From Hypomesus transpacificus (lineage: Eukaryota; Chordata; Actinopteri; Osmeriformes; Osmeridae), in assembly GCF_021917145.1 (NCBI RefSeq), contig NC_061077.1:12792125-12856124 (forward strand): a stretch of DNA of 64,000 nt. Reading direction: 5' to 3'. The position numbers and the translations under genes are program-made. A model generated the notes under the pieces. It ran no database searches. It was not told the origin of the DNA and saw only the letters and a program-made list of their open reading frames with translations. Below are positions 1 to 64,000 of this stretch, one piece after another (within the stretch, counting starts at the first letter, position 1; each line of letters begins with the position of its first letter).

Positions 1-1440
1 TCAAACACCAGAACCACTCATCAAATCAGCAAAAGCATACACACATTTTTGGCCTTGATTCAGTTTTCTATTTCATTAAACACTTTTTGCAAAACACAAC
101 ATACAATTCTCCACGTAACACAAACAATTCTAACAGGAAGCATCTTGATTTCCTTTTTCAAACACAAACAATCAAAATGCCACACTAATTCATCAGTGCC
201 TCACACTAACTCCTCACATGTGCAAACACTCATTGCTTTACTCAACACTAATCAAGGCTTTAGAATAGATAAACGATTTTTTTTAACCTTATAAGATATC
301 AAACTGTGAGAGACCACAAACATGAGGACAAAAAATCCTAGATTCAGCCGTTTTGCTCCTACAGTGTGTGGTGTGTGCCATGATTTGACAAAGACTAGCA
401 CACCACACACAAAGAGATGTCCAACCAGTGTACCGACTGTTAACACAAGAAACCTCGCAAAATCTGTTGAGAATAAAGAATAAGCATGGCAGACTATTTG
501 CAGGAAGAAATTGCAATGATAATGTTTGGAATTATTTTCACAGAAAATTAACAGAAAAAAGAAAAGGGTTTGCTGTTGCCACATATCAATTCCATTAAAT
601 TTTGTGTTGCGCCGTGACTCCGTTTGTTATGCTTCTGTATTCTCTCAGCTTGCTTTCTGATTGGATATAGACCAATTATCACCCTACGTCACACATCTGT
701 CAAGCAGGCTCAACTGCGCATGTCGGTTGCAAAAGACGAACTTCTTTACTGTAGAAACAGGTATGTAACAATTTAGAGTAATATGTACGTTAGAACATGA
801 TAGCTGTTTCAGCACAACACACGGTATCGTGTACAAATACATATATTTTAGCACCCATGCATCCATTGACTGCAGTGCACTGCATGATTAGTCCCAGTCT
901 GGTGGATTACTGTATCATACTGTGCAACAGTACAGTGACTGTAAGAGTAGTCATTCACACCATTCCTTTGGATAACTGTAATCATGTTATTCCAAATTTT
1001 TGAAAAAAGATGGGTTTTGGTTTCTGTCCTACTACACACGGTTGATGTATTTATTTTCTTTCATACTGTGTAATACTGTTTTCACAACCACAAATGCTTA
1101 CAGTAAAAAAACAGGTTTCAATTTTGTTTTCATGTTTACCATGAATTTTTCAACATCTCTGCCATTTGCTTTCAATCTTGTACAGAAATGTACATAGGAG
1201 CTCATGAAAGAAGAGTTTTAGGTTTTGAATAACTGTGTGTATATGATATATCAAAAAATGTAATATTATGGCAAAGGTGTTTGCAACATAAGACAAATGT
1301 TTGCTTTCAAAACTCGTTTGTGAGATTTTGAATGCAGTGCTTCATTTTACAAGAGAAGTGAGGGATTTTTGCATTTTGTCTGCAGTTCTTGGAGTTTTGA
1401 AAAAAAGAGGACGAGTAAAAAAAAACATATGTGTGTAATC
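1..1440. other. AT-rich intergenic sequence, no gene seen
   Basis: I see no coding exon with a recognisable product on either strand. The first 200 bases are A/C-rich, with repeated AACACA-like words that resemble the stretch at 17975-18200, so an old interspersed repeat is possible. All open frames here are short and of random composition. Confidence 0.5.
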
Positions 1441-1449
1441 ATTTGAAAA

Positions 1450-1680
1450 AACCGGGAGCGTAATTGACAAAGGTAGCATCACCAATCTTCTTATGACTGC
1501 TTCTAGTGACCTCTAAAAGGCCTGCATCTGATGATCGCAGTACTCTAGCTGGTGTGTAGTTAGTAAGAGAGTTAGCAATGTAGCTAGGGCCTTGTCCGTC
1601 TAGAGCTTTGTATGTGAGGAAAAAGACCTTACAGTAAAGTCAATTCTGAAGGTAACAGGGAGCCAGTGTAAAGCTGAAAC
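1450..1680 (-). mobile_element. LINE fragment (3' end of reverse transcriptase ORF, L2/Rex-like)
   Basis: On the minus strand one frame reads LHWLPVTFRIDFT and, after a small shift, YKALDGQGPSYIANSL. This is the conserved C-terminal signature of L2/Rex-type LINE ORF2 (LHWLPV..RI.FK, then YKAL). Only about 230 bp remain and the reading frame is interrupted, so this is a dead 5'-truncated copy. The clade assignment is from memory. Confidence 0.7.
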
Positions 1681-2049
1681 AAGCTGAAACAGTTATTATG
1701 TGTACATTAAAACATGTTTTAACTATAGTAGATTGTTACTTACCTGTTATCATTTCTACAGTAAAGGTTCAAATTATACCCACCACTGTAACACATACGT
1801 ATTTTGTGTGTAAGCAGTTGAAAAAAACTGTAAAAGGAAAATGAATAGGTGTACTGTCAATTTGCTCTGCTCACAAGTCTTCCTGTTAAATAAACACTAC
1901 ATTTAATATGAGTCTACATTTTGCAAAAGCACACTAGGTTAAGAAAACAAGATAATTAAGGATGTGGTGTAAATGGATACATGTATTCAATATTTAACTA
2001 GTCTTTGTTATTGGAACAGGATTACATCCAGGTCCTGTTCCAGGAATGG

Positions 2050-2793
2050 TCCACTTCTACAATACTCACTGAAACAGAAAGTGTGCCAGAGTCAAATACA
2101 TACACACATAAACTGATGTAAAGATAACTTACTTGTGGGAACGCAGATATAGGTCACATGCAGAGATGTGCGTGGGTCACACTGTCTGTGCATCCATAGT
2201 TTGCACTGACTACGTTGATCACAGAACTCCTTGGAAACAGGAAGGGTTTAACTCATACGTTCTTAATATGAATGTAACTTTTGAATGCAATGAGAAACTA
2301 ACAGTATGGCAGGACAACAGTAAAACTGTAACTGTGTAGTAGTGTAACAACGTACCACTGTTCAGGGTGGCCTGCTGACCTTCACAGATGTCTGTCGTCA
2401 CTGAAACAATACAAATACTAGTCTGTTGTTAACACATTTACAAATAGGTTCTTCTGAGTTTTACCTGCTTCTGTAGACATACAACATGCCAGCACTGAAA
2501 CAGGCACAAAGACCACATTCACAATCTGGCAGTTTAACAGTGTTTTTGAAAACTGTCACAGTGTCTGTGGAATTATGCTCGTATTATCTTTACATTTTCA
2601 TAATGAGAGCTTTATAATTAGTCTAACAATGAATCCAGTCACAAACCATAATCTAGCTCTACAAATTCAAACACAGACAAGCTTTAATGATATAAACATA
2701 AACTTGTCCTTCAGCTCTGTAAGGAGCTGCCCCCCTCCCCAGAGAGACAAGATACTTACAGATCAGAGCACCCAGCGTGAGACGAGGACTCAT
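2050..2793 (-). pseudogene. Truncated L-rhamnose-binding lectin copy
   Basis: This is a shrunken paralogue of the RBL gene at 12636-17504. Exon 1 (2760-2793) encodes MSPRLTLGALI with a GTAAGT donor, and exon 2 (about 2465-2494) completes a signal peptide (LLACCMSTEA). The first SUEL exon (2356-2400) reads TTDICEGQQATLN, but the conserved cysteine codon TGT has become AGT (Ser). The next exon (about 2131-2230) has the sugar-site YGR changed to YGC. It then jumps, without an intron, into the end of the third SUEL exon, so an internal deletion removed the DPC region, and a stop follows. The terminal exon homologue (about 2050-2080) is still present. A TATA box survives upstream. Most likely a pseudogene; a short secreted peptide of about 60 residues could still be made. 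Confidence 0.8.
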
Positions 2794-2836
2794 GGAGTTT
2801 CTAGATACGAACAACAACCTCACCTCAGACAACTTG

Positions 2837-2843
2837 TTTTATA
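2837..2843 (-). promoter_or_regulatory. TATA box of the RBL relic
   Basis: TATAAAA on the minus strand, 44 bp upstream of the relic's ATG. The intact RBL gene has its TATA box at the same spacing (17548-17554), so the duplicated unit carried its promoter. Confidence 0.55.
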
Positions 2844-3179
2844 GAGGCTGAGATTCTGACTGATGAACAAATAGCTAAATGAATCACGTAATTGGCAGCT
2901 GCATGTGTTGGATATGTAGGTGTTTAACTAGTCATTGTGCTTATAAAAGGTGAGAGTGTTTATGAAAGGTTTATAAAAATTAGGTGGTGTTTGATTAGTA
3001 ATTGCATTCATAGGACTGCCAAAAGTCTGACATTGTGTGCTTTGGATTGCTCTTTAAAAGGCTTGAGCTCATCATTGGTTCTGAACTGCTCTGAAAAAAG
3101 GTCCTGAGCTTGGGTTACATTTTATTTGTAACTTTTTATTTATATTGGGAAACCACAAAGACTGTGGCTCGAGATTTCG

Positions 3180-3358
3180 CAACGACTGCGGCTTGTGTTT
3201 TCTGGATTACCGCAAAGACTGCGGCATATGTTCAGAAGGGTTTTCTTTTAATTTTCTTATTACTTTCATTACTGATAAGATAGTTTTTATAGATTTTATG
3301 TAAAGCACTTTGTGCTGCAATCCGTGCATGAAATGTGCTATATAAATAAAGTCTTATT
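3180..3358 (+). mobile_element. LINE 3' tail (L2-like)
   Basis: The segment ends with GTAAAGCACTTTGTGCTGC, a short variable stretch, and GCTATATAAATAAAGT. This is the typical 3' UTR end of L2-like fish LINEs, followed by T/A-rich sequence. Upstream, three degenerate ACTGCGGC-containing units (3155-3225) form a small tandem array. There is no ORF. Confidence 0.65.
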
Positions 3359-3359
3359 A

Positions 3360-3895
3360 GGGTTCCTCCTGTTTTTGTTAGTATTCTTATTATTATATTT
3401 CTCCATTAAATGGCTCAATAGCTCAAAAAGTCCTTCGGACGATTTTTTCAAATTTGGCCCAATGATACAACAGGTCACTCACTACTCCCAGACGGCTCGT
3501 GGCCCACGTATACCCATCGGTGGCGCTATAAACCACGCCCAAAGTCTATGTGATTTCCCCAGCGTCCCATTACCACAAAATGCCTGAAGATTGCTATACA
3601 TGCCTTATTTCTCATGGGGAACAAAAAAGCCTCAAGGATCCAAAGCTAATACTTTGCCCTTTCTGTTAAAAAATCTCAACAGTTGATGTGTAGTAGAGGG
3701 GATAGAGAGGCTGACATGCAACCACATGATCTTGAGTTTCTAATCTCCAATCAACCTGTTGTTTGCCAAGCATGAATTGTTTTTGGTGTCTTGTTGTCCA
3801 ACTTTTGACCTTCTCCAATATACATTTTCATAATATTTTGCCATTTTGAGGAGGAACCCACATCGCTACTTGCAGCTATATTTATTATTATTATT
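3360..3895. repeat. Interspersed repeat of unknown class, flanked by (TTA)n
   Basis: The unit begins with GGGTTCCTCCTGTTTTTGTT and ends near GAGGAGGAACCCACATCGCT, followed by (ATT)n. The two ends are partly inverted (GGGTTCCTCC / GGAGGAACCC), and both sides abut TTA-rich sequence. The internal text (TGGCTCAATAGCTCAAAAAG, GGTGGCGCTATAAACCACGC) recurs in many fish genomes as far as I recall. It is non-coding. Confidence 0.55.
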
Positions 3896-3924
3896 ATAGT
3901 GGGCAGCAAAGGTGTGTAACTCTT

Positions 3925-4044
3925 AGTCTGAGTTTCCCAGACATGGATTTAGCCTAGTCCTAAAGGAAGAGAAAAATGAAGATCTCCATTGAAAACGTTT
4001 TCAGTCTAGGACAAGTATGCATCCATGTCTGGGAAACTGGGTCT
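3925..4044. mobile_element. Foldback MITE
   Basis: About 120 bp with inverted ends. The left end has TTTCCCAGACATGGAT and the right end has ATCCATGTCTGGGAAA. Inner arms (CCTAGTCCTA and TAGGAC) are also inverted. A related copy lies at 57665-57764. It is non-coding and too short to carry a transposase. Confidence 0.75.
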
Positions 4045-4492
4045 CAGTGTTTGTTTTCCAGTTCCTGATACTCGGTGCCAAACCTTTGTGATTCTCTGAC
4101 GCTGAGTCCTGTTCCGCCGGTGTTGGATGAAGTTACAGATCACTTGAATGCAGCCTACCTGGAACCTGAAACTTCCTTTATTTCCTGGTTTCCTTCAAAA
4201 ATAAAAGTCCCACACTTGGGTTCAACATACTCAAGGCAGTATCAGAAGGTGAGACTCAGGTCTCACCGGTCTGTCCCATTTTGAGATCCGGAAAAAGCTG
4301 GATGGTCTTCATCAAGACTTTTCCTGAGTATCAACAGTTTTGATATGATATAAATTAAACAAAAGAGCTACACCTGCTCCAATTTTTGGTTTGTTAATTG
4401 TAGATTTGCACTGTTGTGTCAACTGTATCACAAAAAATCCACATCACAGATTAATTTCTATTAAATCGTATTGTTCCGTCTGGTCTGTTATA

Positions 4493-4688
4493 TTTCATTT
4501 CATTTAGTCATTTACTAGACCCTCTTATCCAGATTGACTTACAGTAAGTACAGGGACATTCCCCCCGAGGAAAGTAGGGTAAAGTGCCTTGCCCATTGGC
4601 ACAATGTAATTTGGCACAGCCGGGAATCGAACTGGCGACCTTCAGGTTACTAGCCCAATTCCCTAACTGCTCAGCCACCTGACTCCAC
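4493..4688 (-). mobile_element. tRNA-derived SINE, copy 1
   Basis: Read on the minus strand, it starts with a tRNA-like head: A-box-like GGTGGCTGAGCAG and B-box-like AGTTCGATTCCCGG. It continues through CCTTGGGCAAGGCACTTTAC-like and GGGGGAATGTCCCTGTAC blocks to a tail with AGTCAATCTGGATAAGAG and TAAATGACTAAATG. It is homologous to the copies at 21586-21770 and 40382-40586. The TAAATGA tail repeats are diagnostic. Confidence 0.85.
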
Positions 4689-4925
4689 CATATAGACCAG
4701 CATTTGGGCTGTGTTTATTTGATGTGGACACCAGTCAGTGTACTCTGATGTGCTCATGTCTGTATCTATTGTTAAATGTGCTTTTCTTACAATGACTATT
4801 TGCACGGGAGTCTTCTGTCAGTATTTCTAAAGTAAACTGAGCTGAAGGGAGAAACATGAGTGTACCACTCGAGTGGGAGCTCAGATCACGTATCAGGGTC
4901 ATATCAAGACATATTACAGTATCAA
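4689..4925. other. Short intergenic stretch
   Basis: Nothing recognisable between the SINE and the RBL exon-1 relic. Confidence 0.4.
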
Positions 4926-4927
4926 AT

Positions 4928-4962
4928 AGGTGAGAGCACCCAGTGTGAGACGAGGACTCGTG
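4928..4962 (-). pseudogene. Isolated RBL signal-peptide exon relic
   Basis: A minus-strand segment matches RBL exon 1 of both other copies almost base for base (the GAGCACCCAG..GAGACGAGGACTC block), but the start codon is ACG instead of ATG. The usual donor is replaced by other sequence, and no SUEL exons follow. It is the third trace of an RBL first exon in the window. Confidence 0.75.
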
Positions 4963-4984
4963 GAGTTTCAAGATATACTAACAA

Positions 4985-5250
4985 CCTTGCAAGACCACGT
5001 CTGTTACATCAAGGCACATGGCAAATCCAATACAGTCCACAAGGAATGTGCATCAAAATCAGGTTAGATAAAATAAAAGGAAATACAAATAATATAGGCC
5101 ACCTACAGTTCAGGCCCATCGGATATACTTGTGGTATGAGAAGTGGGACTAAAAAGGGTGCAATATTGAAATAAGAAAATCACCTGCTCAGCCAAATTGT
5201 ATTTAACATGTGATGATTGTGTTTACACATTAGGTGTTTCTTTCACCAAA
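4985..5250. repeat. Duplicated flank block, copy A
   Basis: Non-coding sequence homologous to 10070-10340. The shared landmarks are an ATCAGGTTAGA word, ATGAGAAGTGGGA followed by GGTGCAATATT, and GTATTTAACATGT, all in the same order. It sits between the RBL exon-1 relic and the broken pim copy, so it marks a boundary of an ancient segmental duplication. Confidence 0.7.
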
Positions 5251-5984
5251 GACATTCATTGACATTTAGTTTTTTCTGTTGAGGCTAGTGCTAATAGAGC
5301 CTAAATTAGGAGAATAAAATTGAATCTAAACGTTTCAAATCATTTCCGCAGAATTTGCAAGAGGGGGTTGACATCATGGTTGTGACAGGGAATATTAACA
5401 TAAGTGTTTAAAATATTAAAAACAATACAACTTTCCAGACCCCGTCCAACACTGATGCACTCTGCAGAGGTGGGTTGTGGCAAGGAGTTCTACAGTCTGA
5501 CATCACGGGCACTGCATAAATACTGACGTGTAATGTAAGATTCATAGTATTGCCATGAGTTGGCTCTGAAGAAACTACGGCTCTGAGGTTGGCCTGTGCA
5601 GTATGTTATCAAATAAGGGCCAAACATATTTTGCATCTGTAGGAAATATTTGCATCTGTAGAAAAGTTTTGCAACCTGAAATATCATTTGTAATCTGTAA
5701 ATATCAGATTGAGACTGCAGTAGCGAGAGCGGTGACAAGCACTGCAACAGATATCTTGATAATGGCTGCCTGTGTGTCATCAAATTAAAATGACCAACAT
5801 CTCAATCACCGTCTGCATCACAGACATGGGCACTATTCTACTATGAGCTAAAAAGGACAGAAGATCACTTGAAATCAGTATTTGGACATTTAAATTCCTA
5901 GAAATAAACAGACTAGTTAAGCATATAATGTATTATTTATTTAGTGTATTGTAAATATGCTTGGGAGATTTGAAAAAAATGTAT
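5251..5984. other. Intergenic sequence, no gene seen
   Basis: No exon with recognisable product. A 97-codon minus frame at 5490-5783 is of low complexity (Tyr/Leu/Ser-rich), with no homologue I recognise. Short GCATCTGTAGRAA repeats occur at 5632-5665. Confidence 0.4.
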
Positions 5985-7312
5985 GTTCTGTCCCAGGTGG
6001 TCTGTGGTGGTGAGACAGTGGATGAGCTGCACACCGACCCATGGTGTGTTCCCAGAGGTGAAGGGGAGGGGCTGGACCACTGCAGCCAAGGGTGGAGCAG
6101 AATTCCCTCCAGAGTGGGCAGGTCTTTGCCAAACCGCCTCCTTCTGTAGGTTCACATCTTCTGAAGAGAGAAAAGGAAAGAGAGAATGACAGATAGCAGA
6201 GAATATGACAGAGGTGGAGGGGATTGTGGTCAGCTAGTTAAAGACAATGTGTGTCTCGGGTGAGTGTGCATGTCATTTCCTGCGTGTGGATGCGTGTCTT
6301 ACGGCTTGGAAATCCCTGGGAGATATCTTCGGCTTAATCCTCTAAGAGATGTCTTCCTCTCTCCTGGTGTTACGTACACCATAGGAACATGTGTGTACTG
6401 TATGTATGTAGTGGTGTGTTGGTCTTCCCTTCTGTTTCTAGCATCATTCATTCTGGTGTCCATTTTCCATGGACTTTTCAGCTTCATTCATCTCTGTTCA
6501 GCATCATTCACACGTCCGTTTCCATCCAATCTGGTGTTCATCAGGCTCCATAAGAACCTTGTTCCAACCTTCCTTTGGCAGCTTTTCTGGATCCAGAGTC
6601 TGTGGTCTGTGATCTCTAACAGTTTTCTACAGGATTTGGTATTATTCCAGACATGGGTTTGTGAGTATGAACTTGTAAAATCACTCACCTTGACCTGATC
6701 CTCAGGGAGATATCTTCCTCTCTCCTGAAAGGGGGAGGGGGGGGGGGCTGTCTGGAAGGCGACGGGGGGAGAAAGGGACAGTGGGGAGGTCGGGAGGACG
6801 ACCGGGGGGCAGGGACGAAGGCCAGGGCAGTTCTGGAGGCCGGCCAGGAGGCAGGGTGAAAAGCCGGGGCAGCTCTGGAGGCAGACCTGGAGGCCGTCTG
6901 GATGCGCAGAGGTGCTCAGGGGGTCGGTGGTGGTGACCAAGGCTGGGCTTCTTATGTGCACCGAGCTCTGGGGGTGCTGGAGTCGGCCAGGACTCTGCCG
7001 GGGGCTCAGGAGGAGCAGAGGGCTCGGTGCTGGGCAGCACGGGCACCAGGACTCTGGGCAGCATGGGCACCAGGCCTCTGGGCAGCACGGGCAGAGAGCC
7101 TTCGGGTAGCACAGGCAGAGGGCCTCTGGGCAGCACAGGCACCAGGCCTCTGGGCAGCACGGGCACCAGGGCTCTGGGCAGCACAGGCAGAGGGCCTCTG
7201 GGCAGCACAGGCAGAGGGCCTCTGGGCAGCACAGGAAGAGGGCCTCTGGGCAGCAGTGCTGTATCACTGATTTCTGGGATGGTGGACACAGCATGGGCCC
7301 TGGGGAGAGCAA
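5985..7312 (-). pseudogene. Broken pim-like serine/threonine kinase copy
   Basis: This is a decayed paralogue of the kinase at 7538-9627. From its 5' side, an open minus frame (to 7312) of proline/cysteine-rich repeat runs into PFQERGRYLPEDQVKV ending at 6689 with a GTGAGT donor. That piece matches YIQERGGCLPEDQAKV of the intact gene. A donor remnant like that of the fifth exon lies at about 6295-6310. The last-exon remnant at 5985-6150 reads LPTLEGILLHPWLQ, matching RPTLEEVLLHPWLH. The exons with the glycine loop, the VAVK lysine, the HRD catalytic loop and DFG are missing, so no kinase can be made. The flanking intron text is also homologous, which shows genomic duplication rather than retroposition. 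Confidence 0.8.
7036..7255. repeat. 24-bp minisatellite, about 9 copies
   Basis: The unit is GGCAGCACAGGCAGAGGGCC plus TCTG, with variants (GGGCACCAGG in some units). Because 24 is divisible by three and no unit has a stop in any of several frames, long frames stay open on both strands: minus-strand octapeptides like LPRGPLPV or CCPEALCL, and plus-strand GSTGRGPL. It lies directly upstream of, and in frame with, the broken pim exon at 6689-6735. Confidence 0.9.
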
Positions 7313-7537
7313 TATTACTCACTCATGGCCTTTCTCAGAATCAATGCTTCATCTGAAAAATCAGCTGATGAGGTTCAAAGTTTAGGAGGTTTCCCACTGA
7401 CCTGCCAAGTTCTGTCTCCCTTTCCATGTAGCCCTGCTTCTCCTCTGGGTCCTTGTCATGGTCGCATCCCACTGTCAGTAATAGGGGATGGACACAAAAG
7501 CAGGGAAAAGCAAGACAGGATTAAAACAACAAAGTAG

Positions 7538-9627
7538 TTATTTATCAACCTCTAGAAAGGGTGATTGGAATGAGACATAGGAGTGCAGGGAGCCTCGAGA
7601 GGCCAAACCAAGACCAGAACACACACCCACGGAGACAGACAGAAAACACGGGGGGCAAGGAAGACCAGGAGAACTTAAACTGGTGCATGGCTGTGACCGT
7701 CTGTGTTTGTGTGTCTTACCTCTTCCATGTGTACCATGTGGGGTCATTGTTGTGGCAGTGGTGCTTTTAGGGGACACCTTGGGGCTCCTGGTATCTACCC
7801 TACACCTCTTGGTGTTGCCCTGGGACAGGGAGAGGGAGGACGAAGACGAGGAGTCCTCAAGGGACAGTGCCGTCGAAGACTCCCCCGAATCCTGTCTCTC
7901 TTCCAGCTCTCTCTTCCTCTTCCTCTCCCCTCCTCTGCTGCTCTCTGCATCTCTTCTTTCCTTTCTCTTTCTCTTTTTCTGTCTCCCTGCTTTCCTCTCC
8001 TCCTCTGGATGCAGCCACGGGTGGAGAAGGACTTCCTCTAGAGTGGGCCGGTCTTCGGGGCACTTTGCCAAACACAATTTCAGCAGGTTCTTACATTCTG
8101 GAGAGAGAAAGAAAGAGAAAGAGATAGATAGCAGAGAATATGAGAGAAGTGGAGGAAACTGTGGTCAGTTTGATACAGACAGAAAGCATGTGTGTGCCTC
8201 TGTGTGAGTGTGTATGTTTATTTTTCTCGTCTGCGTGTGGATGGGTGTCTTACGGCTGGAAAACCCATCCATGGTAGGGATAGGATCACAATAAAGGACC
8301 TGGTCGGGTGTGCGAAAGGGGAATATCCCAGACAGCACGTTGTATAACAGTACCCCCAGCTGCCAGACAGCGGATGGAACCGCCTTGTAGGAACCATGGA
8401 GGTACCATTCAGGAGGGATGTACATTTTGGTCCCTGACACACACACACAAAACAACCTAAGTTAAACCGCACATGGAAGTGTGTGTACGTATGTGATTGG
8501 GTGCAATCGCAACTGAGTCCATTCTTTATTTCCGCTCAAGTCCTTGTGTTTGTCATCATGGTAAATCTTCGATGATATATTGCTTTTTAATATCGATGGG
8601 GGGGGGGGGGGGGCAGAGACAATACAAGAGTAGGGAATCGTACCAAGGAACTCGGTGTAGGGTGCTTCTTGAATAATGCAGCCACAGCCAAAGTCCAGAA
8701 CCCTAATCCGTGGAACTGCAGATCCGGTCTCGACCAGAAGGTTCTCTGGCTTAATATCTCGGTGGAGGACACCCCAAGAGTGAAAATTGACCATGGCCTC
8801 AACCAGCTGCCTCAGAATGATCTACAGAAAGAGAAAGAGACCGAGAGAAAGATGGAGGACAGTTGGGAGAGGAGGGGCAAATGGTGATGAATGTTGACTT
8901 TCACAAATAGCTCTTTGGAGGTGGATGGCTGTGATGAACTTGTCTGCACACACTCACTTTGGCCTGATCCTCTGGAAGACATCCTCCTCTCTCCTGGATA
9001 TAGTCAAACAGTTCCACGGCGGGTACAGGCCTCTCCAGAACTATAATGAGCTCTTGGTCCAGCTCGTACCAGTTCAGCAGCTCCACTGCTGCCTGACCGT
9101 CTCCAACCCTGGCCTCACCCCTCAACTCCTCACCCCTGGCCTTCTCAGCCATGTCTGCCCCACCCTGTCCTACAATCAGTAGGAGCACCACCTCCAGGGG
9201 GAGCTGGCGGAGCTTCCCACGCAGGGTCTTAAACACAGAACACAGACAACCAGTTAGAGTTCATGCTGCAATAGGGATGTTATCCATTGGAAGACATGGA
9301 TGACAGATAATTCAGAATGAGAATCTATAATGGAATATATGAATTGTAAAAGTGGGATTGGTCCACTCACCACAGTTGTATTTATCACCTTATCAATGGG
9401 AACGTGCTTGACTGCCACCTATCGAAAGAGACGGGTGGGGGGAAATACAACATGTTGATTTATAAAAATGATATACTGCTCTGTGTGTGACTGTGTGTAT
9501 ATTTTTGTATGTGTGTGTTATGTCATTCGTACAGGCAGATTGTCATCTATACGGAGTCCAGCGTAGACTGAGCCGAAGCCACCTTGGCCAAGACAGCTCA
9601 GTTCCACGTACTTCTCCTCAAACGATC
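7538..9627 (-). CDS. Pim-like serine/threonine-protein kinase (5' end not found)
   Basis: Six coding exons on the minus strand: 9533-9627, 9371-9418, 8958-9227, 8644-8821, 8254-8433 and 7538-8097, all with GT-AG borders and consistent phases (443 visible residues). They encode, in order, SFEEKYVELSCLGQGGFGSV (glycine loop), VAVKHVP (ATP lysine), an aC/b4 region with a Gly/Glu-rich insert of about 25 residues, LDQELIIVLERP and LPEDQAK. Then come HRDIKPENLL (catalytic loop), LDFGCG (metal-binding DFG), MYIPPEW (P+1 loop), WQLGVLLYNVLSGIFPF and the PIM-type end RPTLEEVLLHPWL. A tail of about 120 residues rich in Lys/Arg, then Ser, could direct it to the nucleus. PIM kinases phosphorylate basophilic Ser/Thr sites and promote survival, and teleosts carry many pim-like copies. 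The first exon, with the start codon, must lie upstream of 9627 and I could not identify it. All catalytic residues are present, so it is probably active. Confidence 0.85.
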
Positions 9628-9809
9628 CTACAGAGTTCACACACACACATTCATGTATAATGAACATTTTGGCCTATCCATCTATCTCTTTTTTTCTGTC
9701 TTTATTATTATGTATGTTTAAATCTAGCTACCTTAGCTATCATCTTTAACTATGTTGTTACTATATGCATCATTATGTACCTATAGTCATTTCATTGAAT
9801 GTTTTGTGT
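9628..9809. other. Upstream region of the pim-like gene
   Basis: The missing first exon is expected here or further right. I found no convincing minus-strand ATG followed by a donor of the right phase (one leftover base). Confidence 0.3.
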
Positions 9810-10900
9810 TCTACAATATTCTAAGGCATTTGAATTTTTTTTTACAGCAGTTAATATCGTCATACTCACTCATGTTTCAAGGTGGGGGTGCATTGATATA
9901 CACGTTATTGTGATATCATTACTATCTATTGAGTTCATGAACATTTAACTTTTTAAAAGCAATGTAGCATTGATCTGCAGTGAGATTGTAAAATGCAGAC
10001 ATGTATATTTTTGTAGAATGTGTATGCTGTTGTCATGGAATCATTATGATGTCAAATATGTAGAATTAGCCTTGTGCCTCTTGAAACATGGGAAATTCAA
10101 TAAGATCCACAAGAAAGTGACATTCACATCAGGTTAGACAATATTGTAAAACACAAAACAATCATATAGGTACCCTACAATCCAGCTAGTATAGAATAGC
10201 ATAGATTCTATAGCATAGAATATATTAGTTCAATGGTTGTGCCATGAGAAGTGGGAATAAACAAGGTGCAATATTTTTTTACATAAAACTCAGACAAATT
10301 AGTAGCCAAAGTATTTAACATGTACTAAGCTCCTTAGCTACTCTTTTTTCTCCTCCCAACCTTTTTCTTTTTATCAAAGTGTTTTTTACCTTGACACTTT
10401 GTGTCAACACTATCAGACTCCTAAACCACACAATAGTTCATATTTTTGTATGATGGTTTGGTGGTGATGGTGCGATGACGGACTTGACACTCATAGTGAA
10501 GTTATCATGTTTTTGTGGTTTTCAAGTCATTTTAATTGTATGATGTATACAAATGGTGTTTAGTGTTTTCTAATAATGTACAAACACTAAATGTGACATG
10601 GCAGAGTGTAAATCAGATGGTGGTGACATGTGATGATGTTGTACAATATTTGAAGGCATTTGAAAAATACTACAGCAGTTAATATTGTAATACTCACTCA
10701 TTTTGAGGTGGTAGAGTGCATTGATTTGCAGGCTATCGTTGAATAATTATTATCTAGTAAGTTCATAAGAAAACTGACTAGAAATGTAGGCTACTTCAAA
10801 AAGTTTGCAGCAATGATCTGCTGGTTTTAAAATGATGCACATGTACAGCTTTGTGGAACTGTATGCTGATGTCATTAAAATCTATTATGATGTCATAATG
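9810..10900. repeat. Diverged tandem duplication (period about 830 bp)
   Basis: The block 9810-10060 recurs at 10640-10890 in the same order. Shared words are CTACAATATT / GTACAATATT followed by AAGGCATTTGAA, then ACAGCAGTTAATAT, TACTCACTCAT, GTGCATTGAT, and GTATGCTG.TGTCAT with TATGATGTCA. Many substitutions and indels separate the copies, so it is old. Both are non-coding. The region between includes the duplicated flank block B (10070-10340). Confidence 0.7.
10070..10340. repeat. Duplicated flank block, copy B
   Basis: Homologous to 4985-5250 (see that entry for shared words). It lies on the far side of the intact pim-like gene, towards the RBL gene, mirroring the position of copy A next to the RBL exon relic. 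Confidence 0.7.
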
Positions 10901-11059
10901 ACAGTATCACCCACTATCAGCAGTGATTGTTATAGTGCATGTCGGAGAATAGCACGGACACATGCTTCAAACCGCAAACGGGAACGCGCGCCACTGTGCG
11001 TCCTTGAGAACTGTAAATCGTATAATTTGGCATTTTGTCTTTAGCCTGTTATTGTATTA

Positions 11060-11228
11060 GTCTACCTTTCTCTATTTGTGTCTATTTGTTCACTTATTGC
11101 ACTTTACACATGCCATGCTCTGCACCTCTTGCTGTTTTTCCACTTCTGGTTAGATGCTAAACTGCATTTCGTTGCCTCAGTTACTGTACTCTGTGCAATT
11201 ACAATAAAGTTGAATCTAATCTAATCTA
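11060..11228 (+). mobile_element. LINE-type 3' tail ending in (AATCT)n
   Basis: The sequence CTGCATTTCGTTGCCTCAGT, then TGTACTCTGTGCAAT and ACAATAAAGTTGAATCTAAT, ending in repeated AATCT, is a familiar 3' end of a non-LTR element in fish. It is non-coding. The clade is uncertain. Confidence 0.55.
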
Positions 11229-11229
11229 T

Positions 11230-12550
11230 AGTTGTTGCAAATTTAAATTAAGTTAACTGGTGATTTTCGTTGTATTCTTCACCTGCTAGCTAAATTGCAG
11301 GTGGCTGTTGATTCGATAGCGATTGCTGAACGCCCCTTATGCTGAAGTAGTTACACTGAATTAAGATAATGCAATTAATAGTGGGTTTACTGTTATGTTT
11401 TGCTACAAAATGCTTAGCCTATATGTCAAGATCAAATTAAGCAGACAGTGTAGGCCTACACGTGCTTTAGAGTGGCCTACCTTAATCGATAAGATAGGTT
11501 AATGGCCATTTCCAATAAGTTGTTATGTCCATTATTAATTGGCAGCATTTATGCCATTTAGAACATACTTTGAGTGGAAGGAGTGTCTTTAAGTAGCCTT
11601 AACCTTATTGCTTTAGGGGAAGTAGGACGAAAATATATGTAATATTACATATTACACAGTAGACTATTACATTACTGTAACTTGCTCCAAAATATAGTGA
11701 ACTTTGTTTCCACCTACAAGACAAAACATATCCTGAGAAAAGTGGATTTTGAGGGGTGAAGCTCCATAGACCTCCATTCATTCTGCACTTGCCCGTGAGC
11801 GCCTTCATAAGGAACCATATTGGAATTGCAACCAGTTCAGAAACCGGAAGTGTTCCCGAGAGTGCAAGTTCTCCCCTAATTAGACGTTCTGATTTGATTC
11901 ACCACCACGTTGTACTGCAATGGTGTAAAAAGTACACGAGAATCATTGAGTAAAGTAGAGATACTGTTAAAACTTTATTTTTTTTTAACATAAATTGCGT
12001 TTTGCAACTACAAATCTAATGTTTTACAACGTTATCCAACTGTTTTTTTTTGTCTGCTTAGCTCAGGACCAAAAAAGGGTCATTCAAATATAAGATGTGG
12101 GGAATATGTCGGCAATATTAACGATACGTGTATTATTAATGCCCGGTAACCCCTTAACTAATTGGATGTTCTTCAGCTTATGTTGTCATGAGTGTCTGGC
12201 AGTCCAGAAATAAAAATCGGTGTGGACAGCAAAAATATGAAGGCAGGAACCGTTGTATTGTAATACTTGTTTTGTATGATCCGGCTGGAAAGGGTTGAAC
12301 ACATTTCACATGAGTATAATTGCATAACGCTAGACTACGAACAGGATCCTTGTGATGGAGGCTAGTTATGTCTGGGACAAGTATTTGGAACTAAGTTTTG
12401 TTTGTTTTAACTCAGAGCTTAGCTCTGGACTTCTTTGGTCTCAGTGGGGTTAGTAAACCAAGTGCTTCCTGTATCACTGATCATCTTGACCCTGATGTGT
12501 TTCTGACCTGTCTGGATACAACCACAACACACTGATACAAGTGAATGGAG
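11230..12550. other. Intergenic sequence, no gene seen
   Basis: AT-rich. The stretch 11750-11900 looks like an old DNA-transposon remnant, but I could not define its ends. No coding exon is recognisable before the RBL poly(A) signal. Confidence 0.4.
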
Positions 12551-12553
12551 GAA

Positions 12554-12559
12554 TTTATT
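12554..12559 (-). promoter_or_regulatory. Poly(A) signal of the RBL gene
   Basis: AATAAA on the minus strand, about 80 bp downstream of the RBL stop codon at 12636. The spacing fits a very short 3' UTR. Confidence 0.7.
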
Positions 12560-12635
12560 CAATGTTGAATTAGTCTTCGTCCTTGAAACAGGTTCACCCC
12601 CGGGTCAAGTCTGTTCCAGGGATGGAGCTCTCCTT

Positions 12636-15600
12636 CTACGCAACAATACTCACTGAAAGAGGAATACATGTGCTAAAGTCAAATATATACACTCATAATG
12701 TCACATTTATACAAAGACTGATGAAAAGACCACTTACTTGTGGGAACGCAGATGTAGGTCACATCCAGGTATTTGTAGGTTCCAGGACAGGGATCAGAGA
12801 ACACAGAGTTGGAGGGATCAGAGAACACAGAGTTGGAGGCATCCAGAGAACAGCTTGTCTTTCCATTGCATCTGGGAAGGTGGAAGGAGCAAAATAAGTG
12901 TGTGTGCGAGAGAGCGTTTGTGTGTGTGTGTGTGTGTGTATACACGCATCTTACATGGTAGCCACCATCTGGAAGGTTGTGGAAAAGATGCAGTCGGTCT
13001 TGCGAATCTGATTGGCTGGATGACCAGATATGCAGGTCACACTGTCTGTGCGTCCATAGTTAGCACTGACCACCTTGATCAGAGAACTCCCTGGAAACAG
13101 GAAGAAGCTAATACCTCTTATGCTCACTTACTTTTGATGAAACTTGTAGTTTAAGTGTGAAACTTTAACAGTATAGCAGGGCATCAGTATAATTGTAATA
13201 GTTGGTAATATAACAGTATAGCAGTTTAACAGTGTAGCAGTAACAGTGTAACAGTAACAGTATGTAACGGTGTTACAGTAACAGTATGTAACGATGTAAC
13301 AGTAACAGTATGTAACAGTGTAACAGTAACAGTATGTAACAGTGTAACAGTATGTAACGGTGTAACAGTATGTAAACGGTGTAACATACCACAGTTTAGG
13401 GAGGTCGTCTGACCTTCACAGATGACTGTCGTCACTGAAACAATAATAGTTCAAATAGATGTCAGTGCCAGGGGTATACACTTATACACACACAAACACA
13501 ATACTAACTTGGGGGAATGCAGGTGTAGGTGGCATTCAGGTATTTGTAGGTTCCAATACAGGGATCAGAGAACACAGAGTGGGAGGCAACCGGGGAACAG
13601 CTTGTCTTTCCATTGCACCTGGGAAGGTGGGAGGAGCAAAATGTGAGTATATGTGTGTGAGTGTCTGTGTGCGTGTGTCCATGGTGTGTGTGTGTGTGTG
13701 TGCGTCTTACATGCTAGCCACCAACGGGAAGGTTTTGGGGTTGATGCAGTCGGTCTTGCTAATCTGATTGGCTGGACGACCAGAGATGCAGGTCACACTG
13801 TCTGTGCGTCCATAGTTAGCCCTGACCACGTTGATCAGAGAACTCCCTGGAAACAGGAAGACAATATTACCTCTTATGCTCGTTTACTTTTGATGAAACT
13901 CTCTTGTTTAAGTTTACTCAGTGTGAAACTAACAGTAAAGCAGAGCAACATTATAACAGTACAAGTATAACAGAGTAGCAGTGCAATGAACACTGCAACA
14001 GTATAACATAATTGTAACAGTATAACAGTGTAACAGTGTAGCAGTGTAACAACATACCACAGTTCAGGGTGGTCTGCTGAGCTTCACAGATGTTTGTCGT
14101 CTCTGAAACAATAATAGTACAAATAGATGTAATTTTCAAATGCCTACACACATTCGCACAAGACCTTCTCAGATCCCTGTTATCTCTGAAACAGTAATAG
14201 TTCAAATAGGTGTCAGTGTCAACAGTCTACACACACACACACACACACAATACTAACTTGGGGGAATGCAGGTGTAGGCAACATTCAGGTATTTGTAGGT
14301 TCCAATACAGGGATCAGAGAACACATAGTGGGAAGGCAATCAGGGAACAGCTCGTCTTTCCATCACATCTGGGAAGGTGGAAAAAGAGCAAAATAAGAGT
14401 GTGTGGTGTGTGTCTATTTGAGTGTGTGTGAGGGTGTCTGTGTGTGTCCTTTGATGTGTGCTGTGTGTGTCTCACATGGTGGGGTGGTGGTGTGTGTGTG
14501 CGTCTTACATGCTAGCCACCAACGGGAAAGGTTTTGGGGGTTTATGCAGTCGTTCTTGCTAAACTGTATTTGGCTGGACGACCAGAGATGCAGGTCACAC
14601 TGTCTGTGCGTCCATAGTTAGCACTGACCACGTTAATCACAGAACTCCCTGGAAACAGGAAAAAGTTATTACCTCTTATGCTTGTTTACTTTTGATGAAA
14701 CTCTCTAGTTTAAGTGTATTTAGTGTGAAACTAACAGTAAAGTAGAGCAACATTATAACAGTACAAGTATAACAGAAGCACTGCAATGAACACTGCAACA
14801 GTATAACAGTATAGCGATGTAACAACATACCACAGTTCAGGGTGGCCTGCTGAGCTTCACAAATATCTGTCGTCCTTCTGAAACTGTACAAATGATAATT
14901 GTCAATGGCTTACACATTTACAAACATACTTGCACAGATGTTTGTCGTCTCTGAAACAATAATAGTACAAATAGATGTAATTTTCAATTGCCTACACACA
15001 TTAACACAAGACCTCAGATTTATCTCTATCTCTGAAACAGTAATAGTTCAAATAGGTGTCAGTGTCAACAGTCTACACACACACATCTGGAAGAAATGCA
15101 ATTTCCTGTGTGCTTACATTATTCACTAATCAATAGAACTAAACATTGGATACTAGTTAGTGTGTTCTCATGTAAGCTTACTAGTAATAAGAGTAGATTG
15201 TGTTTGTGTCAGGGTTAATAGATGTTCGGGAACAGGAGAAAGTACTGGCTAACTGTTCCTTGTCATGACTTCAAGGAGAGCTCCAACTATGAACTCTCTA
15301 GTCTGAGTGGTCATGTGTTGGGAGCTGTGGAATCTCTTTCTCTGAGACTGTGTAACGTCATTACTGCCCGGACTGTCACTATCTATGTTTACATTATTGT
15401 GCCCTATAAAAGATGGTCCTCTGGCCTTCAGAGCTCAGAGAGAGACAGGATTGAGACCTAAGCCTGGTGTTGTGGTTGTCAATTATTGTCAGAGGTCTGG
15501 TTTTCTCTCTCAATCTGCAGATTGATGAATACTTATTAAAATCCAGAACTCAACTGAACTTAGTCACTCCGTTTACGAAGAGACGGACAAAAACTTTCTT

Positions 15601-16414
15601 CATCACACACACACACAATACTACCTTGGGGGAAATGCCATGTGTAGGTAACTTTCAGGTATTTGTAGGTTCCAAAACATGGATCAGAGAACACAGAGTT
15701 GGAGGCATCCAGAGAACAGCTTGTCTTTCCATTGCACCTGGAAGGTGAGAGGAGACAAAATGTGAGTATATGTGTGTGAGAGTGTCTGTGTGTTTGTCCC
15801 ATGGTGTGTGTGTGTGTGTGCGTCTTACATGCTAGCCACCAACGGGAAGGTTTTGTGGTTGATGCAGTCGGTCTTGCTAATCTGATTGGCTGACGACCAG
15901 GAGATGCAGGTCACACTGTCTGTGCGTCCATAGTTAGCACTGACCACGTTGATCACAGGACTCCCTGGTAACAGAAAACGTTTTTACCTCATATGCTGGC
16001 TTACTATTGATGAAACTCTCTAGTTTAAGTGTATGCAGTGTGAAACTAACAGTAAAGCAAGAGCAACATTATAACAGTACAAGTATAACAGAGTAGCAGT
16101 ACAATGAACACTCCAACAGTATAACTAACAGTGTAACAGTATAGCAGTGTAACAGTGTAGCAGTGTAACAACATACCACAGTTCAGGGTGGCCTGCTGAG
16201 CTTCACAGATGTCTGTCGTCTCTGAAACTGTACAAATAATAATTGTCAATGGCTTACACATTTACAAACAGACTTTCACAGATGTTTGTCGTCTCTGAAA
16301 CAGTAACAGTACAAATAGATGTAATTTTTCAAATGCCTACACATTCACATAAGATCTTCTCAGATCACTTATCTCTGAAACAGTAATAGTTCAAATAGGT
16401 GTCAGTGTCAACAG

Positions 16415-16477
<63 letters not shown>

Positions 16478-17504
16478 ATACTAACTTGGGGGAATGCAGG
16501 TGTAGGTAACTTTCAGGTATTTGTAGGTTCCAAAACATGGATCAGAGAACACAGAGTTGGAGGCAACCAGGGAACAGCTTGTCTTTCCATTGCACCTGGG
16601 AAGATGAGAGGAGCAAAAAATGTTAGTATATGTGTGTGAGAGTGTCTGTACGTGTGTCCATGGTGTGTGTGTGTGCGTGTGTGCGTCTTACATGCTAGCC
16701 ACCAACTGGAAGGTTTTGGGGTTGATGCAGTCGGTCTTGCTAATCTGATTGGCTTGGACGACCAGAGATGCAGGTCACACTGTCTGTGCGTCCATAGTTA
16801 GCACTGACCACGTTGATCACAGATCTCCCTGGAAACAGGAAAACGTTATTACCTCTTATGCTCGCTTACTTTTGATGAAACTCTCTAGTTTAAGTGTATG
16901 CAGTGTGAAACTAACAGTAAAGCAGAGCAACATTATAACAGTACAAGTATAACAGAGTAGCAGTGTAATGAACACTGCAACAGTATAACTAATTGTGTAA
17001 CAGTATAGCAGTGTAACAGTGTAGCAGTGTAACAACATACCACAGTTCAGGGTGGCCTGCTGAGCTTCACAGATGTCTGTCGTCTCTGAAACAGTACAAA
17101 TAATAATTGTCAATCGTTTACACATTCACAAACAGATCCCCACTAGGAACGGGAGGGGGGGTTCAGGTTCTTCTTTGTTTTACCTGCTCCTGTAGACATG
17201 CAACATGCCAGCACTGAAACAGACACAAAGACCACAAACACAATCTGGCAGTTTAACAGTGTTTTTGATAGTGTCACATTGTCTGTGGAATTGCTTTTGT
17301 ATTATCTCTACATTTCCATAATGGGAGCTTTATAATAATCTAACAATGAATCCATTCACAAATCTAGTTCTACAACCTCAAACACAGACGAGCTTTAACA
17401 AAGTGAATATAAACTAGTCCTTCAGCTCTCCAAGGAGCTGCCCCCCTCCCCAGAGAGACCAGATACTTACAGATCAGAGCACCCAGCCTGAGACGACGAC
17501 TCAT
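12636..17504 (-). CDS. L-rhamnose-binding lectin with five SUEL domains, several carrying indels
   Basis: A secreted sugar-binding lectin of fish innate immunity and eggs (SUEL family, which binds L-rhamnose and galactose). Exons 1 (17471-17504) and 2 (17184-17213) join to give the signal peptide [20 protein letters not shown]. Each domain then uses three exons. D1: 17041-17085, 16692-16828, 16486-16595. D2: 16177-16221, 15829-15963, about 15625-15737. D3: 14831-14877, 14509-14648, 14258-14368. D4: 14058-14102, 13711-13846, 13509-13618. D5: 13390-13434, 12955-13090, 12738-12871. A 17-nt last exon (12636-12652) adds MSIVA and the stop. The motifs are [24 protein letters not shown] and DPC.GTYKYL..TYTC. 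D4 and D5 are clean. D1 has one extra base (about 16755). D2 has a compensated indel pair (about 15887-15901) and a frameshift that destroys the last cysteine (about 15635-15645). D3 has at least four indels. Either the gene is decaying in part or the assembly is inaccurate here. Confidence 0.85.
13195..13392. repeat. (TAACAGTR)n-type intronic tandem repeat
   Basis: Degenerate units of TAACAGT with ATGTAACAGTG variants fill the intron before the first exon of lectin domain 5. Shorter versions occupy the equivalent introns of the other domains (13960-14055, 14750-14830, 16070-16175, 16930-17040), so the repeat was copied along with the domain unit. Confidence 0.85.
15207..15606 (-). mobile_element. 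Possible solo LTR inside the RBL gene
   Basis: A block of about 400 bp lies between lectin domains 2 and 3 with no counterpart in the other introns. It begins TGTCAGGGTTAATAG and ends CTTCATCACA (TG...CA). It contains CCTATAAAAGATGG (a plus-sense TATA box at about 15404-15412) and ATTAAA further on, the order expected of an LTR in plus orientation. The strand is given as that of the host gene and the element itself probably reads plus. No internal retroelement genes are present. Target-site duplication is not clear because the right side is (CA)n. Confidence 0.5.
16417..16473. repeat. (CA)n microsatellite
   Basis: About 28 perfect CA units in the intron after lectin domain 1. Shorter CA or GT runs mark the same introns of the other domains. 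Confidence 0.95.
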
Positions 17505-17547
17505 GGTGTTTCTAGATACGAATAACAACTTCACATCAGACAACTCA

Positions 17548-17554
17548 TTTTATA
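17548..17554 (-). promoter_or_regulatory. TATA box of the RBL gene
   Basis: TATAAAA on the minus strand (context GGCTATAAAATGAG), 44 bp upstream of the ATG at 17504. This leaves a 5' UTR of about 20 nt. It is conserved in the relic at 2837-2843. Confidence 0.75.
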
Positions 17555-17744
17555 GCCTAAGATTCCCACTCATGAACAAATAGCTAAATAAATCACCCAC
17601 TTGGCAGCTGCATGTGTTGGATATGTAGTGTTTAACTAGTCATTGTGTTTATAAAGGGTAGGTAGTGTTTGATCAGTCATTGTATTCATAGTATAATACA
17701 GATTTCCATAGCAATGCGGAAGACACTATATATCCGCTGAACCC

Positions 17745-17975
17745 AACGATGCAACAGCCGTGAATTCTTTTCCAACTGCTTGTCGGCAATAAACAAATGG
17801 ATGAATGATAACTTTCATACATTAAATGAAGACAAAACTAAAGTCCTACTATGTGGCCCCAAATCCAAAAGAGAGATGCTAACTAAGAATCTAGGAGGTT
17901 TAACCCCCTGGCTTAAACCAGAGGGTGACAAGTCTTGGTTGTAATCCTGGGCTTGAATTTCAACTCTCACATTAC
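17745..17975 (+). mobile_element. LINE fragment (reverse transcriptase region, L2-like)
   Basis: One plus frame reads INKWMNDNFHTLNEDKTKVL, then LCGPKSKREMLTKNLGGLTP and WLKPEGDKS before a stop. This is the conserved segment after the catalytic core in L2-like LINE ORF2 (WM..N.L.LN.DKTEVL). It is truncated at both ends and not active. Confidence 0.8.
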
Positions 17976-18199
17976 AGTTTTTTTCTCAATTGCTAACACA
18001 CATTTCTTGAATTTGTACTGTGTTTTCTCTATACTCTAAACACACATCTTCATATTTACACTGGCCCAAACCCTTGACTTTTAACCCCCAAATCAAACAC
18101 TGTTGTCAAAACCATATTATCTGTCCTAAAAACCTAACTTTGCATTCAAAATACACACACAACCCTCAAATACATTCAACCTTCTGAATACACTTTACG

Positions 18200-18540
18200 C
18201 ACTGCTGGGAGGAATTGAAAACACTATCATAAAACTTTTTCCAAGAACCATTGACTATAACGTGTCCCTGAATTGTTCCACCTTATGAGTTTGACATGAT
18301 GTAAATCATAAAACTTAGAAATACTGCAATTGTCCTTCTAATAGGGTTTTTTTTCTATTTACATTTTACAGAAATTGATTTGAGAACTTGATTTGTAACA
18401 ATTGTGGCAATTTCCTCACCATATTAGCTTCGGTTAAACCAGGCGTGGGAGGAAATTGCCCAGCCCTTTACTGCTGGGCTGGGGAAGAGAGCAATCAATG
18501 AGGCACACCTGTTGCTCATCAACCACACTCCTGGTGAGTA
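18200..18540. other. Intergenic sequence with a probable repeat
   Basis: Contains GGCAATTTCCTC and GGAGGAAATTGCC (18407-18460), a short inverted pair, and a GCCCAGC/GCTGGGC hairpin at 18458-18482. There is no gene. Confidence 0.4.
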
Positions 18541-18549
18541 CCAAAGGGG

Positions 18550-18998
18550 ACAAAAAGGGGTGCTTTTATCCAAAGCGACTTCCAAGAGACAGCTTTACAA
18601 AAGAGCATAGAGTCACTGATCATAACAACGAGGTAGTCCCAAACATTGCAAGCAGCCAAAACATGAAGCATACATTGTGAAAAAACTAAACAAGTGCCAA
18701 AGGGAAGACCCATAAGAGTATGCAGTTATACAAGTTACGAATTAAAACAACATGAACCACAAAAAGTGCAGGACTGTACCTGAAGAAGAACAATCAACAG
18801 TAAAATATTTCACAGCGAGTACAAGACTTAACTTTGTTATAACTAACCTACAAGAGCAACAAGTCACTCAATAAGTGTCATTGTGATCCTGGAGGGAAAC
18901 TAACATCAGGTCCAGCCAAGCATTCCTAAGTGCCGTTGTACTCCCGGAACAAGTGTGTCTGGAGCCTTTTCTTGAAGATGGGGAGACAGTCAGTGTCC
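18550..18998 (-). mobile_element. LINE 3' end, interrupted by the scaffold gap
   Basis: On the minus strand the sequence next to the gap encodes DTDCLPIFKKRLQTHLFREY, an end-of-ORF2 motif. About 350 bp of UTR follow, ending in AAGTCGCTTTGGATAAAAGC. That tail closely matches the tail of the three SINEs in this window (AGTCGCTCTGGATAAGAGC), as expected of a LINE and its dependent SINE. The 5' part is lost in the run of N. Confidence 0.7.
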
Positions 18999-19498
18999 NN
19001 NNNNNNNNNNNNNNNNNNNNNNNNNNNNNNNNNNNNNNNNNNNNNNNNNNNNNNNNNNNNNNNNNNNNNNNNNNNNNNNNNNNNNNNNNNNNNNNNNNNN
19101 NNNNNNNNNNNNNNNNNNNNNNNNNNNNNNNNNNNNNNNNNNNNNNNNNNNNNNNNNNNNNNNNNNNNNNNNNNNNNNNNNNNNNNNNNNNNNNNNNNNN
19201 NNNNNNNNNNNNNNNNNNNNNNNNNNNNNNNNNNNNNNNNNNNNNNNNNNNNNNNNNNNNNNNNNNNNNNNNNNNNNNNNNNNNNNNNNNNNNNNNNNNN
19301 NNNNNNNNNNNNNNNNNNNNNNNNNNNNNNNNNNNNNNNNNNNNNNNNNNNNNNNNNNNNNNNNNNNNNNNNNNNNNNNNNNNNNNNNNNNNNNNNNNNN
19401 NNNNNNNNNNNNNNNNNNNNNNNNNNNNNNNNNNNNNNNNNNNNNNNNNNNNNNNNNNNNNNNNNNNNNNNNNNNNNNNNNNNNNNNNNNNNNNNNNN
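18999..19498. other. Assembly gap of exactly 500 N
   Basis: A round-number run of N is a scaffold join of unknown true size. The left edge lies inside a LINE copy, so the join probably failed at a repeat. Frames spanning it are meaningless. Confidence 1.
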
Positions 19499-21580
19499 TG
19501 TTTTCCGGAGCTGGTGGGTCAAATACCTATCGGCACTTAATTGAGAGAGGTGAGATGAATAAATATGTATTTGCGTGTGTGTGTGTGTGCATAGCGTATT
19601 GAATTACGCGTGTGAGTCTATTGCATTAAGTGTGTGTTTTGTGTGTGTGTGTGGGTGGGAGGGAGGGCGTGCACAGTAAACAGTGAACAGGGCCACACTC
19701 CCTCACACACACACACACACACTCCCTCACACACACACACACACTCCCTCACACACACACACACTCTCCCTCATACACACACACACACTCACTCCCTCAC
19801 ACACACACTGTTAGTGATTCATGCTTTCCGTCAGGCCTCTGTCGGACCGGTTGGTCCCCCGGCCCAGAGCTCTGTGGCGGCTAGAGGACCTCCAGAGCAT
19901 GGGGCCAGTGACATCATCATGACTGCTGGAGGGAGGGCGTGGCCCGCTCACGCATGGATCCGCCCCTCAGCCTGGAGCTTTGATAGACTGACCTCTGACC
20001 CTCCACTCGGACGCAAAGAAAGAGAGAGGGGAGACGGGGTGTGTTGAGAGAGGATTGAGGGTGGGGGAGAAAGTGAGCGAGAGGTTTTTTTCACGAGGTT
20101 CTCCTCGGATCTTTTCCCTCTGTAGTGACTATTTGAATGTTCAGTGTGCACGAATAGAAATGTACACGTATGTCTGTCCGTGTAGTGCAAGTACTGTACG
20201 TACTTTGGCCATATTTGAAATATCTTTTAACGTGCCGAGCACTCTCACTTGAAATTGAATTTAGAGAGAGAGAGAGGGAGGAGAGGGAGGGAGGGAGGGA
20301 AAGAGAGGGCAATTTGTCCATCGTGTCACGTACTGTATAACCGTATACAAGCAGGGCAGACCGATCCTAAACGATACAAACAACTGAGCTGCGTTTGTAT
20401 CATTTAAGACCCCCACAGTCTGTCCGTTTCAGCCATCTGACGACACTATGGGCCGCACACAGACGCACACACACGAGCGGTTCAACAGCCAGATGCGGGC
20501 CCCGAGATACTGCTGGCCGTCCCTAGATCTGTCTGCTCGCCCACCAGTCCAGCAAGCCCACAGGCCCAGTGACCCAGCAGGCAGCCTGTCGGGCGGCAGC
20601 CCCGGCAGGGGCCCCGCGGCGCCCAGGGGCCAGAGAGGGGCCACGCTGGCTCGCGGAGCAGACAGGAGGAAGCGCGTCCGGCGAGTCGGAGCCGGAGGAG
20701 CCGGAGGGGAGCGGCCATTGTTCTGCCGTCGCGCCTGACGGACGGTGATTTAGGGCCAGGCGGCCGGGGGAGCGTCGGGGGTAGGCAGGGGGGGGGGGAG
20801 GGGGGAAGGGGGAAGGGGGGGGGGTCAGAGAAGAGGCTTCGTGGACACCCCCTAGACACTTTCCCCTCCTCGCCTTCACCCCCTCAACACCCCCCCCCCC
20901 CCCCCCAGCCCGCGTCCGTAAGTTGGCAGGATGAATCATGGCTGACCCAGTCCACTGGCCCTGGCTCTCTCTTTCTCTTTCTCTCTCTCTTCTATAGCCT
21001 CTCCTCTGCTGCTCCCCCCCCTCCCCCCTCCCCTCCCACCTACCCCCCCCCCCCCCCCTTAACAAACATGACAAATCTGGTGTTTATTTACTTAAGGAGA
21101 CCTGGGGATGGAGAGGAGAGAGAGCACGAAGGAAGAAGGTGGGAGGGGTGGGGTGGGGGTAAGAAAACTGTGTAAAATCAATACGTGGAGTTAGCAGGGC
21201 CTTGGCCTCGGGGCCCGGGCTAGCCGGCGGCTAGCGGGTTTGGGGCCCCGGGGGGGAGGGGGGGGAGGGGCGGGGGGAGAGCGGAGAGCGGAGCGCGGCT
21301 CTGGGGCCTCGTGAGGCTGTAATGAGGAGCTGAGAGGCGGAGAGAGAGCGGCGGGACGCAGGTGGAGGAGCAGGCGGGGGGCCGGGGGAGAGAGAACCCT
21401 GGCAGCTAGCGACTCCTCCTCGCTCTCGACCAGGTGGATGCAGCCAGACACAGGCCTGCTATGGACTTCAAATGACACGTTCGAGACGTTCCCCCAAAAA
21501 ACGCCGTTCTGGTTCTCTGTTTTGTGTCGTTGTTTGTAACTTGACGCGCAGATGTAGTGAGTAGGGTTAGGGTTATATTT
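19499..21580. other. Gene-free, GC-rich region with microsatellites
   Basis: Holds GT and CA runs (19577-19810), GA-rich stretches (20265-20310), and long G or C homopolymers (20790-20822, 20887-20907, 21045-21058). I see no exon. The GC-rich part at 20560-20720 and 21190-21470 keeps frames open by composition only. A complex island at about 20905-20975 might be regulatory. Confidence 0.5.
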
Positions 21581-21585
21581 GCAGG

Positions 21586-21770
21586 ATGTCAGGTGGCTGA
21601 GCGGTTAAGGACTCGGGATAGTAATCAGAAGGTTGCCAGTTCGATTCCCGGATGTGCCAAATGACGTTGTGTCCTTGGCCAAGGCACTTCACCCTACTTG
21701 CCTCGGGGGGAATGTCCCTGTGAGTCGCTCTGGATAAGAGTGTTTGCTCAATGACTAAATGTAAATGTAA
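21586..21770 (+). mobile_element. tRNA-derived SINE, copy 2
   Basis: Full-length head: GGTGGCTGAGCGGTTAAGG (A box) and GTTGCCAGTTCGATTCCCGG (B box). A body with GGCACTTCACCCTACTTGCC follows, then the tail GAGTCGCTCTGGATAAGAG and CTAAATGTAAATGTAA. It has the same orientation as the copy at 40382 and is inverted relative to that at 4493. Confidence 0.9.
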
Positions 21771-22604
21771 GTACATGGACTAGATATGCAGTGGTGTTAA
21801 AATGCACGGTTTCGGGTTTATTGTGCTCCGTTATGAGTAGCAGAATCTTCCTCTGGCAATATTACAGAGGGTAGGCAGAGCGCATGTGCTCGACACATCT
21901 GAGTACGTACACGGTTTATCTTCTGTTTATGCCTGCTTTTGTGCATGCTATTGGTGTGGGTCAAATATAGTTGCCACGGACGACGGCGGATATTTGGAAG
22001 AGCGGAATCATCCGCGAGCGATACATGCCGACTGGAAGGACAAGAAGAGTTGTTTAGGGAGAATCTGGACACGAGACGGCTCTATGGTGCCTATCAGCAC
22101 CATATGACAGGGACAGAACAGATAAGGTTTTCCTCAGTGGAGACAGAGGGAGAGAACCTCCCCTCCCTCGCCCCCCCCCCCCCCTCCCCCGTTGTCAAGG
22201 TTTCTGTCAAATCTTCCATGAGGTCGGCCACCCTCCCGGTCCGACGGGAGAGAGAGAGGCACCGACGTCGGCCTGAGATGATAGGGCTGGAAAATGGAAG
22301 TCATATGAAACAGGAGTAAACCTCCCCCCCACACCCCACCCCCACACCCCCCTCTCTCTGAACCTCTCTTTCTCTCTCTCTTTCCATCCTCCATCTCCAT
22401 CCTAGCCGCCCCCCCCAACCCCGCCCCAAAACCACCAGTCCCTCTTCAAGACAAATGGGTCCGGGGCAATGACAGAGTGCCAGGCCTACAAATCACCACC
22501 GCCGACCGGCCGACCGGCTCGTCCACTGCCTCCTCCTCCCCCCCTCCCTCCCCCCCTCCCTCCCCTCCCTCCCACCCCCCCCCCCCTCCCCCCAACCTTG
22601 GACC

Positions 22605-22740
22605 TCCATTAGTCATGTGCGTGCCGTGCAGCAGCAGCAGCCGGCAGCCGTAATTAGACAAGGACAAATCGCCGGGCGCGGATGCGGACGGGCTGCTCAG
22701 GCCGCTAAATAAGGCCCTGTTACCATACCGACTGCTGGAC
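22605..22740. other. Candidate conserved non-coding element 1
   Basis: Complex sequence flanked by poly-C tracts, with GCCGTAATTAGACAAGGACA (homeodomain TAATTA core) and CCGCTAAATAAGGCCC. Judged only by texture. Cross-species alignment is needed. Confidence 0.3.
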
Positions 22741-24854
22741 GGCGAGGAGGGGCAATGGAAGGAGGGTTTGGAGGGGGGTGGGGAGCCAGGAACGAATTGG
22801 GGGGGGGGGGGGGCAGTGTCCGTCCACGCCGTACCCCCTACCCCCTACCCCCCCCCCCTCCTGTCCTGGGACCTGGCAACTCATTTGTTATCCTCCGGGC
22901 CCCCTGGTTCTCAACCTCCACCCCCGACAACCCTCATCCGAGTCCCACATGGGATGGGTTGGATGCCAGGATAGCTATGGTCCCATCCTGGTGGAGGGAT
23001 CCCAGTCACACACTGCAGCCAGACATGAGAGGGGAGCATTAGCCTACAGTACAGTAGGGTGAAAAGGTACGGATACAAACTGTACGTCCAACGCATCATT
23101 TGTGCTGAAGACACGACTTCCCCAAAACATGGCGCGCGTTCAAAATGACGGACCTGTTCTCTCGATAGTGTGAAAAGAGGTAAGGGTGATTGTATAAGTC
23201 TATAACGCTGTACACAAACAGGCCTCGGAGGTCTAGTCTCAGTACCATTTAATAAAATAGGAAAGATCCAAACCCACCGAACGACCGAGCACAGATCCCT
23301 CTGAGCGTCTTTCACTGAGGGAACGAGACCCAAACCCCATCCATCTCTCCCTTCCAGCCGTGCCAGGGCTAGACCACTACGTCATTTGTTTTTGCGGTTG
23401 TCAAACAGACTCTAAATAAATAAATTAAGCAACTAAAGAGTAGGCAGAGCAATAAAGAGGTTTCAGGGTACATTAGGCGTAACATTAGAGGGGTGGAATT
23501 AGCAAAAATGAGAAGCCGTCGAATCGGGTTACACACGGGAGGAGGGACCGGCGATCAACAAAATCTAAACGCGAACCCGTACGAGAGGAGAGCAGAAGCA
23601 ATCCACTAAGGAGCGTTGGTAACGATTGTTTTGGCCAGGTCGGGGCTGTACCTCGCTCCTTGGGTGTCAGGGGGTCGACAGGGAGCTGACCGCCGCACGT
23701 GTGTATAGTACACACACGCACACACACACACATGGACACACACTCACACGCCAAAATGCTCCAGCAGAGCGTAACGTATTGATCTCCTTCCTAATTTCGT
23801 AATTAGTTTTTATCGGATTTCATAATCGTCATCGGGACACATCAAAAGAAATTCTAAACCCAAGCAAGAATTTCTGCCCTCCTACACATTATTTTTTGGG
23901 GAGGGGGGGAGTTTCATTTTTTCCATTTCGTTTCATTTTTTGCCCTTCAAACTGTGAAAATGAAGCTGTATATTCAATTTTAAGTCCCTAGCTGCTAGAA
24001 CAAACAACCCCCTCCCGCCCCCCCCCAACCCTCCCGTGCACCAGACAGCTCAGCGTGGACAGCAAACACTGCACAAACACACCGCTTCTCCCATGTGCAG
24101 TAAGTGATGTTTAGCATCGCACATTTTCTGCATGATCTGCTGCTATTTGTCACACTCCTACTCTTTTTCCCCCGTCGCCGCGCCACTTGTGGCGCTTGTT
24201 TAACTTCAGAGGAGCCCGGAGAGTCTAACTAGAGAGGGGCAGTAAGCCAACAGCTCTTCTTCGTGAGAAAAACTAACTGTCGATACACAATGGAACCCAA
24301 ATATGTTGATTTGCTACAACTGGGCTTGGGACTGGGGGTCGCTGCATAATTAGTTCATGAACTATAACTGACTCGCTAATGGCAACTTTTCGTCGGTTTT
24401 GCAAAAATAATAGGACTGTCACATGGCCTTCAAGCGATGGCGTTTGGGATATGACATCATTATCTTGTTTTACTCATTTCCTGATTTGAAAACGGTATTC
24501 TTTGTTCCTGTCCTAACCAGCATGAACATGAGCCAAGAGAGACACCGTTCCAGTTAAGAGAAAGCTTCCAGTAAAGAGAAACTGTCTCGCTGACCTCCCA
24601 CTGACCTCGAAACGTCTACCACCTGGTCAGTGTCTCTCCCGACAGCATTAAACAAGCACATATCCATCTGCTATCCTCTGAGAGCACCTCCACACACTGG
24701 TCAACCTCCCCAACACAGGAAACCGGCCCCGAATTTCAGAGGATTCACACAGAGGACATCCTCGTTGACGGAACCAGGGTCCGTAGCGGTGAAAGCCTTT
24801 TTCCAAGAAGCGCCGAGCGGCTGACGGTCATTAGGATGTTTATCCGGAGGGTTC

Positions 24855-24970
24855 TGTCCCTTCTGGGCCTGTAGTGCTGAGAGACGTAATGAGGAAAATT
24901 AAATGAGCGCTGAAATAGGTCTGGAGAGGTCAAAGATGAAAACAGAAAACAGACATTTTGATGTTTTCGG
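24855..24970. other. Candidate conserved non-coding element 2
   Basis: Unique sequence including AATGAGGAAAATTAAATGAG and CAGACATTTTGATGTTTTCG. It is balanced in composition, with no ORF and no repeat signature. Confidence 0.3.
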
Positions 24971-25214
24971 TTCTCGGGGGGGCATCATCCCCTCTGACAC
25001 CTGTTCGCAAGATGACTCTGAAACAATGGAGAGGATTTTCGCGTTTTGTTACTGGAAAGACCAGTCCCCCGGGATGAGGGCTCGACGCTGTCTGATTGGA
25101 GCACACCTCGCCCGGCCTCTCCAGAAACATTCTGAGACAGAACTGGTCCGATAAAACGCAAAGTGACTGTCATAGGAGGGGGAAATGAGAAAAATATAAG
25201 GGTGAGCGAGCATA

Positions 25215-25224
25215 GCTAGAGAGA

Positions 25225-25297
<73 letters not shown>

Positions 25298-25355
25298 AAT
25301 GGCGAGGGACAGGGAGAGGCATGGGGAGAGCGAGTGAGAAAGGGGGAGAGAAAGA

Positions 25356-25389
<34 letters not shown>

Positions 25390-25411
25390 AAGAAAGAGAG
25401 AGAGAGGTGAC
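25215..25411. repeat. (GA)n microsatellite cluster
   Basis: A near-perfect GA run at 25225-25291 and a second interrupted one to 25408. The long Leu/Ser frames on the minus strand are composition artefacts. Confidence 0.95.
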
Positions 25412-26214
25412 CTTAGATCTCTGTGTAGAGGCATCTTCACGCTGGTGTTCCGAGGTCATGGGAGAGGTCATGACCTGGAAGTGATCCCAAAGAGTCCCCC
25501 CTCCCTCTCTTACCTCAATCACTCTCATTATTTGCCCATTGGCAGATGTTTAACGGCCCGGCGCTACGATTTTACCACTCGGTCTCGCCCAACGATGGGC
25601 CCATTTTCACATTCTCTGATTTGAATGTGCAATTGAAACAAGACACAAAAGCCATAAAGCATGTTTCAACCCGGGGGCTTGGTGTGGACTGGATATGGAG
25701 ATGAAGCCATTAGACACCAGCACAGCACTCAGGTAATGAGGGAGGAAGGCGGGAGGGAGGGAAGGGGAGTGGGGGAAAAGAAGAGAGACGAAGAAATGTA
25801 ATAACTGGTCAATCGTGAAGCGCCTCAAATGGCCTCCTCCTCTCCCCGTCTCAACATTCCTCTTTCCTGAGTTCCTTTATCTGAAGACGGGCACATGTGG
25901 TGGGGTCGGCTAAGGATAAGCACTCTCACTTGGACATTTCCTTATCAGGTAAGTGTGCAGAGCATGAGGGGCCATGACAGTAATGAGACCCACCCATAGG
26001 GAATACAATGTAGGGTCTTCAACAATACGATTTGAACCCTTCAAATCCCCGCAGGACATAAACACTACCTGGACTCGTCAAACCCCTCGAAACCTCAACC
26101 TCATTTAACCCTCCACCGGTCAGAGACGTCTGTCTGCAGTGTGTGTGTGTGTGAGTGTGTGTGTGTGAGAGAAAGACAGAGAATGTTAGGGGGGGTCCAC
26201 AGGTCAGCGGTGCA

Positions 26215-26420
26215 GGCTTAAATCCCAGTGAAGATGTTTTTGGCCTTGATCACCGTGGCGATCGATCCCGGACTTATTCCCACTCAGATACGTCTTATTT
26301 TATTAGTGGCTTCGGCCTTCTGCCGCCCCATTCCGCTGTGATCAATACAGCCAGGGGAACGGCCCGTATTTTTCTCACTTTTAGTGCCTTAACACTGTTT
26401 AACCGTGTCACCTGATAAAC
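26215..26420. other. Candidate conserved non-coding element 3
   Basis: About 200 bp of complex sequence, with TTTGGCCTTGATCACCGTGG, TGTGATCAATACAGCCAGGG and GTGTCACCTGATAAACGG. It sits alone between microsatellites with no coding pattern. Confidence 0.35.
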
Positions 26421-26527
26421 GGCAGGCCCTCCCCAAACGCTGATTTCCTATTGATTTCTCCCTCATTCCGCCATCCCTCGCTTCGTCACTCTCCCATTGT
26501 TTTTATCTCGAGTTATCTCTCCTCTCT

Positions 26528-26640
26528 CCCTCCCTCCCTCCTTCCTTCCTTCCTTCCTTCCTTCCTTCCTTCCTTCCTTCCTTCCTTCCTTCCTTCCTTC
26601 CTTCCTTCCTTCCTTCCTTCCTTCCTTCCTTCCTTCCTTC
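26528..26640. repeat. (TTCC)n microsatellite
   Basis: About 27 near-perfect tetranucleotide units. The LPSFLPSF and KEGRKEGR frames reported across it are artefacts. Confidence 0.98.
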
Positions 26641-27129
26641 TTGGCCCCTTTAGAGAGGAGGCAGACCGCACGCCGCCATTTTAGGAGCGAGTGCACGTTG
26701 GTTCTGTCAGGGTGGACTTGGGTCGTGGGGGGGGGGGGTTTCGGAGAAGGATGGTGTGCGACAGTGTGGGTCTCGCAGAGCGCGCGCGCGCGTTTGTGGA
26801 CGTACGCGCATGTGTGCACGCATGCTTAAATACAGTATGTCTGAGTGTGCATGCCAGAGCACCTGTGTCTGTGTGTGTGTGTGTGTGTGCAAAGCAGAGG
26901 CTCCTCAGAACAGGATATAAAGACAGTGCCATACGACAGATGCCATGACAACCTGGAGGAAGACAGCACCATCCATCATCACTGGTAGTCATGATGATGA
27001 AAGCAGTGTTTGGAGGGTTCGGGTTGGGAGGGAGGGAGGGAGGGAGGGAGGGGGGGGGGGGTGTGGGGGGTGCTGGGCACACGAGGATCTCTTGTGGGAC
27101 ATCACGCCAGGCTAGCAGGCTTCCAGGAA

Positions 27130-27420
27130 GGCGCTACTGAGCAAACATGTCCTTTCAGTTTTCGTATGCGTCTGAATTAACGGTGTAATCATTACAGCTG
27201 GGAGATGGTGTCTCTTCGCGTTTGCTCCCTGCATTATTTATGCAAAATTACACCAGCTTCTGCTCCTTGCCCCGACTCTCCAAGCCAGCCCGCCAGCCTG
27301 CCAGTCCCCCTTATCGATCTCTCATTTGAGGTGCTTCCGTAAATTCCACAATGAATCCCTTCCCCAGCCTCAATACCATTAATACCATTAAACACAAAGC
27401 CCTTATCGCCAGCCACTTTT
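27130..27420. other. Candidate conserved non-coding element 4
   Basis: Includes CATTATTTATGCAAAATTAC, which contains an octamer-like POU site (ATGCAAAA) and TAAT-type cores, and CGGTGTAATCATTACAGCTG. There is no ORF or repeat. Confidence 0.4.
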
Positions 27421-28234
27421 AAAGATCATTGTGTTGAAGCTGAGAGTCCAGGTATCACCTCAGATCTTCATCCAGGAGGAAATGCAATGATTGCATGCTC
27501 GGGAGAATTTATACAATCTTGGGTTGGTCTGTATCTAAACTGGGACGATAGCAAATGTGTCTCAAAAACACAGTTCTGTTGAAAGTTTATCTGAGACGTT
27601 CGTGAACAGTGAACTTGAGAAACAACTGGGGGAAACGATCACATGTTGGAGACACTGCAAACTAAGCTCGTAAGCGCTCCTGAAAATACAGGCTAGATCT
27701 CATAGCCTTGTCTGAAACCCAAATGCGATACGAATCCAAAGAAATCAGCGAAGGACGGTGTGAACTCTGAACAAGCAAACGCCATAAACATCTGTTGCCG
27801 TGTCCACGAATTCAAACTGGCCTTCTTGTATAAGGCCTTTCACCCTTTTTACACTGGGTTAAGTGGTAAAGGGTCATTTCCAGGCAAGGCCTGCCAAGTT
27901 GCCCAGCTAGGGCTGGAGCACTGAGGAACAGCGCACGGTGGTAACAAGAGGGGGGGGAGAGAGAGAGGCACAGCTTTTCTATTAACACTGAGGAGACGAG
28001 TTAACAGGCTTGCGTGTTGGGAGAGGAACCGTGCCCCACCCCACCCCCCTCTCACCCCCAACACGGATGCCCCCCTTCGAATCCCCCCACCCCCCCTTTC
28101 CTCACTCCTCCACCCCCCTACGCCCAGCCCCGGGGGAGGGGGGCCCCCTCACAGTAAGAGGAGTTTGAGCACCAGCTAGCGGTGGCGTCGCGCCACTGCC
28201 CCGGACGCCCTCCCCTCCTCCGAACACATTAATC

Positions 28235-28790
28235 ATGACCAGGCGAGTGTAAAATTCAATCGGCTCCTTCCATCCATTTCGAGTGTAGCAGACTGAAGGC
28301 CGGCCTTGTGGTGCCTGAGAAAGGAGGGATGAGGGGGGGGGGGGAGGGAGGGAAGAGGGGGAGGGAGGAGGGGAGAGAGGGAGAGAGGGAGAGGGGGGAA
28401 GAGAGACGCTCCCTACACTTCATCAGGACCCCTACTTCATAACAAATGGAGTGTCTCTCCGGCGGAGGAGTGCCATCAGAAACGCGCAGGCTCTCTATCC
28501 ATTTAATTCCGGCGCTGGAGGAAAGGGTCAGGGAGGGAGCAGTGGGTGTGCGGCCGGGCTCTCGGCTCGCCGCTTCCCCAGTCACACAGTAAACTACCTT
28601 TTAGGAATTGTTTCTCAATAAGAAATGATCAGTCCATTTATCTGCGCCAGGCGGGCCTGTCTCCTCACCCGGAGCTCCAATATTTTTCGTTTGACCTGAT
28701 CAGGGCTATAAACCAGGCCGAGACACTTTCAATTTGTCACCCGGAGAAGCCGCGGCGAGCCTCACACAACTGATTGCATCCTCCCTCCCA
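28235..28790. other. Candidate conserved non-coding element 5 (two blocks)
   Basis: The blocks 28235-28320 and 28575-28790 are complex, single-copy-looking sequence split by poly-G/GA (28330-28400). They have words such as GAATTGTTTCTCAATAAGAA, GGGCTATAAACCAGGCCGAG and CCTGATCAGGGC. I found no coding potential. Confidence 0.4.
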
Positions 28791-30976
28791 AATGTAAAAA
28801 TTCCTCCCTTGCTTGAAGTCTCCCACCACTCCCCCCCCCCTCGCAATATTCCATTATTTTCATTTCATTTTTTTCCTTGTTAACTTCTTCGTATTTATCA
28901 TAAAAGACTACAGCCAGTCTGGTTCCCATTGTCCCCCACTTTATCTCCAGGCACGCTTTTGTAACACATTATATCCGGCTCAGGGTTCATTCACCCGACA
29001 CATTTCTTGAAGTATTGTATTCTCTTTACCACAGGTAGGCGATGCCTCCGCACTGTGTCCTGTTCTAGGTCGTGAGTCTGGCACAGAGGCGGTGTTAAGG
29101 GCCTTGTTGACCATGTTTCAGCATTGTGGGAAATAACTAATTAACGCACGGTTAATAAGAGTAAAGGTCCTATAGGGACGTCAAAACAAGAGTACTCAGA
29201 AAAAGAGTACTATTTAACTATTGAATTCTATTAACCCCATCCATGTTGATGCACCATTAGTAGTTTCCACCAGGAGAACAGGTTAATGTTTGCTGAGACA
29301 GGATGGAAGCATGTGAGCCTTCTGTCCTTTTTCTCTGCTCATCACAAGGTCAACAGGCTGGATGGCACAGAAGAGAGCGTTGGAAAGCCACCAATAAGAT
29401 ATGGCGTTCTACATCAACAACGTACAACCATCAAGATTCAAACTTACAAATGTTCGGATATATGTATTTTTTCGAATATCCTACAGTCAACTTGATTATA
29501 TGAAACGAATGATACGTATGTCGTATAAAAATGCGTCGAGATTTAGCTTAAGAGGGTCGATAGGCCACTCTTCCCGCTTCAATGGTTGTGATAGGAAAAA
29601 AAAAGAACAGATTGTTTTCTTTCAAAACATATGTAAACTTTGAACAGGGGGTAATTACAAACCATGCATGACTTCCCTGCCCATCAAGCCAGTAAAAACA
29701 GTTAACCATTCTTCAAATTGGACATAACACGTCAATGATTTTTTCCTTTTCTTTTCTGTCTGAAACATGGGAGGTTTACAGAACCAAGCTGTTCAAATTG
29801 CTGCGTCAGACAAATCCAGTCCTTTAATCACTAATGGCTACTGTTGTCCAAACGCTGAAGTTACGCAACAATGATGACCAACTGAGTGAGACTGACAAAC
29901 AATTTTGGATATTGTAAAGACGACTTACATCGTTGTAGCCTACGTCAGTCTAAGTCTGCTTGAAAATGGATTTGGGTGTAGAACAGCTCAATACACTTAG
30001 GCAGTAGGCCAACTTGTTTTAAAATGTATATTTTGTTGACCCTACAACTAGGGAATTTGTCACCCTCTTAAGGTCTCCAAAACAGACAAGCAGTGGCGAA
30101 AAACTGCTTAAAAAATTTGGGGGACGACAATTATATGACATTTTCTCAAGAGCAATTCCCGAGGGGGACACCAAAATTACTGCTGTAACACATAGCCTAC
30201 ATTCTTATATGTTAAATGTATATTATTAGTATTATTGAAATGTCCTTATGCTTACAGTGATTTATTGGGGGGGACTAATCATGTTTTTCCCAGGATGGGG
30301 GGGGTGGGGGGTGGGGGGGTTGTGTCCCCCCAGGGATTTCCGCCTATGTACTCAAGAGCTGCATGATCTATAGTAAGTCAACTATCTGCAGCTATCTTGA
30401 GGGTTAGGGCAGATGTGTGTGGATTGTCTGTGACAATTATTAATTATTGTTCTATGGGCTCATTGACATAGGTGTTGTGTTGCTTTTGAAACGAGCAACG
30501 TAGCCTACATGAAGCCTTCCTGTCCTGCTACTGTCAACATCGACACTCCACGCCGTTATCTCGGAAATCGGCATCACTTCCGTCCGTTAGTCGTTTTCCC
30601 CCCCCTCCCCGGGGAGTCTGGCTGCGCTTCCCGGTTCCCGCCACTCATCACACCGATCGGAGCGCTAGAATGTCAGCCGCTGTCTTTCCGCTGCCCACTG
30701 ATGGTCTTTAGGATAATGGGCAAAAAAAATTGACAAAATGATAGCCCAATTTGTGCTAACGCATAGACCTACTTTTGTGTTTAAACTAATCAGTTAGATC
30801 TATCCTATCTTCACTAACATGAGTCAACGTTTCCTTGGATTCATGCAGATGGCCCAATGAAAATGATTTCACAGGAAGCAAAACCTGGTGGAATAGAAGC
30901 ACTGTGCACTGATGTTTAGTGGGACACATGGGCGTATGTAGCCCATGTGCTGGAGTCCCCTCAAAAGTTTCATTAG

Positions 30977-31007
<31 letters not shown>
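30977..31007. repeat. Poly-C run of 31
   Basis: A homopolymer directly before the 1018-bp tandem duplication. Runs this long are often mis-sized in assemblies. Confidence 0.95.
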
Positions 31008-31009
<2 letters not shown>

Positions 31010-31012
31010 AAA

Positions 31013-32030
31013 CGAACCTTATATATTTAAATATATATAAAATATATTTTCTTTCATATTTTAAATCTAAATTAGTTAATTTATCTTCCTAAAACCCACT
31101 GTTGACACTATTTGAGAGGATTTTTTCAAAAATGTATTCTGGGGGAACATGTCCACAGACCCCCATAGTTTTGCTAGGTCACAGGAAAAATAGTGAGTTC
31201 TATCTAGGGTCTTAGCCCCCCCAAAAGTGGGAACCTAGATTCACCCCTGGTGGGACAGCAATCTCAATTAGCACATATGAGAAACTGATTCTAATCTGTA
31301 TATCTATATATAAACTATGTATAGCTATAAAATAATACTATCTATAGTTCATAGTTCAATTTCCCAAATCATCCAAAATGGTGTGTATTGTACAAACATG
31401 TTAATTAAAATGCCTCCAACAAGTTGCACTGATAGCTTAAAGCAGGGGTGTTCAATCGTGGTCGTCAGGGCTAACTGTCCTGCACGATCTCGATGTTTCC
31501 CTGCTCCAAGTCCAACACACCTGATTCAAATGAATGGTCGTTAACAGGCTTCCGCAGAGCTAGATAACGACCCCTTCATTTGAACCAGGCGTGTTGGAGC
31601 AGGACCAGAGTTGAAGACCATCTTAAACTACTATCCCAAACTTGACATCGCATCACTGTGAAGATGAATATACTACTTGATCATGAAATAAGAGGAATTT
31701 CGGTCCAGGCAGCGTTTGTAGTACAACACTGACACCTCCTGGCAGCGAAAATAAAACAGCTTGGATCTCCCAGCGTGATTCAGATCTGCCTCCAATATTC
31801 CAAACAACTCTCATCAAACGTTAGATGCACCCATCCAAACACATGCGATGTGACGTGTTTTTGCGAAACATAGTTAATCCAGCAGCCTTGGGCACAGTTT
31901 AACACCAACTTCACCAGGCAGTGAGACAGACACAGTTCAGTGTGGGACCAGACATTAGATTGTTTTATTTTTAAGATGTGCTGGACAGAAAGTGAGGGGA
32001 ATACAACTGCTTCCTAGGAGCGAGTACAGA
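31013..32030. repeat. 1018-bp tandem duplication, copy 1
   Basis: The whole block recurs directly after itself at 32031-33048. As far as I can compare by eye the two copies are identical, including a shared 75-codon frame with the same translation. The content is non-coding: AT-rich start, a foldback repeat, and unique sequence. Confidence 0.97.
31443..31622. mobile_element. Foldback element (hAT-like MITE) inside the duplication
   Basis: It starts CAGGGGTGTTCAATC, and its arms pair: CCAACACACCTGATTCAAAT with ATTTGAACCAGGCGTGTTGG. It ends GAGTTGAAGACCATC. A second copy at 32461-32640 is there only because the host block was duplicated. Confidence 0.7.
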
Positions 32031-33048
32031 CGAACCTTATATATTTAAATATATATAAAATATATTTTCTTTCATATTTTAAATCTAAATTAGTTAATTT
32101 ATCTTCCTAAAACCCACTGTTGACACTATTTGAGAGGATTTTTTCAAAAATGTATTCTGGGGGAACATGTCCACAGACCCCCATAGTTTTGCTAGGTCAC
32201 AGGAAAAATAGTGAGTTCTATCTAGGGTCTTAGCCCCCCCAAAAGTGGGAACCTAGATTCACCCCTGGTGGGACAGCAATCTCAATTAGCACATATGAGA
32301 AACTGATTCTAATCTGTATATCTATATATAAACTATGTATAGCTATAAAATAATACTATCTATAGTTCATAGTTCAATTTCCCAAATCATCCAAAATGGT
32401 GTGTATTGTACAAACATGTTAATTAAAATGCCTCCAACAAGTTGCACTGATAGCTTAAAGCAGGGGTGTTCAATCGTGGTCGTCAGGGCTAACTGTCCTG
32501 CACGATCTCGATGTTTCCCTGCTCCAAGTCCAACACACCTGATTCAAATGAATGGTCGTTAACAGGCTTCCGCAGAGCTAGATAACGACCCCTTCATTTG
32601 AACCAGGCGTGTTGGAGCAGGACCAGAGTTGAAGACCATCTTAAACTACTATCCCAAACTTGACATCGCATCACTGTGAAGATGAATATACTACTTGATC
32701 ATGAAATAAGAGGAATTTCGGTCCAGGCAGCGTTTGTAGTACAACACTGACACCTCCTGGCAGCGAAAATAAAACAGCTTGGATCTCCCAGCGTGATTCA
32801 GATCTGCCTCCAATATTCCAAACAACTCTCATCAAACGTTAGATGCACCCATCCAAACACATGCGATGTGACGTGTTTTTGCGAAACATAGTTAATCCAG
32901 CAGCCTTGGGCACAGTTTAACACCAACTTCACCAGGCAGTGAGACAGACACAGTTCAGTGTGGGACCAGACATTAGATTGTTTTATTTTTAAGATGTGCT
33001 GGACAGAAAGTGAGGGGAATACAACTGCTTCCTAGGAGCGAGTACAGA
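32031..33048. repeat. 1018-bp tandem duplication, copy 2
   Basis: Second unit. The trinucleotide ACG is shared by the left border, the internal junction and the right border (31012-31014, 32030-32032, 33048-33050), which suggests a microhomology junction. Confidence 0.97.
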
Positions 33049-34865
33049 CGTGTACAGATTACAGTTTGGCTGTTTACAGATTAAGATGATCAGCATGTGA
33101 CAAAGAGAAAGACGGCCTCTCGTCGACTAAGTGTTGTTCGAGAGTTACCACCTCACATGCAAGAGTATCTTCACTTGTATACGTCACTAATAGAATTGCA
33201 TCTATTGTAGGCTAAGTATCCAGAGATTGGAGGCAGTTAAAAATGTGCCTATTTCTCGTCGTAGGGACAAGGTATCTATATGTGAACCCATGCAGACGGT
33301 CAATAAAGTTCAGGACAGCAACCTTACTGATAAGAAAGCAGGACCTAGTGGATTCAAACGTGTTTTTTTTTTGTTCTCCGGCTTTCTGTGGCTTTCGGAA
33401 ACTTCTGGTGTGAAATCCTACTTCCTGAAGGCATTTCACAAAGGAATGAGAGAAAATAAAAACAGCAGACAATGATGTAGGTCTCGGGGGGAACACATCA
33501 CATCACTTGTGCCTTTGCTCTAAACATTGATGACACTGACACAGAGGGAGGTGTACAATAGTGCAGTGGTTGATTGGAAACATGGTCTGAGGCTCGAGGG
33601 GGGGAAATAAATGCTACTGTGATGGCCAAAGAAACATGGCTAAAAAAAGATCAACCTTTTCGTTGTTCGGTTTTTTTTGTGTTTTCTTTTAGGCTTCGCG
33701 TGTGTCTTTCGATGCACTCGACGCTATCCTCAGGAACAAATGGCACTTCTTCAGCTGTAGATCTGATTGCATGTGTTGCACTTGGTATGGTTTTATTTGC
33801 ACATTTCATTTCGGAAAGAAAAATGAAACGTGAAATATGGTTTTGATACAAAATAGTATTTGGCACAGAACGGTTAAAAAGGCCACAATGTTTGAGCTGG
33901 ACAGTGAGTAAAAGTGGCACCGAGTTCTACGGCAACTGTCCGGAAGCAAAGAGGTCTTTTGTCACAGTTAACTCATTAGTCGTACATTCTGTGTCGACTA
34001 ATCAAAACCCAAACATGCATTCCATATGAGGCGTAGTCTTGTATATGAGACAGTCCCCAATGTGGATGTGCAGATAACTGAAGCTCTAGAAAGAGACTTG
34101 TTGAACGACGAGGAGCCCGGCGACTTTGCCTTTCCGAGCTCAACCATGCCAAACCGCTGGCTTTCAACACAGACAGGCTAACGTAGCATCTAAACAGACC
34201 GGCCAACGTAGCGACGGACTACTGTAGCACCCAGGCTCAAAGAGGGTAGGAAGCACATTAGCCCCCCCCCCCCAAAAAAATCAACAAACCGCCGTTCCTC
34301 GTTTCAAAAAATACGAAACAAAAAGAAAACGCCACATCCTCTCATTCTTCACTCGTTCATATACTGTATTTACCGCGCCAATGCCACAACGAAAAGAACG
34401 ATAGCCATAAAAAAATAACCATGGAGGCTCGCGTGGTCTACTGGACGCGAGCCTGTTCTGTCTATGTACAGGTGGAGGGTCAGCACTGTCCCCTCACGCT
34501 GCAAAGGACCCCTTCGTGACCGACGGCCTTGGCTTTGACCCCCTCAACTTTCTCCCCAACCCCCTCTGGGAGCACAAACTTCCAAGAGCAGGATGACATG
34601 GCATGCCGTCAGCCATAGGCCGTATATTGCCCTCTTTCCGGTTCTTTCCAGCGTGAGCGGACAGTGCCTCGTCTACATACATGTGCAGGAGTTGTGACGG
34701 CAGACATGGGAAATAAATATATAGTACATCTGTATATACAGGGGAGATGAGTGAGGGAGAGGGGGGGTGTGTGGGAGCGGGGGGATGGGGGGGCACAGTG
34801 TTTAAAGAAGGGGGGGGTGTTCTCTTCCTCGTCTCCTCTCTCTGCCGGGGCGGGGCTGGCTCAGT

Positions 34866-47839
<12,974 letters not shown>

Positions 47840-47867
47840 GGCTTTACGTCACAGTTTTTTTTTTGCG

Positions 47868-47875
47868 TGACGTCA
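47868..47875. promoter_or_regulatory. Palindromic CRE (TGACGTCA) in the DHX35 promoter
   Basis: A perfect CREB/ATF site 29 bp upstream of the DHX35 ATG, with a second half-site (TTACGTCAC, 47844-47852) between it and the start. The ATG itself sits in GATGGCGG, a YY1-type core common at housekeeping promoters. Confidence 0.65.
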
Positions 47876-49050
47876 TATTATTCAGACTCCTTTGAAAACT
47901 AAAAGCGTGGAAATCAAACGACAATCCTTCAGCAGGAACACTTCAAATCTCATCACTTAATGTAAGTAATTAAATGGAAAATGCCATTAAACACAACATA
48001 GCATTGAAAATGGAGGCTGAACAAAGCCCATGTTTAATGTGAATCCCAAAAGATCTCAATCAGAAAATACAATCCTCTCAAAAGCCATTTGTGTACCTGG
48101 TACAATAGTGTCATTACAGCCATCTTGCAAGAACAGACTTTAATTTAATTCACTATAAAATACTGAGACACATGTTACATCAAACAAGATATAACACAAA
48201 GTACAAATAAATCAGTTGAATACAGTGTAGATTTGATGACATTATACATAATTTACATACAGGTTTAAATTAATATCCAAACATTAGGTAAGACTATTTG
48301 ATCTGGATGCTAAGTAAAGGAAAAAAAAAAACACATTTAAAACTACATTTACCTGTTACAAACAACTGATAAATGACAAAGAAAAACTACAAACAGTCAT
48401 GGCAGTGCACAGAACAGTTCTTTCAGCTTCAGTTATGTTTACTTTCTCATCTGATTTCAGTCACCTGGCGATTTGGACAAGCCTAAAAGAAAAGCTAGCC
48501 TTAGCCACCACAGCCTAGTTTGGGTAGTTGTAGTGGGTACTAACCAGAGAGATGAACTCAGTACCCTGATGGTACTGATGACCTGGCTGTGGTCTACTCA
48601 GGGGAGAGGAGAAGAAAGGAAAGAGGGATGGATGGGTGAGTATTTATAAAGGTTGCATCGACAGTCTAAAAATGTTTTCTTTTAATTTTAACATTTTTGT
48701 TTGCACAAATACAAAAGCCCTGGCAGCCAGGTGAGACTGATCTGTGATTAGATGAATGACACTGGCCAGACCTAAACCACTAACCCTAAATCTAGTCCTA
48801 CTAGAAAGTCAACACTGATCGGTTCCAGAGTGGAAAGATGATATGGATGGGTTTCTTTTAAGTATTTGAGCATTCCAAAAGAAGGGCTAGAATCCAATCA
48901 TTGGGTTTGTTTTAAATGGGTCATTAGAAACATCTTACAGGGTGATTGAATTCAAACTACAGTTCCCAAAATGCACTGCGTACGGAGGAGTCCTGTGAAG
49001 GGGTGGAGAACCACCAGACGCCATGAGGTTCTATGCTCATCATGTCTTGA
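47876..49050. other. Intergenic region between DHX35 and RAB5IF
   Basis: It contains the probable 3' UTR of RAB5IF (which runs leftwards from 49102) and the DHX35 upstream region. No other exon is seen. Confidence 0.5.
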
Positions 49051-49101
49051 TGTTTTACGTCAACAGAAATGTCCTTAATCCAATGGTTTCCTCTTCACTC
49101 C

Positions 49102-51464
49102 TCAATCGTAATGTAATGCTGTGTAAAATATTATCCAGACCACCTGATCAAGGGAACAAACATAAAAACCGTAAATGGACAGAAAACAGTCACATCACCC
49201 ATGCCATCTGATAAACTAATAATAGCAAACAAATATTCACTATTGGAAGTGCTAATGGGCAAAATAATCACGTATTAATGGCAGGGTATGCATGTTGTAA
49301 AACTAGCAATTTTGGCTTGAGTGTGAAAGTATCCCACCCAAAATATCCCACCTCCTCCCTTCAAAGCCACTCCCCCAAAACACATGACTACTGCTGGGAC
49401 GTAGGTTGGTGTACAGACAAGTAGCCAGTCCAATCATTGCATTTGATCAGAACGTAATGATTGGTCGTGTTTATTACAGTCCTGCAATGCCCACACGTAA
49501 CATTTATTTAAATATACTGTCAGAGCATTTGATTTAATGATTGCTATCAAGATGTGAAGTTCATTTCAGCAATGACAAATTACCTATCCGGCCTTTAATT
49601 AATCTACTGATTTAAGGTGACAATCAATTCAGAATACTTGTATAATAAAACTATTAAACTGTAAAATTTGAAAATTAGCTGAAATTTGAAACATTCAATA
49701 CCACATAGGCTATTGAAGTTAATTCAGAGACGAGACTTGTTAAGAATCAGTATATCAGTGTAATGCAGCATTGAACACATGGTTGTAAATATATGGGCAA
49801 CTACAAATACTGATAGCTGAAGTTACTTTTAGTGTGAAACCAAATTCAATCTTAAAATACATTCGACTTCCAAAAAAGTTCCACAACAACAGCAAGTTTT
49901 TGTGCAATGTGCAAATGTACTTAGGAACTTAATGTAAACGTGTGGTGGCCTGCTAAGGTTAAAGAGGTAGCAACCAGCAACGGGTGACAGATTTTTTCTG
50001 TCACCCTACAAGGCAGGAACTGTCTCACAAAGATCACAGAGAAGCTACAGAAGCCCAGACCTGACAGTAGACCTGGTCCTTGATGCTTACCAGAAACAGA
50101 GCAAATGAGGTCATGAACCCCTCTTTGGTGAGCTCCCATGTTCCGCCATACTCCTCTTCATCCACCTGCTGAAAGCTGCTGAAGTATACATACAGGACGC
50201 CAGCATTGATGATGCAGAATCTAGTTGGGGAAACAAATAAATGACTGGATTGTGGTGCACATAGGGTAGGAAACTAGTGGTGGGTAAAGATTTTTTTGTT
50301 GTTGTTGAAATGTGGATTGTAGGAAAGGTAATTTAAAGGTACAATAGGTAGGTTGTTATCAATAATTGTGCCCCCTATAAACATACTGTGTATGCAAATG
50401 AGTTGTTTAGCAACATAGACAGGTTAGTGCAAGTGGAATGTCAAATTATAATTTTGGGAGGTTGCAGCTACTTAGACAATGTATCTTCCTTCTTTGGATT
50501 ATTTTGTGAAACCACTGTCAACCAAATGTGTGCAGGACAGCTCGAGTCAAGAACTGGGGGGCGCTGTTTCTCATGTTTGAATATATTTTAGAATGTTACC
50601 TTTTGCAGCTTTAAATTCAAGGTCATAACTGTAATTACACTTACATGGCTATTCCTAGGAAGCCTTTTAGTGGTGCAACACCCCATATCACACCAAGGAT
50701 GATAGCAATTATTTGCCGAATCCAGTAGATCACATCTAAAAACTCGTCCTGTTGAAAACAAGAATTCACATTAACACGAGTAGCTTGCAGACCGGTGTGC
50801 ATCAACACATTTCTAATCAAAAAAAGAAATATACATAATAACGTGTAAAATATGTGTATATAAGTTGGTGTACGTTTTGAAGAAAACGTCATGAACCAAG
50901 AACCCTTGTGATTGGAAATGGCTGAAGGATTTTTAAGTCAAATTCGACCCAAATAACGTCTGGATGAACATCCCCTCACAGAAATGTGATAATGAAAGGA
51001 TTAGCAACTAGCAAGTGTGAGTGAAGGTAATCTTGATTGCCCACGACAAGCACAGTACAGTACACGCATTTGTAGTTATTTATCGACAGGCGTTTTGTGG
51101 AACTGACCTGTATGCCTGGGTATAGAAACACAAATCTGATTAACCTGCCAACGCAAGTTTCAGACTTTCCTGACTACAAAATCCTGCAAATTACGACGCA
51201 TCATCATAACAAGCTAGGAGGCTAACTGGTTAGCTTGGCATGCTAGCATTCACTCAAGCGAGAGGCATCAACAATTGGATGACAGTTACGTTTCTAGTTA
51301 TTCTACAAACACACTTCAAAATCACATTATGTATTTGTTGAGGGGGCACTGCCAACCTTTTCTTCCCAAACAGCGCTACCGTTGAAGGCTTTGCTCCATG
51401 TGGACTGCTTTACACCCCCATTGACGAGATGAACTTCTTCTTTCCGCTTTGAACTGTTCGTCAT
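49102..51464 (-). CDS. rab5if: RAB5IF / respirasome assembly factor (C20orf24 homologue)
   Basis: A small membrane protein of the ER and mitochondria, described as part of a membrane-protein insertion complex and as a respirasome assembly factor. Four exons on the minus strand: 51357-51464, 50645-50748, 50091-50220 and 49102-49143. They sum to 384 nt (127 aa plus stop; the human form is about 129). It begins MTNSSKRKEEVHLVNGGVKQ, followed by WSKAFNGSAVWEEKDEFLDV. Membrane segments are IIAIILGVIWGVAPLKGFLG, FCIINAGVLYVYF and FALFLVVWIIFYTALHYD, with the conserved acidic loop VDEEEYGGTWELTKEGFMTS between the second and third. All splice sites are GT-AG and the frame is intact. Reading through the third donor would give 19 unrelated residues and a stop, a possible minor isoform. 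Confidence 0.95.
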
Positions 51465-53100
51465 TCTTTGCGTTTACCGGATACAAGACACGTTAAGTGA
51501 TACTTAACTTGATATAACTTATTCTGATTGTATTAAACAACCCCGCTGTAGACTATTTGATGAAATTTTACAAGGTGTTAGCCAGTTCGCTACAGAAATA
51601 AACGCGTTGCTGATCTGACAGATTGCAGTCAAGGAGAATGTGTTCATTGAGTATGCGCAATACCACGTTGACCCAGCTCGAACCTGCTGTGAACAGCCAA
51701 TAGCAGAATGCGACGTTCACACGCTGGACGGTTCTAGAGCAACACGTTAACGGACACTGCCATCTAGAGTTAGGATGCTCTTACGACGCTGGCTTTCATT
51801 CATAAAGACCTATGTAATTGTTAAAGGATCTGCATTGTCTATTTTTATCAGAACAAATGTGTATGCCACTTTGGATAAAACCGTCAGCTAGATTTAATAC
51901 ATGTAAACGGACATTGACATGTTAGTTCAAATAGCTTTGTCAGAAAAACACAAAGATACACAGGAGCAAACACTAGTTTGCAAGCACACACTTTTAATAA
52001 GTCAGACAATGACAAACATGTGAAAAAGAACATTTAGAAAAGTTTACAAAACAGAAGACAAGCTGAAGTGTGTGAAAGAGGAAACAAATAGTCTGACTCT
52101 TAACACAGACATGTTCAGAGTGTGTTGTGTGCATATAAGTAAAAGATAGCAAGTTTGTATATTCACAACATAGTCTAACACAGTGTTATCAGTATTTCCT
52201 AGAAACTCTGGATAACTAGATCTACAACACACACACACACACACACACACACTGCAGTGATTACAGTGATTAGTGATTACAGTGATTAGTGACTACAGTT
52301 ATTTACTGTAAGAGATCATCTAGAGTCAATAGTGAGATAGGATGCCAGCAACAAGGTTCTATAATTTAAGGTTGGCATCCAGTACTTTTAACAATTCAAG
52401 TTCATCTGAAAGTGTGTATGTTTGTGTGTGTTTGTGTTGGAAAGATTGTGTGTGTACATGTGTTTGTTTGGGGGGGCGGGGGGGGGGGCTTGGTTGTGAA
52501 TGTGGTCTTTGTGGTTGAGATCCTGAACAATTGAACCTGTAAATGAGACAATAATTACGACATGCTTGAAAGCAGATTTATCCATTGCAGTGTTACTGGA
52601 TTTTTTTTTTGCACATTGTTCCTAAGTAATGTGAATACTTCTACTTTTCTAGGGACTTCTGTCTTCTGTGATCTGGGAGCTCACGTCGACCAGAGTTCTC
52701 GGTCGGCTGTGACGTTTTGCATCACGTGTCTGTCTCTGCCCTGGGTACGTACGTCGTATTTTCCTCTCACTCTCCCTGAGCTGAGAGCCATTGGAAATAA
52801 ACAAGACCAAGAGGGCCATTGTGCCATCAGCCGAAGTGGCTAGTGTAACGTTTATCACCAGTGGATGAAGAGAGAGGGGTAGCCTACCACCCCTATCAAA
52901 GTTGGCATCAATAAAGCCCCAAGCTAACGTTATGTATTTACTTTATAAATAGTCCGGTTCATTGTTAACTTTCTTTAGAGTCTAAACTATTTCCCTTGGA
53001 CCAGGCAAGGTGAGTGCTCTTTATAGATATATCATTTAAAACGATTTCTACCTTTTGGAAAGTTGCGTGGGCAATCGCTACCTTTGCGGCAGTCTTCAAG
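51465..53100. promoter_or_regulatory. Head-to-head intergenic region RAB5IF / ZHX3
   Basis: About 1.6 kb between the RAB5IF ATG (minus) and the first putative ZHX3 exon (plus). A CCAAT box (AGCCAATAGC, about 51696-51705) lies about 235 bp upstream of the RAB5IF start. It includes a (CA)n run at 52229-52251 and a poly-G run near 52470. I see no other exon. A shared bidirectional promoter is possible but, given the size, not certain. Confidence 0.45.
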
Positions 53101-53131
53101 CCAGCTGCATGTCGCTAGCTTAAAATGGCGA
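53060..53131 (+). other. Possible non-coding first exon of ZHX3 (donor at 53132)
   Basis: AAAATGGCGACA is followed by a strong GTAAGTGG donor at about 53132. AATGGCGAC is a YY1-type core typical of TATA-less promoters. No acceptor is needed if this is a first exon. It is the best donor I see upstream of the ZHX3 acceptor at 59108. The start of the exon is a guess. Confidence 0.4.
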
Positions 53132-53139
53132 CAGTAAGT

Positions 53140-56100
53140 GGGGGCGAGTAGTTTTGGGGGGCTTGTCTTTTCCCCCGTTCTGAATTGGTTACATTATTAC
53201 ATAGATATATGTAGCCAGCCTATTAACTTATCGCTCCCTCCGTCAGCAATTGAAACTTGAGCGGAAGAACAACACGCGCCACATTGTTTCAATCATTTCG
53301 AGATTTTTTTTCTTTCTACGTTGGGTTCATTAGGGAGTCTACCTTAAATGACTTCCAATTTATTTTGTGAGTTTGTTGGAGTAGTCTCTATTGAATTTGG
53401 ATTCGCTGAAATAGTATCGGTTGCCTTATTTAGTTTCCCAGTTTTTCAACGATTTTGTGGAAAGGATCACGCATTGTGCCAAGTGTAGCTTTACATATGT
53501 AAATATAGGGATATATTCATTGGCTCTAACTTCACGTTTAGATCAAGTACATATTTAGAATGTTGACCTGCAACAATGTCTTAATCTGATAGTTTTCTGC
53601 GCTTAGAATGAATGCAGGAATACGTTGTGTCGGAGTTCACTACCTCGTGTATTGTCAACAGTGTCCATGCTCTGTGTGATTCGAGAGATTAGTGTAAAGC
53701 TTTCCCAGATAGCTAATTTATGTCTGATGCCCATGTGATTGCCAACCACAGACATTCAACTTTAATCCAGCTATCTATTCATCACTCATGTCACAGTTAT
53801 TAGTCCTGACATAAGCCAATTGCCATACCATTGTTGGTGATAAAAAAAGCTAGACCAGGCTAACAGCAATATGGGTGGGTGTGTGGAGTGAAGGATTATC
53901 CTTAGGTCTGGGGTCTTGGGCTAGACTGGTAGTCTATGTAGTCTGTCATGTCACTTGACTCGATAAGGGCAGTGTTTATTCCCTCAGTCAGTGTTGTGTT
54001 GAAGTGAGGTTATGGTCTGAGGTCATTGCGTTTATCTACACTCTCGACGACCACATCACCTCACACACTCTCAGTTCAACGTCCTCTTCTCAAACTCCTC
54101 TCTGTGTCCGACTGTGCCAGGCCCCTCAGCACCAGGCATATTCTATTTTGCGAGAAGAATGAATACATGAAAAGAAATGTGTATGGATTTTTCTCTCAAG
54201 ATTTCAAAATGGTCTTGAAACCCAGTGATGTCACTGATGGGAGAGTCTTACCCTGGCAATCAATTATTAGTGCATACCTTTCTCAGGTCAGGCCCCTGTA
54301 CTGTGTTTGGGGTCAGACTTGCTTTAAGAGCCCCTTGGCCCAGCATTCTGGCGCTTACCTGAAGTCCAAACTCTTTGAGGAAAATAGCCCCTTTACAGCA
54401 GCTAAATCAGCCAGGAACCCCCCCTTTCTGAGTGAAGGAGAGAGCCCTGCCTTGCTGTGCTCAGAGCTGGCAGGATCAGGTCAGCGTTTGCCGGCCGTGC
54501 TACATTGCCTGTCTTGCCTGGCTGGTTAACAGCTTGTGATGTCAGCCATCTTAGGTTGGACTGCACAGCTCGTGGTGCTACGCCATTTTTCTCTCCCTCC
54601 CCTCTTCAACAATCCAGCTTTAACGCCTGCACTGCCAGTGGCCCACAGCAACGCAGCCTTTCGCAACCCCGGGCAGCCAGTGGCTCCCTGACCTGAACGC
54701 AGCCCAAGTGGGAATCAACAGCAGATGAAATATCTTTTTTTTTTTTTTTTAAACACTGTCGCTGAGGTTTTCTTTAGGTTGCCAAGTTTGTGTGTGTGGG
54801 GGGGAGGGAAGAATATTGAAGCCAAAACGAAGGAAATCCACGCCAACGTGTACGCAGGCTAGGACAGTCAAAAAGGAACACGAAAGAAAACGTGGACAGC
54901 AAAGTACGGCCTTCGCGGTGGGAAGCGGAAGGGTGCGCTCTGCGTTGGCGAAGCACACGCGACCCGAGGCGGTTACAAGCTCGTCGCCATGATGTACAAC
55001 CAGCCTGGCCCGGCGTAAGCCCTGTGCCTGTGTCCTCTCCCCCTAACCCAGTATGCGGTGACCCACCCTGTCGAAGCACGGCAGCCATAGCATGGGTCCA
55101 TACCTATCCTAGCGAGTCATACAGCAGGGAGACGGGGTTGAACGGTGACTGAGCCTGCGAACAGGAAGGAGCCGCCATTGACGTGGTCGGTAGCGTGCCC
55201 TGGCGAGGGCGACCACACCTAGCTGGGGGGGGGGGGGGGGGGTTGTGGGCGGTGGGGGTTGTGGGCGGGGGGGGGGGGGGAGAGAACATGAACACCGCGT
55301 GAGCGAGGCTCTGAAATAGGAGCAGGGCAGGGACTCTCCAATCAGCACTCACAGGACTATGTGGAAAAAACAAGCCCGCCGCTACAGCCAGGGACTGGAT
55401 GGCATACGAGGTGTGTGTGTGTGTGCGTGTGTGTTTTCGAGAAATGAACTGGTGGGTGGGGGGTGGAGGTTGGAGGAGGAGGAGGGGGGGGGGGGGGGGT
55501 GGAGATTGGTTGCCATGGGGACAGTAACACACCAGTGGCGCTGCCGACCTGTCTCCCTGGGCCCAACTTGTTCAGAGTGGGAGGGAAGGGGGGGCAGGGA
55601 GAGGGAGAAAGAGAGGTGAAGAGAGAAGGGATGGGGGGGGGGTTGAAAAGGCGAGAGGCAAATATGAGCGGAGGCATTTCCCTCGCACATTCAAACGGTA
55701 AGCGTACGCACACGTTGACGGAGCCGAGGGGACGGAGAAGGGGCCAGGACTCAGCCTGAGAGCCCGTGGCTGCACTGCTTCCACCACCATGGAGGAGACG
55801 GGTGGTCCGGGGAGAGTACACACAGCGAGGCACGCCAACTATTCCCGACCACGGTTCTCGCCAGTGCGAGGGGGGCTATTATTGGCCTCCGCTGCGGGGA
55901 CAGAGCCCAGAGACGAGGCCGGGTTGCGGGGGGTAGAGGGTCGCGGCGCGGCGACGCCACGCTCCACGCCGATTATATCCACGATCCCCGAGACGGGACG
56001 AAAACAGAGTTCTCTGTGTTGTCTGTGGCGCGCACAAGAAAATGGCTGCCTCGCTGCCTCTGTAAACAAGCCCCACTCCCAGGCATGCAGGCACGCAGCC

Positions 56101-59100
56101 ACTCCTCAACCCCCCCCCCCCCACACACACACACACGCACCACCAGCACCACGCACACTCGGTCCTCACGCACTCACCCACGCGCGCAAACGCTGACACA
56201 TCGGACGCGCGGTCACGCTCTGTGTCTGTGTTCAGGGAAAACATTACTGACCTATATTTGAATTTCTTTGCCAGTGCTTCGCGAGTCAACAGGACCTGTC
56301 TCGAGGCCGGTGATTCTCCGTGGAGAAAGGGGTGCTTCGTACACTGTTTTCCCTGATGAATGCATCGGGCAGCTCTTTTCCTTGTGCGAAAGCCAAGTGA
56401 TTCTTGTGAGGTTCTTTTCTGACCGGTACCGTACCAGAACCAACCAGTGTCTGTAAGCCTTACGATGAGTCCCAATTTTGGCTTTTGACTCCTGACATCT
56501 CCCCATCCCCCGTTAGTGGTCAATTTGTCTGATAATGGGAGTTTCACACGTTGTGGCGACGCCGTGCTCAGATTGACTGTTTGACTAGCTGATGGGTGAG
56601 GCGGGGGAGCGAGCACGGGAACACACCACGTCCTGAAACGCAAAGCAGAAACAAACTCCCACACGGCAGCCGAGCTCTCAGGTTGTGTCCATGGCTGAAG
56701 AGCTTGCGGCGGAACATTCCAGGCTTCGCAGTGCAGCGAAGAGGAAGGGGGGTGGGGAGGGTTGGGGTTGGGGTTGGGGGGGTGGGCAGTGAACGACTGT
56801 GTGTGATTGTAGTGCGGAGGGAGGGGGGTAGCAGGAGCGGGGGTTGGTAGGGCGGTGTGTTGAGGTTTTGAGGAGGGGGGGGGGTGGCTGTGGGGGTATC
56901 GGGGCAGAATTCCTCCCCTGAAACACCTCACTGCTTCCTCCGAGACAGTTAACACTCCCCTCCCTCTCTCGCTCCCTCCTTTCTACTCTCACCCCAGCCA
57001 TCCTGCCCATCCCCCACCAACCTCTTCTCTCGTCCTCCCTTCTCTCCCTCTCTCCCCACCTCGCTGGCCCACGTGATGGATGGCTGAGACTGCCCACCCA
57101 TAAGCCTTTGTGTTGGTCACGTGACCTGCCAGCCTTGGCAGAACTGTGCCCCCTGATGCAGAACTGAATGGTGGGGGGGACCTAGGGGGGTAGGAGGGGT
57201 GCAGAAAAGCCCAAACCAAGGACAGTTTCTCGGGGTGGGGGGGACGGGGGGACGAGGGGGGTACGGGGGCATAGCGTTCCCTCTGCAGTGGCAAACTCCC
57301 ATTTCGCCTGTTAACCCATCGAGCGCCGAACATCAGAGAAGTGCTCGGCACCATACAATGAGAACAGAACCCTTCGAAGAATGTTCTGGATTTGACTTTC
57401 TTGCCGACCCATCTGCGTTTCAAATGTTGTTGCCTTGTTACTAATGGTCCGATGCGATATTATTGGTTGAAATGCTTGGTTTGTATCACTAGTCTGTCTG
57501 TAGCCTATCCGCATACGCTTTGCAGGATTGCCCCCCCCCCCCACATCTGACTGCAGTACACCAGCCCCCTGGAGATTTAACCGAGCTCTGATTAAATGCA
57601 CCTTGACCTTTCACAGGAACATAGCCTACGTTGGTGTGTGTCCAGGGGAGTCCATCAGTAGGTTGAACCTAGTCCTAAACTAATAGACAATTTCACTGAA
57701 GATCTCAATTGCAGACGGTTTTTAGTCTAGGGCTAGTCTTATTCCATGTCTGGGACACTGAACCTATGGGTGGATGGGTTAGACTAGGATTAGGGGAAGG
57801 TGGCGGTGACCTGCAATACACAACTGAATGGACACATGGAGAATTACATTGTTCCAAGGTTTGGACACACGAGTGTATCCTTTCAATTTAGAGTCGGGTA
57901 CTTTGGCCCGTAATAGAGTTAGGACTGGTCTGGAGCGGGTGGCTGTTATAGACTACCAACGCGTGCGCTGGGGGGTTGAGTTTGGCACGGGGGGGGATAT
58001 CCTTATGCAAGGAGTATACTGATATGGGCCTCCATTGTGGCCACACACACGCGTGTTTGTGAGCTTGGAATCCCTGCTTGTGTGAGACTGGCTACGGTTG
58101 TGGTCGTGTGTGTGTGCGCGCCGGTGTGTGTGGTGTCAAGTTGTTTTCGAGTAATTGCCCTAGAGCTGTCCTCCAGTACTGCACCACTGCCTCCAACCCA
58201 GGGGGAGAAGGAGGGAGGGAGGCTGCTTGCACACATCACAGGAAGCGACGCCATTTTGTGTGGGGGAAGGGATTCACAGAGCATGGGGAGAAGTTTGGAG
58301 AGCACTGGAACAGGGAGGGAAAAAAGAGAGTGCGCGCGTGCCAGTGCGTCCGTGTTTTCGTGCTGGTGTGCGGTTCGTGTCAATCCCACCCTTCCTGTAG
58401 GACTTGCTTCCCAGGGCAGGCACTAAAACAGTGGGGACTGTGGTGTTTGGTGACTGTCTCTCCGGCCCACCGTGTGAAGCCTTTAAGCCAGCGCTACCGT
58501 GAGCATTGTAAAACTGAACGGGGAGAGCTCCTACCGTGGGTGTGTTTGAACGAGGGGAAGAGAGGGAAGGCCAGACGAACTGTCGTGGGGGAGGGGAAAA
58601 AAGGAGGGAGGGAAGGGAAGGGTAGGAGTGAGGGTGGGTGGATGGGGGGGGCAGGAGCGTTCCCGAAAGCCTCTGTGAGGAGGTTAGAGGGGGAAAGACT
58701 AGGGTCGGATCCTCATAAAACAGATAGCCCTGCGCTGGGACAGACAGGCGTTGGGGACTCCCGGCAAGAACAAGAAAACAAGAAGGAGCGCTCAAGGATC
58801 GATGCAAGCCTGTCCAGTCTGATGTTGCCGATTACAACGGCGCTCCACCCCGGCGTTTAGGGTTTCACCGCCAAAATCTGGGGTATTTTGGGGAGAAAAC
58901 CGAGCACTTTTCCATTTCATTTTCATCTAGCTCAGAGGTTTTCATGCGGAGCATCGCAAGTACTTGGAGGTTTGGATATTTTGTGCTGGCTAAAGGAGTT
59001 TTTCTTTGTCCGTTTCCACTTTCTTTTTTGTCTTGTCGGTGGTAAAATACAATAGGTCTGTATTTGTTTGTGACTGTCGGTGTAAAACGTGTTTTCTTTC

Positions 59101-59108
59101 ATTCGCAG
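53140..59108. other. Putative long 5' intron of ZHX3
   Basis: About 6 kb with no coding exon I recognise. The part 54990-57300 is GC-rich, with long G and C runs. GCGACGCCATTTTGTG at about 58246-58262 (a YY1-like CGCCAT core) in CpG-rich surroundings could be an alternative promoter. A MITE copy lies at 57665-57764. Confidence 0.4.
57665..57764. mobile_element. Foldback MITE, second copy
   Basis: Contains AACCTAGTCCTAAACTAATA and, at the other end, TTTAGTCTAGGGCTAGTC with CCATGTCTGGGACACTG. These are the same inner and outer arms as the element at 3925-4044, more degraded on the left. Confidence 0.65.
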
Positions 59109-59322
59109 GTTCCTCTCTGGCTCGTTCCCTCGCTGCAGAACACACACACACACACCTGGAGGTCACACACACAAACCCAGGAACAGGCCGTTGGTCATGT
59201 TCTGTCCCCGCCACCCCCTCCCCATGGCTGGTCCATAAGAAGGAGCAACCACTCCACTCTGAACTCTCTGACGCCAGTAACACTCGACCACAGTCAACCG
59301 ACCCCACCGACTGGTCTCAGCC
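59109..59322 (+). other. 5' UTR part of the first ZHX3 coding exon
   Basis: An acceptor (TTTCATTCGCAG) ends at 59108, and the exon then runs without interruption into the ATG at 59323. The context CAGCCATGG is a good Kozak match. A CA run lies at 59139-59154. Confidence 0.65.
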
Positions 59323-62300
59323 ATGGCCAGCAAGCGGAAGTCCACCATCCCCTGTATGATTCCCAGCAAGACCATGCACCTGCGAGAGGAGCTGGAGCAG
59401 GAGGCCCCATCGCTGGCCCGCCTGGCCAGGGAGCAGGGCTTCCTCTCCCGGGGCGGCAGGGGGAGCCCCCTGGTCGATCAGGGTCTGTCCTACCGGCCAG
59501 AAGGGGGCGACGCGCTGAAAGACGGCGGCGGCACCTACACCTGCAGGCCGTGCAACTTCGAGACCCACGACCTGAACCTGTTCCTGGACCACGTGTACAG
59601 CGGACACCCGGACTTCCGCGCCGACCCCAGCTTCCACTGCCTGGACTGCGGCGTGTCGGCGGCTAAGTTCGAGGGCCTGGCCCTGCACAACGCACGCTCC
59701 CACCCCAGCACGCTGAGCACCATGCTGCAGCTGAGGAGGCGGGAGCGGAGGGTGGTGGTGGAGCAGAGCCTGCTGGCGGGGACGGAGGGCGAGATCTCCA
59801 TCACCAAAACCCCCATCATGAGGATGCTCAAGGGGAAGTCTGAACCCAAGAGGATCGTGGTGTCCCACTCGTCGAGCGCCGACGAAATCGAGTCCTTCCA
59901 AGGCCGGGACGGGGACAGGAAAGAGGCGCCGGCGGTGGCGGTGACCCACGTGCCCACCATCGTCCACAACGGCGCGGCCACCAAGGTGTCGCTGCCCTCC
60001 GCCATCCAGATCGTCAACGGTTCAGGAACTCTCCCCATGCTGAAGACCGCCATCACACAGGTCCACGTCCTCTTTCAAATCGTAGCCCTGGGTCTGTGGG
60101 GTCTTGAAGCTGAAACTAACTTTTGTTGTGCCCCCCCCCCCCTTTTTCCACAGGTGGTGTCGGTGGTGCAGAACCGGAGCCTCAACCAGCAGTCAGCGCC
60201 TATCACCGTGTCCTCCGCCTTCTCCTCCACCTCCACCTCAGCCTCCTCCAAGAACATGCCCAAGGTCATTGTCCCTACTGGCCACTAACGTCCTTGTGTC
60301 ATCCGATGGCTGTTTGAACGACGTCCTCCTCAGCCAATCCAATGTCTTCATACGTGTTTGCTTCTCTTCCCCTTCCGTCTCTTCTCCTTCCCCTCCAGGT
60401 GATGATCCCTCTGAGCAGCATCCCTACCTACAGCGCCTCCATGGACTCCTCCTCCTTCCTGAAAACCTCCTTCAGCAAGTTCCCCTACCCCACCAAGGCG
60501 GAGCTCTGCTACCTGACAGTGGTCACCAAGTTCCCCGAGGAGCAGATCAAGATCTGGTTCACGGCCCAGAGACTCAAGCAGGGCATCAGCTGGTCCCCCG
60601 AGGAGATCGAGGAGGCCCGCAGGAAGATGTTCAACACCATCATCCAGACGGCCTCCCCCAGCTCCCAGCAGCAGCGCCACAACCTGTCCCAGAGCCACTC
60701 CAGTCAGTCCCAGCACACCATCACGGTCCTCCCCGCCTCGCTGGGCCCCACGGGTATCCCGCACATCCTCCAGGGCTCCCTGGTCAGCCAGGGGAGCGTC
60801 ATCGTCACACAGCCCATAATGGCCAACGGCATCCAGGTCACCAGCGCTCCCATGGCCCTCGCCGTGACCCCCAAGCCGCAGGCCGCTGCCCGGCCCATGA
60901 TGCAGGCCCGACCTGCCGCCGCCCTAGTGGCTGACAAGGGGATCAGCATGGTGGTGGGCTCCGTGGGGAGCAGCAGCAGTGGAAGCCACATCGTTAGCAG
61001 CAGCGGTAGCAGTAACGGCGGAAGCAGCACAAGCAGTATTATCAGCAGTAGCAGTAGCATTCACAGCAATAGCAGCAGCAGTAGTTTGAGCAGTCACGCA
61101 AGTGTGATCAACCTTAGTATTGGAAACGGTAACTACAGTAATACCAATGGTAAAATCAACAATGCTAAAATCATTAATATCAACGCTTACCTAAATGGCA
61201 AGAGCAACATGAGTGCTGCTAGCCATGTTTTTTCCGCTAAAAGCAACGCTGATGCTAAAAACAGCAGTGGTGTGAAGTGTAATAGCGATAGCAGAATTAG
61301 CATTGGCATAAGCAGCCCGGACAGGAAAGCTAACAGCACCAGTAAAGACAACAACAGTCAAAAGAGCAAAGATGCTAACAGCGCTAGCAACAAGAGCATT
61401 AGCCTTAGCAGCACCACCACCACAACAAGTGCCACCACAACCATGGCTACACCCACAGCTGTGACCACCAACTCCACGGCTAACACCGCCACGGTTAAAA
61501 CTGAGGGCTCCTCCTCCCCTGCCACCAAGTCTTCCTCCCCCGCACCGGCAACCAACTCCAGCGGAACCCCCAGCTCCAGAACGCTTCCCAACACCTTCCT
61601 GGACCCCAGCTTCTACAAGAGCAAGAAGTCTCAGGAGCAACTGGGCGCGCTCAAAGAGAGCTTCCTGACCAATCAGTTCCCCAACCAGGAGGAGGTCGAC
61701 CGCCTCATAGCCCTGACAGGCCTTACCGTCCGCGAGGTTCGCAAGTGGTTCAGCGACCGCCGCTACCATTTCCGTAACCTCAAAGGCTCGCGGTCGAGCA
61801 CGGGCGGCCAGGGCAGCGGCCAGGGCAGCGGCCAGGGCAGCGGCCAGGGCAGCGGCCAGGGCAGCGGCCAGGGCAGCGGCCAGGGCAGCGGCCAGGGCAG
61901 CGGCCAGGGGAGCGGCCAGGGGAGCGGCAAGTCTGCGACCGGCTCTACGCCAGGCTCCACGGCCGGCTGCGGCGCCACCCCCATGGACCTATCAGACGGT
62001 GCCACCCGCACCGACACGCCTAAACCCCCCCTGCAGGGCTTGGCGCCCCTCAGCCCCCCTCCCTCGCAGACGCCCACATCCCCCACCACGCCCTCTCGCC
62101 GGCCCCCCAGACCCCCCTCCCCAGACTTCACAGCCATCCGCTACAAAGAGAGGGACCCCCAACAGGTGAGTGCATCGGAAAAACCGGGTCCGTTTGTTGG
62201 CTCTGTACACAAGCCTGCACACAGGACGGCCTCTAATGTCTTATGGGGGAGTGAAAAGGAACTTATCTAACATCACATCTCCCCATCTTCTCCCCACTTC

Positions 62301-63839
62301 CAGGTGAAGGCGCTCGAGGCCAGCTTCTCCCAGGACTCAGACCCCCCCGGAGAGGAGGTGGACCGGCTACGGGCCGAGACCAAGATGACCCGACGGGAGA
62401 TCCACGGCTGGTTCGCCGAGAGGAGGAAGAGAGTGGCCGCGGAGAAGAAGAAGGAGGACCTGGAGAGGGCGGAACGAGAGGAGGAGGACCTGGCCGAAGC
62501 GGCGGCGGCGGGGGGAGAGGAGGGAAAGAGGGGGGACGGCGTCAAGAAAGAGGAGGACGCGGAGGAAGGGAAGGATGAAAGGCAGAAGGAGGACGGCACG
62601 GGCTCCGAGCTCAAAGTCAACCCCATCAAGATCAACCTGAAGATGCTGAAAGTGACCGAGGCCAACGGGAAGGCGGAGAACGAGGCGGGCCAGGCAACCG
62701 GCCAATCGGACAGCTCCGCCATGCCACCGCCCTCCGCCTCCAACCCCACCCCGTCGCCCTCCCCCGTCCCGTCCTCAGCACTCACCCCCAAGCCAGTCCT
62801 CTCCCAGTCCCCGAAACCCTCCTCCTCCCCCAAGCCCTCGCCAATCCGGGGCAAGAAGACCGCCGAGCAGCTCCACCTCCTTAAACAGGTGTACGCCCGC
62901 ACGCAGTGGCCCAGCAGCACCCAGTACGACGAGCTGATCTCGGGCACCGGCCTGCCCCGCCCCGAGGTGGTGCGCTGGTTCGGGGACTGCCGCTACGTGC
63001 AGAAGAATGGCCAGCTCAAGTGGCTGGAGGCCTACCAGACCATGGCCCTGGAGGAAGACCTCCAGAGGGGGGACATCCAGATGCTCCGAGCCCACCTGGA
63101 GGCTCACGGCAGCCTGGAGGAAGGACAGGTACCAGCCTTGGGTACCCCAGACAGCAGACGGGGGGCACATTCTGTATACGTGGGGGGGGGGGGTTATTGA
63201 ATTTAGTTTAGCTGGTATGATGATGCCGATAGGAGTGTCCCAAAAGTGAACAATTCTGAGGAGAAATACACACCCATCTGAGACAAATCTCTAGAAACCA
63301 ATTTAAGGGGACACAGACTGTTACGTCTAGATGATGGATGAGTGTTAAGAGGCTGATCCAGCATGTTGTGTCCTCTTCCAGGTGTTGGAGCTGGCCCAGG
63401 CCAGTGGCCTCACGGAGGAACTGGTCCGACGCTGGTTCTCCACCCAGACCTCCGCCCCGCCGGCACCCTCCCCGTGCCAGCCCGCCACAGCCCCCCCCCC
63501 CCCCTCCGACCGCCACCATTCCCAGCCAGACTCCTCCACCACCCCTCTCCTCCCAGGCCGCCCTGTCACCACCATCCCCACCCCCCCCACCCCCACTCGC
63601 TGCCCAGACCCCCCCGCCACCCCAAGCCGAGGGGGGCGGAGGGGAGGGGACGGAAGCACAGACGCCGGAGGCGGCGGCGGCGGGGGCTCCGTCTGTGGTG
63701 ACGGGGGGGTCAGCGTCGCTACCCGAACCCGAGCAGGGGGGCGGGAAGGAGCTGAGAGTGGAGCCGTCTGTGTGCGGGAGCACGGAACAGGACCAGGAGA
63801 AGAAGGAGGAGCCTGTCGAGGCTGTCCAACCTGCTGAAG
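59323..63839 (+). CDS. zhx3: Zinc fingers and homeoboxes protein 3 (C-terminus uncertain)
   Basis: A nuclear transcriptional repressor that partners NF-YA and other ZHX proteins. Exons: 59323-60060, 60154-60264, 60399-62165, 62304-63128 and 63382 to at least 63839, all phase 0. The start MASKRKSTIPCMIPSKT matches the family. Two C2H2 fingers are CRPCNFETHDLNLFLDHVYS with H95 (C74, C77, H90, H95) and C106/C109/H122/H127. Five homeodomains follow: FPYPTKAELCYLTVVTKFPE with IKIWFTAQRLKQG (about 300-358), QEQLGALKESF with VREVRKWFSDRR (about 686-745), VKALEASF with REIHGWFAERRKR (about 870-925), AEQLHLLKQVY with PEVVRWFGDCRY (about 1053-1112), and GLTEELVRRWFSTQ (to about 1180). The linker between HD1 and HD2 is long and Ser/Asn-rich, and a GQGS repeat follows HD2. 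The human protein is 956 aa, this one about 1300. In the last exon a poly-C run (63491-63504) seems to have the wrong length: the homeodomain frame turns non-descript, while another frame continues as a plausible acidic tail (VEPSVCGSTEQDQEKKEEPV). A donor-like GTGCGC at 63840 or a stop at 63908-63910 ends it. Confidence 0.93.
60061..60153 (+). other. ZHX3 intron 1, 93 nt, stop-free and in frame
   Basis: GTCCAC donor, a C11-12/T5 tract and CCACAG acceptor. Its length is a multiple of three and it has no stop, so retention would insert 31 residues. The inserted peptide lacks family similarity, which supports real splicing. Confidence 0.8.
60265..60398 (+). other. ZHX3 intron 2, 134 nt
   Basis: Removal joins NMPK to VMIPLSSIPTY, matching the family sequence LPKVMIPLSSIPTY. 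The intron's own first codons (VIVPT, then a stop) resemble the start of the following exon (VMIPL). Confidence 0.85.
61806..61927 (+). repeat. 12-bp coding minisatellite (GQGS)n in ZHX3
   Basis: About ten near-identical GGCCAGGGCAGC units directly after homeodomain 2, the last two with GGGGAGC. It encodes Gly-Gln-Gly-Ser repeats that keep frame at any copy number. It is absent from the mammalian protein as I recall it. Confidence 0.95.
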
Positions 63840-64000
63840 GTGCGCAGATTCCCTCTTTTCCCCCCATTCTGTTACGGCATTCGAAGGCGGTAGGAACGAG
63901 AGGTGTTTAGAAATAGACGATTGTCCTACGCATTCCAATCGACACGCGAGGTCGAGTCGGAACGCCACGGGGTTTTAGATTCGAGATTTGGGGCTAACGC
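63840..64000 (+). other. Sequence beyond the last seen ZHX3 coding part
   Basis: Either the 3' end of the last exon (stop at 63908-63910 in the acidic-tail frame) or the start of an intron with further exons beyond the window. I cannot tell which. Confidence 0.4.

Follow-up and report, generated by a model that had tools for sequence, protein, structure and literature searches.

Mammalian ZHX genes have essentially a single coding exon. The coding region of one zhx3 copy of Hypomesus transpacificus, zhx3a, is cut by four short predicted introns, which raises the question of whether these introns were gained and, if so, where the inserted DNA came from. Vertebrates seldom gain introns, and how such gains come about is still unsettled. 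We addressed this question in a window of 64,000 nucleotides (the whole stretch of DNA analyzed, to which all coordinates refer), in which zhx3a lies on the + strand, and in the 437-Mb genome assembly.

Exons and introns of zhx3a

Coding exon 1 (59,323 to 60,060) begins with the start codon and encodes the ZHX zinc fingers in an open frame; a Pfam search identified zf_C2H2_ZHX in it (1e-26). It is followed by intron 1 (60,061 to 60,153; 93 nt, CAG|GTCCAC...CACAG|GTG), across which the frame stays open, and by coding exon 2 (60,154 to 60,264; 37 codons), which was placed by its frame and by paralog alignment. Intron 2 (60,265 to 60,398; 134 nt, AAG|GTCATT...CCAG|GTG) leads to coding exon 3 (60,399 to 62,165), which carries homeodomain 1 (HD1), a Ser/Asn-rich stretch, HD2, a Gly-Gln-Gly-Ser repeat, and the start of HD3, and which gave a Pfam Homeodomain match and human ZHX3 (2dn0) as its top PDB match. 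Intron 3 (62,166 to 62,303; 138 nt, CAG|GTGAGT...CCAG|GTG) interrupts HD3 between Q and V, and coding exon 4 (62,304 to 63,128) holds the remainder of HD3, HD4, and the start of HD5, again with a Pfam Homeodomain match. Last, intron 4 (63,129 to 63,381; 253 nt, CAG|GTACCA...CCAG|GTG) interrupts the final homeodomain-like stretch, and coding exon 5 (63,382 to 63,840) supplies the remainder of HD5 and the C-terminal tail; its end and frame are provisional because of a run of 14 C at 63,491 to 63,504.

The first-pass annotation had named the gene ZHX3, which is borne out by the Pfam domains and by PDB matches to human ZHX3 (2dn0 and 2da5). With HD1 as the query against PDB, DUX4-type and ZHX2 chains matched and ZHX3 was absent; HD5 returned five weak matches, three of them homeodomain proteins, with ZHX3 again absent. 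The annotated intron lengths, the common phase 0, the AG before each donor, the GTG opening each following exon, and the AGGT at both junctions were all found in the four introns. Each runs from GT to CAG, with canonical GT-AG ends, and is preceded by CAG, AAG, CAG, and CAG, respectively. We also found pyrimidine-rich 3′ tracts and branch-like motifs, and the GC content of the introns was 0.48 to 0.54 as compared to 0.65 in the coding sequence. Introns 2 and 3 contain in-frame stops, and the lengths of introns 2 and 4 are not divisible by three. We infer that the four predicted introns are spliced. As a control, we used 15 introns of a single gene, DHX35, which lies near zhx3a; they come solely from the stretches that could be matched to the human chain, and their junctions were picked by protein fit and GT/AG alone. 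Mean U1 complementarity was 6.25 of 9 for zhx3a and 5.8 for DHX35, and this control led us to reject the idea that zhx3a donors are unusually weak.

Intron 1, with its 93 nt and no stop in frame, could thus be read through if retained. Its stop-free length divisible by three, a donor (CAGGTCCAC) that pairs with U1 at 5 of 9 positions, and the weak conservation of the protein in that region would suit a reading in which intron 1 is coding sequence and the other three are introns. However, the segment has a twelve-C run and a TTTTTCCACAG end, CTAAC lies ~35 nt upstream of that end, the four paralogs described below are contiguous at that place, and one DHX35 donor scores even 4 of 9. Thus, it is unlikely that intron 1 is coding.

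Paralogs in the same genome and the direction of change

The genome contains at least four paralogs of zhx3a, zhx3b, zhx2, zhx1 (C2), and zhx1 (C4), a set that leaves out HOMEZ. The duplicated zhx1 and zhx3 point to a teleost genome. In HD1, zhx3a shares 85% with zhx3b, while either shares 55 to 64% with zhx1 or zhx2. Among 16 comparisons of intron sites with paralogs, 15 were alignable, and in all 15 the coding sequence was continuous with no extra residues; zhx3b could not be aligned at site 3 because HD2 and HD3 are absent there. Intron 1, in a weakly conserved region, was absent from all four paralogs. The insert was likewise missing from four of four paralogs at site 2, from the three alignable ones at site 3, and from four of four at site 4, where zhx2 and zhx3b aligned weakly. 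The human ZHX3 protein (2da5) is also contiguous at the intron 3 site, in a comparison of protein, not gene structure.

Because the four inserts are private to the zhx3a copy, they are most simply intron gains, as the first-pass annotation had proposed. The sister copy and three further uninterrupted paralogs offer a clean internal comparison for four apparent gains within one genome. The direction of change is suggested by these paralogs together with the one-exon structure of the mammalian genes, because the comparison covered this single vertebrate genome. Thus, zhx3a probably gained its introns after separation from zhx3b and did so without exon duplication. Intronization of exon sequence was rejected, as the 15 aligned paralog positions are contiguous and hold no extra residues. 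Inheritance of one homeodomain intron through repeat duplication was also rejected: intron 3 interrupts HD3 at another position than intron 4 does HD5, as counted by hand with homeodomain numbering.

Alternatively, the introns could be ancestral, with loss from zhx3b, zhx2, and zhx1 and from the mammalian genes; replacement by reverse-transcribed copies might account for such losses. The zhx3a junctions are good splice consensus, which would be compatible with old introns, and cDNA-mediated loss can strip every intron of a gene in one event. However, separate losses would be required in at least zhx3b, zhx2, zhx1, and tetrapod ZHX3, and not one intron remains across the 15 aligned positions. 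The ancestral origin is therefore improbable. Zhx/Homez is counted among the human families without invertebrate orthologs (PMC2211742), so that, to our knowledge, there is no older gene with introns.

Source of the inserted DNA

The first-pass annotation had traced the gained introns to tandem duplication of segments bearing AGGT, a remnant of exon 3 persisting in intron 2. AG|GT flanks all four introns on both sides, and AGGT at both ends is likewise described for tandem-duplication introns in a review (PMC3443670) and a study of potato RdRp (PMC4974935). The start of intron 2 indeed matches exon 3 at 9 of the first 12 bases, 11 of the first 20, and 18 of the first 40. Of the 136 GT sites that the coding sequence contains, counting the true one, 3, 4, and 4 equal or beat these scores. 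The match is real, but neither over 12 nor over 40 nt does it clearly exceed chance. For intron 3, the likeness of VSASE to VKALE was seen (8 of 15 bases, 6 of 12), but 8 of the 136 sites do as well over 15 bases and 33 over 12. Introns 1 and 4 match the next exon at 3 and 5 of 12 bases.

At the other end, the 3′ ends of introns 1 to 4 match the end of the upstream exon at 6, 4, 6, and 4 of 12 bases. The best of them is intron 1, whose suffix score, corresponding to its shared CACAG, was reached by just 15 of 350 AG sites, a point in favor of duplication. A further such point is that seven or more matches among the 10 bases following GT occurred in 2 of 19 true intron/exon pairs as compared to 0 of 342 cross pairings; however, one of these two comes from an ordinary intron of DHX35 (8/12, 12/20). 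Moreover, eight ends were tested, of which the start of intron 2 is one, and at its 3′ end this intron reaches the 4/12 given above. Local alignment of introns 1 to 4 with the coding sequence flanking them, taken up to 300 nt away in either direction, remained at shuffle level (p = 0.99, 0.41, 0.68, and 0.80), as did alignment of each intron with the whole coding sequence (p = 0.27 to 0.56), while a recent event would be expected to be still visible in the sequence. End matching, local alignment, and the DHX35 control detected no exon copy at both ends of any of the four introns, in contrast to the tandem-duplication introns of the published accounts (PMC3443670 and PMC4974935). A duplication may be old and eroded, but overall this origin, including the exon relic, is very unlikely.

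We then considered repeated insertion of an introner or another transposon family. MAG|GT was present at all four zhx3a introns as compared to 1 of 15 DHX35 introns (Fisher p = 0.0013), and junction repeats measured 7, 4, 7, and 5 bp in introns 1 to 4 as compared to 0 to 4 in DHX35 (p = 0.001), in post hoc tests on four introns with a single control gene. Such an element would be consistent with repeated insertion at a single motif and with the short repeats at the junctions, and the repeats are candidate target-site duplications, which splice consensus may explain. Indeed, they may be a mere by-product of the consensus and of exons that start with GT; in Drosophila, according to the review (PMC3443670), repeats of at least 5 bp occur at gained introns in 25% of cases and at conserved ones in 26%. 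The alignment of intron 3 with intron 4 also exceeded shuffles (p = 0.04), but this is one of six intron pairs, and the remaining five gave 0.47 to 0.99. Aquatic lineages have introners more often (39 of 230 species versus 35 of 1367), yet the same work describes vertebrates as showing no pattern of introner gain (PMC9860276). In the 437-Mb assembly, each intron gave a single match with E up to 10, with no further copies and hence none of the near-identical copies across genes that mark introners; this search skips simple repeats and missed zhx1 (C4), so diverged copies could escape it. Together, these data make an introner or transposon family highly improbable. A scan of viral contigs found no zhx relatives. 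In these searches, the inserted DNA resembled neither the adjoining exon nor any other sequence detected in the genome.

Insertion sites and gains in other fish genes

Ray-finned fishes with compact genomes are already on record as having gained introns several times, in serpin genes (Ragg et al. 2009, PMC2746811) and in the normally intronless MC2R and MC5R as well as P2Y receptors and CHRM3 (Kumar et al. 2011, PMC3151243), and zhx3a would be a further gene with such gains. The open-access literature on ZHX gene structure, in the parts available, contains no apparent report of intron gain. According to the serpin account, those introns are also short (68 to 178 bp) with GT-AG ends, sometimes more than one per gene; five of seven lie between codons, and most insertion points carry MAG, as in zhx3a. 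They do not resemble known repeats, and those of zhx3a, in a DNA search that skipped simple repeats, resemble neither their flanks nor the genome. In contrast to ZHX, the serpin genes already bore introns before the gain, absence of the gained introns was established in zebrafish and tetrapods by species comparison rather than in same-genome paralogs, and their exon starts are mixed, whereas those of zhx3a are all GTG (PMC2746811). The receptor genes, as zhx3a probably did, gained introns (up to three) in a single coding exon, mostly at proto-splice sites, and their authors found no homology to flanks or elsewhere; these are GPCR introns of 18 to 4500 bp with repeats inside some from medaka and stickleback (PMC3151243), whereas zhx3a encodes a multi-homeodomain transcription factor and shares its genome with a sister copy that is not interrupted.

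The proto-splice site MAG|N is present at all four zhx3a introns. The joined coding sequence contains seven MAGGT sites, four of which are intron positions; all seven lie in phase 0, which accounts for the uniform phase of the introns. An empty CAG|GT occurs at site 1 in both zhx1 genes in a five-way alignment, although the residues of zhx1 (C2) were placed differently there in a four-way alignment. AG|GT was found in 0 of 11 aligned paralog positions at sites 2 to 4; thus, at these sites, the motif may postdate the insertion and result from selection for splicing.

We propose that, after the zhx3 copies separated, filler DNA was inserted at four sites of zhx3a, for example, in the repair of staggered breaks. 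It would have been spliced since the insertion point gave AG|GT at both ends, so that zhx3a would have acquired its four short spliceosomal introns, each at an (A/C)AG|GT junction, while zhx3b, zhx1, and zhx2 remained uninterrupted at these sites. The break-repair step itself is tentative, somewhat short of an even chance. It is doubtful that duplication of a gene with a single coding exon was followed by a burst in which break repair added introns in a site-directed way, striking four of seven MAG|GT sites in zhx3a, with junction repeats of 4 to 7 bp, and none in its sister. If there was such a burst, the junction codons would have shifted to suit splicing, as in a change from L to V in a homeodomain. 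The gains could be dated across fishes and could serve to test whether proto-splice sites attract insertions or arise from them.

Four predicted introns in zhx3a

The ZHX3 gene of the window, zhx3a, lies on the + strand with its start codon at 59323, and Pfam detected a ZHX zinc finger (1e-26) plus homeodomains (HDs) in it. The top solved-structure match was human ZHX3 both for exon 3 (2dn0, 3.9e-24) and for the HD3 segment (2da5, 4.5e-20). The gene is interrupted by four predicted introns, intron 1 (60061-60153, 93 nt), intron 2 (60265-60398, 134 nt), intron 3 (62166-62303, 138 nt), and intron 4 (63129-63381, 253 nt), all on the + strand and in phase 0, with GT...CAG ends. Each is followed by GTG and preceded by CAG, or by AAG in the case of intron 2. 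These are the four intervals described in the first-pass annotation, whose lengths, phase, preceding AG, and following GTG were all correct.

Stop codons lie in frame within introns 2 and 3, and neither intron 2 nor intron 4 has a length divisible by three; thus, reading through any of these three would truncate the protein or shift its frame. Intron 1, by contrast, has an open frame. Its 3' end shows a 12-C run and a TTTTTCCACAG terminus, with CTAAC ~35 nt upstream; judged from this 3' end and from the paralogs, it is a putative intron. The GC content of the four introns is 0.48-0.54, as compared to 0.65 in the coding sequence. As a control, we used 15 introns of the helicase gene DHX35 in the same window (35252-46801, - strand), all within the parts modelled by spliced alignment to human chain 9s2f. 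Donors 1-4 of zhx3a match U1 at 5, 6, 8, and 6 of 9 positions, and their mean of 6.25 against 5.8 in DHX35 makes them look ordinary for the region.

The zhx3a coding sequence also contains a 12-bp minisatellite of 10.4 copies (61804-61928), which translates as Gly-Gln-Gly-Ser repeats in the stretch separating HD2 from HD3. Within the last exon, the protein-like frame (ending ...EEPVEAVQPAEG) is a different one past a 14-C run (63491-63504), so the C terminus is not readable with confidence; a base-count error or slippage polymorphism at this run is likely. Elsewhere in the window, 18999-19498 is a gap in the assembly, filled with exactly 500 N.

Paralogs and the direction of change

Searching the genome (437 Mb, 376 contigs) revealed at least four further ZHX genes, namely zhx3b on contig C9 (943-codon open frame), zhx2 (841 codons) and a zhx1 (812 codons, homeodomain part) on C2, and a second zhx1 on C4 (990 codons). 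In HD1, zhx3a and zhx3b share 85%, while either shares 55-64% with zhx1 or zhx2. We infer that zhx3a and zhx3b are whole-genome duplicates of a teleost.

At the positions of the four introns (sites 1-4), 15 of 16 paralog cells could be aligned, and in all 15 the coding sequence ran on without a break or added residues. The one cell that did not align was zhx3b at site 3, where HD2 and HD3 are absent; this gene (6326-9154 of its extracted stretch, L006) is without that region. Conservation is good at sites 2 and 3; the stretch around site 1 is weakly conserved, with zhx1 of C2 placed differently by four-way and five-way alignments, and at site 4 the alignment of zhx2 and zhx3b is weak. In mammals, the ZHX coding sequence typically lies in a single exon. 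The human ZHX3 protein is uninterrupted at site 3 (PEQLRALE). Since loss would have had to recur in several lineages, the more economical interpretation is that zhx3a gained the introns. Intronization of an exon was not supported, because nothing in the homologs corresponds to the intron. Thus, the part of the first-pass annotation that proposed intron gain is supported, and the uninterrupted sister copy zhx3b makes for an internal comparison of unusual quality.

In the zhx1 of C2 (at ~3350-3700 of its stretch, L009), the first residues and homeodomains are retained and a ZHX zinc-finger match is absent; a genome-wide Pfam search placed this finger at four loci, none of them this gene. An intron or deletion seems to take up the expected finger position. 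Downstream (~8346-9047, - strand), a 234-codon open frame looks by eye like a putative Harbinger-type transposase.

Source of the inserted DNA

A genome DNA search (E up to 10) found no copies of introns 1-4 elsewhere, each matching itself once; this kind of search skips simple repeats and can miss diverged copies, as when a DNA search for ZHX genes did not show the C4 zhx1 later recovered with Pfam. Of the six pairwise comparisons among the introns, five were at shuffle level, and only intron 3 against intron 4 scored above it (p 0.04). On these grounds, no introner or transposon family was seen.

The gain had been attributed to recent tandem duplication of AGGT segments, with a relic of exon 3 inside intron 2. 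The intron start, GTCATTGTCCCT, does match the exon start, GTGATGATCCCT, at 9/12 positions; this score is reached by 3 of 136 GT sites of the joined coding sequence, the true site among them, and the 18/40 match by 4 of 136, with eight intron ends tested. Intron 3 matches its next exon at 6/12 (33/136 GT sites reach this) and 8/15 (8/136), intron 1 at 3/12, and intron 4 at 5/12. Tandem duplication would also be expected to place the end of the upstream exon at the intron 3' end; the four 3' ends matched it at 6, 4, 6, and 4 of 12 positions, and the best suffix score (intron 1) was reached by 15 of 350 AG sites. Local alignments of introns 1-4 were at shuffle level both against the flanking coding sequence, taken to a maximum of 300 nt per side (p 0.99, 0.41, 0.68, and 0.80), and against the coding sequence in full (p 0.56, 0.29, 0.27, and 0.42). 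A DHX35 intron (42326-41839) matched its own next exon at 8/12 and 12/20. It is one of two true intron/exon pairs among 19 with at least 7/10 matches after GT, as compared to 0 of 342 cross pairings. Thus, the relic was not borne out, and recent tandem duplication is an unlikely source; an old, eroded duplication could still have given rise to the introns.

Ragg et al. 2009 (PMC2746811) describe intron gains, some several per gene, in compact-genome ray-finned fishes, as do Kumar et al. 2011 (PMC3151243), mostly with MAG, (A/C)AG, flanks and in the majority between codons. The gained serpin introns are given there as 68-178 bp with no known repeat matched (PMC2746811), and the MC2R/MC5R introns as 87-4500 bp, apart from two shorter ones (18 and 33 bp); the authors detected no homology to flanking or other sequence, although repeats occur inside some of the medaka and stickleback introns (PMC3151243). 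The zhx3a introns resemble both sets in the features compared, namely GT-AG ends, MAG, undetected homology, and absence from paralogs. The introner survey PMC9860276 reports introners to be commoner in aquatic lineages, while vertebrates showed no such pattern of gain. Among the open-access papers listed for ZHX genes, none appeared to give an account of ZHX intron gain; zhx3a would add a further case to a process already known in fish genes.

Junction pattern

All four zhx3a junctions read MAG|GT, as compared to 1 of 15 in DHX35 (Fisher p 0.0013), and perfect repeats spanning donor and acceptor measure 7, 4, 7, and 5 bp in introns 1-4 versus 0-4 bp in DHX35 (p 0.001), both tests being chosen post hoc with one gene as control. 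According to the review PMC3443670, 43% of the introns gained in Daphnia carry short repeats, whereas Drosophila has them at 25% of gained versus 26% of conserved introns, with no excess at gained ones. Given the one-gene control and these Drosophila figures, the junction signal is held lightly.

Both zhx1 genes carry an empty CAG|GT at site 1 in the five-way alignment, and AG|GT was found in 0 of 11 aligned paralog cells at sites 2-4. Two readings of the junction signal remain. The insertions may have hit pre-existing proto-splice sites, perhaps via staggered-break repair, which would leave short repeats. Alternatively, insertion may have come first, with the junction codons drawn later to the splice consensus. 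At site 3, the residue is V in zhx3a, L in human ZHX3, and V in human ZHX2. The joined coding sequence holds seven MAGGT sites, four of them the intron positions, and since all seven are in phase 0, the shared phase of the introns needs no extra explanation.
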